DNA of 64,000 nt from assembly GCF_030490285.1 (NCBI RefSeq), contig NZ_CP129884.1, positions 558,001 through 622,000 on the forward strand, read 5' to 3'. The translations under genes and the position numbers were made by a program. Position 1 is the first letter of the stretch. The number at the start of each line of letters is the position of its first letter. This document shows positions 1-64,000 of the stretch, one piece after another. The stretch comes from Methylomonas montana. GTDB lineage: Bacteria; Pseudomonadota; Gammaproteobacteria; Methylococcales; Methylomonadaceae. Under the pieces are notes generated by a model, which saw only the letters and a list, made by a program, of their open reading frames with translations, was not told where the DNA came from and did not search any database.

Positions 1-741
1 GACCAGCATACCTAGGCCATCCAGACTTCGGCAGGCATGATGGGCAATCCCCCATTGTACAAACGCGGTTGGCTGGTTGGCGTAGGCTAAATCGTAACAG
101 CTGCCCTTGCTTGCCAGCAAGGCGGCGGGTAATGGTGGTAGTTGGCCGCTGAGGCTGGCGGAAGTGGCGTTCAGTATCAAATCGAATTGCCTTCCTTGCA
201 AGCTGGTGTAATCGCAGCCTTGCAGCGGGCCAAGTATCGCAAAGTCATCGGCAATGGCAAGCGCCTTTTCGACGGTGCGGTTCGCAATGACCACGGTTGC
301 CGGTTGTTGTTCCAGCAGGACAGGCACGATGCCGCGCGTGGCGCCGCCAGCGCCCAGAATCAGAATGTTGGCGCCAGTCAGCGAGATGCCATGGTTGGCG
401 GTCAAATCGGTGAGCAAGCCGATGCCGTCGGTATTGTCGCCGAAGATGCTGCCGTCCGCTTGACGAGCCAGGGTGTTGACGGCTTTTGCCAACAGCGCGC
501 GATCGCTGAGGTGGTCGGCATATTGCCAGGCCAGTTCCTTGAGCGGGACAGTGCAATTCAGGCCTTTGCCGCCCGCGGCGAAAAAGTTGCCGACCGCCGT
601 AGTGAAGATCTCGGCAGGCACGTCTTGAGCGCCATACTGCATGACTTGAGCGGTTTGCTTGGCAAATAATTGCTGAATACGCGGCGATTTGCTGTGGGTG
701 ATCGGGTGGCCGAAAACCGCATAGGTGTCAATTTTCATCAT
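1..741 (-). CDS. aroE: Shikimate dehydrogenase (partial, 3' end off window)
   Basis: NADPH-dependent reduction of 3-dehydroshikimate to shikimate in cytoplasmic aromatic amino acid synthesis. The minus-strand frame is open to the window edge, giving 247 codons; the family is about 270 residues, so some 25-30 C-terminal residues are missing. Visible motifs in order: the N-terminal HPITHSKSP substrate site, NCTVPLKE with the catalytic lysine, GDNTDGIG with the catalytic aspartate, and the GAGGATRG dinucleotide loop. Two in-frame ATGs lie back to back (741 and 738) and either could start the protein. The start overlaps the end of the upstream membrane-protein gene by 14 bases, so translational coupling is likely. 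Confidence 0.95.
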   Translation of the reverse strand, partial: MMKIDTYAVFGHPITHSKSPRIQQLFAKQTAQVMQYGAQDVPAEIFTTAVGNFFAAGGKGLNCTVPLKELAWQYADHLSDRALLAKAVNTLARQADGSIFGDNTDGIGLLTDLTANHGISLTGANILILGAGGATRGIVPVLLEQQPATVVIANRTVEKALAIADDFAILGPLQGCDYTSLQGRQFDLILNATSASLSGQLPPLPAALLASKGSCYDLAYANQPTAFVQWGIAHHACRSLDGLGMLV

Positions 742-1327
742 CGGTACTGTATTTACGACGCCAGTATTCCCATAAAAAAGTGCAGAATATCACCAGCACG
801 GCTAAGCTGATACTAATCCTTATAAAGTGCTCGAAATAGGCGACGATAATCGCGCAAGTGGCGAGGAAAAAGCCTAGCAGACTGAATTGCCAGCCGATAC
901 GGATGCCGTCGAGCATGGTCGCCAAGGCCAGTATCAATAATATCACCAGGCTGGCGCTCATGTCGGTTAGCTGTCCCGATTTATTCAATAAGGATGCGGC
1001 GCCGACAACGAGTAAAGTGTGCAGCCAATGTAATCCTTGCGCTTTGACGATTTCGCCAAAGTTGTTTTCGCTGGTTTTGGTTTGTAGCCAAGAGACGAAA
1101 ATTGACAGCATGCTGAACACCAGCACCATAAATAACCAATAGCCGTAACCGTCGTGCGGGTTGAAGTCGGTAATGGCGATGCCGATTAGCGACAAAAAGA
1201 CCAGTAGGATAAAAATCGCTTGTTCAAGGCCGAAGTATCGAAGAGACAGGTATTTCTGATTTTCCGGCACGCTATCGTCTAATTTGTTGTCATCAAGGTC
1301 GATGTTGTCGTTCATGCCGGACTCCAT
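728..1327 (-). CDS. Hypothetical multi-pass inner membrane protein
   Basis: A 199-residue protein I cannot assign to a family. A soluble acidic N-terminus of about 30 residues is followed by roughly six hydrophobic segments (around residues 34-52, 63-80, 97-112, 122-140, 145-163, 167-185), and the chain ends in a basic then acidic tail (WRRKYSTDDEN). This layout fits an integral inner-membrane protein with both ends cytoplasmic. ATGs at 1327 and 1315 are both possible. It lies between hemB (10 bases upstream) and aroE (overlapping by 14 bases), so the three probably form one minus-strand transcript. No catalytic motif is visible and the function is unknown. Confidence 0.7.
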   Translation of the reverse strand: MESGMNDNIDLDDNKLDDSVPENQKYLSLRYFGLEQAIFILLVFLSLIGIAITDFNPHDGYGYWLFMVLVFSMLSIFVSWLQTKTSENNFGEIVKAQGLHWLHTLLVVGAASLLNKSGQLTDMSASLVILLILALATMLDGIRIGWQFSLLGFFLATCAIIVAYFEHFIRISISLAVLVIFCTFLWEYWRRKYSTDDEN

Positions 1328-1336
1328 GGGTCATTG

Positions 1337-2389
<1,053 letters not shown>

Positions 2390-2494
2390 TTAGTGAGAAT
2401 CTGGAGCCTGATTGGCACTTCGGCCTTTATTTTAGCAGTGTATCGAATGAAGGCGGTTTAAATTAGCCTACGATACTTTTTTGAGATAGTTTTT

Positions 2495-3142
2495 ATGAAT
2501 ATCAAACGTCATATGCATTTTATATTTGTAGTGGTTTTTAGCTTGTTTGCAGCGACTTTTCTGTCCTTGCCTGCGGCGGCGGCCGATTTGAGCGAGCCGC
2601 AGCGGGCTATTGAGGATGCTTCCAACAAATTGAAGCAACGTTTGCAGGATCCGGCTTTCCCTCACGACTTCCAAAAAATCAACGCGTTTGTACAGGAAGT
2701 GATTTATCCGAATGTGGATTTCGATCTGATTTCCTCATTGGTGCTAGGCAAGATGTGGAAAGATGCTTCGCCGGCAGAAAAAGATAGCTTCAAAAAAGAG
2801 TTTCAAGTTCTGTTGATCAGAACCTATTCCCGAGCTTTCTTTGAGTTTAAAGATTGGTCGGTACGGTTTTTACCGATTACGCCTGAAGAAGACGAAAGAA
2901 AAGTACTGATCAAAACTGAAGTGCTGCAACCAGGTCTGCAGCCGATTGCAGTCAACTATAGGATGCTGAATGTCAAAGGCCAATGGAAAGCTTATGACAT
3001 CATGATCGAAGGCGTCAGCTTGGTCACCAATTATCGTACCAGCTTCAAAAATGAAGTGGAGCGCACCGGTTCTTTGCAAGAGGTCATCAACCAATTGGCT
3101 AAACGCAATACCGAAGCGCTGAGCAACAAAAACAATTCCTAA
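2495..3142 (+). CDS. MlaC/Ttg2D-family periplasmic phospholipid-binding protein
   Basis: A 215-residue exported protein with a signal peptide (hydrophobic core at about 8-25, ending SLPAAAA). The mature part matches the MlaC fold: the helical N-terminus with IYPNVDFDLISSLVLGKMW, then LLIRTYSRAFFEFKDWSVRFLP and the C-terminal VKGQWKAYDIMIEGVSLVTNYR region. MlaC proteins shuttle phospholipids between outer-membrane lipoprotein MlaA and the inner-membrane MlaFEDB transporter; in hopanoid producers a related protein is called HpnM. No other mla or hpn genes are adjacent, so it is an orphan here. It stands alone, with a strong terminator hairpin after it. Confidence 0.85.
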   Translation: MNIKRHMHFIFVVVFSLFAATFLSLPAAAADLSEPQRAIEDASNKLKQRLQDPAFPHDFQKINAFVQEVIYPNVDFDLISSLVLGKMWKDASPAEKDSFKKEFQVLLIRTYSRAFFEFKDWSVRFLPITPEEDERKVLIKTEVLQPGLQPIAVNYRMLNVKGQWKAYDIMIEGVSLVTNYRTSFKNEVERTGSLQEVINQLAKRNTEALSNKNNS

Positions 3143-3161
3143 GTTTTATCCCATCTTAAAT

Positions 3162-3195
3162 ATTCCCGGTTTCGCCGCTCCGGCGAGCCGGGAAT
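3162..3195 (+). terminator. Rho-independent-type terminator after the mlaC-like gene
   Basis: The arms attcccgg and ccgggaat enclose an inner stem tcgccg-ctc-cggcga, giving a long two-part hairpin, followed by gatctttta. It lies between the stop codon of the mlaC-like gene and the start of cmoA. Confidence 0.7.
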
Positions 3196-3206
3196 GATCT
3201 TTTAGT

Positions 3207-3938
3207 ATGCAATCCGGCAAAGACTCTCTTTACGCCAGTCCCCTTGGCGAAATCAGTGCATTTAAGTTCGATGAAACGGTGGTGAAGGTCTTTCCGGACA
3301 TGATCCAGCGCTCGGTTCCCGGCTATAGCACTATCATCTCCGCCATCGGCTTATTGGCGGAGCGCTTTGCCAAACAGAATAGCGTTTGCTACGACTTGGG
3401 CTGCTCTTTGGGAGCGGCGACATTGGCGATGCGCCAGCAAATCAAGGCTAAGAATTGCCGGATCGTCGCGGTCGATTGCTCAATGGCGATGGTTGAGCAA
3501 TGCCGGCAAAATTTGCTGATTTCGTCTGACGAGGTCGAGGTCGAGGTGTTGTGTGCCGATATTCGCGATATTGCGATTAGCAATGCCTCGGTGGTCGTGC
3601 TGAATTTTACCTTGCAATTTATTCCGCTGGCCGATCGCGCGGCTTTTTTGACCACTATCTGTCGCGGGTTGTTGCCGGGCGGGATTTTGATTTTGTCGGA
3701 GAAACTGGCGTTCGATGATGCCCGTCAGCAGGTTTTGCAAACTGATATGCATCATCTGTTTAAAAAAGCCCAAGGCTATAGCGAGCTGGAGATCAGCCAA
3801 AAGCGGAGCGCATTGGAAAACGTATTGATTCCGGAGACCTTTGCAGGGCATCAGCAGCGCTTGAAAGCGGCGGGATTCAGCAGCGCGGAAGTCTGGTTTC
3901 AGTATTTTAATTTTGCTTCGATGATCGCGTTGAAATGA
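3207..3938 (+). CDS. cmoA: Carboxy-S-adenosyl-L-methionine synthase
   Basis: Makes carboxy-SAM from SAM and prephenate, the donor used by CmoB for the cmo5U34 wobble modification of tRNA. The protein has 243 residues, close to E. coli CmoA (247). A class I methyltransferase fold is evident: motif [14 protein letters not shown], then [13 protein letters not shown] and [11 protein letters not shown]. The [20 protein letters not shown] stretch before motif I is typical of CmoA. The stop overlaps the cmoB start by 4 bases (ATGA), so the pair is translationally coupled. Confidence 0.96.
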
Positions 3939-4906
3939 CAGGTTACGAGGGGCTTTGTCAGGCTTTGGCCGCCGCCGGTGGCGAGGCGTGGGTGAGTCGA
4001 CTGCCGGGGCAATTGGCCGAGGCTTTTGCCGAATCGTCGCACGGCGATTTGCAACGTTGGCGGCAGGTTGTTGACGACTTACCCGTGTCTATGCCGTCCA
4101 GTATCGATTTATTGGATGAGGTGAGGATAGGCCGAGCGGGGGATATTACCGAGGTGGCGCGTACGCAATTGCGCGAGCAACTGATGCAGCTGCATCCTTG
4201 GCGGAAAGGGCCTTATCAAATATTTGGCATCGATATCGATACTGAGTGGCGTTCGGATTGGAAATGGGACCGGCTGAAAGACCAGATCGCGCCGCTACGG
4301 AATCGACTGGTTTTGGATGTCGGTTGCGGTAATGGCTATCATTGTTGGCGTATGCTCGGCGCTGGTGCCAGATTGGTGGTCGGTATCGATCCGACCTTGC
4401 TCAGTGTGATGCAGTTCCAGGCAGTCCGTAAGCTGTATGGCGAAGCGCCGATTTATCTGTTGCCCTTGGGTATTGAAGATATCCCGCTGAATATGGGTTT
4501 GTTCGATACGGTGTTTTCGATGGGGGTGTTGTATCACCGCCGCTCGCCTATCGATCATCTATTGGAATTAAAAGGCTGCCTGCGTCCGGGAGGTGAGCTG
4601 ATTCTGGAGACTTTGGTAGTTGAAGGCTGCGTCGATAGGGTGTTAGTGCCGGAACGGCGTTATGCGCAAATGCGCAATGTCTGGTTTTTGCCGAGCTGCG
4701 AGGCGTTGATGCTGTGGATGCGGCGTTGCGGTTTTAAGAATATCCGCTTGTTGGATGTTTCCAAAACTAGTGTCGATGAGCAGCGTAGTACTGAATGGAT
4801 GCGATTTCATTCCTTAGCGGATTTTCTCGATCCGCGTTCTCCTGAGTTGACCTGTGAAGGTTTGCCGGCGCCGGTTCGTGCGGTGGTTGTGGCTAACGTC
4901 GATTAA
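3935..4906 (+). CDS. cmoB: tRNA U34 carboxymethyltransferase
   Basis: Transfers the carboxymethyl group of carboxy-SAM to 5-hydroxyuridine 34 of tRNA, giving uridine 5-oxyacetic acid for expanded wobble decoding. The product has 323 residues, equal to the E. coli enzyme. An N-terminal helical region of about 95 residues precedes the Rossmann methyltransferase domain: [21 protein letters not shown] just before it, motif [14 protein letters not shown], then [16 protein letters not shown] and [13 protein letters not shown]. The start overlaps cmoA by 4 bases. No clear terminator follows in the next 130 bases. Confidence 0.97.
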
Positions 4907-5035
4907 TCAGTTGATTTTTCATAACGGATTGTAAAGTTAAGATAACGGTCTAAAATCGACTAGCTTGCATGCTCAGTCGATGTGGTCTTGCGCTGAGTGG
5001 TTCAGGCACTTATTTACATTTTTCGGAGAAAATTC

Positions 5036-5362
5036 ATGAAAAAGTTATTAGCATGTCTAATGTTGTGTTCTTTTGCCGTGTTTGCCGATCCAATCAATAT
5101 CAACCAAGCCGATGCTGAAGCCATTTCCAAGGCGCTGACAGGCATAGGTCCGAAGAAAGCCGAGGCTGTTGTCCAATATCGCAAGGAGCATGGCGATTTT
5201 AAAACCTTGAAAGACTTGGAAAATGTATCCGGGATCGGTGAAAAAACCGTACAGCAAAATGAAAAAAATATCGTGTTTGGCGAGGCGGCACCAGCCGCTG
5301 TCGTGAAATCCGATAAGCCTGAAAAACCCGAAAAATCGGAAGAGCCTAAAAAAACCAAATAA
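5036..5362 (+). CDS. Secreted helix-hairpin-helix (ComEA-like) protein with charged tail
   Basis: A 108-residue protein with a signal peptide (MKKLLACLMLCSFAVFA, mature end DPININ) and one ComEA-type helix-hairpin-helix unit: INQADAEAISKALTGIGPKKA, then LENVSGIGEKTVQQNEKNI. Such domains bind DNA without sequence specificity; ComEA delivers incoming DNA in the periplasm during natural transformation. The C-terminal 25 residues are a Lys/Glu/Pro-rich tail (KPEKPEKSEEPKK). I chose the ATG at 5036 because a cggagaa ribosome site lies just upstream and the signal peptide starts there; longer in-frame starts would spoil it. It is monocistronic. A competence role is inference. Confidence 0.85.
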   Translation: MKKLLACLMLCSFAVFADPININQADAEAISKALTGIGPKKAEAVVQYRKEHGDFKTLKDLENVSGIGEKTVQQNEKNIVFGEAAPAAVVKSDKPEKPEKSEEPKKTK

Positions 5363-5369
5363 GGCGACT

Positions 5370-5405
5370 GAGTTGGCGCGCTTGATATTGCCGGCGCGCC
5401 GACTC
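5370..5405. terminator. Hairpin after the helix-hairpin-helix gene
   Basis: The arms gagttggcgcgc and gcgcgccgactc pair over 12 bases with one G-T, loop of 12, followed by tttgag. It sits between a plus-strand gene and the end of the minus-strand tautomerase gene, so it could serve both, though the T tract is weak. Confidence 0.5.
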
Positions 5406-5475
5406 TTTGAGTTCCATTATAAATGGAAGTCGCTTTGAGGTGCTGCAGTCGGCGGTTGATTGTTTTGATTTTAAT

Positions 5476-5823
5476 TCAGCCGAATGTCGAGCCGTTCCAG
5501 CCCCAGAATTCGGCTGGACAGTTACTGAATTCGATATAAACCCGATCCTGAGGGAGTGAGAGTCGTTTGTTTAGCAGTTGGCAAATTGACGCTGACAAAT
5601 TCTTAGTTTGGCTACTGGTCAGGCCGATGCTTTTGCACTCCAGGTAGGCCGCGTGTTCGGTGTTGCCGGCAAACACCATAGCGTTGTCTCCGGATAGCTT
5701 CACCATGACGTAACGCTCCGGTTTACCAGTTTCTTTGGCGAGTAGTTGCGATAGCTCGCCTAGCAGTTGCGATTGCTGTTCGGCATTAATCGTCATGTTA
5801 GTATTCAGTTTTAAAAAGGGCAT
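5476..5823 (-). CDS. MIF-like tautomerase family protein
   Basis: A 115-residue protein of the macrophage migration inhibitory factor / phenylpyruvate tautomerase superfamily. The initiator methionine is followed by Pro2, the catalytic base of this family after Met removal. Other matching stretches are ELSQLLAKETGKPERYVMVKL and LPQDRVYIEFSNCPAEFWGWNGSTFG, the usual C-terminal ending (compare NxxxxGWNGSTF in MIF). Bacterial substrates are mostly unknown, so I name only the superfamily. It overlaps the end of the upstream thpR by 26 bases. Confidence 0.88.
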   Translation of the reverse strand: MPFLKLNTNMTINAEQQSQLLGELSQLLAKETGKPERYVMVKLSGDNAMVFAGNTEHAAYLECKSIGLTSSQTKNLSASICQLLNKRLSLPQDRVYIEFSNCPAEFWGWNGSTFG

Positions 5824-6358
5824 GCTTATTCTCCTGTTTGGGGGTGAGCGGTTTAATCGATGGCCAGTGTTTTAAAATTCGATAGTCAACGCCATCGGTG
5901 CCAGGGCAGGATTCCACCAAACAAAAGCCGTCTGAGTGCCAGATGATGGGATTGAAGGCGATATCAATTGCCGAGCGGGCTTTTTTCATCAAGGTGACAT
6001 GCGGTGTAAATGGCCGATCGTCTATCACTATTCCGTGTCGCTTGGCGATGGCAGCTAAATTCTCGTTCAATAATGCAATGTTTTGATCGACTGAATCGGT
6101 GGTTAGGCATTGCACCGCCGGCTTTTTCCAGAAGCTTAGGTGGTCGAAAGTCAACGACGTTAACGAAGCTGGAATGCGAGCTGCGTCCCGTGTAATTGCG
6201 GCTTGTTGTTCGGAAGGAAGATGGCCCAAAAATAGCAGCGTCACATGTAAATTTGCCGCGGTTACTGGTTTGCCGGTGCTGTTAAGTTTAGCGATTATGG
6301 CCTCGCATTGCTGCCGGGCGGTTTGCTCGGGCCATAAGGCAAAAAAGAGACGTTTCAA
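5798..6358 (-). CDS. thpR: RNA 2',3'-cyclic phosphodiesterase (2'-5' RNA ligase family)
   Basis: A 186-residue member of the 2H phosphoesterase family, which hydrolyses 2',3'-cyclic phosphodiester RNA ends and can ligate tRNA halves through 2'-5' bonds in vitro. The two catalytic H-x-T tetrapeptides are present: HVTLLFLGHL near residue 39 and HVTLMK near residue 124. The start MKRLFFALWP is standard for ThpR. The gene is followed, with a 26-base overlap, by the tautomerase gene, an arrangement suggesting one transcript. Confidence 0.93.
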   Translation of the reverse strand: MKRLFFALWPEQTARQQCEAIIAKLNSTGKPVTAANLHVTLLFLGHLPSEQQAAITRDAARIPASLTSLTFDHLSFWKKPAVQCLTTDSVDQNIALLNENLAAIAKRHGIVIDDRPFTPHVTLMKKARSAIDIAFNPIIWHSDGFCLVESCPGTDGVDYRILKHWPSIKPLTPKQENKHALFKTEY

Positions 6359-6791
6359 GCTGCCATCCTCAGGTTGCGTTGAGCTGGAAATGCAATTTTT
6401 TTCCTTTTTTTATCGGTTCGGTAAAAAGTTTATTTCGTCGGTAAGTGAGCCGATATTTGCGTCAAAACCCTTTGCTAAAATAGGTTTTTTCCGGGCTGGG
6501 GCCAAAAAATATCTAAATTAATCAGCTTGTAACGTTTGGATCCTAAATTCCAGTCCCGATTTTCGCACTGTTGCCGGCGAGTTGGTTCAGACTAAGGTTT
6601 CGGAGCAAAATTGTCTAGTAACGATTTGTCCTTCAGTCTGTGCGTGGCGCGGTATTGCTAAGCATTGACATATATCCCATTTCTATCTTACAGTTACAAA
6701 TGCATCACACGTACGTGACAAGCCTAGCGGGTTGTGGCAATTTGCAAGAATCGGCTATTACTAAAAATTAAAAACTATCGGAGCACATCAC
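6359..6791 (+). promoter_or_regulatory. Leader region of RuMP locus 1 with candidate sigma70 promoter
   Basis: This 433-base stretch holds no gene I can support. A candidate promoter is TTGACA at 6665-6670 and TACAGT at 6689-6694, spacer 18, about 100 bases before the hps start. The sequence just before the ATG (atcggagcacat) is also present before the second hps copy, which likewise has a TTGACA-N18-TAGAGT upstream. The first 200 bases are A/T-rich with no clear structure. The promoter is read from consensus only. Confidence 0.45.
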
Positions 6792-7439
6792 ATGGCAAGA
6801 CCATTAATTCAAATGGCGTTGGATTCACTGGATTTCAACCAAACCGTTGCATTGGCAGATCAAGTAGCACCTTATGTCGATATTTTTGAAATCGGTACAC
6901 CTTGCATCAAATACAACGGTATCAATCTGGTTAAAGAACTGAGACAACGTTTCCCAGACAAATTGTTGTTGGTTGACCTGAAAACCATGGACGCTGGTGA
7001 ATACGAAGCAGGTGCTTTCTATGCTGAAGGCGCGGATATCGTCACCGTACTGGGTGTTTCTGGTTTGGCGACCATCGCCGGCGTTGTTAAAGCCGCGAAA
7101 AAACACGGTGCAGAAACTCAAATCGACTTGATCAACGTCGAAGACAAAGCCTATATCGCGAAAGAATCAGTGAAATTGGGCGCGCAAATCGTCGGTATTC
7201 ACACAGGTCTGGATGCGCAAGCAGCTGGTCACACACCGTTCACCGATCTGAACGATATCGCGCGTCTGGGCCTGAACGTCCGCATCTCAGTTGCTGGCGG
7301 TATCAAACAAGCCACTGTGCAACAAGTGGTTGAAGCCGGTGCCAACATCATCGTGGTTGGTGCCGCTATCTACGGTGCACCGTCACCTGCCGAAGCAGCC
7401 CGCGAAATTCGCGAATTGGTTGACGCAGCGGCGGTATAA
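6792..7439 (+). CDS. hxlA: 3-hexulose-6-phosphate synthase, copy 1
   Basis: Fixes formaldehyde onto ribulose 5-phosphate to form D-arabino-3-hexulose 6-phosphate, the first RuMP-cycle step (the gene is also called hps). The 215-residue TIM-barrel protein carries the orotidine-decarboxylase-superfamily signature VDLKTMDAGEYEA (D-x-K-x-x-D), the N-terminal QMALDSLDFNQ, and the C-terminal phosphate loop region VAGGIKQATVQQV / IIVVGAAIYGA. A good ribosome site (cggag) precedes the ATG. It is 3 bases from hxlB. The protein is identical to the second copy at 57056 except for one extra C-terminal valine; the DNA differs at roughly a dozen silent positions. Confidence 0.98.
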   Translation: MARPLIQMALDSLDFNQTVALADQVAPYVDIFEIGTPCIKYNGINLVKELRQRFPDKLLLVDLKTMDAGEYEAGAFYAEGADIVTVLGVSGLATIAGVVKAAKKHGAETQIDLINVEDKAYIAKESVKLGAQIVGIHTGLDAQAAGHTPFTDLNDIARLGLNVRISVAGGIKQATVQQVVEAGANIIVVGAAIYGAPSPAEAAREIRELVDAAAV

Positions 7440-7442
7440 GTC

Positions 7443-7976
7443 ATGCATCAGCAGTTAATTATTGACAAAATTTCAGGGATTCTGGAAGCGACACCCGACT
7501 CGCACGACAAAACCTTGGTCGATATGCTGGATCAAGCCAAGCGTATTTTTATCTCAGGTGCTGGTCGTTCAAAGCTGGTCGGCAACTTCTTCGCGATGCG
7601 TTTGATGCACGGCGGTTATGACGTCAGCGTGGTTGGTGAAATCGTTACGCCAAGCATTAAAGCTGGCGATTTGTTGATCGTCATCTCCGGTTCCGGCGAG
7701 ACAGAGCAGTTGGTTGCGTTTACCAAAAAAGCCCGTGAAGTCGGTGCCAAAATCTGCCTGATTTCGGCAAAAGATGACTCCACTATTGGCGATTTGGCAG
7801 ATCTTACTTTGCAAATTGGTAGAGCGGAACAGTATGGCAAAGTCAAAGGTATGCCGATGGGTACTGTGTTCGAGTTATCTACCTTGTTTTTCTTGGAAGC
7901 CACTATTTCTCATGTAATCCATGATAAAGGCATTCCAGAAGAAGAAATGAGATCAAGACACGCCAATTTGGAATAA
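7443..7976 (+). CDS. hxlB: 6-phospho-3-hexuloisomerase
   Basis: Isomerises 3-hexulose 6-phosphate to fructose 6-phosphate, the second RuMP step. This 177-residue SIS-domain protein has the sugar-phosphate-binding pattern ISGAGRSKLVGNFFAMRLMH followed by VISGSGETEQLV, and the PHI-type end KGIPEEEMRSRHANLE. It starts 3 bases after hxlA and is surely co-translated with it. Only this RuMP locus has a PHI gene; the second locus goes directly from hps to tkt. A hairpin (7987-8014) follows it. Confidence 0.97.
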   Translation: MHQQLIIDKISGILEATPDSHDKTLVDMLDQAKRIFISGAGRSKLVGNFFAMRLMHGGYDVSVVGEIVTPSIKAGDLLIVISGSGETEQLVAFTKKAREVGAKICLISAKDDSTIGDLADLTLQIGRAEQYGKVKGMPMGTVFELSTLFFLEATISHVIHDKGIPEEEMRSRHANLE

Positions 7977-7986
7977 TTGCGTGCAG

Positions 7987-8014
7987 CCTGTGATCGGAGT
8001 GATTCGATCACAGG
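7987..8014 (+). terminator. Hairpin after hxlB
   Basis: Perfect 10-base arms cctgtgatcg / cgatcacagg with an 8-base loop, followed by tttaatt. It could terminate part of the hxlAB transcripts or protect their 3' end; the short T tract argues for read-through to tkt. Confidence 0.55.
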
Positions 8015-8174
8015 TTTAATTACAATAACATTTGGGTGTCAAGGTGATACCGATTCCAGCAGTCTGAAAGAACGAGAGTGTGGTTTTGGTCGTCCTTGTG
8101 TTTACCAACCAGCCAGAGCGATGTTTGCATAGCCAAGCGTTGCACTTAAAATAACAAAATTAAAGGAGACCAAC

Positions 8175-10176
8175 ATGCCTTCGCGCCGAGACTTAGCGAA
8201 CGCCATCCGCGCACTCAGCATGGACGCCGTACAGAAAGCCAACTCAGGCCACCCCGGTGCGCCGATGGGGATGGCCGACATTGCAGAAGTATTGTGGAAC
8301 GATTTTCTGAATCACAACCCTAGCAACCCAAAATGGGCCAACCGCGACCGCTTCATCCTGTCCAACGGTCATGGCTCGATGCTGATTTATTCCTTGCTGC
8401 ATTTGGCCGGCTACAATCTGCCGATCGACGAACTGAAACAGTTCCGCCAACTGCACTCCAAAACCCCAGGCCATCCTGAATACGGCTATACCGACGGCGT
8501 TGAAACCACCACCGGTCCCTTGGGACAAGGCATCACCAATGCGGTAGGTTTCGCTTTGGCGGAACGCACCCTGGCCGGCCAATTCAACCGTCCCGGACAC
8601 GACATCGTCGATCACCACACCTACGTATTCCTGGGTGACGGCTGCCTGATGGAAGGTATCTCCCACGAAGCCTGCTCACTGGCGGGTTCCATGGGCTTGG
8701 GCAAACTGATCGCCTTCTACGACGACAACAACATTTCCATCGACGGCGAAGTGCGTGGCCACGGCAACGTCCACGGCTGGTTCCTGGATAACACCCCGAA
8801 ACGCTTCGAAGCCTACGGCTGGCACGTCATCCCCAAAGTCGACGGTCACAACCCCGACGCGGTGAAAAAAGCCATCGAAGAAGCCAAAAAAGTCACCGAC
8901 AAACCCAGCCTCATCTGCTGCCAAACCACCATCGGTTTCGGCTCGCCTAACAAACAAGGCAAAGAAGAATGTCACGGTGCCGCGCTGGGCGAAGCTGAAA
9001 TTGCCTTGACGCGCGAAAACCTGGGCTGGCCGCATGCGCCGTTTGAAATTCCGGCCGACATCAAAGCCGGTTGGGATGCCAATGCCAAAGGCGCGCGCCT
9101 GGAAGCAGCCTGGAACGACAAATTTGCCGCTTACCAAGCCGCGCATCCTGAACTGGCTGCCGAATTCGTCCGCCGCATGGCCGGCGAACTGCCTGCCGAC
9201 TGGGCCGCAAAATCCAACGCCTTTATCGCCGAAGTCAACGCCAAAGGCGAAACCATCGCCAGCCGTAAAGCCTCGCAAAACACCCTGAACGGCTTCGGTC
9301 CGTTGTTGCCGGAACTGCTGGGCGGTTCTGCCGATTTGGCCGGTTCCAACCTGACCCTGTGGTCCGGTTGCAAAGATGTCTGCGCCCCCGGTCATGACGG
9401 CAACTACATCTACTACGGCGTGCGCGAATTCGGCATGTCCGCGATCATGAACGGCCTGGTGCTGCACGGCGGCTTCAAACCTTACGGCGCCACCTTCCTG
9501 ATGTTCAGCGAATATGCCCGTAACGCCCTGCGCATGGCCGCGCTGATGAAAGCCCCGACCATCTTCGTATACACCCACGACTCTATCGGTCTGGGCGAAG
9601 ACGGCCCGACTCACCAACCGATCGAACAAACCGCCACCCTACGCATGATCCCCAACATGCAAGTCTGGCGTCCCTGCGACGCAGTGGAATCGGCCGTGAG
9701 CTGGAAAGCCGCCATCGAACGCCAAGACGGTCCCAGCACCCTGATCTTCTCCCGTCAAAACCTGCCGCACATGGCTCGCAGCCAGGCGCAGCTCGACGCG
9801 ATCAGCAAAGGTGGCTACATCCTGAAAGACAGCGCCGGTACCCCGGATGCCATCATCATCGCCACCGGCTCCGAAGTCGAGTTGGCCGTGAAAGCGGCAG
9901 AAGCCTTAGAAGCTAAAGGCAAAAAAATCCGCGTGGTATCCCTGCCATCGACCAACGTCTTCGAAGCGCAAGACCAAGCCTACAAAGACAGCGTGTTGCC
10001 GCCTAGCGTGGCCAAACGCGTGGTGGTGGAAGCCGGTGTCACCGACAGCTGGTGGAAATATGCCGGTAGCGAGGGAAGAGTCGTCGGATTGGACCGTTTC
10101 GGCGAATCGGCCCCGGCCGGCCAGCTCTTCAAAGAGTTTGGCTTTACCGTGGACAATGTCGTCGCGAATGTGGAAG
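8175..10176 (+). repeat. Long direct repeat, partner of 57851-59852 (tkt coding sequence)
   Basis: About 2 kb of tkt recurs in the same orientation at 57851-59852. By eye I see no difference from the ATG up to the last codons, where gcc-gtt becomes gct-gtg. The flanking sequences differ immediately outside the coding region. The two copies are about 49.7 kb apart as direct repeats, so recombination between them could delete or duplicate the intervening DNA. Confidence 0.85.
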
Positions 10177-10187
10177 CCGTTCTTTAA
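8175..10187 (+). CDS. tkt: Transketolase, copy 1
   Basis: Thiamine-diphosphate enzyme that moves two-carbon units between sugar phosphates, regenerating ribulose 5-phosphate in the RuMP cycle. The 670-residue length is normal (E. coli TktA 663). The ThDP/Mg motif starts [13 protein letters not shown] and ends near DDNNISIDG; other family segments are [31 protein letters not shown] and [16 protein letters not shown]. Ribosome site aaaggag at good spacing. It lies 198 bases after hxlB. The coding sequence looks identical to the copy at 57851 by eye until the last codons, with unrelated flanks, suggesting recent gene conversion or duplication. Confidence 0.98.
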
Positions 10188-10208
10188 TTTTGGTAAACAG
10201 TAGGTGGA

Positions 10209-10241
10209 GCTTTGATTTTTTGATTCGTCAATAATCAAAGC
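10209..10241 (+). terminator. Hairpin after tkt copy 1
   Basis: Arms gctttgatt / aatcaaagc with a 15-base loop, followed by cttgctttt. It stands between tkt and the membrane repeat-protein gene; A/T-rich and only moderately convincing as a terminator. Confidence 0.4.
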
Positions 10242-10271
10242 CTTGCTTTTCTAACAGCATAGGTGAGAGAC

Positions 10272-10961
10272 GTGAAAAGAAATGAATTAACGAAAGGCGT
10301 GATGGCAGCTTTGCTGCTGACCAGTTCTTTGGCGATGGCAGAGGAGTACCCGGCGGCCGATTATCAACCAAAGGTGCTTTATACCAACCCAGACTATAAA
10401 GCAGAAGACGCTAGCGCTCCAGCCGCAGCTAAGCCTGCTGCGAAAGCTAAAGAAGTTGAAGTTGTCGAGCAAGATGCCAATTACCCGGCAGCTAATTATC
10501 AGCCTAAGGTGTTGTTTGCCGATTCCGCTTACAAACACGATAAATCTGCGCCTCAAGCTTCTGCCTCAAGCAAATCGACTTCATCTAGTGCCGCTGCTGG
10601 TAGTGAAGAATCAAGTGCCGGTGTTGCGGAAAAAGCTGAAGGTTCCTCTAATACCCTGATTGCTTTGATTGCGCTCGCGGCTGTAGGTTTTTTCTTGTAC
10701 AGCAAAAAATCCGGGTCTAAATCCGGTGCTGCAAGCGGTTCCTCGGCTAGTTATGTAGAAGCGGGTGGTGCTACAGGTGTTGAGAAATATCTGGATAAAA
10801 TTGGTGCGAATAAAACCGGTGTTGCTAAGTATTTGGAAAAACAAAGCTCTAATCCAGCGACTGGTGTTGCAAAATACATGGCCAAACAAATCGTAAAAGA
10901 TAGAGAAGCTGCCGCTTCAAAAGCGACTGGCGTAGAAAAATATTTACGGGATAGAGGATAA
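10272..10961 (+). CDS. Predicted bitopic membrane protein with YPAA and TGVxKYL repeats
   Basis: A 229-residue protein I do not recognise. It starts with a signal peptide (about 1-23, ending SLAMA). The exported part has two copies of the motif YPAAxYQPKVL(Y/F), at residues 26-37 and 71-82, then a Ser/Ala-rich linker. A single membrane helix (about 127-144, LIALIALAAVGFFLY) is followed by the basic stop-transfer sequence SKKSGSK. The C-terminal part, predicted cytoplasmic, has four TGVxKY(L/M) motifs at about 168, 182, 197 and 219, the last ending the protein as TGVEKYLRDRG. I chose GTG 10272 because aggtgag lies 6 bases upstream; GTG 10263 would overlap it. It sits inside the RuMP locus between tkt and tal. 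Topology is prediction; the function is unknown, possibly tethering RuMP enzymes to the membrane. Confidence 0.85.
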   Translation: MKRNELTKGVMAALLLTSSLAMAEEYPAADYQPKVLYTNPDYKAEDASAPAAAKPAAKAKEVEVVEQDANYPAANYQPKVLFADSAYKHDKSAPQASASSKSTSSSAAAGSEESSAGVAEKAEGSSNTLIALIALAAVGFFLYSKKSGSKSGAASGSSASYVEAGGATGVEKYLDKIGANKTGVAKYLEKQSSNPATGVAKYMAKQIVKDREAAASKATGVEKYLRDRG

Positions 10962-11044
10962 TAAATTATCAGTAAGTTTTAATGCTGATAGCCGGCGGGA
11001 TCGAGCAGAACCGATGCATTGATTCGTTGCCGGCAAGTTCAATC

Positions 11045-11108
11045 GAATCGCCACTTCGCATATTTTGAGGCTTGCAGTTACGCTTCGAAATATGCGAAGT
11101 GGCGATTC
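11045..11108. repeat. Perfect 21-bp inverted repeat (large hairpin) before tal
   Basis: The left arm 11045-11065 (gaatcgccacttcgcatatt plus t) is matched exactly by its reverse complement at 11088-11108. Pairing continues inward for about six more positions with two G-T pairs, leaving a loop of about 10 bases. No T tract follows, so it is not an ordinary intrinsic terminator. It sits in a 294-base stretch (10962-11255) that otherwise shows no gene. A palindromic repeat element or an mRNA stability hairpin are both possible. Confidence 0.8.
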
Positions 11109-11255
11109 AGTCTTATAAAACCTAATTTTAAAACAGGGTTTCTTCACCAGGGACTCTTATACGATCAATCTCCTGCAAGAATTACTGAACAATTTATAAG
11201 TGGTCAGTGCAAATTAGAAGGGGAGCAAAATTAATAGCAAACTGAGGATATTCCT

Positions 11256-12242
11256 ATGGCAAAAAATTTACTTGAACAACTCCGCGAAATGACCGTTGTT
11301 GTTGCCGACACTGGCGACATCCAAGCGATTGAAACCTTTAAACCACGCGACGCGACTACCAATCCTTCTTTGATTACTGCTGCCGCGCAAATGCCGCAAT
11401 ACCAAGGTATCGTTGATGATACATTGAAAGGCGCTCGTGAAACTTTGGGCGCGGCTGCCTCAGCTGCGCAAGTCGTCACACTGGCATTCGATCGTCTGGC
11501 TGTTTCTTTCGGCCTGAAAATTCTGGAAATCGTTGAAGGCCGCGTATCTACCGAAGTCGATGCCAGATTGTCTTACGACACCGAAGCAACTATCGCTAAA
11601 GGTCGTGACCTGATTGCTCAATATGAAGCAGCGGGTATTTCCAAAGAACGCGTACTGATCAAAATCGCAGCAACTTGGGAAGGTATCCAGGCTGCGGCTG
11701 TATTGGAAAAAGAAGGTATTCACACCAACCTGACTTTATTGTTTGGTTTGCACCAAGCGATTGCTTGCGCAGAAAACGGTATTACCCTGATTTCTCCATT
11801 CGTTGGCCGTATTTTGGACTGGTACAAAAAAGACACCGGTCGCGATTCTTATGCACCTACTGAAGATCCAGGCGTATTGTCAGTAACTGAAATCTACAAC
11901 TACTACAAAAAATTCGGCTACAAAACCGAAGTAATGGGTGCCAGCTTCAGAAACATTGGCGAGATCACCGAATTGGCGGGTTGCGATTTGCTGACCATCG
12001 CGCCTTCCTTGTTGGCTGAACTGCAATCTGTTGAAGGCGATCTGCCGCGTAAATTGGATCCAGCTAAATCGGGTTCTTCTGCTATTGAAAAAATCAATGT
12101 CGACAAAGCGACTTTCGATCGCATGCACGAAGAAAACCGTATGGCCAAAGAAAAATTGGCGGAAGGTATTGACGGTTTCGCCAAAGCATTAGAAGCCTTG
12201 GAAAAGTTGTTGTCAGCTCGTTTGGCCAGTCTGGAAGCTTAA
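11256..12242 (+). CDS. tal: Transaldolase
   Basis: Transfers dihydroxyacetone units between sugar phosphates (fructose 6-phosphate plus erythrose 4-phosphate to sedoheptulose 7-phosphate plus glyceraldehyde 3-phosphate), part of RuMP rearrangement. The 328-residue protein is of the TalB type (E. coli 317). Family motifs: TTNPSLI near the N-terminus, the Schiff-base lysine in [26 protein letters not shown], and [13 protein letters not shown]. The ATG follows a gaggat ribosome site. It lies 13 bases after a long gene-free leader and about 100 bases before fba, with a hairpin in between. Confidence 0.97.
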
Positions 12243-12249
12243 AAAGATT

Positions 12250-12278
12250 GCGAGCAGAGATTCAAACTCTCTGCTCGC
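12250..12278 (+). terminator. Hairpin between tal and fba
   Basis: Perfect 11-base arms gcgagcagaga / tctctgctcgc with a 7-base loop. No T tract follows (gttcagtc), so it may stabilise or process the tal mRNA rather than stop transcription. Confidence 0.5.
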
Positions 12279-12345
12279 GTTCAGTCACGATTTAGTTGGG
12301 CTGCTTATTCTTTGAGTAACCCGATTTCTACGCAGGATTTATGGC

Positions 12346-13425
12346 ATGTCACAAAAAATATTAGATGTTGTTAAGCCCGGTGTTGTAACCGGTGAAGATG
12401 TTCAAAAAATCTTTGCTATTTGCAAAGAAAATAAGTTTGCTTTGCCTGCTGTCAACGTGATCAGCACCGATACCATTAACTCGGTTTTGGAAGCGGCAGC
12501 AAAAGTAAAATCGCCAGTAGTGATTCAGTTTTCAAATGGCGGTGCGGCGTTTGTGGCTGGTAAAGGCTTGAAATTAGAAGGTCAAGGTTGCTCAATTGTC
12601 GGTGCAATCTCCGGCGCTCACCATGTGCACGCGATGGCTGAGCACTATGGCGTGCCTGTTATTTTACATACCGACCATGCCGCGAAAAAATTGTTGCCAT
12701 GGATTGACGGCTTGCTGGATGCCGGCGAGAAGCATTTTGCAGCGACCGGTAAACCTTTATTCAGTTCGCACATGTTGGATTTGTCTGAAGAAAGTCTGGA
12801 AGAAAATATCGAAATCTGCGGCAAGTATCTTGAACGTATGTCCAAAATGGGCATGACGCTGGAAATCGAGCTGGGTTGCACCGGCGGCGAAGAAGATGGC
12901 GTCGATAACAGCGGTATGGATCATTCTGCTTTGTATACTCAACCTGAAGACGTGGCGTATGCGTATGAGCATTTGAGCAAAATTAGCCATCGTTTCACCA
13001 TTGCCGCGTCATTCGGTAACGTTCATGGTGTTTATTCACCAGGTAACGTCAAACTGACTCCGACAATTTTGGCTAACTCGCAAAAATATGTTTCCGAGAA
13101 ATTCGGTTTGCCACATAACACTTTGAACTTCGTATTCCATGGCGGTTCCGGTTCTTCTCCCGAAGAAATCAAGGAATCCATCAGCTACGGCGTCGTGAAA
13201 ATGAACATCGACACCGACACCCAATGGGCAAGCTGGGCCGGTGTGATGGAATTCTACAAGAAAAACGAAGGTTATTTGCAAGGCCAAATCGGCAACCCCG
13301 ATGGTGCCGATAAACCAAACAAAAAATATTATGACCCACGTGTTTGGCAACGTGCCGGCCAAGTTGGCATGGTGACTCGTTTGGAGCAAGCCTTCCAAGA
13401 GTTGAACGCCGTTAATTCGTTGTAA
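12346..13425 (+). CDS. fba: Fructose-bisphosphate aldolase, class II
   Basis: Zinc-dependent aldolase joining or splitting fructose 1,6-bisphosphate into triose phosphates; in RuMP bacteria it also acts in carbon rearrangement. The length (359 residues) equals E. coli FbaA. Zinc and substrate motifs are in place: VILHTDHAAKKLLPW, EIELGCTGGEEDGVDN, FGNVHGVYSPGNV, FHGGSGSS and VVKMNIDTDTQWA. It is the last gene of RuMP locus 1 and is followed by an 11-base-stem hairpin (13439-13464). Confidence 0.98.
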   Translation: MSQKILDVVKPGVVTGEDVQKIFAICKENKFALPAVNVISTDTINSVLEAAAKVKSPVVIQFSNGGAAFVAGKGLKLEGQGCSIVGAISGAHHVHAMAEHYGVPVILHTDHAAKKLLPWIDGLLDAGEKHFAATGKPLFSSHMLDLSEESLEENIEICGKYLERMSKMGMTLEIELGCTGGEEDGVDNSGMDHSALYTQPEDVAYAYEHLSKISHRFTIAASFGNVHGVYSPGNVKLTPTILANSQKYVSEKFGLPHNTLNFVFHGGSGSSPEEIKESISYGVVKMNIDTDTQWASWAGVMEFYKKNEGYLQGQIGNPDGADKPNKKYYDPRVWQRAGQVGMVTRLEQAFQELNAVNSL

Positions 13426-13438
13426 AACTGTGATAAAA

Positions 13439-13464
13439 CTGCAAAGACCGCACGGTCTTTGCAG
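13439..13464 (+). terminator. Terminator-like hairpin after fba
   Basis: Perfect 11-base arms ctgcaaagacc / ggtctttgcag with a 4-base loop, followed by tacctttcgtt. It marks the end of RuMP locus 1. The rest of 13426-13718 holds no gene; it must contain the flagellar promoter, which I could not assign to a sigma factor by eye. Confidence 0.65.
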
Positions 13465-13718
13465 TACCTTTCGTTAAACTCCCTGCGATTGAGTCAAAAA
13501 ATTGGCTTGAGCGCTATATCCCCTCTCTCGGTACTAAATACCCAATTGCCAATTTATTGCCAAGCTGCTTTTAAGTGACGGCTATACTATTATTCTAAAA
13601 CAATGTTTTTTCTTGTATGATCGAATCTGGCCAGTTTTCTGGACGAGCCGTCGGATTGAAATGTTTGAGATAGAACTGTTATGGCGCGTTTCGTGCTGTG
13701 AAAATACATAGGTGAAAA

Positions 13719-14267
13719 ATGGCCGAAACACATGGGAAAGGCGAAGCTAAAAAGTCTCCCAAAAAAGTGATCATGATAATTGCCGTGGTTGTGTTGGCTA
13801 TAGCGGGAGGCGCCGCTGGCAGTTACTTCCTTTTGAGCAAGCAAGCCGATACCGGGCATAAACAGGAAAGTGAAGCCAAGCGCGGCAAAGAAGCGCATAA
13901 GGGGAATGCTGCCCATGACGCTGACGCCGACCATGAAAAGATTGCTGAACCGGACATTTATTACGATTTACCAACGCCATTATTAGTCAATTTTCCGGCG
14001 GGTTCAGGGGCAAAAGTCATCAAAATTTCGTTGACGATACTGACAAACGGCGGGGCGAGCGTGGAAGCGATGAGAAAACATGAACCGATGATACGAAATA
14101 ATCTATTAATGGCCATCAGTGCGGTCGGCGCAGATAAAGCCAAAACCTTGGAAGGGAAACAAGCATTGCGTGCGACGATGCAAGCTGAAATCGGTAAAGT
14201 CTTGGAAAAGATGACCGGTAAAAATCCCGTCAAGGAAGTGTATTTCACCGAATTTGTAATGCAATAA
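13719..14267 (+). CDS. fliL: Flagellar basal body-associated protein FliL
   Basis: Inner-membrane protein that surrounds the stators and supports motor torque. It has 182 residues: a short basic cytoplasmic N-terminus, one membrane helix (about 17-37, VIMIIAVVVLAIAGGAAGSY), a His/Lys/Asp-rich linker of about 40 residues, and the FliL periplasmic domain (DIYYDLPTPLLVNFP to the terminal VKEVYFTEFVMQ). It opens a long flagellar/chemotaxis gene run with a taggtgaa ribosome site. The stop codon is directly followed by the fliM ATG. Confidence 0.95.
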   Translation: MAETHGKGEAKKSPKKVIMIIAVVVLAIAGGAAGSYFLLSKQADTGHKQESEAKRGKEAHKGNAAHDADADHEKIAEPDIYYDLPTPLLVNFPAGSGAKVIKISLTILTNGGASVEAMRKHEPMIRNNLLMAISAVGADKAKTLEGKQALRATMQAEIGKVLEKMTGKNPVKEVYFTEFVMQ

Positions 14268-15248
14268 ATGTCTACCGCCGATCTCTTATCGCAAGACGAA
14301 ATTGATGCGCTGTTACACGGCGTCGATGACGGCGACGTCGATACCGCTGACGAAGATGAATATAGCCGTGGCGCTGCTCGAATCTATGATTTTAATAGTC
14401 AGGAGCGTATCGTTCGCGGGCGGATGCCTACCTTGGAAATGGTCAATGAGCGATTCGCTCGCCATTTCCGCATTGCTTTATTTAATTTTCTAAGGCGGGC
14501 CGCGGAAATATCGGTCTCCGGTATTCAGGTTCAAAAATTTTCTGAGTTTATTCAAGGCTTGTTTGTGCCAACCAACTTGAATGTGATTCGGATGTCGCCC
14601 TTACGCGGAAGGGCGCTAATTGTGATGGAGCCGCGCTTGGTTTTTACTGCGGTCGATAATTTTTTCGGCGGTGGTGGTCAGTTTTATAACAAAGTCGAGG
14701 GGCGAGAGTTCACGCCCACCGAAATGCGTATTATCCGCCTGATTATCGAAATGATTTTCAAGGACTTGGTCGAAGCCTGGAAGCCGGTCATGGATATCGA
14801 ATTTGAGTACATCAATTCGGAAGTCAATCCGCAGTTTGCCAACATCGTCAGTCCTTCGGAAATTGTGGTGATTTCCACAATTCATGTGGAGTTGGAAGGT
14901 GGCGGCGGCGATATCAATATCGCCATGCCTTACTCCATGATAGAACCCATCAGAGAGCTACTTGACGCCGTCACCAGTGATCGTGGCGAAGTCGATGGCC
15001 GCTGGCAAGATTCGTTGCGGAATGAAATCATGCGTAGCGAAGTCATCGTCAACAGTAAACTGATAGAAAAAGAAATGTCTATTAGTGAAGTAATTGAACT
15101 CAAGAAAGGCGATGTGATTCCCATAGAAATGCCGGAAACGGTGTTGCTTGAAGTTGAAAACGTGCCGGTTTTTCGGGGTAAACTGGGACTTTCGGATGGG
15201 AACTATGCCATCGAAATTGTAGAGAAAATGACGCTGGATAATATATAA
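14268..15248 (+). CDS. fliM: Flagellar motor switch protein FliM
   Basis: C-ring component that binds CheY-P and sets the direction of rotation. The 326-residue protein begins with the CheY-binding EIDALLHG segment (DLLSQDEIDALLHGVDDGD), has the middle CheC-like domain and ends with the SpoA domain (VENVPVFRGKLGLSDGNYAI). No gap from fliL; 18 bases to fliN, which has its own ribosome site. Confidence 0.97.
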   Translation: MSTADLLSQDEIDALLHGVDDGDVDTADEDEYSRGAARIYDFNSQERIVRGRMPTLEMVNERFARHFRIALFNFLRRAAEISVSGIQVQKFSEFIQGLFVPTNLNVIRMSPLRGRALIVMEPRLVFTAVDNFFGGGGQFYNKVEGREFTPTEMRIIRLIIEMIFKDLVEAWKPVMDIEFEYINSEVNPQFANIVSPSEIVVISTIHVELEGGGGDINIAMPYSMIEPIRELLDAVTSDRGEVDGRWQDSLRNEIMRSEVIVNSKLIEKEMSISEVIELKKGDVIPIEMPETVLLEVENVPVFRGKLGLSDGNYAIEIVEKMTLDNI

Positions 15249-15266
15249 CGGCAGGGAAAGAGTGCT

Positions 15267-15719
15267 ATGAGTGAAAACGACGAAATTGGCGACGATTGGG
15301 CCGCCGCGATGAACGAGCAGGCGAGTGCCGAGGCGGATTGGGGCGAGGCATTGAAGGAGCAAGCTAGCGCCGCCAAGAATAATTCCCAAGGTTTTGCCAC
15401 CGCCGAATTTCCTGAGTTCGATGAACATAAGTCCAAAAATAGCGGCCCCAGCGGCGATGAAGTCAAGCTGGATGTGATTCTCGATGTGCCGGTCACGGTT
15501 TCATTGGAGATCGGCCGGACCAAAATCAATATCAGGAATTTATTGCAACTTAATCAAGGTTCGGTAGTGGAGTTGGACCGTTTTGCCGGCGAACCCATGG
15601 ATGTGCTGGTCAACGGGACTTTGGTCGCACATGGCGAAGTGGTGGTGGTTAACGATAAATTCGGCATTCGCTTGACCGACATCATCAGTCCGTCGGAACG
15701 GGTTAGAAAGCTAGGTTGA
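15267..15719 (+). CDS. fliN: Flagellar motor switch protein FliN
   Basis: C-ring protein. The 150-residue chain has a variable acidic N-terminal part of about 65 residues (typical of Pseudomonas-type FliN) and the C-terminal SpoA domain: LDVPVTVSLEIGRTKINIRN, then VVELDRFAGEPMDVLVNGTL and the end GIRLTDIISPSERVRKLG. Its stop codon shares one base with the fliO ATG (TGATG). Confidence 0.97.
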   Translation: MSENDEIGDDWAAAMNEQASAEADWGEALKEQASAAKNNSQGFATAEFPEFDEHKSKNSGPSGDEVKLDVILDVPVTVSLEIGRTKINIRNLLQLNQGSVVELDRFAGEPMDVLVNGTLVAHGEVVVVNDKFGIRLTDIISPSERVRKLG

Positions 15720-16162
15720 TGTCTGTGCTACGTTTGGCTGCGCTGATGATTTCATTATTCGCCGTTCCCTATACCTGGGCGGAGGACGCCGCGGTGTTGC
15801 CAAGACAGACCGCAAAAGTGGTTTCGTCGGGTGACGTTGTGCAGTGGTTATTAGCGTTATTAGTCGTGTTGGCGGTATTTTTACTGTCAGTCTGGTTGTT
15901 GCGTAAAAGCGGTAGTTTAGCCGTTGTCGGTAAAGGGCAATTGGCAGTACTAGCCGGGCTGTCCTTGGGTGTGCGGGAAAAACTGGTGTTAGTTAAAGTG
16001 GGTGAAAAGCAGTTGTTGCTGGGCGTTAGCAGTGGCCGCATCGATAAAATACTGGAACTCGAAGGCGATCAGCGTTTGTTTATGAATGCTACAGAGGGGC
16101 AGGAGCTAAGCGTGTTTGCAAAAAAAATGCTGCAAATCATGCAGGGTAAGCCGAATGACTAA
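15719..16162 (+). CDS. fliO: Flagellar export protein FliO
   Basis: Small membrane protein needed for assembly of the FliPQR export gate. It has 147 residues from the ATG at 15719 (a TTG one codon upstream is also open): signal-like N-terminus (LAALMISLFAVPYTWA), a membrane helix around residues 42-61 (VVQWLLALLVVLAVFLLSVW), and the soluble FliO domain with LAGLSLGVREKLVLVKVGEKQ. It overlaps fliP by 8 bases. Confidence 0.9.
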   Translation: MSVLRLAALMISLFAVPYTWAEDAAVLPRQTAKVVSSGDVVQWLLALLVVLAVFLLSVWLLRKSGSLAVVGKGQLAVLAGLSLGVREKLVLVKVGEKQLLLGVSSGRIDKILELEGDQRLFMNATEGQELSVFAKKMLQIMQGKPND

Positions 16163-16901
16163 GTGGGTTTCTACTTTATCGATCCTGATCATGTCTTTAG
16201 TGCTGCCGGAAGCGGCGGCGGCGGTTGGCGTCGACGCGATTACCGTGACCAGCAACCCCAAGGGTGGCGAAACCTACACGGTCACCATTCAGATTTTGGC
16301 GTTGATGACCATGCTGACTTTATTGCCAGCGCTGTTGTTATCGATGACTTCATTTACCCGCATCATGATCGTATTGAGTTTGCTCAGGCAGGCAATAGGC
16401 GCGGCGCAAGCGCCGAGCAATCAAGTCTTGTTAGGCTTGTCCTTGTTTCTGACGATTTTTATCATGATGCCGGTGTTGGAAAAGGTCAATGACACCGCCG
16501 TGCAGCCCTATATGGAAGAAAAAATCGACGCGGTGACGGCCTTGCAAAATGCGTCGGAGCCTTTCAAACAGTTCATGCTCAAGCAAACCCGAGAGGCGGA
16601 TCTGGATACCTTCGTGCGGATTTCCGGCCGAGAACAAATCGACAAGCCCGAAGATGTGCCGTTTTCCTTGCTGGTGCCGGCTTATGTGACTAGCGAACTG
16701 AAAACTGCGTTCCAGATCGGCTTTTTGATCTTCCTGCCGTTCCTGGTGATCGATCTGGTAGTGGCCAGCGTACTGATGTCGATGGGGATGATGATGCTGT
16801 CGCCGATGATCGTTTCGCTACCGTTCAAGATCATGTTATTTGTCTTGGCGGACGGTTGGACCATGGTGCTGGAAATGCTGGCGGCCAGTTTTTACGTATA
16901 G
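16155..16901 (+). CDS. fliP: Flagellar export apparatus protein FliP
   Basis: Core subunit of the type III export gate. I start it at ATG 16155, where a signal peptide begins (WVSTLSILIMSLVLPEAAA); an upstream in-frame ATG at 16116 would give a non-conserved extension inside fliO. 248 residues. Conserved segments include LLPALLLSMTSFTRIMIVLS, LRQAIGAAQAPSNQVLLGL, VLMSMGMMMLSPMIVSLPFK and the end VLADGWTMVLEMLAASF. It is followed after 9 bases by fliQ. Confidence 0.97.
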   Translation: MTKWVSTLSILIMSLVLPEAAAAVGVDAITVTSNPKGGETYTVTIQILALMTMLTLLPALLLSMTSFTRIMIVLSLLRQAIGAAQAPSNQVLLGLSLFLTIFIMMPVLEKVNDTAVQPYMEEKIDAVTALQNASEPFKQFMLKQTREADLDTFVRISGREQIDKPEDVPFSLLVPAYVTSELKTAFQIGFLIFLPFLVIDLVVASVLMSMGMMMLSPMIVSLPFKIMLFVLADGWTMVLEMLAASFYV

Positions 16902-16910
16902 GCCAAGGCC

Positions 16911-17183
16911 ATGATAACGCCGGAGACCATCTCGGTCATAGCCCAGGACACCGTGTTGATTTCCTTGAAGTTGATGGGGCCGATCCTGATTTCATCGTTG
17001 ATCGTCGGCTTGCTGGTGTCGATGTTTCAGGCGGCGACGTCGATTCAGGAGCAGACGCTGACCTTCATCCCCAAACTGGCGACCATTATTGCGGTGCTGA
17101 TGATAGCCGGCCCCGGTATGTTACAAATGCTCATCGATTATTTTCAAGATTTGATGCGCGAAATTCCTACGTTAATAGGATGA
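16911..17183 (+). CDS. fliQ: Flagellar export apparatus protein FliQ
   Basis: A 90-residue two-helix export gate subunit. Family features: MITPETISVIAQDTVLISLK at the start, PILISSLIVGLLVSMFQAAT and QEQTLTFIPKLATIIAVLM. Its stop overlaps the fliR start as ATGA. Confidence 0.97.
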   Translation: MITPETISVIAQDTVLISLKLMGPILISSLIVGLLVSMFQAATSIQEQTLTFIPKLATIIAVLMIAGPGMLQMLIDYFQDLMREIPTLIG

Positions 17184-17956
17184 ACTTCGGCGAAGACGAG
17201 TTACTGAAGTATCTTGCTTCGTTCGTATGGCCATTCTTTCGAATCAGCTCCATGTTCATCAGCGTGCCGGTGTTCAGCGTCAATGCCTTGCCGGCAAAAA
17301 TAAGAATGATGGCCAGCATGCTGATTACCTGGTTGGTTATGCCGACGCTGCCGGCGATGCCGGACATTCAGATATTCAGTTACCAAGGACTCATGGTCGC
17401 ACTCCAACAAGTCGCCTTGGGTCTGACCACCGGTTTTATCCTGCAAATGGTATTTTCAATCATGCTGTTTGCCGGACAGACTATTGCTTACAGCATGGGC
17501 CTAGGATTTGCGTCCCTGGTCGATCCGGCGACCGGCGTACAAGTGCCGGTAATTGCCCAGTTATTCGTGATAGCTGGCAATTTGTTGTTTTTGGCGGTAG
17601 ACGGTCATTTGTTATTGATCGAAATGTTGGCGCAAAGTTTTCATACGTTGCCGGTAGGCGAGATCGGTATGGAGAAAGCCGATCTGTGGCGGGTAATCAG
17701 TTGGAGCAGCCTGATATTCGCCGACGGCTTGTTACTGTCCATGCCGGTGATGATCACACTGTTGCTGGTTAACGTCAGTTTCGGTGTGGCCTCCAAAGCC
17801 GCGCCGCAATTACAGATTTTCGGCGTAGGCTTTCCAATTACTATCATGTTGGGGATGGCGTTGATCTGGATTGGTTTGCCGACCCTGCTGGAAGGCTTTA
17901 GCGATATGCTCCACCAAGGATTTGCCATGGTTAGCGAATTATTGAGGTTGAGTTAA
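17180..17956 (+). CDS. fliR: Flagellar export apparatus protein FliR
   Basis: Export gate subunit with about six membrane helices. I start it at ATG 17180 (ATGA overlap with fliQ), giving 258 residues, the usual FliR length; the frame is open much further upstream but that part is antisense-like filler over fliP/fliQ. Conserved stretches: WPFFRISSMFISVPVF, AQTIAYSMGLGFASLVDP-type region (GQTIAYSMGLGFASLVDPAT) and the C-terminal FPITIMLGMALIWIGLP. flhB begins at the next base after its stop. Confidence 0.96.
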   Translation: MNFGEDELLKYLASFVWPFFRISSMFISVPVFSVNALPAKIRMMASMLITWLVMPTLPAMPDIQIFSYQGLMVALQQVALGLTTGFILQMVFSIMLFAGQTIAYSMGLGFASLVDPATGVQVPVIAQLFVIAGNLLFLAVDGHLLLIEMLAQSFHTLPVGEIGMEKADLWRVISWSSLIFADGLLLSMPVMITLLLVNVSFGVASKAAPQLQIFGVGFPITIMLGMALIWIGLPTLLEGFSDMLHQGFAMVSELLRLS

Positions 17957-19084
17957 ATGGCGGAAGATTCCGGTCAGGACAAAACCGAAGCCCCTACTGG
18001 CAAGCGACTTTCCGAGTCGCGCAAAAAAGGCCAGTTACCACGTTCCAAGGAACTGAATACCTTTGTCACGCTGATCACCAGTTCCGCGCTGTTTTACTAT
18101 TTTGGCCAGAGCATGGGGCAGGGGTTGCTGGAGATGATGAGACACCCTTTGCAATTGTCGCGAGAGGCGGTTTTCGATCCAGCCACGCCGCTGATTTATC
18201 TAAAGGCGGCGTTTGCCGAGGGCGTCTGGGTGATCGTGCCGTTTTTGGCGGTGCTGGTGGTTGCCGATTTATTGGCGGCAACGCTACTGGGCGGATGGAA
18301 CTTTACTAGCGAAGCCTTCGAGCCGAAGTTTTCCAAGCTGAATCCGTTGACAGGGATGAAGAAGATCATCGGTATTCAAGGCGTGGTCGAACTCATCAAA
18401 GCCATTCTCAAAGTCCTATTGGTTTCCAGCGTTGCCTGGAACCTGTTCAAGCTGTATTTCGACGAGTTGATGGGGCTGAGCCGGGTGCCTGTCGACCAGG
18501 GTATTTCTCATGCCGGCGATATCATCGTGTTTTGCCTGCTGATTTTAAGTGCCACTTTTTTATTATTGGTGATGCTGGATGTGCCTTATCAGTTATGGAA
18601 TCATCAGCGCCAATTAAAAATGACTAAGCAGGAAGTCAAGGACGAGGCAAAAGAACAGGAGGGAAATCCGGAAGTAAAGGGCAAAATTCGCCAAATGCAG
18701 ATGCAAGCTGCCCAGCGCAGAATGATGGAGGCTGTACCTAAGGCCGACGTCATAGTCACCAATCCCACCCATTTTGCCGTGGCCTTGAAGTACGATCATA
18801 GCGGTAGCGGCGCGCCGGTATTGGTGGCCAAGGGTACTGACTTGGTTGCCGCGCAAATCCGGCAGTTAGCGCTGGCTTCCAAGGTGCCTCTAGTGGCCGC
18901 GCCGTCCCTGGCCAGGGCTTTGTACTATTCCACCGAGTTGAATCAGGAAATTCCGCGCGGTCTATTTTTGGCCGTTGCTCAGGTATTGGCCTATGTTTTT
19001 CAATTACGGGCTTCGACGCAATACGGTTGGAACAAACCGGTTCCGCCTAGTGACGTGTCCGTACCCGACGATTTCAAGCAATAG
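17957..19084 (+). CDS. flhB: Flagellar export switch protein FlhB
   Basis: Inner-membrane export component that switches substrate class from hook to filament by self-cleavage. 375 residues: N-terminal DKTEAPTGKRLSESRKKGQL, four membrane helices, and the cytoplasmic domain with the autocleavage motif N-P-T-H inside VTNPTHFAVALKYD. Adjacent to fliR with no gap; 19 bases to flhA. Confidence 0.97.
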   Translation: MAEDSGQDKTEAPTGKRLSESRKKGQLPRSKELNTFVTLITSSALFYYFGQSMGQGLLEMMRHPLQLSREAVFDPATPLIYLKAAFAEGVWVIVPFLAVLVVADLLAATLLGGWNFTSEAFEPKFSKLNPLTGMKKIIGIQGVVELIKAILKVLLVSSVAWNLFKLYFDELMGLSRVPVDQGISHAGDIIVFCLLILSATFLLLVMLDVPYQLWNHQRQLKMTKQEVKDEAKEQEGNPEVKGKIRQMQMQAAQRRMMEAVPKADVIVTNPTHFAVALKYDHSGSGAPVLVAKGTDLVAAQIRQLALASKVPLVAAPSLARALYYSTELNQEIPRGLFLAVAQVLAYVFQLRASTQYGWNKPVPPSDVSVPDDFKQ

Positions 19085-19103
19085 CGCTGTATCGAGCTGA
19101 ATT

Positions 19104-21209
19104 ATGGATTTCAAGAAAATACTAAACGCACTCAAATCCTTGACCCGTTTGGGTTTGGGAGCGCCGATGCTGATCATCATGCTGTTGGCCTTGCTGATCC
19201 TGCCTCTGCCGCCGTTTGCGCTGGATCTGTTTTTTACCTTCAACATCGCTTTTTCGCTGATTATCTTGCTGGTGGTGGTCTACACCCTAAAGCCGCTGGA
19301 GTTTGCCTCGTTTCCCACCGTCATTCTGATCGCAACCCTATTGCGGCTGGCGCTGAATGTCGCGTCCACTCGGGTGGTGTTGATCCGCGGGCACGAAGGC
19401 GGCGATGCCGCCGGTAAGGTGATCGAAGCTTTCGGCTCTTTCGTGATCGGCGGCAACTTCGCGGTCGGTATCGTGGTGTTCGCGATCTTGGTGGTCATTA
19501 ACTTTATGGTGGTCACCAAGGGTGCCGGCCGGGTGGCCGAGGTCAGCGCCCGTTTTACCTTGGATGCGATGCCGGGTAAGCAAATGGCGATCGATGCCGA
19601 CTTGAACTCGGGCTTGATCAATCAGGACGAGGCGCGCGCCCGCCGCGAGGAAGTGGCCGCCGAAGCCGATTTTTACGGCTCTATGGACGGTGCCAGTAAA
19701 TTCGTGCGCGGCGATGCGGTAGCCGGGATCATTATCTTGTTTGTCAACATGATAGGCGGTTTGGCGATCGGCGTGGGTCAGCACGGCATGAGTTTTGCCG
19801 ATGCCGCCAACGTTTATGTGCTGTTGACCATCGGTGACGGTTTGGTGGCGCAGATTCCGTCCTTGCTATTGTCGGTGGCCGCGGCGATGGTGGTCACTCG
19901 GGTAAGGGGGAGTAAGCAGGACATCGGTAAGCAGCTGAGTTCGCAGTTGTTCGAAGATCCTAAAACGCTGTTGGTGACCGCCGCCGTGATGGGGATATTG
20001 GGGATTATCCCCGGCATGCCTAATCTGGTGTTTATCCTGCTGGCGCTAACTTTGGTCGGTGGCGCTTATCTGATCGACAGGCGCCGTAAGCTGGAGGAAG
20101 AAAAAGCGCTGGAAATGGAGCGTATCGTCTCGCCGCAGCAACTGGCCAAAACCGAGATCAAGGAGTTGGGCTGGGACGATGTGATGCCGGTCGATGCGAT
20201 CGGTCTGGAAGTGGGCTATCGGCTGATTCCGCTAGTGGATAGAAACCAGGGCGGGCAGTTGATGACGCGTATCAAGGGAGTGCGTAAGAAATTGTCGCAA
20301 GATCTAGGCTTCCTGGTGCCTTCCGTGCATATCCGCGATAACTTGGATTTAGCGCCCACCGAATATCGAATTTCCTTGATGGGCGTTAGTGTTGGCGAGG
20401 CCAATATCATGCCGGAGAAGGAAATGGCGATTAATCCTGGTCGGGTGTTCGGCACCTTGCCGGGGACGCCCTGTAAGGATCCTGCATTTGGCCTGGATGC
20501 GATTTGGATAGATCCCGGTCAAAAAGATCAAGCGCAAACCTTGGGCTACACCGTGGTCGATCCCAGTACGGTATTGGCCACCCATCTCAGCCATATTCTG
20601 CAAAGCAATGCCCACGAGTTGTTCGGCTACGAGGAAGCGCAACAACTGATGGAGAATTTGGCCAAGGTGGCGCCCAAACTGGCCGAGGATCTGGTGCCGA
20701 AGACCCTGCCGCTGGGTATCGTCGTCAAGGTGCTGCAAAATCTGTTGCTGGAACGGGTTTCGATTCGCGACATGCGCAGCATCGCCGAAACTTTGGCGGA
20801 GTACGGGATGAAGAGTCAAGATCCGGACATCTTGACTTCGGCGGTACGGGCGGCCTTAGGAAGGTCAATTGTCCATGAAATCAATGGAGTACAGACAGAA
20901 ATTCCGGTGATTACTCTTGATCCTGGGCTGGAACAGATATTGCATAGGTCATTGCAGACGGCGGGCGAGAGCGGTGCCGGTTTGGAACCGGGCTTAGCCG
21001 ACCAGATGCACAAATCCTTGGAAGAAAGTGTGCAACGAATGGAGATGGAAGGACAGACGGCGGTGTTGTTGGTGTCTTCTTACATTCGTCCCTGGTTGGC
21101 TCGCTTCGTTCGCCATTCGATATCCGGCTTACATGTGCTGGCCTATAATGAAATTCCCCAGGATCGGCAGATCAGGGTGGTTTCCACGGTTGGGCAGCGT
21201 GGACAATAA
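19104..21209 (+). CDS. flhA: Flagellar export apparatus protein FlhA
   Basis: Largest export gate subunit, forming the nonameric cytoplasmic ring that binds chaperone-substrate complexes. 701 residues with about eight N-terminal membrane helices. The conserved cytoplasmic FHIPEP loop is seen as ARFTLDAMPGKQMAIDADLN and GLINQDEARARREEVAAEAD. The C-terminal domain ends with the usual HVLAYNEIPQDRQIRVVSTV. It is followed after 15 bases by flhF. Confidence 0.97.
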   Translation: MDFKKILNALKSLTRLGLGAPMLIIMLLALLILPLPPFALDLFFTFNIAFSLIILLVVVYTLKPLEFASFPTVILIATLLRLALNVASTRVVLIRGHEGGDAAGKVIEAFGSFVIGGNFAVGIVVFAILVVINFMVVTKGAGRVAEVSARFTLDAMPGKQMAIDADLNSGLINQDEARARREEVAAEADFYGSMDGASKFVRGDAVAGIIILFVNMIGGLAIGVGQHGMSFADAANVYVLLTIGDGLVAQIPSLLLSVAAAMVVTRVRGSKQDIGKQLSSQLFEDPKTLLVTAAVMGILGIIPGMPNLVFILLALTLVGGAYLIDRRRKLEEEKALEMERIVSPQQLAKTEIKELGWDDVMPVDAIGLEVGYRLIPLVDRNQGGQLMTRIKGVRKKLSQDLGFLVPSVHIRDNLDLAPTEYRISLMGVSVGEANIMPEKEMAINPGRVFGTLPGTPCKDPAFGLDAIWIDPGQKDQAQTLGYTVVDPSTVLATHLSHILQSNAHELFGYEEAQQLMENLAKVAPKLAEDLVPKTLPLGIVVKVLQNLLLERVSIRDMRSIAETLAEYGMKSQDPDILTSAVRAALGRSIVHEINGVQTEIPVITLDPGLEQILHRSLQTAGESGAGLEPGLADQMHKSLEESVQRMEMEGQTAVLLVSSYIRPWLARFVRHSISGLHVLAYNEIPQDRQIRVVSTVGQRGQ

Positions 21210-21224
21210 AACAGAGGTTGTGCG

Positions 21225-22643
21225 ATGAAAATTAAACGCTTTTTTGCAGCAGATATACGGCAGGCCATGCGTATGGTCAAAGAAGAGTTGGGTGCCGATG
21301 CGGTGATCATGTCCAATCGCTCGGTTGACGGTGGCGTGGAGATCGTCGCAGCCCGGGATTTTGACGAACAGGTCATTCATAAAAACCTCAAGCAACGCGA
21401 AGAAGAAAAAGCGTCGGCGAACATCGTCAAAAACGAAGTCAAAAAAGTCGATTTGCCGGATTTCGAAGCCGAGAAAAAATCGTTGCATGTATTGAGCAGC
21501 GCCCGGAAACGCGGTGCCGACGGTGCGATTGCGGAGAATCCGATACGGCGCAACCTCGATCAATATGTCGGTTATGCCGAGAAATTGCAGATTACCGGCA
21601 GCCATGCGCAAAAAATCGCCGAAAAAGTTCGTCAACCTGACAAGCCCGCTTGGGCGGGGGCTGATCCTAAAATTAAGCCATTGCTCGATACCAGGCCGGT
21701 GCAAAGCCATTCTTCCGATAAGTTCATGGACGAAATGCGTTTGGAAATGAAAGAGCTGCGGACGATGTTGGATGCCAAGCTGTCCGGTATCGTAATGCAA
21801 ATGCCGCAACACGGTCAGTCGCTGCATGACGATCTACGCGACCGTTTGTTGGACTGCGGATTTTCCAAAAATCTGTCCGGCAAGGTTGCCAATCGGCTGG
21901 GTAGCCATAAGCATTTTGATTTGGCGATGGGCAAAGCGCAGGAAATGCTGGCAAGGCTAGTGCCGGTTGCTGACGACAGCCTGCTGGATCAAGGCGGCAT
22001 CGCGGCACTGGTCGGCTCGACCGGAGTCGGTAAAACGACTACCGTGGCCAAACTGGCCGCGCAATTTATTTTAAAGCACGGTTCCCGGCAAATTGCCTTG
22101 ATTACCACGGACAATTACCGGATCGGCGCGCACGAGCAAATCAACACTTACGGCAGAATCCTGGATGTGCCAGTCAGGGTGGCGGGCGATGCCGAAGAAC
22201 TGCGTCGGCATATCGATAGTTTTTCCGATAAACGCTTGATTTTGATAGACACCGCAGGCATGAGCCAGCGCGACATGCGCTTGGTAGAGCAGCTCAAAAC
22301 CTTGCAACATGGCGATTTGCCGATTCGTTCCTACTTGGTGATGTCGGCCACTACCCAATACAAGGCCATGTTGGAAATTATGGACGCGTTCCGGATACTG
22401 GAACCGCAAGCGACTATACTTACCAAGTTTGATGAGGCTGTCAGTAAAGGTACGGCCTTATCGGCGATTATCGAGCGGCGCATGCCGTTGTCATTTATCA
22501 CTGATGGGCAACAAGTGCCGGAAGATATTTATCTGCCCGATGCCGACACTTTAATTCAACAGTGCATGGCGAATGCCGATGAAAATCATCCGTATGGCGA
22601 CGATGTGAATTGTGACGACTGGCAGGCGGAAAGCCATGCATAA
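21225..22643 (+). CDS. flhF: Flagellar biosynthesis GTPase FlhF
   Basis: SRP-type GTPase that places the flagellum at the cell pole. 472 residues: the N-terminal FlhF box (MKIKRFFAADIRQAMRMVKE, ELGADAVIMSN), a variable linker, and the NG domain with P-loop GSTGVGKTTTVAKLAAQF, TTDNYRIGAHEQ, the G3 DTAGMS and G4 TKFDEA. Together with flhG it points to one or few polar flagella. It overlaps flhG by 8 bases. Confidence 0.97.
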   Translation: MKIKRFFAADIRQAMRMVKEELGADAVIMSNRSVDGGVEIVAARDFDEQVIHKNLKQREEEKASANIVKNEVKKVDLPDFEAEKKSLHVLSSARKRGADGAIAENPIRRNLDQYVGYAEKLQITGSHAQKIAEKVRQPDKPAWAGADPKIKPLLDTRPVQSHSSDKFMDEMRLEMKELRTMLDAKLSGIVMQMPQHGQSLHDDLRDRLLDCGFSKNLSGKVANRLGSHKHFDLAMGKAQEMLARLVPVADDSLLDQGGIAALVGSTGVGKTTTVAKLAAQFILKHGSRQIALITTDNYRIGAHEQINTYGRILDVPVRVAGDAEELRRHIDSFSDKRLILIDTAGMSQRDMRLVEQLKTLQHGDLPIRSYLVMSATTQYKAMLEIMDAFRILEPQATILTKFDEAVSKGTALSAIIERRMPLSFITDGQQVPEDIYLPDADTLIQQCMANADENHPYGDDVNCDDWQAESHA

Positions 22644-23508
22644 GTCATTCGATCAGGCAGCTGGAATAAGACAAATGAGACATATGAAACCGGTGCGAGT
22701 TATCGCCGTCACGAGTGGCAAGGGCGGAGTTGGTAAAACCAATCTTTCCATCAATATCGGTGTGGCGCTCGCTAAAATGGGGCGGCGAGTGGCGATACTC
22801 GACGCCGACATGGGGTTGGCCAACGTCGATATTTTGCTGGGCATGTTTCCCGAATTTAATTTGTCGCATGTACTGAACGGCGAAAAAAGTTTGAAGGACA
22901 TCATGATGACCGGGCCGGCCGGCCTAAAAATCATACCGGCGTCTTCTGGTATTCAGCGGATGTCGGATTTGTCCAGCATCGAACAAGCCGGCGTCATTCG
23001 CGCCTTCAGCGAAATCGACCGGGAATTGGATGTGCTGATCGTCGATACCGCCGCCGGTATCTCGGCGAGCGTGGTTAACTTTGCCCGCGCTTGTCAGGAA
23101 ATCATTGTGGTGGTGTGCGATGAGCCGACATCGCTGGCCGATGCCTATGCCTATATGAAGTTATTGAATCGGGACTACGGGCTTAACAGCTTTCACATCA
23201 TTACTAACATGGTGCAGTCGGCCGAACATGGTCAGGCTTTGTTCAACAAGTTGAGTAAAGTCACTGACCGGTATTTGGATATTACCTTGCAGTTTGTCGG
23301 CGCGGTGCCGCAGGACGAATATCTGAAAAAATCGGTGCAAAAACAGATACCCGTGGTAGAAGCGTTTCCGCAAAGCAAGGCGGCTTTAGCCATTAAAAAT
23401 CTGGCCAGAAAAATTGATCATTGGCCAATCAAGCCTAAAGCAGGGGGCTATTTGGAGTTTTTTGTCGAACGCATGATTCAGTACAGCGTTAAAGAGGATG
23501 TTGCATGA
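22636..23508 (+). CDS. flhG: Flagellar number regulator FlhG (FleN), MinD-like ATPase
   Basis: ParA/MinD-type ATPase that limits flagellar number, partner of FlhF. The deviant Walker A is TSGKGGVGKTNLSINIGVAL, followed by ILDADMGLANVDILLG and VDTAAGISASVVNF. I use ATG 22636 (290 residues, 8-base overlap with flhF); a GTG at 22612 would add eight residues inside flhF. Like FleN/MinD it ends with a possible amphipathic tail (FFVERMIQYSVKEDVA). Its stop overlaps fliA as ATGA. Confidence 0.96.
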   Translation: MHKSFDQAAGIRQMRHMKPVRVIAVTSGKGGVGKTNLSINIGVALAKMGRRVAILDADMGLANVDILLGMFPEFNLSHVLNGEKSLKDIMMTGPAGLKIIPASSGIQRMSDLSSIEQAGVIRAFSEIDRELDVLIVDTAAGISASVVNFARACQEIIVVVCDEPTSLADAYAYMKLLNRDYGLNSFHIITNMVQSAEHGQALFNKLSKVTDRYLDITLQFVGAVPQDEYLKKSVQKQIPVVEAFPQSKAALAIKNLARKIDHWPIKPKAGGYLEFFVERMIQYSVKEDVA

Positions 23509-24251
23509 GTGGAGCGGCAATGTATGCTGCCATGCAGGCTGGAAATGTTGATGCCTTAGTGATTCAACATGCGCCGCTGGTAAAACGCATTGCCTACCAT
23601 TTAATGGGCCGCTTACCGGATACCGTGCAACTGGACGACTTGATTCAGTCCGGGATGCTGGGTTTGCTGGAGGCGCTCAAACATTACGACGCCGGCCAAG
23701 GTGCCAGTTTCGAAACCTACGCCGGCATACGCATTCGAGGCGCGATGCTGGATGAATTGCGCCGTTCCGACTGGACCCCGCGTTCGGTTCACAAGAAAGC
23801 CCGAATGGCCGCGGAGGCGATACGCGAACTCGAAAATACCTTGGGACGCGATGCTACGGATACCGAGGTGGCCGGCCATATGGGCATCGGTGTTAACGAA
23901 TACCATCATATTTTGCAGGATGCGGTGTCCTGCAAGACCTTTAGCGTCGAAGAATTGGTAGAGGGCGAAAACAGTCTCATCGACGATGTGCATGGCAATC
24001 AGCAGCCGGACGAGGCACTGATTCAGCAAAATTTTCAAAAAGCGTTGGCCAAGGCCATTTCGGAATTACCGGAACGGGAGCGCTTGGTCATATCGCTGTA
24101 TTACGACGAAGAGCTCAATTTGCGAGAAATAGGCAAAGTGCTTGATGTCAGCGAGTCACGGGTCAGCCAAATTTGCAGTCAGGCCATGTTGCGCTTACGA
24201 GCCAGACTTGCAGATTGGGTGGAAGGAAAAGATAATGAAAAATGCGGCTAA
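23505..24251 (+). CDS. fliA: RNA polymerase sigma-28 factor FliA
   Basis: Flagellar sigma factor transcribing late genes (filament, chemotaxis, motor). 248 residues with sigma70 regions 2 to 4: VKRIAYHLMGRLPDTVQLDD and LIQSGMLGLLEALKHYDAGQ (region 2), SDWTPRSVHKKARMAAEAIR (region 3), and the region 4 helix-turn-helix LNLREIGKVLDVSESRVSQI. It is translationally coupled to flhG by ATGA. Confidence 0.97.
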   Translation: MSGAAMYAAMQAGNVDALVIQHAPLVKRIAYHLMGRLPDTVQLDDLIQSGMLGLLEALKHYDAGQGASFETYAGIRIRGAMLDELRRSDWTPRSVHKKARMAAEAIRELENTLGRDATDTEVAGHMGIGVNEYHHILQDAVSCKTFSVEELVEGENSLIDDVHGNQQPDEALIQQNFQKALAKAISELPERERLVISLYYDEELNLREIGKVLDVSESRVSQICSQAMLRLRARLADWVEGKDNEKCG

Positions 24252-24337
24252 TTTGCGGTTATTGCAGGAGTTTTTCGCAAGTATCGGCGGCATTTGGCTG
24301 TTTTGTAACGATTAAGTAATCTGGGTGGAGATTATCC

Positions 24338-24724
24338 TTGGATAAAAATATGCGTATTCTGATTGTCGATGATTTTTCGACAATGCGGAGAATAGTGAAA
24401 AACTTATTGAAAGATCTGGGTTTTACCAACACGGTAGAAGCCGATGACGGTAAAACCGCACTACCTATTCTGGAGAAAGGTGGTATCGATTTTCTGATCA
24501 CGGATTGGAATATGCCGGGCATGACCGGCATTGATTTATTGAGGGCTGTCAGGTCTTCAGCTACGCTCGCTAATCTGCCGGTATTGATGGTGACCGCCGA
24601 AGCTAAGCGCGAGCAAATCATCCTGGCCGCGCAAGCCGGAGTAAACGGTTATGTGATCAAACCGTTTACCGCCGCAACCCTAAAAGAAAAAATCGAAAAG
24701 ATTTTTGAACGTATCGACGGCTAA
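24338..24724 (+). CDS. cheY: Chemotaxis response regulator CheY
   Basis: Phospho-acceptor that carries the CheA signal to FliM. 128 residues; phosphorylation aspartate in [13 protein letters not shown], acidic pair [20 protein letters not shown], switch threonine in [10 protein letters not shown] and lysine in [12 protein letters not shown] choose the TTG at 24338 because gggtggag lies 7 bases upstream; ATG 24350 would leave a 19-base gap to that site and remove residues typical of CheY. Confidence 0.96.
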
Positions 24725-24740
24725 CCCACAGGAAAACGAT

Positions 24741-25463
24741 ATGAATAAAGACCTGCTGAGTTTGGCCCGAGATTTGGTCGCGGCGTTGGAAAAAGGCGAT
24801 GAAGCGACCGCCGATGAGATCCTCGATCAAGTAGCCGGCTTGAGAGAGACCCAATTGTTCAAGGAAGTTGGCCGACTCACCCGACAATTGCACGACACTA
24901 TGGTGAGTTTCTCGGTCGATTCCAAGATCGCCGCGATGGCGGAGCACGATATTCCCGACGCCAAAGAGCGCTTGCATTATGTGATTGCGATGACCGAGCA
25001 GGCGGCGGATCAGACCTTGACGGCCGTTGAAGACCTGTTGCCGGTCGCGGACGAATTAAGCAGCCAAGCCAACCTATTGGCTGCGCAATGGAACCGTTTT
25101 TTGGAGCGGGAGATGCCTTTTGAAGAATTCAAAGCCATGAGCGCCGATCTCAGCCTGTATTTTGATCAATCGCGGGGTTCGTTGGATAAAATTCAAGCCG
25201 GATTAAACGACATCTTGATGGCTCAGGGCTTCCAGGATATTACTGGCCAGATTATTCGCCGGGTGATCGATTTGGTACAGGACCTTGAAACCAGCATGGT
25301 CAAATTGATCAGTATTTCCAGCCGGAAGGGATTTGCCAGCGGCAGCGCTGCGTTGCAACCCGAAGTACCAGGGCCTGTTGTGCCCGGTGTGGATGACAGG
25401 GCAGGGGATGTCGCCACCAGTCAGGTCGATGTCGACGATTTGCTGTCTAGTCTAGGTTTCTGA
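24741..25463 (+). CDS. cheZ: CheY-P phosphatase CheZ
   Basis: Dephosphorylates CheY-P. 240 residues, mostly helical. The catalytic glutamine lies in the conserved GFQDITGQIIRRVIDLV, and the CheY-binding C-terminal peptide is visible as DVDDLLSSLGF, as in E. coli CheZ. I start at ATG 24741 after a caggaaaa site rather than the longer upstream GTG, which overlaps cheY. 10 bases to cheA. Confidence 0.95.
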   Translation: MNKDLLSLARDLVAALEKGDEATADEILDQVAGLRETQLFKEVGRLTRQLHDTMVSFSVDSKIAAMAEHDIPDAKERLHYVIAMTEQAADQTLTAVEDLLPVADELSSQANLLAAQWNRFLEREMPFEEFKAMSADLSLYFDQSRGSLDKIQAGLNDILMAQGFQDITGQIIRRVIDLVQDLETSMVKLISISSRKGFASGSAALQPEVPGPVVPGVDDRAGDVATSQVDVDDLLSSLGF

Positions 25464-25473
25464 GGAAAACAAC

Positions 25474-27669
25474 ATGGCGATCGATCTGGACGACGAAATT
25501 TTACAGGACTTTCTGGTCGAGGCCGGGGAGATTCTGGATTGCCTGGGTGAACAACTGGTAGAGTTGGAACAAGCGCCGAACAATTTTGATCTGCTCAATG
25601 CGATTTTTCGCGGATTTCATACGATTAAAGGTGGCGCCGGATTTTTGGCTATCGGCGCTCTGGTCGATATTTGTCACAATGCCGAAGATGTTTTCAATGT
25701 GCTCAGGCAGGGAGAACGCCAGGTAACGCCAGATCTGATGGACGTCATTTTACAAGTGGTCGACATCGTCAATGAGATGTTTGGCCAAGTTCGTTCCGGC
25801 GAGGTGCCTAAACCGGCCGATCAAGGTTTGCTGAAGCGCTTGAAATCCTATGCCAGTCCGGCCGAAGCGGCTCCAGCTGCGATCATGGCCGACACGATTG
25901 TAGAGCAGCAGCCGGTGGCGCCAGCGCAATCCGCTCACGATTTGGCGGCGCAAGAGTTTGACGCGATGCTCGATCCCGAGGAATTGCTGGTCAGGGAATC
26001 GGCTGCGGGGGATGCGGACGAGATCACCGAACAGGAATTTGAAGATTTATTGGATGCTTTGCACGGTAAGGGGGGGGCGCCTACCGCGAAAGTTGAGCAA
26101 ACGCAAGCATTGGCAGCCGACGATGAGATTACCGAAGACGAATTTGAAAAGCTGTTAGACGAGCTACACGGCAAAGGCAAATTTTCCGTAAAAGCCGCCG
26201 AACCGCCTGTTCAAGCCAATGATTCCGGGGATATAACCGACGAGGAGTTCGATCAGGTTCTCGATGCGCTGCACGGTAAAGGCAAGTTCAATGCCGCCAA
26301 TCTGAGCGCTATCGACAAACCAGCGGTTGTCAATGCCCCCGAGCCGGTAAGCCACCCCGCTGCCGAGAAAGTCGTGGCCCGAGCTAATCCCGAACCCATT
26401 GCGGCGCAGGCGTCGGCCGTTGAGCCTGAACCGGCGAAATCGCCAAACAAGACGACGGTAATCGAGTCGGCTGCCGACAAAGCCAAGGCGGCACCGCAAG
26501 CCGATACCACAGTCAGGGTTGATACCCAGATTTTGGATGACATCATGAACATGGTGGGCGAGTTGGTATTGGTGCGCAACCGTTTTCAAACCTTGAAAGC
26601 CAATGCCGAGGCCGGCGAGCAACTGTCCAAGGCCATATCCAATCTGGATGTGGTGACCGCAGACTTGCAACTGGCGGTGATGAAAACCCGGATGCAGCCG
26701 ATTAAAAAAGTGTTTGGCCGTTTTCCGCGGGTGGTGCGCGATTTGGCTAGAAGCCTGAAAAAAGAAATCAGACTGGAACTGGTCGGCGAGGAAACCGATC
26801 TCGACAAAAACCTGGTCGAAGCCTTGGCCGACCCGTTGGTGCATCTGGTCAGAAACGCGGTCGATCATGGTATCGAATCTCCGGAAGAACGAGAAGCGAA
26901 AGGCAAGCCCCGGGAAGGCGTGGTGATCTTGAAAGCGTCGCAGGAAGGCGATCATATTCAACTGTCCATCAAAGACGACGGCAAGGGTATGAATCCGGAT
27001 GTGCTGCGCGCCAAGGTCGTGGAAAAAGGCCTGATGGATGAAGAGGGCGCCGCTCGACTCGATGACAAAGACTGTTACAACCTGATTTTCCTGCCCGGTT
27101 TTTCGACTAAAACCGAAATCTCGGACGTGTCGGGGCGCGGCGTTGGCATGGATGTCGTAAAAACCCGCATTGCGCAAATGAACGGAGTGGTGGAAATCGA
27201 CTCCATTGAGGGCAAGGGCAGCACCATCATTATCAAAGTACCGTTAACCTTGGCGATCATGCCCACTTTAATGGTGAAACTGCGCGGACAGGCATTCGCG
27301 TTGCCGTTGGCTAGCGTACTGGAAATCCTGGATTTGGATTTGAGTAAAACCAACAAGGTTGACGGTCAATTGGTGGTGATGGTCAGGAACAAGGCTTTGC
27401 CGCTGTTTTATTTGAGTGAGTGGCTGGTCAGGGGGGCTTATTTTTCGGAAGAAAAACAAAACACTAGCCATGTGGTGGTGGTCAATGCCGGCGGCAGGCA
27501 TGTCGGCTTTGTGGTCGATCAGTTGATCGGGCAGGAAGAAGTGGTGATTAAAGCGCTGGGCGCAAAACTGCATGGCCTGGAAGGTCTGGCGGGCGCCACC
27601 ATTACCGGTGATGGCAAGATAGCCTTGATTCTCGATGTGCCGGGATTGATGAAGAAGTATGCGATGTGA
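25474..27669 (+). CDS. cheA: Chemotaxis histidine kinase CheA with triple ITxxEF motif linker
   Basis: Autophosphorylating kinase of the polar chemotaxis array. 731 residues. P1 (1-130) has the phospho-histidine at about 49 in FHTIKGGAGFLAIG. No classical P2 is evident; instead residues of about 180-275 hold three near-repeats, beginning EITEQEF, EITEDEF and DITDEEF and each ending LHGKG, followed by an Ala/Pro linker. Then come P3 dimerisation, the P4 kinase domain (HLVRNAVDHGIESPEER, DDGKGMNPD, GRGVGMDVV) and the P5 CheW-like domain. The repeat linker matches the position of the ParP-interacting region described in Vibrio CheA. Confidence 0.97.
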   Translation: MAIDLDDEILQDFLVEAGEILDCLGEQLVELEQAPNNFDLLNAIFRGFHTIKGGAGFLAIGALVDICHNAEDVFNVLRQGERQVTPDLMDVILQVVDIVNEMFGQVRSGEVPKPADQGLLKRLKSYASPAEAAPAAIMADTIVEQQPVAPAQSAHDLAAQEFDAMLDPEELLVRESAAGDADEITEQEFEDLLDALHGKGGAPTAKVEQTQALAADDEITEDEFEKLLDELHGKGKFSVKAAEPPVQANDSGDITDEEFDQVLDALHGKGKFNAANLSAIDKPAVVNAPEPVSHPAAEKVVARANPEPIAAQASAVEPEPAKSPNKTTVIESAADKAKAAPQADTTVRVDTQILDDIMNMVGELVLVRNRFQTLKANAEAGEQLSKAISNLDVVTADLQLAVMKTRMQPIKKVFGRFPRVVRDLARSLKKEIRLELVGEETDLDKNLVEALADPLVHLVRNAVDHGIESPEEREAKGKPREGVVILKASQEGDHIQLSIKDDGKGMNPDVLRAKVVEKGLMDEEGAARLDDKDCYNLIFLPGFSTKTEISDVSGRGVGMDVVKTRIAQMNGVVEIDSIEGKGSTIIIKVPLTLAIMPTLMVKLRGQAFALPLASVLEILDLDLSKTNKVDGQLVVMVRNKALPLFYLSEWLVRGAYFSEEKQNTSHVVVVNAGGRHVGFVVDQLIGQEEVVIKALGAKLHGLEGLAGATITGDGKIALILDVPGLMKKYAM

Positions 27670-27678
27670 TGCGGCGAT

Positions 27679-28776
27679 ATGACCATTCGGGTATTGGTTG
27701 TTGATGATTCGAACTTTATTTGTAAGAGAATCCGGGAAATTTTAGAGGAAGACCAGGACTTTAAAGTGGTCGGCGTGGCGCATAACGGTCTCGAAGCGGT
27801 GCAGATGGCGGCCGACCTGCGCCCCGATGTAATTACGATGGATGTGGAAATGCCGGTCATGGATGGAATTACTGCAGTCAAGAAAATCATGAATACTCGG
27901 CCTTGTCCGATTCTGATGTTTTCGGCGATGACGCAAGTGGGTGCCCAATCGACGTTGGAAGCCTTAAATGCCGGGGCGATCGACTTTTTGCCGAAGCAGC
28001 TTGAGGATATCGATGCCAATCGCGAAACGGCCCGCTATCTGCTCAGGTTTAGAGTGCGGATGGTAGCCGCTCAGGCGCCAAGAATGTCGGCTCGACCCAT
28101 AAGCGATCATGTCCTGGATCAGAAGCCGAAGTTGGGTGTAACCACCGCTGCATCGGGAAACGCTAATACTATGGCTACTCGGCCAAGAGCGTTGGTCGGC
28201 CGGCGTCGCAAAATCGATTTATTAGTGGTTGCGGCTTCAACCGGCGGCCCGGTTGCCATGCAGCGAGTCCTCAGTCAAATTCCGGCGGATTGTACGATGC
28301 CGATATTATTGGTACAGCATATGCCGCCTAATTTCACCAAAAGCTTTGCAGAGCGCCTGAATTTACTATGTGACATTAATGTTCATGAGGCTCAGGACGG
28401 CGATGTGTTAAAACCCGGCACCGCATTGCTGGGGCCAGGTGCCATGCAGATGCAAATTAAACAGACGGCCAGAGCCTCGCAAATTACACTGAGGCCCAAA
28501 CAGTCCGGTGAGATTTATAGCCCCAGCGTGGATATTACTTTTAGCTCGCTTGCCGATGAGTTTTCCGGTCATGTGCTGGCGGTGGTGCTGACGGGAATGG
28601 GGGCGGATGGCAAAGATGGAGCCGAAAAATTAAGACAACGTGGCGCCGAAATATGGGCGCAAGACGAGGCCAGCAGTACCATCTACGGCATGCCAAAAGC
28701 CATCGCCGAAGCAGGCCTGGCTGATCATATTTATTCTCTCGACGAGATTGCCAACCAATTTAAAAAATTACATTGA
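27679..28776 (+). CDS. cheB: Chemotaxis methylesterase/glutaminase response regulator CheB
   Basis: Demethylates chemoreceptors for adaptation. 365 residues: N-terminal receiver with phospho-aspartate in VITMDVEMPVMDG, linker, then the methylesterase domain with catalytic Ser in AASTGGPVAMQRVL, His in LLVQHMPPNFTKSFAERL and Asp in VLTGMGADGKDGAEKLR. No cheR lies in the window. Its stop shares one base with the motC ATG. Confidence 0.97.
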   Translation: MTIRVLVVDDSNFICKRIREILEEDQDFKVVGVAHNGLEAVQMAADLRPDVITMDVEMPVMDGITAVKKIMNTRPCPILMFSAMTQVGAQSTLEALNAGAIDFLPKQLEDIDANRETARYLLRFRVRMVAAQAPRMSARPISDHVLDQKPKLGVTTAASGNANTMATRPRALVGRRRKIDLLVVAASTGGPVAMQRVLSQIPADCTMPILLVQHMPPNFTKSFAERLNLLCDINVHEAQDGDVLKPGTALLGPGAMQMQIKQTARASQITLRPKQSGEIYSPSVDITFSSLADEFSGHVLAVVLTGMGADGKDGAEKLRQRGAEIWAQDEASSTIYGMPKAIAEAGLADHIYSLDEIANQFKKLH

Positions 28777-29522
28777 TGGATATTCTCAGTATTTTGGGTG
28801 TGTTAATAGGCTTTGCCGCGATTATTGGCGGTAATTTGCTGGGCGGCGGCGAGCTAGGGGCCCTGGTCAATTTCCATGCCTTTATTATTGTGGTGGGGGG
28901 GACACTGGGTGCGACCTTGCTGCAATTCCCGCCTAAGGTGTTCTTGCGCGGCCTACGCATTTTGAGTTGGATTTTCGTGCCGGAAAATTTACAGCTGAAA
29001 AAGCAAATCGAAAAAATCGTGCGTTGGAGTACCTTGGCCAGAAAAGAAGGTCTGTTGGGGCTGGAAACGGTGATCGAAACCGAAAAAGACAGCTTTGCCA
29101 GAAAAGGCTTGCAACTGTTGGTCGACGGCAATGAGCCGGAAGTGATTCGCGATTGCCTTGAGGTTGAGTTAATCACCAAGGAACATTTGGATACACAGGC
29201 TGCCAGGGTTTTCGAAGCGATGGGCGGTTATGCGCCGACTATCGGCATTATCGGCGCGGTGATCGGTTTAATCCATGTGATGCAGAACCTGGCCAAGCCG
29301 GAGCTGTTGGGTAACGGCATTGCCACGGCGTTCGTAGCCACTATTTACGGTGTTGGTTTGGCAAATTTATTGTTCATTCCGATAGCCAACAAGCTTAAAA
29401 GCTTGATTTTCGAAGCATCGCAAGCCAGGGAAATGGTAATAGAAGGTATTTCTTCGATAGCGGAGGGCGAGAACCCTCGCAATATTGAGTTGAAATTGTC
29501 CGGCTTTTTATTGGAAAAGTGA
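28776..29522 (+). CDS. motC: Flagellar motor stator protein MotC (MotA family)
   Basis: Stator subunit with about four membrane helices; converts ion flow into torque with MotD. 248 residues from ATG 28776 (a TTG one codon earlier is also open). Family segments: LGVLIGFAAIIGGNLLGG, VVGGTLGATLLQFP, and the conserved helices AMGGYAPTIGIIGAVIGLIH and ATAFVATIYGVGLANLLFIP. The position after cheB and before motD is the Pseudomonas motCD arrangement. Confidence 0.94.
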   Translation: MDILSILGVLIGFAAIIGGNLLGGGELGALVNFHAFIIVVGGTLGATLLQFPPKVFLRGLRILSWIFVPENLQLKKQIEKIVRWSTLARKEGLLGLETVIETEKDSFARKGLQLLVDGNEPEVIRDCLEVELITKEHLDTQAARVFEAMGGYAPTIGIIGAVIGLIHVMQNLAKPELLGNGIATAFVATIYGVGLANLLFIPIANKLKSLIFEASQAREMVIEGISSIAEGENPRNIELKLSGFLLEK

Positions 29523-29532
29523 GGGAAACCTT

Positions 29533-30414
29533 ATGAGCCGGCGTAGACGTAGGCCGTTGCAACAGGCCGATAACCATGATCGCTGGATGGTGTCCTACGC
29601 GGATTTTGTGACCTTGCTGTTTGCATTTTTTGTAGTGATGTATTCGATTTCATCGGTCAATCAAGGTAAATACGAAACGTTCTCCGAGTCCTTGGACCAA
29701 GCCTTGTTTCATAACGAGAAAATTCAGAAAGAAGCCGATCCGATCCAGATCGGCACGATTCCCACCACGATCCAACCGATTGAATTGCCGAATCTGCTGA
29801 CAGCTGAGGAGCGCGAACTAAGTGAAGAGATCATGCAGGAAAAACGCCGGCTAGATGAAGTGTCACAGGAGTTTCAGCGAGCCTTACAGCCTTTTGTGGA
29901 AAGCCAGTTGGTGGGTATCAAAAAGCACGATTTCTGGGTGGAACTGGAAATGAATAGCGAGTTACTGTTTGCCAGCGGTAAGGCCGAGCTGTCCAGCAAG
30001 GCGGTGCCGGTGTTGCAGAAAGTGGCCGAGGCCGTGCGCGATGTGCCCAATGTGATCAATGTCGAGGGATATACCGACAACGTGCCGATTTCCACCGGTT
30101 TTTATCCGTCCAACTGGGATTTGTCGTCGGCGCGGGCTACCAGTGTGGTGAAGGAATTAGTGAAAAACAACATTCCGCCGACTCGATTATCGGCGGTGGG
30201 CTATGGAGAATTTCATCCGATTGCCGATAACAAAGACGAAGCGGGGCGTTTTAAAAATCGGCGGGTGGTGTTGGTGTTGATGTCGCAAGCCTTTGCCCGT
30301 TACGGTATGAGCGACGACGAGCGTGCGAAGGTACTTAATTTGGCGCCGTCGTCGCCAAATTCGCCACCCGAACCCTCAGTTGAAAAAGCCCCGGCAACGC
30401 CGGCTCAGTTATGA
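29533..30414 (+). CDS. motD: Flagellar motor stator protein MotD (MotB family)
   Basis: Peptidoglycan-anchoring stator subunit. 293 residues: basic N-terminus (MSRRRRRP), a single membrane helix with the ion-carrying aspartate in WMVSYADFVTLLFAFFVVMY, a coiled region, the OmpA-like domain (INVEGYTDNVPISTGFYPSN, LSSARATSVVKEL, AGRFKNRRVVLVLM) and a Pro-rich tail. ATGA overlap with the following ParA-type gene. Confidence 0.95.
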   Translation: MSRRRRRPLQQADNHDRWMVSYADFVTLLFAFFVVMYSISSVNQGKYETFSESLDQALFHNEKIQKEADPIQIGTIPTTIQPIELPNLLTAEERELSEEIMQEKRRLDEVSQEFQRALQPFVESQLVGIKKHDFWVELEMNSELLFASGKAELSSKAVPVLQKVAEAVRDVPNVINVEGYTDNVPISTGFYPSNWDLSSARATSVVKELVKNNIPPTRLSAVGYGEFHPIADNKDEAGRFKNRRVVLVLMSQAFARYGMSDDERAKVLNLAPSSPNSPPEPSVEKAPATPAQL

Positions 30415-31214
30415 AAATATGGTCAGTTTCCAATCAAAAAGGCGGTGTTGGCAAAACTACTTCCGTGGTTACCTTGGGTGGCTTGCTGTCTTCCTGGGGT
30501 TTCCGGGTTTTGCTGGTCGATTTGGATCCACATGGTTCGCTGACCAGCTACTTCAAAATGAACCCGGACGAGATCGAATTCGGCGTTTACAATTTGTTTC
30601 TGGATGCCAGCGAGAAAAAGAAAAACGTCGATCCAGCGGCGTATATCGTCAAGACCGAATTCGACGGTATCCACGTTTTACCGGCATCGACGGCCATCGC
30701 CACCTTGGATAGGCAGGTCGCGGCTATCGGCGGCATGGGCCTGGTGGTCGCTACTGCGCTGAATAAGGTGGCCGATCAATACGACTACGTGATTATCGAT
30801 AGTCCGCCCATGTTGGGGGTGTTGATGATCAATGCCTTGGCGGCTTGCGACCATTTGGTGATTCCGGTACTGGCCGAGTTTCTGGCCCTAAAAGGCTTGG
30901 ACAGAATGGTGCACACGATTCGGATGGTGTTTCATTCCCGAAAAACCCCGCCCAAGTTCACTATCGTGCCGACCATGTTCGATAAACGCACCAAGGCTGC
31001 TCGCGATAGCTTGACTGCCTTGTATCAGCAATATCCGGAGAATGTTTGGCGTTCGGTGATTCCGGTGGATACTAAGGTCAGGGATGCGAGCCAGGCCGGC
31101 GCACCGTTATCGCTATACGATAAAGGCGCGCGAGCGGCCGAAGCTTATACCGAATTGTTGGAACTGTTATTGCTTGATAAGAGCCGAGACAAAAAATTGG
31201 CACCGCATATATGA
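30411..31214 (+). CDS. parC: ParA-family ATPase, ParC-like (polar chemotaxis array positioning)
   Basis: 267-residue Walker-type ATPase with KGGVGKTTSVVTLGGLL at the start, DLDPHGSLTSYF (Walker A') and DYVIIDSPPMLGVLMINAL. In Vibrio and Pseudomonas the gene at this place in the motCD-cheW block encodes ParC, which recruits chemotaxis proteins to the old pole through ParP. Overlaps both neighbours by 4 bases. The assignment to ParC rests on synteny plus the family. Confidence 0.88.
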   Translation: MKIWSVSNQKGGVGKTTSVVTLGGLLSSWGFRVLLVDLDPHGSLTSYFKMNPDEIEFGVYNLFLDASEKKKNVDPAAYIVKTEFDGIHVLPASTAIATLDRQVAAIGGMGLVVATALNKVADQYDYVIIDSPPMLGVLMINALAACDHLVIPVLAEFLALKGLDRMVHTIRMVFHSRKTPPKFTIVPTMFDKRTKAARDSLTALYQQYPENVWRSVIPVDTKVRDASQAGAPLSLYDKGARAAEAYTELLELLLLDKSRDKKLAPHI

Positions 31215-31939
31215 ATCAGGCAAAACCGCCCAGTATCGTTCATCAACAACTAGCACTCGATGTTTATTTACAGACCTTGTTGGATGAGGTTCCCGAGGCC
31301 GAAGACGATGCAGTTGCTGAAACAGTGGAGGCCGCACGGCTTGTCGCTCGTGAAGCGCTAAGTACCGCACCGGAGAGTGTGCCGGTAGTGGTGAGCAGTC
31401 CGGATGCGGCGGTCAAGACTTTAGTCCGCACCCGGCAAGCCAAGCTTGTCGAGCCGGAAAATCCGGTTAAACTACAGGCATTGTCGGTGATGCCTGATTG
31501 GGCGCAATACGAGTTTCAGGCTTTATTTTTCAAAGTCGATCAATTGATATTGGCAACGCCGCTGATCGAGTTGTCGAGAACCATCAAAATCGATCGCAAG
31601 CCCAGTAAAATTCCGGGGCAGCCGTCATGGTTCATGGGCTTGCTGGATGAGCACGATGACCGTATCGGCGTGCTCGATACCTGTCAGCTGATTTTCGGCA
31701 AGAACCGTAGCCAGCAACGTAATCAGGAAGACTACCCGTTCAAACGTATTTTAATTACGCAGGATAAAAAATGGGGTTTGGCTTGCGACGAAATTCTCTC
31801 CATCGGTAAAGTAAAGCCCGACGGTGTTAGATGGCGGACGGCCAGACAAAAAAAACCATGGTTGATCGGCACGATCATCGACGAGTTGACAGCGATTATC
31901 GATGTCAAACAGTTGGTGCCGCATCGAAAGAATAGTTAA
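31211..31939 (+). CDS. parP: CheW-domain protein, ParP-like array coupling protein
   Basis: 242 residues: an N-terminal acidic/proline region of about 100 residues with no recognisable domain, then a CheW-like domain (QALFFKVDQLILATPLIELS, PSWFMGLLDEHDDRIGVLDT, WGLACDEILSIGKVKPDGVR). ParP couples ParC to CheA and protects chemoreceptor arrays at the pole in Vibrio. The gene lies directly between parC and cheW, as there. It overlaps parC by 4 bases. Function is assigned by synteny. Confidence 0.85.
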   Translation: MNQAKPPSIVHQQLALDVYLQTLLDEVPEAEDDAVAETVEAARLVAREALSTAPESVPVVVSSPDAAVKTLVRTRQAKLVEPENPVKLQALSVMPDWAQYEFQALFFKVDQLILATPLIELSRTIKIDRKPSKIPGQPSWFMGLLDEHDDRIGVLDTCQLIFGKNRSQQRNQEDYPFKRILITQDKKWGLACDEILSIGKVKPDGVRWRTARQKKPWLIGTIIDELTAIIDVKQLVPHRKNS

Positions 31940-31960
31940 ACAGCATCCGGATAAAACAAA

Positions 31961-32434
31961 ATGAGCGAAGATAGAAAACAAAGCGACCCTATCATGCAAT
32001 GGGTAACTTTTTGTCTGGGCGACGAAAAGTACGGCATCAACGTCATGCAGGTACAAGAAGTGCTGCGCATCACCGAGATTGCGCCGGTTCCCGGTGCGCC
32101 TTCCTATGTATTGGGCATTATCAACTTGCGCGGTAATGTCGTGACCGTTATCGATACCCGCAACCGTTTCGGTTTGCCGTCCAAGGAAACCGACGATGCG
32201 TCTCGAGTCGTTATTATTGAGACCGACCGGCATATCATCGGTATTTTAGTGGATAGCGTCGCCGAAGTGGTGGAGATGCGTGCTTCGGAAATCGAAACCG
32301 CGCCGAATGTCGGTAATGAAGAAAGCTCTAAATATATCCAAGGTGTGACCAGTCGCGATAACCAATTGTTGATCCTGGTGGATTTGAACAAGTTTCTCAG
32401 CGACGACGAAAAGTCCGAACTGGATATGTTCTAA
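31961..32434 (+). CDS. cheW: Chemotaxis coupling protein CheW
   Basis: Adaptor joining receptors to CheA. 157 residues: QWVTFCLGDEKYGINVMQVQ at the start, PSYVLGIINLRGNVVTVIDT and IIGILVDSVAEVVEM, all typical of CheW. It is 21 bases after parP with its own ribosome site. A 53-codon gene follows after 24 bases. Confidence 0.97.
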   Translation: MSEDRKQSDPIMQWVTFCLGDEKYGINVMQVQEVLRITEIAPVPGAPSYVLGIINLRGNVVTVIDTRNRFGLPSKETDDASRVVIIETDRHIIGILVDSVAEVVEMRASEIETAPNVGNEESSKYIQGVTSRDNQLLILVDLNKFLSDDEKSELDMF

Positions 32435-32458
32435 AAATCCAGGCTTGCGAGGTGAGTG

Positions 32459-32620
32459 ATGATAGAGATCGAGCCGATAAGCCCCTACCCGCCTATCGTA
32501 ACGGTGCGCAAGGTCGAGCGTGACGAACATCAGAAACACCCGGCGCAAAAGAAACCGCAACCCAAGCCCGAACAGACTGAGACCAAGCAGCCTGCCGAGC
32601 ATATTGATGAAATAGTGTGA
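32459..32620 (+). CDS. Short Pro/Lys/Gln-rich protein (53 aa) between cheW and DUF2802 gene
   Basis: A 53-residue frame, missed by length cut-offs. It begins MIEIEPISPYPPIVTVRKVE and continues with a charged, proline- and glutamine-rich disordered part ending HIDEIV. A clear ribosome site (gaggtgag) precedes the ATG, and its stop codon TGA overlaps the next ATG by one base, so it looks translated and coupled. No membrane helix or known domain. The position after cheW suggests a small partner of the array or motor; that is inference. Confidence 0.7.
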   Translation: MIEIEPISPYPPIVTVRKVERDEHQKHPAQKKPQPKPEQTETKQPAEHIDEIV

Positions 32621-33042
32621 TGGCTGATTATTTGTTGCCGGTGTTGGCAGGCATCAACCTATTTGTCCTGGTGCTGTTAATCTGGTTATTGCGCGATCAC
32701 CAAAAACTGAAGCAAGAGCTGCAATTGCTGGAAGCGCAGATCCAGCGTAGCAACGAAGATGTCGCGGGCCTTTGCTCCGCGGCTGTGGCGGTCGACAGGC
32801 GTTTGGCGGCCAATGATTCACGCTTGAATAGCATCGCCGACCAAGTCAATACCCAACAGCAACCCGTCGCTACGATTATCCCCGTGGAGCCGGTGCAGGC
32901 CTCGGGTTACGAAGACGTGATTCAGAAAATTCGCCGCGGAATCGGCATTGATGAACTGGTCAGAGAGTGCGGTTTAACCCGTGACGAAGCCGTTTTGTTG
33001 ATGCGTCTGCATGGCGGTAGCCATCGCTCAGGTCTGGGTTAG
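32620..33042 (+). CDS. DUF2802-family protein, membrane-anchored
   Basis: 140 residues: an N-terminal membrane helix (about 4-23, LPVLAGINLFVLVLLIWLLR), a coiled coil (about 25-72), and a C-terminal helix-turn-helix-like end (YEDVIQKIRRGIGIDELVRE, CGLTRDEAVLLMRLHG) that is the mark of DUF2802. The family commonly closes the cheW end of flagellar/chemotaxis clusters in Pseudomonas relatives. The function is not established. It ends two bases from the convergent LPS gene. Confidence 0.8.
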   Translation: MADYLLPVLAGINLFVLVLLIWLLRDHQKLKQELQLLEAQIQRSNEDVAGLCSAAVAVDRRLAANDSRLNSIADQVNTQQQPVATIIPVEPVQASGYEDVIQKIRRGIGIDELVRECGLTRDEAVLLMRLHGGSHRSGLG

Positions 33043-33044
33043 CC

Positions 33045-33872
33045 TCAAACCGTCTTAAGATACTGGTCCACGCCCTGTTCGGCGCGAATCACAGTATTAT
33101 CTGCAACGCGCCGCAACAGACGTTGGTAATTTTCGTCGTGGCGGCTTCTGTCGTTATGGCGATGCCAAAGATGCAATACCGGCGCCGCAAACCGGCCTTC
33201 CTTGCGTTTGATGCCGTGATGGATCAAACGGATCACCAGGTCGGAATCCTCATAACCCCAACCTTCAAACGCCTCGTCGAAACCGTTCACCGTTAAGAAA
33301 TCGTTTTTCCAGGCCGCCAGATTGCAGGTCATGGCTTTTTGCCAGTTTCGGGGCTGCCCATATCGCCAACGGCCAGCCGGCAGATTCAGCAAAGGCAGTA
33401 AGCGGTTGATGCGGCGTTGTAGCCATTGCACCAGAAAAAATCCGAACGATTGCCGATGTAATGGCGTCTTTTGCTGCAACGTCTGCTGGGTATAGCTTTC
33501 GCTTAGTAGTATTCGGTTGCCGGGGACGAAATAACCGGTTTCGGCTAACTGCCGATGGCGGCGAATAAAATTTGGCAGAGCCACGCAGTCGCCGTCCATG
33601 AATAGCAGATAGTCGCCGCGACTGGCCGCAACCGCTTTATTGCGTACGGTGCCGGCTCGAAAACCCAAGTCTTCATGCCAGACGTGGCGGATTGGAATAG
33701 GGCTGGTCTCGGCAAATTCAGTCACTAGTTGTTGGGTCGAGGCTCCGGAACCATCGTCGGCGACGATGATTTCAAATTGGCGATCTTGTTGATCCAACAG
33801 GCTGAGCAGACAAGCTGCAAGTGCTTCCGGCCAGTTGTAGGTGGTGACGATGACCGAAATCACGCCGTTCAT
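33045..33872 (-). CDS. Family 2 glycosyltransferase
   Basis: 275 residues with a GT-A fold: ISVIVTTYNWPEALAACLLS at the start, IIVADDGSGAST, the nucleotide-sugar/metal motif LLFMDGDCVALP, and the C-terminal GT2/galactosyltransferase-like region FDEAFEGWGYEDSDLVIRL. This domain pairing occurs in LPS and capsule sugar transferases. Donor and acceptor cannot be read from sequence. Overlaps the upstream WaaE-like gene by 4 bases, so it belongs to the minus-strand LPS operon, as its last gene. Confidence 0.88.
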   Translation of the reverse strand: MNGVISVIVTTYNWPEALAACLLSLLDQQDRQFEIIVADDGSGASTQQLVTEFAETSPIPIRHVWHEDLGFRAGTVRNKAVAASRGDYLLFMDGDCVALPNFIRRHRQLAETGYFVPGNRILLSESYTQQTLQQKTPLHRQSFGFFLVQWLQRRINRLLPLLNLPAGRWRYGQPRNWQKAMTCNLAAWKNDFLTVNGFDEAFEGWGYEDSDLVIRLIHHGIKRKEGRFAAPVLHLWHRHNDRSRHDENYQRLLRRVADNTVIRAEQGVDQYLKTV

Positions 33873-34618
33873 TGCGGCTTTGTTTTACCGCACAGGGCGC
33901 GCAGTTTCAGATATTTGTAATAACTGCCTTCGGCGTTGGATATGGCCAGCATCAGGCCTTCGGAGCCGTCCAGGATAGCCGCCTTGATGAAATAGGTGCG
34001 GATGAAAGTCCATAAGCCTTTGCCGATCGCTAAACCCAAACTGGCATGCTGACCGTTATTGAAAAGCTTTTGGGCGCCAAGAGAGGAATAGCTGTTGATC
34101 TTGTGCAGAACTTCTGCGGGATCGACGAAGGCTTCGTGTAGCAGCGGGTTACGCAGTTGCTTGATTGCGCCGTTAACCACGATGCGTTCGTGAACCACAT
34201 CGCCGCTGAAATGGCCGGCGTCGCGGCGAAATAACCTCAAGACATAATCCGGCCACCAACCGGCGTGTTTGATTTGTCGGCCGCAATAGCTGGACAGCCT
34301 GGGGATTTCGAAGCCGTATACGTCTTGCGCTTGCATGGCTTGCTGTATTTCGTGTTTTAGCGCCGGACTGATTTCTTCGTCGGCATCCAGAGAAAGCACC
34401 CAATCGCCGTGAGCCTTATCCAAGGCCCTCTGTTTTTGCGGGCCGAAACCGGGCCAATCGGTTACGAACACCTGTTCGGTGAAGCGTTTGCAAATAGCAA
34501 CGGTGTCGTCGTTGCTGCCCGAGTCGAGTACGATGATTTCATCGGCCCAAGCTACCGATGCCAGGCAGCGGCCGATATGTTGAGCTTCGTTTTTAGTGAT
34601 GACGATAACGCTAAGCAT
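33869..34618 (-). CDS. Family 2 glycosyltransferase, WaaE/KdtX-like (LPS core)
   Basis: 249 residues. The start LSVIVITKNEAQHIGRCLAS and VAWADEIIVLDSGSNDDTV are characteristic of the WaaE/KdtX subgroup, which adds glucose to the inner core heptose. DxD-like motif LSLDADEEIS; further WPDYVLRLFRRDAGHFSGDV. Acts at the cytoplasmic face of the inner membrane. Overlaps the ligase gene by 8 bases. Confidence 0.88.
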   Translation of the reverse strand: MLSVIVITKNEAQHIGRCLASVAWADEIIVLDSGSNDDTVAICKRFTEQVFVTDWPGFGPQKQRALDKAHGDWVLSLDADEEISPALKHEIQQAMQAQDVYGFEIPRLSSYCGRQIKHAGWWPDYVLRLFRRDAGHFSGDVVHERIVVNGAIKQLRNPLLHEAFVDPAEVLHKINSYSSLGAQKLFNNGQHASLGLAIGKGLWTFIRTYFIKAAILDGSEGLMLAISNAEGSYYKYLKLRALCGKTKPQ

Positions 34619-35834
34619 CGGCTCGGATAGTCGTTGGGTCTGAGTGAGGTTGGCTTAGTAAGGCGCCGAGGAAAAATGCCAGTAAATAGCCCTCAGCGTA
34701 GGTTTTGAAGTGAGAGTTGAACAGGCTGGAGGCGCAGATCGCCACTAAAAAACTGGCGGCGATCGGGCCGTAGGGTTTGTTGTTCAGGCCTTGGCGTAGT
34801 GCCACATAAATATAGGCAAAGAACAGTAGCAAGCCGACCAGGCCGTTTTCCAGCCAGACAAATAGATATTGGTTGTGCGGGTCGCCGGTGCTGATGCCAT
34901 GCCAATCCTGGGCTTTGGCCGCGGCATGGGCGCTGTAGGTGGTTTTGAACGACGAGGTGCCATAGCCGAACCAAGGCCTTTCCTTGATGAGTTCCAGCGT
35001 ATTTTTATAAAACACCCGTCTCACGCCGGTCGAGCTATAGTCGGTACTGGTTTCATAACTGGCTTGTTCGTCCATGGCTAGTTTGATGCGTTGCTGCAGC
35101 GCGGTCGACGTTAGTCCAACCAGCACTAAAACTACGGCAACCAAGCCGATTGCATGCGGTAGCTTGCGGTAGCCATAGAGGGTTCCCACCGCAAAAACCG
35201 CCGCGATCGGCAGCGCAAAATAGCCGCTTCTGGCAGCGCTGACAAAGAAAATATTGAACAAAAACAGACCGATGCCGACCCATGCGGCGTATTTTTGCCG
35301 CTTGGTCAAAGGTTCGTGCAGCAGGAAAATGCAGCACAGCAACGCGGCGACAAAGGCCATGCTTTGGGTGGCGTGATTGGTCATGAAAATGCCGGCTTCG
35401 CGGCCACTCCTGACTTCCAGGTCGAAAGCCCAGAGCGGAATGGCAATGGTCGCGCCGACAGCCATAACGATGACATAGCCGTAAACAAAGCGTTTTTGCC
35501 AGGTTTTTAGCTGAAATAGGCCGAGCAGCAGAAATAGATAAAGCAATTTTTTCCAGCTCGATAAGGTCTGTAATTTGCTGGGCCAGTCGGTATCCGCGTA
35601 TAGCGCGCCAATGATCAGCCATCCCAAAAACAGCACAATCATTTTACCGAGCGGCTGCCGCCAGGATGCTGCCAAAGTTTGTAAGGCTTGGCCGGAAAGC
35701 AGCCAAAATATCGGTAGCGCCGCGCAGGCAATACCGGCGGCGCCGGTGGAAATAGGTGCGGCAATCGCGGCGAAGATGGCTAAATAGCGGCTGATAGCCA
35801 GCGACGATTCAGCAAATGTGGAATAAGCAAACAT
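34611..35834 (-). CDS. O-antigen ligase family protein (WaaL-like)
   Basis: 407 residues with about 11-12 hydrophobic segments. The Wzy_C-type periplasmic loop ends in the signature ISTGDPHNQYLFVWLENGLV with the key histidine, preceded by LELIKERPWFGYGTSSF. Such proteins join O-antigen to lipid A-core in the periplasm; a polymerase of the same superfamily is the alternative. Lying amid LPS core glycosyltransferases favours ligase. It overlaps the WaaE-like gene. Confidence 0.88.
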   Translation of the reverse strand: MFAYSTFAESSLAISRYLAIFAAIAAPISTGAAGIACAALPIFWLLSGQALQTLAASWRQPLGKMIVLFLGWLIIGALYADTDWPSKLQTLSSWKKLLYLFLLLGLFQLKTWQKRFVYGYVIVMAVGATIAIPLWAFDLEVRSGREAGIFMTNHATQSMAFVAALLCCIFLLHEPLTKRQKYAAWVGIGLFLFNIFFVSAARSGYFALPIAAVFAVGTLYGYRKLPHAIGLVAVVLVLVGLTSTALQQRIKLAMDEQASYETSTDYSSTGVRRVFYKNTLELIKERPWFGYGTSSFKTTYSAHAAAKAQDWHGISTGDPHNQYLFVWLENGLVGLLLFFAYIYVALRQGLNNKPYGPIAASFLVAICASSLFNSHFKTYAEGYLLAFFLGALLSQPHSDPTTIRADA

Positions 35835-35846
35835 CAGTGTCGGTCC

Positions 35847-36572
35847 TTAACGCCATAATTGGTAAATATACTTGCGCTTGAGTTTTTCCCAACGGAAAAA
35901 AATGGCTTTAAGCCAGGTTGGCGGATCGGCTTCCAGCGCGCTTTGGAATAAGCCGTTTTTACTGCCTTGTTCGATGACTGGATCTTCCAGCCAAAGGATT
36001 TGTATGCCTAGCTGCTTATCGATTTTTTCAAATTGATTGTCGATAGGCTCGTTGATCTTCTGGATCTTGATCCATTCCAGCCGCTTGCGCGCGGTATGAG
36101 CGTCGATGAGATAAGAGTCGGCGAAGCGGCCGCGATGGCCGGGATAAAGATATTGGCCGGGCTTGCGTTGACTTTTCGGCGTGAAAAAATTGCCGCCGGA
36201 GCCGATGTAGATGACTTTATCGCCTGGGAATTGCAGGCTTTGCTCCAGCGCGCGTTGCAAGCCAAGCTTTAGATCCTTACCGAACACCGCGTCGTCTTCA
36301 AGCACTAGCGATAAGCCCTGGCCCTGGTTAGCCGCAATTTTTTGCAGGGCGGCCACATGCTTGAGCGCGCAAGATTGCTGGGCGGCGGTGAGCGGGTTGT
36401 CGCCGAAATAATCGGCAATCACATCGTCGCTCAGGTCTTCAATATCCCAGTCGAAAATAAATTCCGCCGACAGCCCGAATTCGATCAGTTGTTGTTCCAT
36501 GAAGCTGCGGCGTTGGTCGAACTTTTTGACGTTCAACACCAAAATGCGATCTAGGGTAGGCGATGCCGTCAT
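35847..36572 (-). CDS. Family 25 glycosyltransferase (LPS biosynthesis)
   Basis: 241 residues. GT25 features: DRILVLNVKKFDQRRSFMEQ at the start, CALKHVAALQKIAANQGQGL, the acidic motif LSLVLEDDAVFG, and YIGSGGNFF. Related enzymes (LgtB/LpsA) add galactose or glucose to LPS. Substrate unknown. 12 bases separate it from the ligase gene. Confidence 0.9.
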   Translation of the reverse strand: MTASPTLDRILVLNVKKFDQRRSFMEQQLIEFGLSAEFIFDWDIEDLSDDVIADYFGDNPLTAAQQSCALKHVAALQKIAANQGQGLSLVLEDDAVFGKDLKLGLQRALEQSLQFPGDKVIYIGSGGNFFTPKSQRKPGQYLYPGHRGRFADSYLIDAHTARKRLEWIKIQKINEPIDNQFEKIDKQLGIQILWLEDPVIEQGSKNGLFQSALEADPPTWLKAIFFRWEKLKRKYIYQLWR

Positions 36573-36665
36573 AGGGATTGGTATAGCGCTTGGCGGTAAT
36601 GAAGAGCGGCGATTATCGATGGTTTTGCGAAAAATAACATCATTGCTGTGGCTGTTGTTCCGTAA

Positions 36666-37787
36666 TCAACGGCCAGTTTCGAGGCGTTGGTCGCTTAATG
36701 CCTTGGCAATAAGGGCGATTACCCGTTCGGCGGATAACTGATCGAGACAGGCGCTGTGGCTATCTCTGTGCCGGTCGCAGCCCTCCAGCTGGCAGGGAAC
36801 ACAGCCTGATTCCATTTGGCCTTGAATCAAACAAACATTATTGACTTGCCCAGAGCCACGCGAGGCAAACGGTGCTTGGTTATCGGCATAGCCGCAAGGC
36901 CACGGCGCCCATTTTTTCGGGTCGGTGGGGCCGAATAGCGCGAAGGTCAAGGTGCCGGTCGCAGCAGCCAGATGGGTGATGCCGGTATCCGGGCCGATGA
37001 ATAGCGTGGCGCCAGCGATCAAATCGGTCAACTGCGCCAGCGACAGTTGGCCGGCCAGATTAAGTGTATCGGTTGGAAACGGTTGCTGTAAATTTTGCAG
37101 GGCTTGTCGCTCGCCGCCGCTACCGGTCAGCACAATTTGATAGCCTTGTTGATTCAAGAATTCGACGAGTTGCCGCCAGCCATCGGCGTGCCACTGTTTG
37201 TAGCGCCATTGCGGCATAATATGCAACACCGCATAGGGCGTGGCTGGCGGCAAGGGTAACGGTGTCGAACTGCGTGGCGGCGTCAAGCGGTAGCAAGGCT
37301 CGATGTTTAGCAGTTCGCAGAAGCGCAAGTTTTCCAGCACGGCGTGATCGTAATTTGCACCGAATACCAGCCAGCTCGTCAAAAGTCGTTTTTTCCACCA
37401 AGCCTTGCCGGCATTGTCGGGCACGAAGCCGATGCTGGTTTTGCCTGCGGTGGCTGCGATCAAAGTAGGCCGGTCGCCGGCCTGGGTGGAAATTGCCAGA
37501 TCGTAACCGCGAAACAGGCTTAGCAGTAATTTAATGAATGCAAATGCGCCGGGTTTGCTCGGTATGGCGATCAAACGATGAACGTGCGGATTACCTTCCA
37601 GCATGCCGGCATTGCCGGTCGGCAACAATACGTCGATTTGCGCATCGGGATAAGCTTGTTTTAACGATCCGAGCAATGGTGTTACCAGCAGCGTGTCGCC
37701 CAGATAACGCAGGGTTATCACCAAAATGCGTTTAGGTTGTATATTGAGCTGTTTTGGATTGGGCATTGAGTGCGCCGTCTTCATCAT
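36666..37787 (-). CDS. Family 9 glycosyltransferase (LPS heptosyltransferase)
   Basis: 373 residues, GT-B fold of ADP-heptose:LPS heptosyltransferases: RILVITLRYLGDTLLVTPLL at the N-terminus, YAVLHIMPQWRYKQWHADGW, and the donor site LFIGPDTGITHLAAATGT. A cysteine-rich C-terminal part (GCVPCQLEGCDRH) is seen in WaaQ-like heptosyltransferases, so heptose transfer to the inner core is likely. First gene of the minus-strand LPS group, divergent from msbA with only 27 bases between them, so their promoters must overlap the coding ends. Confidence 0.9.
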   Translation of the reverse strand: MMKTAHSMPNPKQLNIQPKRILVITLRYLGDTLLVTPLLGSLKQAYPDAQIDVLLPTGNAGMLEGNPHVHRLIAIPSKPGAFAFIKLLLSLFRGYDLAISTQAGDRPTLIAATAGKTSIGFVPDNAGKAWWKKRLLTSWLVFGANYDHAVLENLRFCELLNIEPCYRLTPPRSSTPLPLPPATPYAVLHIMPQWRYKQWHADGWRQLVEFLNQQGYQIVLTGSGGERQALQNLQQPFPTDTLNLAGQLSLAQLTDLIAGATLFIGPDTGITHLAAATGTLTFALFGPTDPKKWAPWPCGYADNQAPFASRGSGQVNNVCLIQGQMESGCVPCQLEGCDRHRDSHSACLDQLSAERVIALIAKALSDQRLETGR

Positions 37788-37814
37788 AGCCGCACATTTT
37801 AAAGGTAAACAGTA

Positions 37815-39623
37815 TTGAATACGTTACAAAATTCGCGCAAAACCATGACCGATAGCCAAGTTTACAAGCGCTTGCTGGCGTTTGTGCTGCCGTATTGGCG
37901 GCTGTTTTTGGTGAGCGCCGTCGGTTTTGCCATTTACGCCGCCACCGAACCGGCGGTGGTGATGATCATTCAGCGCATCATCGACAGTTTTGGGGCGCAG
38001 GATCGGGGGGATATTCAATACCTGCCGCTGGCTTTTGTGGTGCTGTTCTTGGTACGCGGTGTCGGCTCGTTTTTAGGCAATTATTATCTGGCGCGGATTT
38101 CCGGCAATCTGATTCACAAATTACGTTGCGAGATATTTAATCAGTACACCCGCTTGTCGGTGCAGTATTTCGATGGCCATAACAGCGGTTATATGATTTC
38201 GCGGATCACCAACAATATCGGCGAAGTCACTCGGGCGACATCCGATTCGATCCGCTCCTTCGTGCGCGAAGGTTTTACCGCGGTCGGATTGCTCGGCTAT
38301 CTGGCCTACACCAACTGGCAACTGTCACTGGTGTTTCTGGCGATTGCGCCGGTGGTGGCGGTCATGGTGCGTTATGTCGGCAAGCGTCTAAAGCGATTGA
38401 GCCGCAATATGCAGGATACGGTCGGCGATTTGACGCATATCACCTCGGAAATGGTCTCGGGTAATCGCATCGTCAAAAGCTTTGGCGGCGAGCAATACGA
38501 GCGGCAACGCTTCAAAACGGCCAGCCTGGAAAATCGCGGCCAACATCGCAAGCTGATCATGACTGTGTCGCTGAATAACCCATTGATGCAATTAGTAATC
38601 TCTTTTGCGCTGGCGGGCATGATGTATCTGGCCTTGATTTTGATGAAGGCATCCAGTCCGGGCGAATTCGTCGGGTTCTTTACCGCGGCATTTTTGTTGC
38701 CGAAGCCGATTCGCCAGTTGAGCGACGCCAATTCCGAGATTCTGCGTGGTATCGCCGCCGCCGAGTCTTTGTTCGAAGTGTTGGACGAGCCGGCCGAAAT
38801 CGACGGCGGCGATTATCAAGTCGAGCGTAGCCAGGGGCGCATCGAGTTCAAAAACTTAAGTTTCAGCTACGCCGGTAGCGAAACGCCGGCTTTGGATAAT
38901 ATCAATCTGGTCATCGAGCCGGGCCAGACCGTGGCCTTGGTCGGCGCCTCCGGCGGCGGCAAGAGCACGATGATCAATTTACTGCCCCGTTTTTACGACT
39001 ACGTGCAAGGCGAGATTTTGATCGACGGCGTCGAGTTGAAGCGCTACCGTCTGGGCAGTCTGCGCCGGCAAATTGCGTTGGTGACGCAGAATGTCACGCT
39101 GTTCAATGCCTCTGTGGCTAACAATATCGCATATGGGGCTTTGCAAGGCGCGGCGCGCGAGCACATCGAACAAGCGGCGACCGATGCTTACGCGATGGAC
39201 TTCATCGCTAAAATGGCGCGGGGTTTGGATACCGAAATCGGCGAGAACGGCGTCAAACTGTCCGGCGGCCAGCGCCAACGTTTGGCCTTGGCACGCGCCT
39301 TGTTGAAGGACGCGCCGATTTTGATATTGGACGAAGCCACCTCGGCCTTGGATACCGAATCGGAGCGCTATATTCAGGCCGCGTTAAACCGCGTGATGCT
39401 GGGTCGCACTACCTTGGTAGTGGCGCACCGCTTGTCGACTATCGAAGGTGCGGACGTGATTTTAGTGATGGACAAAGGCCGTATCGTCGAACAAGGCTCG
39501 CATCACGAGCTGCTCGCTCGCGATGGCGCTTATGCAAAATTGCACAAGATGCAGTTTCAGGATGTCGGTCAGTCCGATTCTGGCGGGCATGCGGTGAATC
39601 ATCCGCAACCGCTAGCAGGATAA
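37815..39623 (+). CDS. msbA: Lipid A export ATP-binding/permease protein MsbA
   Basis: Flips lipid A-core across the inner membrane. 602 residues from TTG 37815 (aaagg 9 bases upstream); ATG 37845 would give 592 residues and is a serious alternative. A six-helix ABC exporter domain (about 20-320) is followed by the ATPase domain: Walker [17 protein letters not shown]-loop VTQNVTLFN, signature [16 protein letters not shown], Walker [14 protein letters not shown]-loop [10 protein letters not shown]. Its place beside LPS core genes fits the role. Confidence 0.96.
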
Positions 39624-39626
39624 AAT

Positions 39627-39656
39627 TCAAGCGGCGGACTGGATTCCGCCGCTTGA
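39627..39656. terminator. Bidirectional terminator between msbA and pqqE
   Basis: Perfect 12-base arms tcaagcggcgga / tccgccgcttga around a 6-base loop. It lies between two convergent genes, 3 bases after the msbA stop and 8 before the pqqE end. Flanking A/T tracts are short. Confidence 0.65.
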
Positions 39657-39664
39657 TACAGACT

Positions 39665-40789
39665 TCAGAACAGTTTGGAATTTTTGCTGTTGCGGAACAC
39701 TAGCGGTTTTTCCGCGCCGGACAATGCCAAATAGCGAGCAGAGGCGATGGCTGCGTCGATTCTATGCCGTTCCGGCGATTTGCTGCATACCGGATCGGTG
39801 CTGTACATATCACCGTTGAACAAAAACGCCTGACAGCGGCAGCCGCCGAAGTCTTTATGTTTCTCGTCGCAGCTGCGGCAAGGTTCCTGCATCCACTCGG
39901 TGCCACGGAAAAAGTTGAAGGTCTTGGATTCGTTCCAGATTTGTTCGATGCTGTAGTCCTTGACGTTCGGGCAATCCAGGCCCGGTAATTCGCGTGCCGA
40001 ATGGCAGGGTAGCGCGGTGCCGTCCGGGGCGATGGTCAAAAACGTGGTACCCCAGCCGTTCATGCAGGCTTTCGGCCGATCTTCGTAAAAATCCGGCACC
40101 ACGTAATAAATCTTCATCTTGCCGGCGACTTTTTCCTTATAAGCCTGGGCGATTTTTTCCGCTTCTTCGAATTGTTCCTTGGTTGGCAGCAGCGCGTCGC
40201 GGTTCAGATGCGCCCAGCCGTAATATTGGGTGTTGGCCAGTTCCAGATAGTCGGCGCCGAGGTTTTCGGCCATCTGCAAAATTTCCGGCATCTGGTGAAT
40301 GTTTTCGCGGTGGATCACCACGCACAACACCATCGGATAGCCGTGTTTTTTCACCAGTTTTGCCACTTCCTGCTTGTGTTGATAAGTGGCCGTGCCGGCA
40401 ATGTGGTCGTTGAGTTCCTGAGTGCTGGCCTGGATGCTGACCTGGATATGGTCGAGGCCGGCCTGTTTCAGTTCGACGATTCTGTCTTCGGTTAAGCCAT
40501 AGCCGGATGTGATCAGGTTAGAGTAATAACCCAGCTCGCGGGCGTGGCGCACCAGCTCAGACAAATCCTGCCGAGTCAACGGTTCGCCGCCGGAAAAACC
40601 TAATTGCACCGCGCCCATTTTGCGGGCCTGGCTCAATACGCGTTTCCAGTCGTCGGTGTTCAGTTCATTCGGATATTTGGCATAGTCCAGTGGATTGGAG
40701 CAATACGGGCATTGCAACGGGCATTTATAGCTGAGCTCGGCTAACAGCCAGCGTGGAGGGGTGATATTAAGCTTGTCTGATCCAGCCAT
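39665..40789 (-). CDS. pqqE: PqqA peptide cyclase (radical SAM)
   Basis: Forms the carbon-carbon bond between Glu and Tyr of the PqqA peptide. Radical SAM cluster motif C-x3-C-x2-C in YKCPLQCPYCSNPLDYAKYP, then GFSGGEPLTRQDL; the C-terminal SPASM region binds auxiliary clusters (CRSCDEKHKDFGGCRCQAF, DPVCSKSPERH). 374 residues from ATG 40789; an ATG at 40801 would add four residues. Either start lies inside pqqD, so the two are translationally coupled. Last gene of the pqq cluster. Confidence 0.97.
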   Translation of the reverse strand: MAGSDKLNITPPRWLLAELSYKCPLQCPYCSNPLDYAKYPNELNTDDWKRVLSQARKMGAVQLGFSGGEPLTRQDLSELVRHARELGYYSNLITSGYGLTEDRIVELKQAGLDHIQVSIQASTQELNDHIAGTATYQHKQEVAKLVKKHGYPMVLCVVIHRENIHQMPEILQMAENLGADYLELANTQYYGWAHLNRDALLPTKEQFEEAEKIAQAYKEKVAGKMKIYYVVPDFYEDRPKACMNGWGTTFLTIAPDGTALPCHSARELPGLDCPNVKDYSIEQIWNESKTFNFFRGTEWMQEPCRSCDEKHKDFGGCRCQAFLFNGDMYSTDPVCSKSPERHRIDAAIASARYLALSGAEKPLVFRNSKNSKLF

Positions 40790-41060
40790 TTTGCAATGCA
40801 ATGTTCAAAAAGTTAGTGATGTCGTTAGTCAGGCCGCTGGTGGCGAATTTTTCTTCCAGTTCGGTGACGATTTGCGCCACCAGTCGGCTGCCGTCGCAGA
40901 GCTTGAGTATTTCCGCCGAGCTTTGGTTCAACTCCACCATACCTTCGGGGTAGAGAATCACGTATTTCTGTTGAGCTTCTTCCCATTGCAGCCTATGCAG
41001 CGGCGAAAATTGGATGATTTGATCGGGGGTGATGGTCATGAGGTTCCGGTGTTTAAGCAA
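40767..41060 (-). CDS. pqqD: PqqA-binding chaperone PqqD
   Basis: RiPP recognition element that binds PqqA and presents it to PqqE. 97 residues: ITPDQIIQFSPLHRLQWEEA, VILYPEGMVELNQSSAEILK and LCDGSRLVAQIVTELEEKF are typical. Overlaps the pqqE start. Separated from pqqC by an inserted Uma2-type gene rather than following it directly. Confidence 0.96.
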   Translation of the reverse strand: MLKHRNLMTITPDQIIQFSPLHRLQWEEAQQKYVILYPEGMVELNQSSAEILKLCDGSRLVAQIVTELEEKFATSGLTNDITNFLNIALQNGWIRQA

Positions 41061-41072
41061 ACGGCTAAAGTA

Positions 41073-41636
41073 TTAAGCCGCTTCGATGTCTTCAAAAATT
41101 TCCGCCAGTGGCAGGCTGAGGCTCAAGCTGTGCAGTTGGCAATCGACTTCGCCTATGTAATCGTGTAACAGCCAATCGTGATCGGCTGTGCGGCGAAAGC
41201 ATTCCATCCGGCGGTTGTCGATGTCGACGATCAGATATTCCTGTAGCGATTCCAGCTTACGGTAGGCGACGAACTTGCCGCCTCTATCGTAATCGGCGGT
41301 CGAGTCGGACAGCACTTCGACGATCAATGTCGGATGTGACAGATATTGCTTGGCTTGGCGATCTTCCGGGTGACATGACACCATCACGTCGGGGTAGAAG
41401 AAGGCATCTGCCGTTTCGACACGCAGTTTCATGTCGGCGATATAAGCCCGGCAGGGCGTGCCTCGCAGGCGTTGTTTCAGCGACGCATAAATATTGCCAG
41501 ATACCAAAACATGCTCTTGCCGTGCGCCAGTCATCGCAAATACTTCGCCGGCGACAAATTCGTGTTTTTCCGCTTGGGTTCCTTCCCAAGCCAAAAAGTC
41601 GGCGGCGCTGAAACGAAGCTGTTCGGCGGTTTGCAT
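41073..41636 (-). CDS. Uma2-family (PD-(D/E)XK) putative endonuclease inside the pqq cluster
   Basis: 187 residues of the Uma2/DUF820 family, a PD-(D/E)XK nuclease fold common in cyanobacteria and often in many copies. Visible core: KHEFVAGEVFAMTGARQEHV, DAFFYPDVMVSC with the active-site aspartate, LIVEVLSDSTADYDRGGKF with the E-x-L, then YRKLESLQEYLIVD. I start at ATG 41636 (MQTAEQLRFSAADFLAWE), 5 bases after pqqC; the much longer open frame upstream runs antiparallel-like through pqqC and is not conserved. No role in PQQ synthesis is known; it may be a passenger. Confidence 0.88.
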   Translation of the reverse strand: MQTAEQLRFSAADFLAWEGTQAEKHEFVAGEVFAMTGARQEHVLVSGNIYASLKQRLRGTPCRAYIADMKLRVETADAFFYPDVMVSCHPEDRQAKQYLSHPTLIVEVLSDSTADYDRGGKFVAYRKLESLQEYLIVDIDNRRMECFRRTADHDWLLHDYIGEVDCQLHSLSLSLPLAEIFEDIEAA

Positions 41637-41641
41637 TATTT

Positions 41642-42364
41642 TTAGATATTGAAATAGGGCGGCATGTCGGCCACATAAGCCAGATACATCGCATCGGCCA
41701 TGGTCCACAGCACATCCAGTTTGAATTTCAGGATTTGCACCATTCTTTCCTGTTGCTCGCGGGTTTTGTACCAGTCCAGTGTCAGTTGCAAACCGTGTTC
41801 GACATCGCGGCGGGCTTCGGTCAGGCGTTTTTTGAAATAAATGTAACCTTCCTGTTCGACCCAAGGGTAAACATCTGGCCAGTTGTCCAAGCGCTGTTGA
41901 TGAATTTTCGGCGCGAAAAGTTCCGTCAGCGAGGAACTGGCGGCTTCGTGCCATTCGGCGCGGCGGGCGAAGTTGACATAGGCATCCACCGCAAAGCGCA
42001 CGCCAGGCAATACATGTTCCAAAGACGTAATTTCTTCACGCGTCATGCCGACCGCGATGCCCAACTGTATCCAGGCCTCGATGCCGCCAGGGTCGCCGGG
42101 GTGGCCGTCGTGATCCAGGATGCGTTGCACCCATTTGGCTCGGGTCTCGCGGTCCGGGCAATTGGCCATGATGTTGGCGTCCTTGATCGGAATCATCACT
42201 TGATAATAGAAGCGGTTGGCGACCCAGCCTTGTAGCTGTTGTTTGGTCAGTTTGCCTTCGTTCATCAGCACATGCATCGGATGATGAATGTGGTAGAACT
42301 TTTCCATGCCGCGCAGCTTGGCTTCGAATTCGTCGCGGGACCAGGGTTGATTGTCAGCACTCAT
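41642..42364 (-). CDS. pqqC: Pyrroloquinoline-quinone synthase
   Basis: Catalyses the final ring closure and eight-electron oxidation to PQQ, without a cofactor. 240 residues, a seven-helix heme-oxygenase-like fold. Conserved stretches: [57 protein letters not shown] and [20 protein letters not shown]-like helix ([20 protein letters not shown]). Nine bases after pqqB; followed directly by the Uma2 gene. Confidence 0.97.
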
Positions 42365-42373
42365 GAGATACCT

Positions 42374-43285
42374 TTATAAGTCAATTTCCAAACCATCGTA
42401 AGACACTTCGATGCCGTTCGTCTCCAGTATCTTACGCTCCGGCGAATCTTCGTCCAGAATTGGGTTAGTGTTATTGATATGAATCAAAATCTTGCGAGCG
42501 TTAGGTACGCCATTTAGCACTTCAATCATACCTCCAGGGCCGGATTGCGGCAGGTGGCCGATCTCGCGGGCATGTTTCTGGCTGATGCCGCGGGTGACCA
42601 TTTCGTCGTCGGTCCAGAAAGTGCCGTCCACCAAAATACAGTCGGCAGCTAGCATGGCCTGTAACACATGCAGCTCGATCTCGCCCAGGCCCGGCGAGTA
42701 ATAGAGCTTTTTACCGGTGGAAATTTGCTCGACAATCACGCCGATATTGTCGCCGTCGTGCGGATCGTGGCGGTGCGGCGAATAGGGCGGCGCCTTACTC
42801 TTTAAAGCGTGTGCATAGATACGAATGTCGTCTATGCCGGGAATCTCGAATGGGGTTTCGTCGCAGGCAATCGGGTGATGATTGACGGTGCAGTAATCCT
42901 TCAGCATGTTGAATAGCGGAAAGCCGCTGGTCAAATCTTGTCTGACCATCTCGGTGCAATACACGTCCAGCGGCTTGCCTTCGCGCAGCATCAGCATGCC
43001 GGTGGTGTGGTCGATTTGGCTGTCGATTAGTAGGACAGCCTTGATGCCGGTGTCGCGGATGCCTTCTTTCGGTTGGATAGCCGGAAAGGCTTCCAGTTGG
43101 GCGCGAATATCCGGCGAGGTATTGAACAGCAGCCAGTTGCGGTTGTCGGTGCTGATCGCTATCGACGATTGGGTGCGGGCTTTGCCATTGAGTTGGCCGT
43201 TGCGCAAGCGTCTGCAATTGTCGCAGTTGCAGTTCCATTGCGGAAAGCCGCCGCCGGCGCCGGCGCCGAGAACTCTAATCTTCAT
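42374..43285 (-). CDS. pqqB: PQQ biosynthesis protein PqqB (metallo-beta-lactamase fold)
   Basis: Beta-lactamase-fold hydroxylase acting on the PqqA-derived tyrosine. 303 residues, family length. N-terminus [20 protein letters not shown] with the zinc-site cysteines [29 protein letters not shown] and [15 protein letters not shown] follow. Preceded by the pqqA attenuator hairpin, so it is probably expressed at a lower level than pqqA. Confidence 0.97.
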
Positions 43286-43344
43286 GTTTGCCTAGGGGAT
43301 TGATAAACGAGCGCCGAATGATACGGGATTAAAAATCGACAGGC

Positions 43345-43370
43345 AAAAAAAAGGGGCAGGAAAATGCCCC
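43345..43370 (-). terminator. Attenuator/terminator between pqqA and pqqB
   Basis: On the minus strand the arms ggggca / tgcccc (43353-43370) with a 6-base loop are followed by eight T. This is a good intrinsic terminator placed 24 bases after the pqqA stop, before pqqB. Partial termination here would give pqqA in excess over pqqB-E, as known for other pqq operons. Confidence 0.8.
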
Positions 43371-43393
43371 TTTTTCATGGTCAACCGTAGCGA

Positions 43394-43468
43394 TTAACGG
43401 TTGTAGATGTACATGGTTACTTCAAAACCGAAACGCATGTCGTTATAAGCTGGTGTTTCCCATTTCAT
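43394..43468 (-). CDS. pqqA: PQQ precursor peptide PqqA (24 aa)
   Basis: A 24-residue peptide: it starts MKWETPAYNDMRFGFEVTMY and ends IYNR. The Glu and Tyr that become PQQ are in the conserved E-V-T-M-Y (residues 16 and 20). Too short for usual gene calling. A ggaggg ribosome site lies 8 bases upstream, a strong promoter about 65 bases upstream and an attenuator downstream. First gene of the pqqA-B-C-(Uma2)-D-E cluster. Confidence 0.97.
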   Translation of the reverse strand: MKWETPAYNDMRFGFEVTMYIYNR

Positions 43469-43531
43469 TTGTAATACCCTCCAGAGGTTTTGTTGTTGTG
43501 TGCGATAGCTTGATCGAGAAAGCTGCGCCGA

Positions 43532-43560
43532 AGTATACGATGAAGTTTTTCTTTGCGCAA
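43532..43560 (-). promoter_or_regulatory. Candidate sigma70 promoter of the pqq operon
   Basis: On the minus strand TTGCGC (43560-43555) and TATACT (43537-43532) are separated by 17 bases, about 64 bases before the pqqA start. The -10 box is near consensus. Read from consensus only. Confidence 0.6.
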
Positions 43561-43623
43561 CCGAGCAATCAAACCTTGACTAACAGCGGTTCGAGCCATG
43601 TTACAGCGCTTAAGTTCCCTGGC

Positions 43624-44412
43624 TTACCAGGCCATTTTGATCGCAATCGCCAACAGCACAATCGCGAAATAACGTTTTAACTTTTGCGCAGGCAAGCGGT
43701 GGGCCAGTTTGGCGCCCAATGGTGCGGTAAAAATGCTGGTCAGCACGATGCCGGCAAAAGCCGGCAAGTACAGATAGCCTAGGCTGCCGACCGGTAAGTG
43801 ACTGTCTTGCCAACCCAATACGGCGTAGCTGGCGGCGGCCGACAGCGCAATGGGGATGGCGCAGGCGCTGGAGGTGGCAACGGCGTTTTTCATGGCAAGG
43901 CCATTGCCGACCAGATAAGGCACCGTCATCGTGCCGCCGCCGATACCCAATATTGCCGATAACACGCCGATCAATAGGCCCGTCGGGTAATCCAGAAATT
44001 GTCTTGCAGGACGTGTTGAAGTTTTGGTTTTCCTGGGTATTGCCATTTGCACGCTGGTGTAGAGCAGATAGGCAACGAAAAACCAGCGTAGCAAATCGGC
44101 GCTGATATATTTGGCTAACACCGCGCCGCCACCGGCGCCCAACAACATGCTGGGCGCCAGATGCAATGCTCGCCGCCAGTCGATATTACCCAATTTGTGG
44201 TGCGTGCGTACCGAGGCTGTCGAAGTGAATATCGCGGTTGCCAAGGATGTGGCGACGGCGAGCAGCATAATTTGCTCGGGATTGAAGTGTTGGGCCTGGA
44301 ATAGCCAGGCCAGTACCGGCACGATCAACGCGCCGCCGCCGATGCCGAATAAACCTGCGGCAATACCGGCAAGAATGCCTAGCAACAGACTGGCTAAAAA
44401 AATTTCCGTCAT
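43624..44412 (-). CDS. TauE/SafE-family membrane transporter
   Basis: 262 residues with about eight hydrophobic segments, family of sulfite/sulfonate or other organic-anion exporters. Repeated half motifs are visible: LLGILAGIAAGLFGIGGGAL in the first half and GLLIGVLSAILGIGGGTMTV in the second. I use ATG 44412 (MTEIFLASLLLG) because upstream residues are not hydrophobic and have no ribosome site. Substrate cannot be told. It stands between pqqA and the divergent cca. Confidence 0.9.
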   Translation of the reverse strand: MTEIFLASLLLGILAGIAAGLFGIGGGALIVPVLAWLFQAQHFNPEQIMLLAVATSLATAIFTSTASVRTHHKLGNIDWRRALHLAPSMLLGAGGGAVLAKYISADLLRWFFVAYLLYTSVQMAIPRKTKTSTRPARQFLDYPTGLLIGVLSAILGIGGGTMTVPYLVGNGLAMKNAVATSSACAIPIALSAAASYAVLGWQDSHLPVGSLGYLYLPAFAGIVLTSIFTAPLGAKLAHRLPAQKLKRYFAIVLLAIAIKMAW

Positions 44413-44505
44413 GAAGATTAATGGCTGGGGAATAAGCAAAGCACTATGATACCGAGTCATTTATACTGTGTCTTTTAATCCAAATTGAAGGCGGATGGGT
44501 AAGGC

Positions 44506-45756
44506 ATGAAAACGTATCTGGTCGGCGGCGCAGTTCGCGATCGTTTGCTGGATTATCCGGTCAAGGAAAACGACTGGCTGGTGGTCGGCGAGACTGCGGA
44601 AGCGATGTTGGCTCGTGGTTTTCGGCCGGTCGGCAAAGACTTTCCGGTGTTTTTGCATCCGGTCAGTCAAGAGGAATATGCCTTGGCTCGTACCGAACGT
44701 AAGACTGCCCCAGGCTATAAGGGTTTCGCCGTTCATGCCGCCCCCGATGTGACCTTGGAAGAAGATTTGCTGCGCCGGGATCTGACCGTCAACGCGATGG
44801 CGATGGCTGCCGACGGCGAATTGATCGATCCTTTTCACGGCCGGCGTGATTTGGAAAAACGTATCCTGCGCCACGTCTCACCGGCTTTTACCGAAGATCC
44901 GGTGCGTATTTTGCGCGTCGCGCGTTTCGCCGCCCGCTATGCCCACCTGGGCTTTAGCGTGGCCGAGGAAACACGGCATTTGATGCGGGAGATGGTCGCC
45001 GCCGGCGAAGCCGATTTTCTGGTGGCAGAGCGGGTATGGGCGGAATTACACAAGGCCTTATTGGAGCGGACGCCAGCGACGTTTTTTCAGGTATTGCGAG
45101 ATTGCGGGGCGTTGCGGGTGGTTTTTCCGGAGGTCGATGCGCTGTTTGGCGTGCCGCAGCCGGAGAAATATCATCCGGAAGTCGATACTGGCGTGCATGC
45201 CTTGATGGTGCTTGACCAGGCGGCGCTGTTGTCCGATAAAGCCGAGGTGCGTTTGGCTGCCTTGCTGCACGATTTGGGCAAGGCGCTGACGCCCAGCCAC
45301 TACTGGCCCAGTCATCATGGCCACGAGCAGAAAGGTTTGCCGGTGCTGGCCAAGATGTGCGACAGGCTGAGGGTGCCGAATAGCTTTAAAGCGTTGTGCA
45401 CGCAGGTGATGGAATACCACACTCACTGTCATCGGGCGTTGGACTTGCGAGCCGATACCTTGACCGATATGTTGCAAGCCATCGGTGCATTTAAGCCCGA
45501 CAACCGCTTGGACGAATTTTTACAGGCTTGCGAAGCCGATGCTCGCGGCCGGACTGGTTTCGAAGATCGCCTTTATCCGCAAGCCGACTACATCAGGGCG
45601 GCGGCGACCGCGGCGGCAGGTATCGATACCACGGCTGTTTTGCAAGGCGGCCTGCAAGGCGCTCAGATCGGCGCGGCGATTCATAAATTACGGATCAAGG
45701 CCGTCAACGACTATAAACAACGTTACCATTCGACGATGGCCTTAGAATCCGCATGA
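44506..45756 (+). CDS. cca: Multifunctional CCA-adding tRNA nucleotidyltransferase
   Basis: Adds or repairs the 3' CCA of tRNA. 416 residues, matching the long gammaproteobacterial form with an HD domain. Head: YLVGGAVRDRLLDYPVKEND, DLTVNAMAMAADGELIDPFH, RILRVARFAARYA. The C-terminal HD phosphohydrolase has LAALLHDLGKALTP and H-x-x-H-like residues. The end overlaps the DUF486 gene by 4 bases. Confidence 0.97.
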   Translation: MKTYLVGGAVRDRLLDYPVKENDWLVVGETAEAMLARGFRPVGKDFPVFLHPVSQEEYALARTERKTAPGYKGFAVHAAPDVTLEEDLLRRDLTVNAMAMAADGELIDPFHGRRDLEKRILRHVSPAFTEDPVRILRVARFAARYAHLGFSVAEETRHLMREMVAAGEADFLVAERVWAELHKALLERTPATFFQVLRDCGALRVVFPEVDALFGVPQPEKYHPEVDTGVHALMVLDQAALLSDKAEVRLAALLHDLGKALTPSHYWPSHHGHEQKGLPVLAKMCDRLRVPNSFKALCTQVMEYHTHCHRALDLRADTLTDMLQAIGAFKPDNRLDEFLQACEADARGRTGFEDRLYPQADYIRAAATAAAGIDTTAVLQGGLQGAQIGAAIHKLRIKAVNDYKQRYHSTMALESA

Positions 45757-46103
45757 GTTCCATTCTGATCTCCGCCGGCTTATTGGTTTGCAGCAATGTG
45801 TTCATGACTTTTGCCTGGTATGCACACCTCAAGGAGTTGAACAATAAACCCTGGTTGTTGGCGGCATTAGTCAGTTGGGGGATAGCGCTGTTTGAATATC
45901 TGCTGCAGGTGCCCGCCAACCGTGTTGGCTACACCCAGCTTAGCGTCGGTCAGCTCAAAATTATGCAGGAAGTGATTGCCTTGAGTGTGTTTGTGCCGTT
46001 CTCGGTTTACTACATGAAAGAACCGCTGAAGCTGGATTATCTGTGGGCAGGCTTGTGTTTGCTGGGCGCGGTGTTTTTTATCTTCAGAGCCAAATTGAGC
46101 TGA
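45753..46103 (+). CDS. DUF486/DMT-family small membrane protein
   Basis: 116 residues with four hydrophobic segments; the stretches NVFMTFAWYAHLKEL, LVSWGIALFEYLLQVPANR and VGYTQLSVGQLKIMQEVIAL are characteristic of DUF486, a small drug/metabolite-transporter-like family. Transport substrate unknown. Its start overlaps cca by 4 bases (ATGA), so the two are co-translated. Confidence 0.9.
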   Translation: MSSILISAGLLVCSNVFMTFAWYAHLKELNNKPWLLAALVSWGIALFEYLLQVPANRVGYTQLSVGQLKIMQEVIALSVFVPFSVYYMKEPLKLDYLWAGLCLLGAVFFIFRAKLS

Positions 46104-46141
46104 GCGTGAGCGGATTAGAATAATAAAAATGGATAAACAGC

Positions 46142-47008
46142 ATGCTTAGTTATCGTCACGGTTTTCATGCCGGCAATTTTGCCGATGTTTTAAAACACAG
46201 TCTGCTGACATTAGTCGTCAATGCCTTAAAGCAAAAGGACAAGCCTTTCGTTTATATCGATACGCATGCCGGCGCTGGCAAATATTCGTTAAAAGCCGAA
46301 TTTGCCCAAAAAACCGGTGAATATCAGCAAGGCATTGCCCGAATTTGGGGCGCGGAGCAAGCACCCGCGGAGTTACACGATTACTTGGCGGCGATTCGCG
46401 CGGAGAACACCGGCCGGCAGTTGGTGCGTTATCCCGGTTCGCCGCAATTGGTGAAACGCTTGGTCAGGGCGCAAGATCGGCTATTATTGTCCGAACTACA
46501 CAGCAGTGATTTCGAAGCCTTGCAACAACTGTTTGCCGGCGACAAGCAAGCCATTGTCGCCAAGGAAGACGGTTTGCAAACTCTAAGCAAAAAATTGCCG
46601 CCGATTCAGAAACGTGGCTTGATTCTGATTGACCCCAGTTATGAGATGCGGGACGAATACAAAAAAATCGTTGCCGCTTTGACGACCGCACATCGGCACT
46701 TCGCTACCGGGGTTTATGCGATTTGGTATCCCGTGATAGAACGGGCAGCGGCGGAAAATTTCATGCGGCAATTAATGCAAACCGGCATTCCAAAACAATT
46801 ACGGATCGAGCATTGCGTGGCGGAAGATGGTCCTGGGCGAGGTATGACAGGTTCCGGGATGTTGTTCGTCAATCCGCCTTGGCAGTTGGATAGCCAGGCG
46901 CAATTATTGTTACCTTGGTTGAACAATGTCTTGGCTGCGGGCCAGGGACATTGGAAAGTGGAATGGCAGGTACCGGAAACGATTGCGGAGCGTGTTGTAG
47001 GGAATTAG
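46142..47008 (+). CDS. rlmJ: 23S rRNA (adenine(2030)-N6)-methyltransferase
   Basis: Methylates A2030 of 23S rRNA. 288 residues. N-terminus MLSYRHGFHAGNFADVLKHS is diagnostic; KPFVYIDTHAGAGKYSL is the SAM motif and LILIDPSYEMRDEYKKI the catalytic motif (Ser in place of the more usual second Pro). The C-terminal GSGMLFVNPPWQLD is also typical. Two bases before the following membrane protein gene. Confidence 0.96.
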   Translation: MLSYRHGFHAGNFADVLKHSLLTLVVNALKQKDKPFVYIDTHAGAGKYSLKAEFAQKTGEYQQGIARIWGAEQAPAELHDYLAAIRAENTGRQLVRYPGSPQLVKRLVRAQDRLLLSELHSSDFEALQQLFAGDKQAIVAKEDGLQTLSKKLPPIQKRGLILIDPSYEMRDEYKKIVAALTTAHRHFATGVYAIWYPVIERAAAENFMRQLMQTGIPKQLRIEHCVAEDGPGRGMTGSGMLFVNPPWQLDSQAQLLLPWLNNVLAAGQGHWKVEWQVPETIAERVVGN

Positions 47009-47010
47009 CA

Positions 47011-47475
47011 ATGATTAAAAAAAATCTCGATCTGATCGTCGTCGGTTTTGTGGTGCTTGCCATCGTTATGTACGATGTGACCTTGGATTTGCTCGGAGAA
47101 TGCATGCACCTGATGTACGAAGGCTTGCATGTGGCCTTTGAGTATGTCGAATTGGGTATCGAGGAAGCCGTCGAATTGTTGTTTCACCTGCTGGATGTCG
47201 GCGAAATTATCGAGTATTTGTTTGAATCCGACCGCCACGGCAGTCAGGTCGTGACCTTCTACATTTTGCTGACCATTGCCTGGTTCGGGTTTTACCGGCT
47301 CTGGAAAACCTTGCCGCGGCTTTACGAATTTTTTAAACAATTAATACTGAATACTTGGGTTCGGCGAAAAACCGAATTCCAGCTTTACTGGTTCTCGCTC
47401 ACCATACTGAATAAGGTAGCTCTCGCTGTCACGGCCATGGTCGTTGCTTATATTGCTTCGTTTTTCGTGATGTGA
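47011..47475 (+). CDS. Hypothetical membrane protein with long acidic amphipathic segment
   Basis: 154 residues from ATG 47011, directly after rlmJ; a longer open frame overlaps rlmJ and is not used. One hydrophobic helix at about 8-24, then about 50 residues very rich in Glu/Asp, Leu and Val (such as YVELGIEEAVELLFHLLDVG), then helices at about 80-96 and 132-152 separated by a basic stretch (NTWVRRKTEFQ). I do not recognise the family. The frame lies between rlmJ and tldD and may be co-transcribed with rlmJ. Confidence 0.7.
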   Translation: MIKKNLDLIVVGFVVLAIVMYDVTLDLLGECMHLMYEGLHVAFEYVELGIEEAVELLFHLLDVGEIIEYLFESDRHGSQVVTFYILLTIAWFGFYRLWKTLPRLYEFFKQLILNTWVRRKTEFQLYWFSLTILNKVALAVTAMVVAYIASFFVM

Positions 47476-47519
47476 TTGGCGCGAAGCATTGATGAAATCG
47501 TTTTCTTTTTAACTCTCTC

Positions 47520-48959
47520 ATGCCATTACTAGAACAAGTTACTCAATCCATTCTTACCGTGAACGGTCTGCAAACCCAGGATATAGACCGGGTTATGGCG
47601 GCGCTGCTCAGTGTGCCGGTCGATGCCGCCGATATTTATTTTCAATCCAGCCATTTCGAGTCGTGGTCGTTGGAAGGCGGTATTATCAAGGAAGGCAGTC
47701 ACTCCATCGAGCATGGTGCCGGGGTGCGGGTGGTGAGCGGCGACAAGACCGGCTTTGCTTACAGCGATCGCATCGAATTGCCGATCTTGCTGGAAGCCGC
47801 CAATAACGTCAAAGCCATTGTCCGTCAGGGCCAACAAGCCCAGCGCCAAATCGAAACCGGCAAGGGCTGGCCGCGCTTGTATCAGCCAATCAACCCGCTG
47901 AAATCGCTGGACGATCAGCAGAAAATCGATTTGTTGAAACGCGTCGATAGCGAGACCCGCAAGCTGGATAGTCGTATCGAAGAAGTGATGGTCAGTTTGA
48001 TAGCAGCTTACGATAGCATCTTGATCGCCAATCAGGATGGTTCGCTGGCCGCCGATATTCGGCCGCTGGTGCGGATGAACGTCACTGTGATCTTGGTCGA
48101 AAACGGCCGCCGCGAACAGGGCAGCATGGGCGGCGGCGGCCGTAGCGATTACAGTTATTTTCTGGAAAACGACAGGGCCTTTGAATACGGCCGCGAAGCG
48201 GTGCGTCAGGCCCAAGTCAATTTACAAGCCCAGGACGCGCCGGCCGGTAATATGACCGTGGTGCTTGGTCCAGGCTGGCCGGGAATTTTATTGCACGAGG
48301 CTATCGGCCACGGCTTGGAAGGCGATTTCAACCGCAAGGGTACTTCGGCGTTTAGTGGTCGGGTCGGCGAGCGGGTGGCATCGGATTTATGCACGGTGGT
48401 TGACGACGGCACACTGGCTGGGCGGCGCGGTTCCTTGAATATCGACGACGAAGGCACGCCCGCCGAGAACACCGTGCTGATCGAAAAAGGTATTCTTAAA
48501 GGCTATATGCAGGACAAGCTCAATGCCCGCTTGATGGGGGTTAAGCCCACCGGCAACGGCCGTCGCGAGTCGTATGCGCATTTGCCGATGCCGAGGATGA
48601 CCAATACCTATATGCTGCCGGGCGAAAGCGATCCGGAAGAAATCATTCAATCGGTGAAAAAAGGCCTGTATGCCCGCAATTTTGGTGGTGGGCAGGTCGA
48701 TATTACCTCCGGCAAATTTGTGTTCTCGGCTAGCGAAGCTTATCTGATCGAAAACGGCAAAATCACCAGGCCGGTCAAAGGCGCGACGCTGATCGGCAAC
48801 GGCCCGGACGTATTAACCAAAGTATCGATGGTCGGCAATGACATGGCTCTGGATAGCGGTGTCGGTACTTGCGGTAAGGACGGGCAAAGCGTGCCGGTCG
48901 GCGTTGGTCAGCCGACGCTGAAAATCGACGGTTTGACCGTTGGCGGCACCAGCGTTTAA
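47520..48959 (+). CDS. tldD: Metalloprotease TldD
   Basis: Zinc protease subunit that with PmbA (TldE) digests unfolded peptides, matures microcin B17 and acts on the CcdA antitoxin. 479 residues (E. coli 481). The zinc motif H-E-x-x-x-H is in [40 protein letters not shown] follows. In Gluconobacter loss of tldD blocks PQQ production; here a pqq cluster without pqqF or pqqG lies 4 kb away. 56 bases to pmbA. Confidence 0.97.
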
Positions 48960-49015
48960 TGCCTTGTGGGGTCGAATGAGTCGACCCAGATGAATCCGAA
49001 CCCAAGAGACTTACC

Positions 49016-50347
49016 GTGCAAAACTACGAAGAAATCAACCGTTTAAAAAATGTCGTTCAGCAATTATTGGACGAAGCCAAACAGCAAGGCGCCAGTGCCG
49101 CCGAAGCTGCTTTCAGCGTCGACAATGGCTTGTCGGTGTCGGCGCGCTTGGGTGAGGTGGAAACCGTCGAATACCACTGCGATCAAGGCATAGGTGTAAC
49201 CGTCTATTTCGGCCAGAAAAAAGGCTCGGCCAGCACCAACGATATTTCCGCCGATTCCCTGAAAGAAACCGTCAAGGCTGCTTGTAGTATCGCGCGTTAT
49301 GCCAGCGAGGACGCTTATGCCGGCTTGCCCGATCCCGGACGGTTGGCGACCGAATTTCCCGATCTGGATCTGAACCATCCTTGGGCTCTCGATGCATCAC
49401 AGGCGATCAATCTGGCGATCGAATGCGAAAATGCCGCGCGCACTTACGACCCGGCTATTAGTAATTCCGAAGGTGCCTCGGTCAATACGCATCAAGGTAC
49501 GCGGGTATTCGGCAATTCCCTGGGTTTTTTGCAAGGTTATCAAGCCAGCCGCCATTCCTTGAGTTGCTCGGTGTTGGCCGGTAGCGGCGATTCGATGCAG
49601 CGCGATTACTGGTACAGCGTAGCCCGCAACGCTTCCGCATTGGAGTCGGCGCGGCAGGTCGGCGAGAAAGCCGCCCAGCGCACGGTCGCGCGTCTCGACG
49701 CCCGCAGTCTCAGTACCCGCCAGTGTCCGGTGCTGTTTGCTTCGGAAATGGCGTCCGGCTTGATCGGGGCGATGATAGGCGCGGTCAGCGGCGGCAGTTT
49801 GTATCGAAAATCCTCGTTTTTACTGGATACGCTGGATACCCAAATTTTGCCGGATTTTGTGCGCATCCACGAACAGCCTTTTCTAAAAGGCGCGCTGGGT
49901 AGTGCCAGTTACGATGCCGAAGGCGTGGCAACCCAAGCGCGCGATATCGTTAGCGAGGGTGTTTTAAAATCGTACATACTCAGTACCTATTCGGCGCGCA
50001 AGCTGGACATGCAAACCACCGGCAATGCCGGCGGCGTACATAATCTGACCGTCGAGGCGGGCGACAGAGATTTTGCCGGCATGCTGAAGTTGCTGGATAC
50101 CGGTCTGTTGGTGACTGAATTGATGGGGCAGGGCGTCAACCGCGTTACCGGCGATTATTCGCGAGGTGCTTCGGGTTTTTGGGTGGAAAACGGTGTGATT
50201 CAGTATCCGGTGCAGGAAATCACCATCGCCGGCAACCTGAAAACCATGCTACGCAATATTGCTGCCATCGGTAACGATGTGGATTTGCGAGGTAATATCC
50301 GGGTGGGGTCGATCTTGCTGGAACAAATGGCGATTGCCGGCGAGTAG
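49016..50347 (+). CDS. pmbA: TldE/PmbA protease subunit
   Basis: Non-catalytic partner of TldD; the zinc-binding motif is absent, as usual. 443 residues (E. coli 450). Recognisable parts: FSVDNGLSVSARLGEVETVE, YDPAISNSEGASVNTHQGTR and VTGDYSRGASGFWVENGVIQ. Starts at GTG 49016, after the aagagac ribosome site. Forms the heterodimer with the tldD product just upstream. Confidence 0.96.
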   Translation: MQNYEEINRLKNVVQQLLDEAKQQGASAAEAAFSVDNGLSVSARLGEVETVEYHCDQGIGVTVYFGQKKGSASTNDISADSLKETVKAACSIARYASEDAYAGLPDPGRLATEFPDLDLNHPWALDASQAINLAIECENAARTYDPAISNSEGASVNTHQGTRVFGNSLGFLQGYQASRHSLSCSVLAGSGDSMQRDYWYSVARNASALESARQVGEKAAQRTVARLDARSLSTRQCPVLFASEMASGLIGAMIGAVSGGSLYRKSSFLLDTLDTQILPDFVRIHEQPFLKGALGSASYDAEGVATQARDIVSEGVLKSYILSTYSARKLDMQTTGNAGGVHNLTVEAGDRDFAGMLKLLDTGLLVTELMGQGVNRVTGDYSRGASGFWVENGVIQYPVQEITIAGNLKTMLRNIAAIGNDVDLRGNIRVGSILLEQMAIAGE

Positions 50348-50553
50348 TTTTTGCCTAACGCGGTAATTGATGATCTTTTCGGCAAGGTTTAGTATGTCGC
50401 TATAATCGATCGCATCGCAAAGGATGGAAATGATAATTCGTCCGAGTGGCTTCGCGATAGGGGGATGGTCTTGTTCAGCCCGGTTTTAATCTGGTTGATG
50501 ATGGAATGGGCTTTTCGATGATTTTTGGTCTGTACTGAAAGGTTAAGATTCGT

Positions 50554-51834
50554 GTGGAAAGTAACAGCAATAATTTTCTAGTAGATTCGGTTGAACTGGT
50601 TAAGATCAATGCCAAGGATCTGCGGGTCGGCATGTATGTCTCGAAGTTGGACCGGCCCTGGCTGGAAACCAATTTCTGGTTTCAGGGATTCGAGTTAAAG
50701 AACCAAGCCGATGTCGAAGCGGTACAGAAGCAGTGCGATTTTGTGTATATCGATGTCTCCAAGCAAACCCAAGTCCAGAGATATGTTTCCCACGGCACTG
50801 CTTATAGCAAGGATTATCTGGAAAAAGTCCAGCCGCCGGCGCGGCGTTCGTCGTTTGCCAATGAAATTAAAAAAGCCGATAAGCTGTATCACAAAACCAG
50901 TTCCTTGGTTAAAAGCTTTATGGAAGAAGTGCGGTTTGGCCGGCCGATTAATGCCATGGTGGCTAAAAAAGCCGTGGCCTATTGTGTTGATAGTATTTTA
51001 AATGCCCCGGATGCGTTGATGCTGATGACGCAATTACGGAATCGCGACCAATACACGGCTCAGCACAGCATGAACGTTTGTATTTATGCGATTGCCTTGG
51101 GTCGGCAGATTAATTTATCGGTCGAAGAACTCAATAATGTCGGTCTATGCGGCATGATGCACGACATGGGTAAGATGCTGGTTCCGCTGGAAATTTTGAA
51201 CAAACCCGGTCGTCTGACGCTTGACGAGTTGGGGGTCATGCAAAGCCATGCCGCCAAGGGCTGGCAACTATTGGTCGACACTATCGGTATGTTTCCGGGG
51301 GCTATCGATGTGGCTTATATGCACCATGAGCGCTTGGATGGCAAAGGGTATCCTCGGCAACTGAGAACCGAGCAAATCACGCCTTATTCGCGGATGGTGG
51401 CGATTGTCGATATGTACGATGCGGTGAGTAGCGATCGTATTTATCAGAAAGGCCGATCGCATCTCGAAGCCATCAAGGTGCTGACGGAGGCAGGCAATTT
51501 TGGCCATCTCGATTCCGGGCTGGCCATGAAATTTATCGAGTGTTTAGGCATTTATCCGGCTGGTAGCTTGGTGGAGCTTGCCGATGGCGAGGTGGCGATG
51601 GTGCTGGAGGTTAATCCCAAGGCCAAACTCAAGCCAAAAATCCTGATGTTGCAGGATGTGAATAAAAAGCCCTGTAACGAGTTTGTGGTCGATCTGGCCA
51701 TGGTCAGCCAAAATGCCGATGGCCGGCAGCTTAGCATTAAGAAAGTCTTGCGGCCCGACGAGTGCGGCGTCGATTTGCTCAAATACTACCAAGCGGGTTT
51801 GCTGCAAAAAAGCTGGGCAGGCACAGAGGCTTAA
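50554..51834 (+). CDS. HD-GYP domain cyclic-di-GMP phosphodiesterase (DUF3391 N-terminus)
   Basis: 426 residues. The N-terminal DUF3391 domain (KINAKDLRVGMYVSKLDRPW, VEAVQKQCDFVYIDV) is followed by an HD-GYP domain (about 150-330): AQHSMNVCIYAIALG, the metal pair MMHDMGKMLVPLEILNKPG, and the extended motif HHERLDGKGYP. Such enzymes degrade c-di-GMP to pGpG or GMP and promote motility over biofilm; activity is inferred from intact motifs. Starts at GTG 50554 after aaaggtt. The preceding 206 bases have a TATAAT at 50401-50406 but only a weak -35 box. Confidence 0.93.
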   Translation: MESNSNNFLVDSVELVKINAKDLRVGMYVSKLDRPWLETNFWFQGFELKNQADVEAVQKQCDFVYIDVSKQTQVQRYVSHGTAYSKDYLEKVQPPARRSSFANEIKKADKLYHKTSSLVKSFMEEVRFGRPINAMVAKKAVAYCVDSILNAPDALMLMTQLRNRDQYTAQHSMNVCIYAIALGRQINLSVEELNNVGLCGMMHDMGKMLVPLEILNKPGRLTLDELGVMQSHAAKGWQLLVDTIGMFPGAIDVAYMHHERLDGKGYPRQLRTEQITPYSRMVAIVDMYDAVSSDRIYQKGRSHLEAIKVLTEAGNFGHLDSGLAMKFIECLGIYPAGSLVELADGEVAMVLEVNPKAKLKPKILMLQDVNKKPCNEFVVDLAMVSQNADGRQLSIKKVLRPDECGVDLLKYYQAGLLQKSWAGTEA

Positions 51835-51890
51835 GTCGTCGGTTATCAATCTGCTGGCGTTACCCTTCGACGGTCAGCGGATTGCTGTGT

Positions 51891-52904
51891 TCAAAAGCCT
51901 CGCAACACTTCCTCAATCAATCGCGGACCTTTATAAATCAAACCGCTATATATCTGCACCAAGCTGGCGCCGGCCGCGATCTTCTCTTGGGCGTCGCTGG
52001 CACACAAAATGCCGCCGGCCGCGATAATCGGCAGCCTGCCTTGCAATTCTATCGCTAAGTGTTTCACGACCCGGGTTGAGCTGTCTTTAACCGGCGCGCC
52101 GCTGAGGCCGCCGGCTTCGTTGCCGTGTTTATGGGTTTGCACTTTGTCGCGGGCAATCGTGGTGTTGGTGGCGATCACGCCATCGATGGCAAATTCCAGC
52201 AGCAATCCGGCAATGTGAACGATTTCTTCGTCGCTCAAATCCGGGGCGATTTTCACCGCAATGGGCGTGTATTTGCCATGCTCTGCCTGCAATCTCAGCT
52301 GTTCTTCCTTCAGGGCATTCAGCAACTGTCTGATTTCGTCGCCCTGCTGCAACTGGCGCAGGTTCTTGGTGTTGGGCGAGGAGATATTGATGGTGACATA
52401 ACTGGCTGCTTGATAGCTTTTTCGTAAGCCGATCAGATAATCGTCGGTAGCGTTCTCCAGCGGCGTGTCGGCGTTTTTACCGATGTTGATGCCTAAGATT
52501 CCCGAGTAGCGGCATCGACCGACTTGCTCCAGTAAGTGATCGATGCCCAGATTGTTGAAACCCATGCGGTTGATGATGGCCTGATGCTCTGGTAGGCGAA
52601 ACAGGCGTGGCTTGGGGTTGCCGGGTTGTGGCCGCGGGGTGACGGTGCCAATTTCGATGAAGCCAAAACCCAGTTCGGCCAACGCATCGATGTAATCGCC
52701 GTTTTTATCCAGTCCGGCAGCCAGACCTAGCGGATTTTTAAAACTCAGGCCCATCGCGTTGACCGGTTTGTCGGTCGACTGCGCTCTATTCAATGCCGAT
52801 AAGCCGCTCATTTGGGCTAACTTCAACAAATCCAGGGTGACATGATGAGCGGTTTCCGGATCCAGGGAAAACAGCAGGGGGCGTATTAAGGGATAAAGAT
52901 TCAT
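51891..52904 (-). CDS. pyrD: Dihydroorotate dehydrogenase (quinone), class 2
   Basis: Membrane-associated FMN enzyme oxidising dihydroorotate to orotate with ubiquinone in pyrimidine synthesis. 337 residues (E. coli 336). N-terminal quinone-tunnel helices ([20 protein letters not shown]), [35 protein letters not shown] with the catalytic Ser, and the FMN end [20 protein letters not shown]. Its start overlaps thiO by 4 bases. Confidence 0.97.
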
Positions 52905-54004
52905 GGCTGGGCAGGTCGGGTTAACGAGTACGGTGCCGGGTCGATTTCAGTTGGGCGCTCTAGGATCAGATCGGCCAGTAATTGCGCCGATGCGGGCCCC
53001 ATCACCAGGCCGTTTCTAAAATGGCCGGCATTAATGCTGAGATTCTCAAGGTCCGGATGGCGGCCGATGTAGGGTATGCCTTGTGGGCTGCCTGGGCGTA
53101 AGCCAGCCCAATGATGGCAGACTGGATAATTTTTTAACGATGGCAATAATTCGGTGGCGAATTGGTAAAGCTGTTGTTTGGCGTTGTCGGTGGTGATCTT
53201 GTCAAAACCGGCTTGTTCCACTGTGCTGCCTGCCAAAATTTTGCCGTCACGGCGCGGGATTAAATATTGATCGCCGTCCAGCACCATATAAGGCAAGGTG
53301 GTCGGGGTGGCGTCGAACAACAGCATTTGGCCTCGGACCGGCCGGATTTGCAAGTCCAAGGGCCAGTCCGGTAATAAATAGTTCATTAGATCGGTAGTCC
53401 AGGCGCCGGCGCTGACGATCAACTGTTTTACCGTGTATTTCCGGTCGACGGTCTCGACCTGGCTGACTTGGCGGTTGGCGACGGCGATCTTGCGTATGTC
53501 GGTGTTGTCGATAAATTGCACGCCGGCTTGTTGCAAATAGGCGTACAGAGACTTCAATAATCTCGGATTGCGAGCCTGGGCAATCTCCGGTAGCCACAAC
53601 GGTTGCTGATAAGTGCTGGTAAAAGGCTCAGTTAACTCGGTGGATGCCGGTCGATATTCGATACCGTAATGTTGGCACCAATCGATGGCTTGCTGGTAAT
53701 CCGGATTTTTGCAGATCAGCATGCCGCAGTCATACCACTCCGGATCGATACCGGTGGCGGCCAGAAGTTCTTGGCTTAGGCCGGGATATTTTTTCAGGCT
53801 GGCAACGGCCAGATCGGAAATGGCCGGTGCCTGTCGCCAAGGGTAAATCGGCAGCAGAATGCCACCGCCCGCCCAAGACGACTCCAATCCCGGTTTGGAT
53901 TTGTCAAGAATCGTCACTTCGCGACCGGCTAGGCGCAATTCGCGGGCGGCGAGTAGGCCGCTAATGCCGGCGCCGATGATCAGAATATCCAGATGTTTGG
54001 TCAT
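52901..54004 (-). CDS. thiO: Glycine oxidase ThiO
   Basis: FAD enzyme making iminoglycine (dehydroglycine) for the thiazole ring of thiamine. 367 residues with the DAO fold: FAD motif [39 protein letters not shown], and [20 protein letters not shown]. No thiamine riboswitch or other thi genes are seen here. Transcribed before pyrD, overlapping by 4 bases. Confidence 0.92.
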
Positions 54005-54317
54005 GCAAATGCTTGGGAAAACGGAGATGTAAATGCTTTTTTAAAGTAACACGAAGCAGGCTGGTTTTGATAGGGTCTGCCGGTTGTTGTGCTTGTGTGA
54101 AAAAGCAAATGAATGTTGTTTATTTTTGACAATTATTGATTATGGGTTACAAAGTATTTGTATCTATTTGAAATAAAACAAGTTTTTTGACCAAAAAAAA
54201 TAGGCTTAAAACTTGTAAGGCTGGTATTTTGCTGCTATTATTGCTCACGTGAAGAAATCCTGTGTTGCATTAAAGCCAATTCAGTCTTAACAATAACTAC
54301 CCTTGGGGGGAACAACA
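54005..54317 (+). promoter_or_regulatory. A/T-rich leader with candidate promoter for the outer-membrane protein gene
   Basis: This 313-base stretch holds no gene. A candidate sigma70 promoter is TTGACA at 54126-54131 and TACAAA at 54148-54153, spacer 16, giving a leader of about 150 bases. A strong ribosome site (ggggggaa) lies just before the ATG at 54318. Both suggest strong expression; thiO lies divergent on the other side. Confidence 0.45.
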
Positions 54318-55235
54318 ATGAGTTTTACTAAAACCAAATTAGCGCTGGGCGTTGCCGCAGCGACTTTGACAATGGCTGGCGCAATGGTCGCCCCACAAGC
54401 CCAAGCAGCGGATTCCAAAGCCGAGCGCGTAGCCGATGCGACTGCGAGAAAAACCGAGGCTTTGGAAGCGCAAATGGAACAAATGAGCGGCATGATGCAA
54501 GCCATGCAAGCTGAATTGAACCGCGTTAAATCTTCATCTGCTAGTTCTACTGCTGCTAATGCAAAAGTTCAAGAGTTGGATCAATGGATGGCGTCTGTGA
54601 AATCAACACCTGCTCAAGCTTCTGCAAAAGACAACTTGGTAGCGGTTCGTGGCGGTTGGTCGGCTTTGGATCATGCACGTGGTAATAGCAATACGCCATT
54701 AACCGATGGCGGTCTGTTGTCCAACAACCAAAACAACGAAGGCTTTTACTTCGGTGGTGCGTTCGACTTCAACGTCAACAACGATTTGTTCGGTTTGATG
54801 GATGATACCTCGTTCGCTATCGAATTGGGTGTGGAATATGCTCAATACGGCACAGGTACTAACGCATTGACAGACGGCACGCTTACCGCTTTGCAGACTG
54901 CTAACGGCGATACAATCGTGCTTAATGGTCATTCACCAAGAGCAACGGACTCTCGTCTGAGAATCAATGCTTCTCCAAAAATCAAATTCATGCACGACAG
55001 CAAATTGCGTCCATGGATTATCCCGGTCGGTTTGGATATCAATATCCTGGGCGTCCCATCCAACGCGGTTTCCGTGTTGAATGCCGGTCTGAACTTCGGC
55101 GCCGGTGCTGAATACGACGTCTTCAGAGGTATCGTGTTGGGTACAGACGTGCGTTACCACTACTCAACCAGCAAACTGGACGGTACGCCTACCGACGGTT
55201 TCAATGCTGGCGGTTATGTCGGTTTCAAATTCTAA
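54318..55235 (+). CDS. Outer-membrane beta-barrel protein with N-terminal coiled coil
   Basis: 305 residues. Signal peptide (about 1-35, ending APQAQA), then a coiled-coil/low-complexity part (about 37-100) rich in Met, Gln and Glu (EALEAQMEQMSGMMQAMQAE). From residue 112 onward a beta-rich domain has alternating hydrophobic residues, GGAFDFNVNNDLFGLMDD and a final strand GFNAGGYVGFKF ending in Phe, the usual outer-membrane barrel signal. Function unknown; a porin or surface-binding protein would fit. It has a strong ribosome site and its own terminator. Confidence 0.8.
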   Translation: MSFTKTKLALGVAAATLTMAGAMVAPQAQAADSKAERVADATARKTEALEAQMEQMSGMMQAMQAELNRVKSSSASSTAANAKVQELDQWMASVKSTPAQASAKDNLVAVRGGWSALDHARGNSNTPLTDGGLLSNNQNNEGFYFGGAFDFNVNNDLFGLMDDTSFAIELGVEYAQYGTGTNALTDGTLTALQTANGDTIVLNGHSPRATDSRLRINASPKIKFMHDSKLRPWIIPVGLDINILGVPSNAVSVLNAGLNFGAGAEYDVFRGIVLGTDVRYHYSTSKLDGTPTDGFNAGGYVGFKF

Positions 55236-55260
55236 TTTGTAAACCTGCAAGCACGCAAAA

Positions 55261-55290
55261 AGGGAAGGTGTTACAGCCTTCCCTTTTTTT
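55261..55290 (+). terminator. Intrinsic terminator after the outer-membrane protein gene
   Basis: The arms agggaagg / ccttccct with an 8-base loop are followed by seven T. A textbook intrinsic terminator, 26 bases after the stop codon. Confidence 0.88.
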
Positions 55291-55303
55291 ATGGATTAAA
55301 GCA

Positions 55304-56248
55304 ATGAAGACTCTTTATCCGGAAATCTCTCCTTTCCATACTTTCTTTTTGGAAACCGATAGCGACCATCGGGTATACGTCGAGCAGTCCGGCAATCCGG
55401 TCGGCATCCCGGCGATTTTTTTGCACGGTGGACCTTGTTCCGGTACCAAGCCCGATCATAGGCGGTTTTTCGATCCCGAGCGCTATCACATTATTTTGAT
55501 AGATCAACGTGGCTGCGGCCTATCGCAGCCGTTTGGTGAATTGCAAGGCAATACCACTCAGGATTTGCTGGATGACATGGAGCGGATACGCAAGCAATTG
55601 CGAATCGAGCAGTGGCTGCTGTTTGGCGGATCCTGGGGGGCGGCTTTGGCATTGCTTTATGCGCAGCGGCATCCCAAGCGAGTGTCGGCGATGATTTTGC
55701 GTGGAGTCTTTTTGGCGCGGCAGGCCGACATGGATTGGTTTCTGGGGAATGGCGCCAATCGGATTTATCCCGAGTGCTGGCAAAATATGCTGGATAATTT
55801 GCCAGCGCTGTCGGGCGCAACGGTCTTGGAAAGGTTGGGCGAAGCAGTATTTGGTGCCGACCAGGCTGTCGCCAAGCGTGCGGTGCAACAATGGCAGGCC
55901 TGGAGTGGGCAAGTGGCGTTGGGAAATGAATATTTGGAGAGCATGGAATCGGTTAGCGAGCAGATGCTGAAGCAAGTAAAAATGGAGTTGTCTTATGCGA
56001 TTCACGATTACTTCATTGCCGAAAATCAAATACTGGACAATTGCGCGATACTGCAATCGATACCGACCGTGATTATTCATGGGCAAAACGACTTGACTTG
56101 CCCGTTGGAAGCAGGTTGGCGCTTGCATCAGGCGTTGCCGCAAGCTCGTTATGTGGTGCTGCCGAATGCCGGCCATATCGCGCGCGGCGAAGAAATGATC
56201 GATGCGTTGGTATCCGCGACCGATGATATGGCTAATCTTTTGGCTTAA
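55304..56248 (+). CDS. pip: Proline iminopeptidase
   Basis: Alpha/beta hydrolase removing N-terminal proline from peptides. 314 residues, family length. Oxyanion motif FLHGGPCSGTKPDHRRFFDP, nucleophile GGSWGAALALLYAQRHPK (G-x-S-x-G), acid IHGQNDLTCPLEAGW and histidine NAGHIARGEEM. I start at ATG 55304 (KTLYPEISPF), the usual start; a longer frame would include the terminator region. Two bases before ubiX. Confidence 0.95.
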   Translation: MKTLYPEISPFHTFFLETDSDHRVYVEQSGNPVGIPAIFLHGGPCSGTKPDHRRFFDPERYHIILIDQRGCGLSQPFGELQGNTTQDLLDDMERIRKQLRIEQWLLFGGSWGAALALLYAQRHPKRVSAMILRGVFLARQADMDWFLGNGANRIYPECWQNMLDNLPALSGATVLERLGEAVFGADQAVAKRAVQQWQAWSGQVALGNEYLESMESVSEQMLKQVKMELSYAIHDYFIAENQILDNCAILQSIPTVIIHGQNDLTCPLEAGWRLHQALPQARYVVLPNAGHIARGEEMIDALVSATDDMANLLA

Positions 56249-56250
56249 AA

Positions 56251-56835
56251 ATGATGGCGGAAAAAAAACGACTGGTGATCGCGATGACCGGCGCAACCGG
56301 CGCTATATACGGTGTGCGGATGCTACAGGTTCTGCGGCAACAGCCGGATTGGGAAACCCATCTGGTGATCTCGTCGGCCGGATTGGTGAATTTGAAATTT
56401 GAACTGGATATGAGTCGCGCGGCGCTTTATGAGCTGGCGGATGTGACTCACGGAATTGATGATATTGCCTCCTGTATCGCTAGCGGTTCGTTTAAAACCG
56501 AAGGCGTGGTGATCGCGCCGTGCTCGATGAAAACCCTGGCGGCGGTCGCGCATGGTTTTGGCGACAATTTGATTTCGCGGGCGGCGGATGTGGCCTTGAA
56601 AGAGCGTCGGAAAACCGTGCTGGTGCCGCGCGAGACGCCATTAAATTTGGCGCATATCCGCAACATGGCCAGCGTCACGGAAATGGGCGGTATTATATTT
56701 CCGCCGATGCCGGCTTTTTACAATAAAAGCGATTCAGTGCGGGCTATGGTCGACGAGGGAGTTGGCCGAATTTTGGATATGTTTGGGGTCGATGTGGCCG
56801 GTCTATACAAGCCGTGGACAGGCTTGGGCGAATAG
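56251..56835 (+). CDS. ubiX: Flavin prenyltransferase UbiX
   Basis: Attaches a dimethylallyl group to FMN, making the prenyl-FMN cofactor of UbiD in ubiquinone synthesis. 194 residues. Flavoprotein motifs: VIAMTGATGAIYGVRMLQVL, VIAPCSMKTLAAVAHGFGDN, LISRAADVALKERRKTVLVP, RETPLNLAHIRNM. It follows pip after two bases. A short cccg/cggg stem with a run of six T at 56848-56869 may be its terminator. Confidence 0.96.
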   Translation: MMAEKKRLVIAMTGATGAIYGVRMLQVLRQQPDWETHLVISSAGLVNLKFELDMSRAALYELADVTHGIDDIASCIASGSFKTEGVVIAPCSMKTLAAVAHGFGDNLISRAADVALKERRKTVLVPRETPLNLAHIRNMASVTEMGGIIFPPMPAFYNKSDSVRAMVDEGVGRILDMFGVDVAGLYKPWTGLGE

Positions 56836-57055
56836 GATTTTAACAATCCCGGCTGATTACGGGTTTTTTGGCGAGTAAATAGTGGGTCTTCAATTGACAG
56901 GGCGCCTTATTCTGATTTAGAGTTGCCCCACTCGCGAAAACTGCCCATCGATACAGGCTTGCGGCGCTCTCGATTTAAAGACCGAAAAAGGGCTTTGTTT
57001 GAGGGGTGGGTCTTAAAAACAATAACTGTAACTATAACAATCGGAGCACATAAGT
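56836..57055 (+). promoter_or_regulatory. Leader of RuMP locus 2 with candidate sigma70 promoter
   Basis: TTGACA (56894-56899) and TAGAGT (56918-56923), spacer 18, resemble the TTGACA-N18-TACAGT seen before the first hps gene. The ATG is preceded by the same atcggagcacat leader segment. The rest shows no gene. Confidence 0.45.
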
Positions 57056-57690
57056 ATGGCAAGACCATTAATTCAAATGGCGTTGGATTCACTGGATTTC
57101 AACCAAACTGTTGCATTGGCTGATCAAGTAGCGCCTTATGTTGATATTTTTGAAATCGGTACACCTTGCATCAAATACAACGGTATCAACCTGGTTAAAG
57201 AACTGAGACAACGTTTCCCAGACAAACTGTTGTTGGTTGACCTGAAAACCATGGACGCTGGTGAATACGAAGCCGGTGCTTTCTATGCTGAAGGCGCGGA
57301 TATCGTCACCGTACTGGGTGTTTCTGGTTTGGCGACCATCGCCGGCGTTGTTAAAGCCGCGAAAAAACACGGTGCAGAAACTCAAATCGACTTGATCAAC
57401 GTCGAAGACAAAGCCTATATCGCGAAAGAATCAGTGAAATTGGGCGCGCAAATCGTCGGTATTCACACGGGTCTGGATGCGCAAGCAGCTGGTCACACAC
57501 CGTTCACCGATCTGAACGACATCGCACGTCTGGGCCTGAACGTCCGCATCTCAGTTGCTGGCGGTATCAAACAAGCCACTGTGCAACAAGTGGTTGAAGC
57601 CGGTGCCAACATCATCGTGGTTGGTGCCGCTATCTATGGTGCACCGTCACCTGCCGAAGCAGCCCGCGAAATTCGCGAATTGGTTGACGC
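57056..57690 (+). repeat. Direct repeat, partner of 6792-7426 (hps coding sequence)
   Basis: The hps coding sequence recurs in the same orientation at 6792-7426 with about a dozen silent base differences, spread along its length. Similarity extends a few bases upstream over atcggagcacat. Divergence is higher than in the tkt repeat, so the two pairs have different recombination histories. Confidence 0.85.
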
Positions 57691-57700
57691 TGCTGCATAA
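57056..57700 (+). CDS. hxlA: 3-hexulose-6-phosphate synthase, copy 2
   Basis: Second copy of the RuMP formaldehyde-fixing enzyme. 214 residues, identical to the first copy except that it lacks the final valine; signature VDLKTMDAGEYEA is intact. By eye the two genes differ at about a dozen positions, all silent, and in the last codons. Unlike copy 1 it is not followed by a PHI gene but, after a terminator hairpin and 150 bases, by tkt. The duplicated gene may allow separate regulation or higher dosage. Confidence 0.97.
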   Translation: MARPLIQMALDSLDFNQTVALADQVAPYVDIFEIGTPCIKYNGINLVKELRQRFPDKLLLVDLKTMDAGEYEAGAFYAEGADIVTVLGVSGLATIAGVVKAAKKHGAETQIDLINVEDKAYIAKESVKLGAQIVGIHTGLDAQAAGHTPFTDLNDIARLGLNVRISVAGGIKQATVQQVVEAGANIIVVGAAIYGAPSPAEAAREIRELVDAAA

Positions 57701-57736
57701 ACCAGCTTTGGCAACACCTATTTATTAGGAAATGTT

Positions 57737-57766
57737 AAGGACGGGTGGTTAAGGCCACTCGTCCTT
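57737..57766 (+). terminator. Terminator-like hairpin after hps copy 2
   Basis: The arms aaggacgggtgg / ccactcgtcctt pair over 12 bases with one G-T, loop of 6, then ttcgttcgtt. It separates hps from tkt in locus 2, so tkt may have its own promoter or rely on read-through. Confidence 0.65.
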
Positions 57767-57850
57767 TCGTTCGTTATAACCCCCAGTTTTTACCGGGCAC
57801 GGCTGATCATGAGCCGGCTCGTACAATAAGAAATCATAGGAGAACCAAAC

Positions 57851-59863
57851 ATGCCTTCGCGCCGAGACTTAGCGAACGCCATCCGCGCACTCAGCATGGA
57901 CGCCGTACAGAAAGCCAACTCAGGCCACCCCGGTGCGCCGATGGGGATGGCCGACATTGCAGAAGTATTGTGGAACGATTTTCTGAATCACAACCCTAGC
58001 AACCCAAAATGGGCCAACCGCGACCGCTTCATCCTGTCCAACGGTCATGGCTCGATGCTGATTTATTCCTTGCTGCATTTGGCCGGCTACAATCTGCCGA
58101 TCGACGAACTGAAACAGTTCCGCCAACTGCACTCCAAAACCCCAGGCCATCCTGAATACGGCTATACCGACGGCGTTGAAACCACCACCGGTCCCTTGGG
58201 ACAAGGCATCACCAATGCGGTAGGTTTCGCTTTGGCGGAACGCACCCTGGCCGGCCAATTCAACCGTCCCGGACACGACATCGTCGATCACCACACCTAC
58301 GTATTCCTGGGTGACGGCTGCCTGATGGAAGGTATCTCCCACGAAGCCTGCTCACTGGCGGGTTCCATGGGCTTGGGCAAACTGATCGCCTTCTACGACG
58401 ACAACAACATTTCCATCGACGGCGAAGTGCGTGGCCACGGCAACGTCCACGGCTGGTTCCTGGATAACACCCCGAAACGCTTCGAAGCCTACGGCTGGCA
58501 CGTCATCCCCAAAGTCGACGGTCACAACCCCGACGCGGTGAAAAAAGCCATCGAAGAAGCCAAAAAAGTCACCGACAAACCCAGCCTCATCTGCTGCCAA
58601 ACCACCATCGGTTTCGGCTCGCCTAACAAACAAGGCAAAGAAGAATGTCACGGTGCCGCGCTGGGCGAAGCTGAAATTGCCTTGACGCGCGAAAACCTGG
58701 GCTGGCCGCATGCGCCGTTTGAAATTCCGGCCGACATCAAAGCCGGTTGGGATGCCAATGCCAAAGGCGCGCGCCTGGAAGCAGCCTGGAACGACAAATT
58801 TGCCGCTTACCAAGCCGCGCATCCTGAACTGGCTGCCGAATTCGTCCGCCGCATGGCCGGCGAACTGCCTGCCGACTGGGCCGCAAAATCCAACGCCTTT
58901 ATCGCCGAAGTCAACGCCAAAGGCGAAACCATCGCCAGCCGTAAAGCCTCGCAAAACACCCTGAACGGCTTCGGTCCGTTGTTGCCGGAACTGCTGGGCG
59001 GTTCTGCCGATTTGGCCGGTTCCAACCTGACCCTGTGGTCCGGTTGCAAAGATGTCTGCGCCCCCGGTCATGACGGCAACTACATCTACTACGGCGTGCG
59101 CGAATTCGGCATGTCCGCGATCATGAACGGCCTGGTGCTGCACGGCGGCTTCAAACCTTACGGCGCCACCTTCCTGATGTTCAGCGAATATGCCCGTAAC
59201 GCCCTGCGCATGGCCGCGCTGATGAAAGCCCCGACCATCTTCGTATACACCCACGACTCTATCGGTCTGGGCGAAGACGGCCCGACTCACCAACCGATCG
59301 AACAAACCGCCACCCTACGCATGATCCCCAACATGCAAGTCTGGCGTCCCTGCGACGCAGTGGAATCGGCCGTGAGCTGGAAAGCCGCCATCGAACGCCA
59401 AGACGGTCCCAGCACCCTGATCTTCTCCCGTCAAAACCTGCCGCACATGGCTCGCAGCCAGGCGCAGCTCGACGCGATCAGCAAAGGTGGCTACATCCTG
59501 AAAGACAGCGCCGGTACCCCGGATGCCATCATCATCGCCACCGGCTCCGAAGTCGAGTTGGCCGTGAAAGCGGCAGAAGCCTTAGAAGCTAAAGGCAAAA
59601 AAATCCGCGTGGTATCCCTGCCATCGACCAACGTCTTCGAAGCGCAAGACCAAGCCTACAAAGACAGCGTGTTGCCGCCTAGCGTGGCCAAACGCGTGGT
59701 GGTGGAAGCCGGTGTCACCGACAGCTGGTGGAAATATGCCGGTAGCGAGGGAAGAGTCGTCGGATTGGACCGTTTCGGCGAATCGGCCCCGGCCGGCCAG
59801 CTCTTCAAAGAGTTTGGCTTTACCGTGGACAATGTCGTCGCGAATGTGGAAGCTGTGCTTTAA
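57851..59863 (+). CDS. tkt: Transketolase, copy 2
   Basis: Same 670-residue product as the gene at 8175; ThDP motif [13 protein letters not shown] intact. Coding sequence looks identical until the last few codons (gct-gtg here, gcc-gtt there), whereas sequences outside the coding region are unrelated. Ribosome site ataggaga before the ATG. It is followed after 76 bases by the exported YPAA-repeat gene, just as copy 1 is followed by the membrane repeat-protein gene. Confidence 0.98.
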
Positions 59864-59939
59864 TTAGCACTATGTAACAGGCCTGCCGGTGTGTTTATCG
59901 GTGGGTCTGTCATTTAATCAATAGAGTAAGGTGGAAACC

Positions 59940-60218
59940 ATGATGAACGCGCAATTGGTTAAGGGATTTTTAATGGGGTTTATATTAACGGCGTCAGCTG
60001 CTGCCGGTGCCCAAGAATATCCTGCAGCGGATTTTCAACCTAAGGTTCTCTACAGAGATTCGTCAATTGCAGAAGTGGCGCCGGCGAGTTCGCCAACCGC
60101 TGCCGCCAGCAATGCCAACGCGCCTTGCCCTCAAAAGCAAGAGTCCTCTGAGGTTGATGCAAAATATCCGGCCGCCAGCTTTCAGCCCAAGGTATTATTC
60201 AGCGCTGCAGGTTCGTAA
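59940..60218 (+). CDS. Small secreted protein with two YPAAxFQPKVL repeats
   Basis: 92 residues (ATG 59940; a second ATG follows directly). Signal peptide (about 1-24, FLMGFILTASAAAGA). The mature part opens with EYPAADFQPKVLY (27-38 for the motif), then a Ser/Ala/Pro linker with one cysteine, and a second copy KYPAASFQPKVLF (76-87), ending four residues later. The same motif occurs twice at the exported N-terminus of the membrane protein at 10272. No known domain; function unknown. A gtaaggtgg ribosome site supports the start. It lies between tkt and the 19-repeat gene. Confidence 0.8.
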   Translation: MMNAQLVKGFLMGFILTASAAAGAQEYPAADFQPKVLYRDSSIAEVAPASSPTAAASNANAPCPQKQESSEVDAKYPAASFQPKVLFSAAGS

Positions 60219-60299
60219 CACTTTATTAGGCGTTATCGCTAATTTGACGGACTAGTCGTTTAGACACATAACAATTATTACATTCAGGAGTATTCTCAA

Positions 60300-61670
60300 A
60301 TGACAACAAACAGTTTGATGAATAGCTTATTCGGCTTTTTATTCGACAAACCAGTTGATAGCGCTAGTCGGTCGGAAGTTTATTCAGGTGTTGATAGCGG
60401 AGCGGGTCAACTGACCGGTGTGGCGCGTTATTTGCTGAAATTGGAGCCGCCAGCGCCGGAAGTTCAAGATGAGCTGGAAGGTTTGACCGGCGTGGCTAAA
60501 TATCTGGCTTTGCAAGAGCAATTGGAAAGAGCCAAACAAGCAGCCGAACAGGCCGTTGTCGTTGAGCCGGTTGTCGAGGAAGCCTTAATTGAAGAAGTGA
60601 TAGAGGAAGAGTTGCTTGAGAGCGAGCCAGTTCTGACTGGTGTCGATAAATATCTGACACAGCAACAGGCCAATCCGGTTACTCGGGTGGCTAAATATTT
60701 GATTAAACAGTCCATTTTGTCGAAAGATGCGCCGGTAACAGGTGTTTCGAAATACATCACAAAGAATGATCGCGAAGAGCATGCGGTCACAAATGTCGCG
60801 AAATATGTGATCAGGCAAAATCAGTTGGCAGGTACGACGCCGCTGGTGACGGGCGTGGCCAAGTACGTGTTGAAACAAGATGTGTTGGCAAAAGAAGCAC
60901 CGGTGGCTACCGGTGTGAGTAAATATCTGACCAAACAGACCTTGCTGGCTAAAGATGCCCCGTTAGTCACAGGGGTTGCCAAGTATTTGGCGCAGCAAGA
61001 AAAGGTATTGAAAGAACAGGCTCCGCTGACAGGTGTTGCTAAATTTCTGGCGGAGCAGGCGGCGGCGGAAAGAAAGGCTGCTGCTGCAACCTTGGTTGCT
61101 CGATATGTCGAAGCAGAGATCAGATTGCAACAGGAAAAAGCGGAGGCGCAGTTGAAGCAAGAACAGGATACTCAGCAAGCACTTGCCGAGGAATTGGTGT
61201 TTGAAGGCTCGGCTGTGGAGCGTTATCTTGCCAGGCAGGCGGCATCGGCCGAATTGGCTCCAAAACCGACCGGCGTCGCGAAATATCTGGCCAGACAGTT
61301 GCAGTTGCAAAGTCAGATCGAGCCAATGACTGGTGTTGCCCGCTATCTTGCAAAGCAGGCGGTATTGGCAAGGCAGCAGCCGCCAGCTACCGGTGTGAGT
61401 AAATATCTGGCAAAACAACTTTTGGTACAAAAACCGGCGGCCGAACTCAGCTCTGTCAGTAGATATGTCATCAAACATGAATTGCAGGACAAAGACGCCA
61501 GGGAAGTGACTGGTGTTGCCAAATACGTGTCGAAACAGGGTACTTTAGCTAAGGACGCGCCAGCGGTATCCGGTGTGACTCGTTACATGGCAAAACAAGC
61601 TTTGCAACCCAAGGATGCTGTCGTGGCTAGAACCACGGGTGTCGAGAAATACTTACGTAAACAAGCGTAA
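60300..61670 (+). CDS. Soluble protein with 19 TGVxKYL repeats (20-residue period)
   Basis: 456 residues, no signal peptide or membrane helix, so predicted cytoplasmic. I count 19 copies of (T/S)xVx(K/R)(Y/F)(L/V/I/M) starting at residues 39, 63, 113, 128, 147, 164, 184, 204, 224, 244, 264, 304, 324, 344, 364, 384, 404, 424 and 446. From 164 to 264 and from 304 to 424 the spacing is exactly 20. A typical unit is TGVAKYLAKQ, then about four residues, then LAKDAP and a turn, so each may be a short helix plus linker. Residues 90-110 are strongly acidic. The final repeat TGVEKYLRKQA mirrors the end of the membrane protein at 10272. I do not know a described family; a multivalent scaffold is inference. 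Confidence 0.85.
   Translation: MTTNSLMNSLFGFLFDKPVDSASRSEVYSGVDSGAGQLTGVARYLLKLEPPAPEVQDELEGLTGVAKYLALQEQLERAKQAAEQAVVVEPVVEEALIEEVIEEELLESEPVLTGVDKYLTQQQANPVTRVAKYLIKQSILSKDAPVTGVSKYITKNDREEHAVTNVAKYVIRQNQLAGTTPLVTGVAKYVLKQDVLAKEAPVATGVSKYLTKQTLLAKDAPLVTGVAKYLAQQEKVLKEQAPLTGVAKFLAEQAAAERKAAAATLVARYVEAEIRLQQEKAEAQLKQEQDTQQALAEELVFEGSAVERYLARQAASAELAPKPTGVAKYLARQLQLQSQIEPMTGVARYLAKQAVLARQQPPATGVSKYLAKQLLVQKPAAELSSVSRYVIKHELQDKDAREVTGVAKYVSKQGTLAKDAPAVSGVTRYMAKQALQPKDAVVARTTGVEKYLRKQA
60414..61655 (+). repeat. DNA encoding 19 tandem-type TGVxKYL peptide repeats
   Basis: The repeat part of the gene at 60300. The protein period of 20 residues means a 60-base DNA period over 60789-61106 and 61209-61590, but the DNA units are well diverged at silent positions, so the array is old and kept by selection on protein rather than a fresh DNA expansion. 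Confidence 0.75.
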
Positions 61671-61685
61671 GTATTTTCGATATAG

Positions 61686-61721
61686 AAACCGATATCTCTT
61701 GCTAGAGGTATCGGTTTTTTT
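61686..61721 (+). terminator. Intrinsic terminator after the TGVxKYL gene
   Basis: A 14-base stem (aaaccgatatctct with agaggtatcggttt, one G-T) and a 4-base loop are followed by a run of T. A strong terminator closing RuMP locus 2. The next 130 bases to 61850 show no gene. Confidence 0.88.
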
Positions 61722-61850
61722 ATGGCCGGCTGTTTTTATTTCGGGTTAAGCGTCTGGTGGAAGCGCCGGCAGAACCCGGTATGGATTTATACGGTAGCGT
61801 TAAAACTGTATTATCATGGCTTACCATTATCAAATTTTGCAGGGATTTTA

Positions 61851-62198
61851 ATGTCTCGACTATTTCGTTTTAGTCTGTTGCTGTTTTTGCCGGCCTTGGT
61901 CTCGGCAGCGGAGTCTGTACCCAATGAGCCGGCGGCGGTTCCCGAGCCGCCCGATTTACCTGCGCCGGTGCAATCCGGCGAAGAGATGGAGCCGGACATT
62001 ACCATTATTCGTAAGGGCAAGGACACTATTCAAGAGTTTCGGCGTAACGGCAAGCTATACATGGTGAAAATCCAGCCTCAAATAGGGCCGGCCTACTATA
62101 TGTTGGATACTAACGGCGACGGGGAAATGGATGTCAAGAAGAACGATTTGGACGAAAACACCAATATCAACAAGTGGATTTTGTTCGAATGGGATTAG
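61851..62198 (+). CDS. DUF2782-family exported protein
   Basis: 115 residues. Signal peptide (MSRLFRFSLLLFLPALVSAA), a proline-rich spacer (about 22-42), then the DUF2782 domain: EPDITIIRKGKDTIQEFRRN, GKLYMVKIQPQIGPAYYMLD, ending NINKWILFEWD. This family is common in gammaproteobacteria, often near polA; its role is unknown. I use ATG 61851 because the signal peptide begins there; a longer open frame would run into the terminator region. Confidence 0.88.
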   Translation: MSRLFRFSLLLFLPALVSAAESVPNEPAAVPEPPDLPAPVQSGEEMEPDITIIRKGKDTIQEFRRNGKLYMVKIQPQIGPAYYMLDTNGDGEMDVKKNDLDENTNINKWILFEWD

Positions 62199-62206
62199 AC
62201 AGTCTG

Positions 62207-62241
62207 CCGCTCCAGACGCGGTCTTGGCTCGGAGCGGTTTT
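62207..62241 (+). terminator. Terminator-like hairpin after the DUF2782 gene
   Basis: Arms ccgctcc / ggagcgg with a 17-base loop, followed by tttt. Lies between convergent genes. Confidence 0.5.
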
Positions 62242-62253
62242 CGTTGAAAGGAG

Positions 62254-62655
62254 CTATTCGGATACCTTAAGTAGCCAGCCATCCTCTGCGTCGCATTTGC
62301 CGACTTTCGATTTCAAGCTGACCGAGATGCGGACGGTCGTACTTTTAATATCTTCCGGCAATTTGCCTTTTACCAAGTAAAAGGTGTCTTTATCCTCGAT
62401 TGTGATCGGGATAGGGTGTTGTTTAATACTGACGTGAATGTGCCCAGGGCCATTGCTGCCGGATGCGGCAAATGAAAACTCCGAGCCAGGAGCCACAGTT
62501 GCTAAATGCTCAGGTTTAAAGCGGCTGATTTTAGCTCTTATACAGGCACCGTCTCCGCTGCCCCCGCCATGGCCGATGTGGCCTGTCGACTGCGCCCAAG
62601 TCAAGTTACAGAAGCCAAGTGCGCACAGGGCGGCAAGGGTTTTATAGGTTTGCAC
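62254..62655 (-). CDS. Hypothetical exported protein with His/Gly-rich N-terminus
   Basis: 133 residues from GTG 62655, supported by aaggagag five bases upstream. Signal peptide (about 1-21, LAALCALGFCNLTWA). The mature protein begins with a His/Gly-rich stretch (STGHIGHGGGSGDGAC), followed by an apparently beta-rich domain (FKPEHLATVAPGSEFSFAAS, STTVRISVSLKSKVGKCDAE). Two cysteines could form a disulfide in the periplasm. I do not recognise the family; metal binding by the histidines is only a possibility. Confidence 0.75.
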   Translation of the reverse strand: MQTYKTLAALCALGFCNLTWAQSTGHIGHGGGSGDGACIRAKISRFKPEHLATVAPGSEFSFAASGSNGPGHIHVSIKQHPIPITIEDKDTFYLVKGKLPEDIKSTTVRISVSLKSKVGKCDAEDGWLLKVSE

Positions 62656-62877
62656 GGTTCTCTCCTTATCTATTGATCGCCAAACAATAACCGATTATAT
62701 GTCTTAGAAGGGTGAGTTTGAAGCTCAAAAGAGATAATTGAGGCTGATGTTGTAATGCACTGAATTCATCGCCCGGTGCTGTTTGGGTTGATGTTTTTGG
62801 GTAATTTGATTACATTGAATTTTGCTTGATTGAGTCAAGCGCTAACAACTAAAAATAATCATGGGGGCGAGGGCGTT

Positions 62878-63159
62878 ATGTATTTTTTGGCTAAATTATT
62901 CGGAATTTTGACGTTGGTGTGGTTTTACTTGACGGCAAAAAATCACAATGCGCCGTTGATCAATTGGTCTGTCATTGGGCTGGTCGGTTACTGGCTGACT
63001 TGGTGGCTGGCGAAATTTCTAATTCTGGAGCCGCTGGCGAAAATGGTTCCCAAGCACTCCATGATGGAAATGGCTCTGACTCAGTTGCCGGTTGTTTGCG
63101 CGGTGGCGGCCTGTGTTTTGATTCGCAAAAAATTGATTTCCAGCGTATCGGCTTCCTAA
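62878..63159 (+). CDS. Hypothetical small membrane protein
   Basis: 93 residues with three hydrophobic segments (about 3-18, 29-50, 68-84) and a short basic end (RKKLISS). I use ATG 62878, preceded by gggcgaggg; a TTG 48 bases upstream is open but adds a non-hydrophobic extension. Family not recognised. It lies 13 bases before the pteridine reductase-like gene and is probably co-transcribed. The 222 bases before it (62656-62877) show no gene; they contain A/T-rich stretches only. Confidence 0.65.
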   Translation: MYFLAKLFGILTLVWFYLTAKNHNAPLINWSVIGLVGYWLTWWLAKFLILEPLAKMVPKHSMMEMALTQLPVVCAVAACVLIRKKLISSVSAS

Positions 63160-63172
63160 GTACGGCGTTGAC

Positions 63173-63904
63173 ATGTCCAGAGTGGCGCTTGTCACCGGTG
63201 CGGCCAAGCGAATAGGCGCTGCGTGCGTGCGCGGCTTGCATGCGGCAGGTTTCAATGTCGTGCTGCATTATCATTCGGCGGATCGGGAAGCCTCGTTATT
63301 GTCGGATGAATTAAATGCCTTGCGAGCCGACTCTTTGTTTCCGATTAAGGCCAATTTGTTGCAAATGGATCAAGTGCAGCATTTGGCTATCGAGGCTCAG
63401 GATGTCTGGGGCGGCATCGACGTTTTGGTTAACAATGCGTCCTCATTTTTCCCAGGGAGTATTGGTCAGGTCGATGAGCGAGACTGGGATAGCCTGGTCG
63501 GCAGTAATCTCAAGGCGCCGTTTTTTTTGTCTCAAGCACTGGCGCCGTCACTGTCAGAGCGTCGCGGTTGTATCGTTAATATTGTCGATATTCACGCCGA
63601 GACCGGCTTGCCCCGCTACCCTGTTTACAGTATCACCAAGGCGGGATTGGTGGCGATGACGCGTTGTTTAGCCAAGGAAATGGCGCCGGATGTCCGGGTA
63701 AATGCCGTGGCGCCGGGTGCGATCTTATGGCCGGCGCAAGATGCGGGCGCGGAGGGGCAGTTGGAAATTCTGAAAAAAGTGGCTTTGCAGCGTTGTGGCA
63801 GCGCCGATGATGTTGCCAAGGCTGTGAAATTTTTGGTGGAGGATGCCGATTATATTACTGGGCAAGTGATCACCGTCGATGGCGGTAGGACGCTGTTCCG
63901 TTGA
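63173..63904 (+). CDS. Pteridine reductase-like short-chain dehydrogenase
   Basis: 243-residue SDR. Cofactor loop ALVTGAAKRIGAACVRGLHA has the TGxxxRxG form of pteridine reductases (PTR1/FolM) rather than TGxxxGxG, with a following basic/His residue region for NADPH. VLVNNASSFFPGSIGQVDER, the catalytic Y-x-x-x-K in YPVYSITKAGLVAMTR, and the PTR-type end YITGQVITVDGGRTLFR. Expected to reduce dihydro- or dihydromonapterin in folate/pterin metabolism; exact substrate not readable. Confidence 0.88.
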   Translation: MSRVALVTGAAKRIGAACVRGLHAAGFNVVLHYHSADREASLLSDELNALRADSLFPIKANLLQMDQVQHLAIEAQDVWGGIDVLVNNASSFFPGSIGQVDERDWDSLVGSNLKAPFFLSQALAPSLSERRGCIVNIVDIHAETGLPRYPVYSITKAGLVAMTRCLAKEMAPDVRVNAVAPGAILWPAQDAGAEGQLEILKKVALQRCGSADDVAKAVKFLVEDADYITGQVITVDGGRTLFR

Positions 63905-63908
63905 TGTA

Positions 63909-64000
63909 TCAGGGTGTCGCCGGGCCGAGTCTAGTTTGCTGCAAGTCTTGCTTGTCAAAATCTTGCCAGAGCTTTTCGTAGCTGATTTTGCTGATTGGGT
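63909..64000 (-). CDS. C-terminal end of an unidentified protein (partial)
   Basis: A minus-strand frame is open from the right edge to a TGA at 63909-63911. The last residues read ISYEKLWQDFDKQDLQQTRL followed by GPATP. The sequence looks like a normal charged protein end and no other reading of this edge is better, but 29 residues are too few to name it. It would be convergent with the pteridine reductase gene, 4 bases from its stop. Confidence 0.45.
   Translation of the reverse strand, partial: PISKISYEKLWQDFDKQDLQQTRLGPATP

Follow-up and report, generated by a model that had tools for sequence, protein, structure and literature searches.

In methanotrophs formaldehyde is toxic, is made in the periplasm and is fixed by the cytosolic RuMP enzymes. 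A general issue is how these cells stop formaldehyde from escaping before RuMP fixation. The 64-kb stretch of DNA analyzed here, termed the window, contains two RuMP clusters and comes from a Methylomonas genome of 4.63 Mb assembled as one contig. A gene in cluster 2 encodes a protein built of repeated TGVxKYL-type units (class B), and the question is what such a protein does next to RuMP genes. In M. capsulatus Bath, whose transketolases are MCA3040 and MCA3046 (PMC517821), CRISPRi guides to the two RuMP operons became depleted in a screen on methane (PMC13108547). Both HPS copies of Methylomonas sp. DH-1 are reported as very highly expressed (PMC6373157).

The order of features is HPS, PHI, transketolase, class A, transaldolase and aldolase in cluster 1 (6792-13425), and HPS, transketolase, a 95-aa protein, class B and a terminator-like hairpin in cluster 2 (Table 1). 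Class B is thus encoded beside RuMP genes as claimed in the first-pass annotation, with HPS and transketolase located upstream. The hairpin region (61680-61725) was found to fold with -22.3 kcal/mol (z -7.9), a value equalled by none of 200 shuffles. A terminator consensus scan recovered just a weaker register (61711-61729) and listed 9 sites in all, no excess over the 8.3 expected. The transketolase genes of the two clusters, located about 50 kb apart, were 99.5% identical over 2045 bp (8147-10189 and 57822-59865), and the two HPS copies were 97.4% identical over 661 bp. This near-identity suggests gene conversion or recent duplication. No tRNA genes were found in the window by ARAGORN.

Table 1. 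Positions of motif proteins, RuMP genes and related features in the window and in other loci.
Feature	Sequence	Position	Strand	Remarks
HPS (3-hexulose-6-phosphate synthase) copy 1	window	6792..7439	+	RuMP cluster 1
PHI (6-phospho-3-hexuloisomerase)	window	7443..7976	+	putative; named from position after HPS
Transketolase copy 1	window	8175..10187	+	cluster 1; protein same as copy 2
Class A paralogue, 232 aa	window	10263..10961	+	signal peptide and two YPAA[DN]YQPKVL[YF] motifs before a TM helix at about residues 129-149, then four TGVxKYL units
Transaldolase	window	11256..12242	+	putative; 3' of class A gene, named from sequence
Fructose-bisphosphate aldolase	window	12346..13425	+	putative; named from sequence
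HPS copy 2	window	57056..57700	+	RuMP cluster 2
Transketolase copy 2	window	57851..59863	+	RuMP cluster 2
95-aa protein	window	59931..60218	+	signal-peptide-like N-terminus, two YPAA[DS]FQPKVL[YF] motifs, no TM or TGVxKYL
Class B protein	window	60300..61670	+	ATG start, 456 aa, 19 TGVxKYL-type units, amphipathic N-terminus, central long helix
Intrinsic-terminator-like hairpin	window	61689..61720	+	T7 tail, directly 3' of class B gene
Third class A paralogue	L039	3923-4507		
Third class A paralogue	L140	4147-4737		
Third class A paralogue	L175	759-1352		
Third class A paralogue	L182	5922-6506		
Short class B protein	L038	5527-5916		f4, genus g11
Short class B protein	L238	6660-7145		f4, genus g11
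YP-TM protein	L226	7031-7654	-	signal peptide, two YP motifs, TM helix, no TGV; f6/f2
YP-TM protein	L227	7223-7867	+	as L226
YP-TM protein	L228	6276-7031	-	as L226
YP-TM protein	L230	6850-7470	-	as L226
YP-TM protein	L229	1004-1648	-	as L226
Stand-alone YP proteins	L231-L236	about 6100-7270		88-119 aa; f1 and f4; away from RuMP genes
f10 long motif protein	L222	0-2549	-	chemotaxis-type
f10 long motif protein	L224	3745-9852	-	chemotaxis-type

The motifs of class B start at residues 39, 63, 113, 128, 147, 164, 184, 204, 224, 244, 264, 304, 324, 344, 364, 384, 404, 424, and 446, with steps of 20 residues from 164 to 264 and from 304 to 424 and a single 40-residue step between the two runs. This recount confirmed the number and spacing of motifs given in the first-pass annotation. 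Shuffling the class B residues 10,000 times gave a mean of 0.009 motif matches and a maximum of 2 compared to the real 19. The units were also found to be diverged in DNA as claimed, the copies having 60-90% identity to the reference copy of their repeat family. The consensus unit is TGVAKYLAKQ, some positions of which are already fixed by the search pattern itself. In AlphaFold models, whose confidence was moderate to low for class A and class B (mean pLDDT 63-64), class B (30 sequences; mean pLDDT 64) had no global fold (pTM 0.22). A helix was predicted to begin one to two residues past the motif threonine at 17 of 19 motifs, and one long mid-protein helix spanned residues 246-298, with confidence over about 251-290.

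The top 17-residue mean hydropathy of class B was 1.32, and the first 40 residues reached 0.88 (over 15 residues). Residues 4-14 are amphipathic with a hydrophobic moment of 0.58. The claim that the protein has no signal peptide or membrane helix is therefore upheld by hydropathy for the window protein, but is incomplete with respect to the amphipathic N-terminus. When distinct N-termini of long homologues were surveyed, 45 of 54 had a 15-residue stretch with a Kyte-Doolittle mean above 1.0 and 19 of 54 one above 1.6, some of the start codons possibly being mis-called. Class B is better called cytosolic, possibly N-terminally membrane-attached, than plainly cytoplasmic. Neither is it a lone protein, since it has a transmembrane partner with the same motif.

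This partner, class A, aligned with class B across the motif region with a probability of 99.3% in hhalign. The class A model (25 sequences) had a pTM of 0.21, and a helix began one to two residues past the motif threonine at all four motifs. The net charge was more positive after the TM helix than before it in 73 of 74 class A proteins, and for this reason the TGV end should be cytosolic. The 95-aa protein was 49% identical to residues 7-92 of the class A paralogue and is predicted to be of periplasmic type. As it matches the N-terminal part of class A, cluster 2 has a separate periplasmic module beside a long cytosolic protein, and in cluster 1 the periplasmic and TGV modules are fused via the TM helix of class A. 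The exact TGVxKY codon pattern matched the 4.63-Mb genome 14 times, with four matches in class A, ten in class B and none in the reversed control; no third gene of this genome carries the pattern.

We searched for known relatives of both proteins. For class B of the window no match in Pfam or NCBIfam passed the curated cut-off through a stretch sufficient on its own. The protein reached 23 bits to U1snRNP70_N, which has a cut-off of 23, with no stretch passing alone. The same model matched 26 of 30 class B members (best E 2.5e-9) on the charged central helix, and it was rejected as a relative because the match was read as compositional similarity. PF14960 (ATP_synth_reg) matched 6 of 30 class B members with a best E of 9.7e-8. 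This family is a small single-TM mitochondrial ATP synthase subunit; it resembles class B in having a TGIxKYF-like helix and differs from it in belonging to the mitochondrial ATP synthase. No stretch of the window protein passes here either; this family was likewise rejected as a relative, short-motif convergence being the most likely explanation. Class A of the window had no Pfam or NCBIfam match at E ≤ 0.01, and single members among 25 class A proteins matched seven unrelated models. The CsoS2 profile was absent among the 16 families matched by the 30 class B members at E ≤ 0.01. In PDB the long protein had no relative at E ≤ 1, and six weak matches of the double unit (best E 0.024) were read as chance. 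From these searches, no described family appears to cover class A or class B. A described domain with another role, the outcome that the first-pass annotation regarded as contrary to its proposal, was not encountered in Pfam or NCBIfam. The motif strings occurred in no paper searched, the coverage of the search leaving most subscription journals outside.

The window class B protein was compared to 29 orthologues from Methylomonas. Across the 30 sequences, identity to the window residue reached 0.88 for the core of the motifs, compared to 0.55 for the linkers. The dN/dS was 0.042 for the core and 0.203 for the linkers, ratios that are rough because dS was about 1.9 and 1.8, respectively, and near saturation. 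Eleven of 18 motif-to-motif distances were identical in all 30 sequences, the remaining seven being variable. When 30 long homologues were aligned, 23 columns were invariant, and 19 of these were the V or Y of a motif. The difference in identity between core and linkers, the dN/dS and the fixed distances support that motif and spacing are conserved by selection, within the limits of a saturated dS. This is in agreement with the earlier claim that the spacing is kept by selection. A low-complexity repeat protein without specific function would explain the biased composition and the weak matches to unrelated Pfam models; confronted with the low core dN/dS, the 11 invariant steps and the conservation across genera, we consider this explanation barely credible.

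A match was found in 43 of 61 genomes including the genome of the window itself; these were all 37 genomes of the genus and 6 of 24 outside it. The long protein was present over most of its length in 33 of the 37 genus genomes. One genome (G030) had a fragment at a contig edge, and three (G003, G004, and G010) had the short paralogue only, G003 and G004 being rated 99% complete. Several draft relatives have a contig edge lying some hundreds of bases 5' of the class B gene. One genome per species from 84,980 species was then scanned for two TGVxKY units 14-24 aa apart, a scan limited to certain codons (first Thr = ACC) so that variants were missed. It gave 91 stretches, 90 of which hold an ORF with at least two motifs. 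The 80 titles listed were Methylococcales-type methanotrophs, proteobacterial MAGs without a finer name and one planctomycete MAG. The planctomycete-titled match (L148) was rejected as chance, as it had no ORF bearing two motifs.

A RuMP gene was located within 3 kb on the same strand at 76 of the 90 loci, and at three more a XoxF-like gene was located there. Eleven loci had neither within this distance and on this strand; six of them (L117, L119, L125, L144, L168, and L187) had less than 700 bp of upstream DNA for inspection, and L112, L121, L155, L157, and L169 were real exceptions away from RuMP and XoxF genes. Counted per gene over loci L104-L194, a set which excludes loci L195-L210 that were picked for HPS, 94 of 116 motif genes had a RuMP gene within 5 kb. 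Upstream DNA of 3.3 kb or more was visible at 39 loci, and HPS was within 5 kb at 32 of these. Neighbors of motif genes were on the same strand in 306 cases and on the opposite strand in two. Among 25 same-strand pairs of adjacent motif ORFs, 22 were separated by 0-7 bp, two overlapped and one was separated by 475 bp. The usual order in Methylomonadaceae-type loci was hps-phi-tkt-A-B-tal-fba, with class A and B often adjacent, the split between classes being made by hydropathy with truncated ORFs assigned to B by default (e.g., L033, L045, and L120). Class A was immediately upstream of HPS in the Methylococcus, Methylocaldum, and Methylotetracoccus loci read, and between transketolase and HPS in the Texas strain of Methylococcus capsulatus (L134 and L181). 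Across Methylococcales, as well as in one family outside it, this gene family is physically linked to RuMP genes, and its position in RuMP clusters is consistent across genera. It is not exclusive to them: copies exist away from RuMP genes, and genomes with HPS exist that have no motif.

Within the order, HPS (TIGR03128, E ≤ 1e-30) was found in 250 of 301 genomes, 247 of them over the family cut-off; among 14 control genomes five matched TIGR03128 and two were over the cut-off. The exact codon pattern was present in 267 of 301 genomes, where one or two matches can be chance. As a test of presence the pattern was rejected because it undercounts: G091 had no match, although a class A gene with TRVARYL units adjoins HPS in this genome. 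Families of the order, denoted f1 to f8, differed. For f1 the analysis covered the codon pattern and HPS, and went further in nine genomes. The 18 genomes of f7 had no HPS and 0-1 pattern matches, as had the two f8 and three f2 genomes. Both HPS and class A were present in f3 (two genomes) and f5 (one genome). In f4 the class A profile matched 28 of 38 genomes, all 28 with HPS, the match in G079 covering the N-terminal part only; the genomes without a match were 7 of the 35 bearing HPS and the three without HPS. In f6, HPS was found in 9 of 10 genomes and the class A profile matched 10 of 10, the listed matches being confined to the N-terminal and TM part of the profile. TGV units were detected in f6 on one contig of G052 only. 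This contig was treated as probably foreign, its motif protein being identical to that of G038 from f3. The two loci concerned (L036 and L037) have the same RuMP gene content in two families, which points to probable cross-contamination of one assembly.

YP-TM proteins without TGV were read at four f6 loci and one f2 locus, and their tail differs from that of class A; those of f6 end in a conserved basic NRxRAxKTKRxRRR. The six stand-alone YP proteins read each had a signal-peptide-like start and two YP-type motifs. No neighbor gene was common to all six loci, and L232, L233, and L234 share a gene set. Short class B proteins were seen in genus g11 of f4, and the one in L038 lies immediately 3' of an ORF for a SulP-like transporter.

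Outside the order, the class A profile matched 7 of 369 genomes of the taxonomic class (the window's genome and the order included): three from the order, three from family f10 and one weak match from f17. The remaining genomes of a phylum sample had no motif profile match at E ≤ 1e-5 (0 of 397). Wide occurrence without RuMP genes, which the first-pass annotation had likewise regarded as contrary to its proposal, was thus not found, and the copies away from RuMP genes are a minority. In f10, presumably Methylophagaceae, a short class B protein of 97-204 aa with T[GS]VERYI-type units adjoined HPS and transaldolase at all seven loci read. The f10 proteins were 68-70% (HPS) and 81-83% (transaldolase) identical to those of the window. 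The double-unit profile matched 53 of 57 f10 genomes and none of the six genomes of f188, which we take to be Nitrosococcus-like. Conversely, PF02461 was found in 1 of 57 f10 genomes and in 6 of 6 f188 genomes. A strict rule that TGV tracks pMMO is contradicted by both families. The corresponding rule for YP was also rejected in its strict form, as PF02461 was found in 8 of 10 f7 genomes and 2 of 2 f8 genomes, yet there was no A1 match (8 of 8 and 2 of 2). It survives only if the f7 and f8 matches are other members of the PF02461 family.

This distribution bears on whether class A and B are structural proteins of intracytoplasmic membranes, which bind each other or lipid by means of their amphipathic helices and shape or stack the membranes, the RuMP linkage reflecting co-expression only. 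The TM helix, the amphipathic or hydrophobic N-termini and the YP-TM proteins without TGV in f6 and f2 agree with such a role; PF02461 was found in 7 of 10 f6 genomes and 2 of 3 f2 genomes. However, motif units nearly without PF02461 in f10 imply that methane-type membranes are not required, and f188 has PF02461 and no motif. We find a purely structural role improbable.

The f10 unit was also seen in much longer open frames (about 730-2065 aa). One of these long proteins (L222) was scanned and found to contain an Hpt domain and six copies of TSVERYIQQQ; judging from its neighbors, it presumably resembles a chemotaxis protein of the ChpA/PilL type. TGVxKYL could accordingly serve for docking to a general adaptor or positioning factor, by which any protein with the motif, whether RuMP-linked or chemotaxis-type, would be placed at a cell site such as a pole or membrane domain. 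The RuMP-linked proteins would in this case be placement adaptors rather than enzyme scaffolds. Motif arrays in long f10 proteins, one with an Hpt domain, and motif proteins away from RuMP genes fit with this. With 94 of 116 motif genes near RuMP genes and the exact codon pattern confined to two genes of the window's genome, a general docking signal is nevertheless unlikely.

The reading towards which we lean, if only by a little, is that class A and class B form a putative multivalent scaffold that clusters RuMP enzymes, perhaps HPS, at the membrane. The multivalent RuMP scaffold of the first-pass annotation is favored by the RuMP linkage, the rarity of the motif and the lack of a described family; the lone cytoplasmic protein did not stand, and the exceptions away from RuMP genes, the motif in long f10 proteins and the genomes with HPS but no motif count against the scaffold. 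Class B would be the long member of a two-component scaffold. Each TGVxKYL unit would be a short amphipathic helix capped by the threonine, with V, Y, and L on one face and short linkers between units, and would dock on one site of a RuMP enzyme. With 7-19 sites per class B chain and an oligomeric client, enzymes could be cross-linked into a cluster. Class A, mostly with 3-5 units behind its TM helix, would hold this cluster at the cytoplasmic or intracytoplasmic membrane near the source of formaldehyde, and its periplasmic YPxxF-x-P motifs may give a second docking face.

HPS is the candidate for preferred client only because it was present in all motif-bearing RuMP cluster types read (Methylomonas clusters 1 and 2, Methylotuvimicrobium, Methylococcus, f3, f5, and f10). 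HPS of Methylococcus capsulatus was reportedly purified from the particulate fraction by Ferenci and others in 1974. Against HPS as the client, transaldolase flanks the motif gene of f10 as closely as HPS does. Against a scaffold in general, RuMP operates without the motif: HPS is found in 9 of 10 genomes of f6, where no TGV array was detected apart from the probably foreign contig, and in the 7 of 35 f4 genomes mentioned above. The moderate to low confidence of the AlphaFold models and the two nearly complete genus genomes with the short paralogue only (G003 and G004) also count against it. We compared HPS at hand-picked loci, 21 with the motif (L154 gave no long HPS) and five without (four from f6 and one from G093). 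Identity to the window HPS was 72-96% where the motif was present (20 loci of the order) and 61-69% where it was absent (five loci), a contrast that at first pointed to HPS as the client. A tracking of the motif by HPS type was rejected, as f10 has the motif and an HPS of 68-70% identity, and identity therefore fails to separate loci with and without it. The failure of this check slightly lowered our expectation both of a scaffold and of the variant described next.

In this variant, class A is a two-faced transmembrane organiser, where the periplasmic YPxxF-x-P motifs bind periplasmic proteins of methane or methanol oxidation and the cytosolic TGVxKYL units of both classes gather HPS and partners beneath. 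Formaldehyde from methanol dehydrogenase would be trapped while crossing the membrane. Class A copies adjoining XoxF-like genes in Methylomonas (L039, L140, L175, and L182) fit with such an organiser, as do YP-TM proteins without TGV in f2 and f6 and the reverse case of the f10 loci read, which have TGV but no membrane half. We regard it as possible, though doubtful. The copies near the gene for a XoxF-like PQQ dehydrogenase represent a third class A paralogue with a YxPAEYQP motif, seen in some Methylomonas. A transmembrane class A gene within the RuMP operon could also encode a regulator or an assembly chaperone of the operon products, acting for instance in formaldehyde sensing across the membrane. 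A regulator would not usually have as many as 19 like sites, however, and no catalytic, sensory or DNA-binding domain was found above cut-off, which makes a regulatory role very improbable.

A scaffold of class A and B would have relatives in kind among known linkers. Rubisco systems provide known cases of a multivalent linker for a carbon-assimilating enzyme, and class B shares several features with these: many regular short motifs under selection, no global fold and predicted motif helices. In EPYC1, the Rubisco linker of the algal pyrenoid, short helical binding motifs recur at even spacing along a chain that is mostly disordered. Class B resembles it in both respects and is tied to a carbon-fixing enzyme by gene linkage; the class B unit is about 20 residues and occurs up to 19 times, a transmembrane partner shares the motif and the client is putative. 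No sequence relation to EPYC1 was found in family and PDB searches. CsoS2, the carboxysome linker, is encoded in the operon of the enzyme that it organizes and has repeated short motifs. Class A and B are likewise encoded in the operon of their would-be client enzymes and carry repeated short motifs, but no Pfam match to the CsoS2 model was found among 30 class B members. Membrane proteins of the pyrenoid, which have the Rubisco-binding motif in common with the linker, anchor the linker to membranes. By analogy, class A and B may represent one motif in a soluble linker and a membrane protein, tied to RuMP instead of Rubisco and encoded in a bacterial operon.

A multivalent linker for RuMP with a transmembrane partner would be new; topic searches showed no literature on RuMP scaffolds in the parts of it that were covered, most subscription journals lying outside. 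If the proposal is true, a conserved and genetically simple pair of proteins explains both the clustering of RuMP enzymes and their membrane attachment. The pair could be transferred to synthetic methylotrophs, whose growth is limited by formaldehyde handling.

Two further observations were made on other loci. In a Methylococcus-like assembly (L202 in G039) the RuMP genes are split into many frames, suggesting frameshift errors. Outside RuMP clusters, TGV-repeat proteins with a C-terminal Cys-rich domain (QCQAxTxKGTQC...C..H) were found in L032, L112, L155, and L237; the protein of L112 had no Pfam match.
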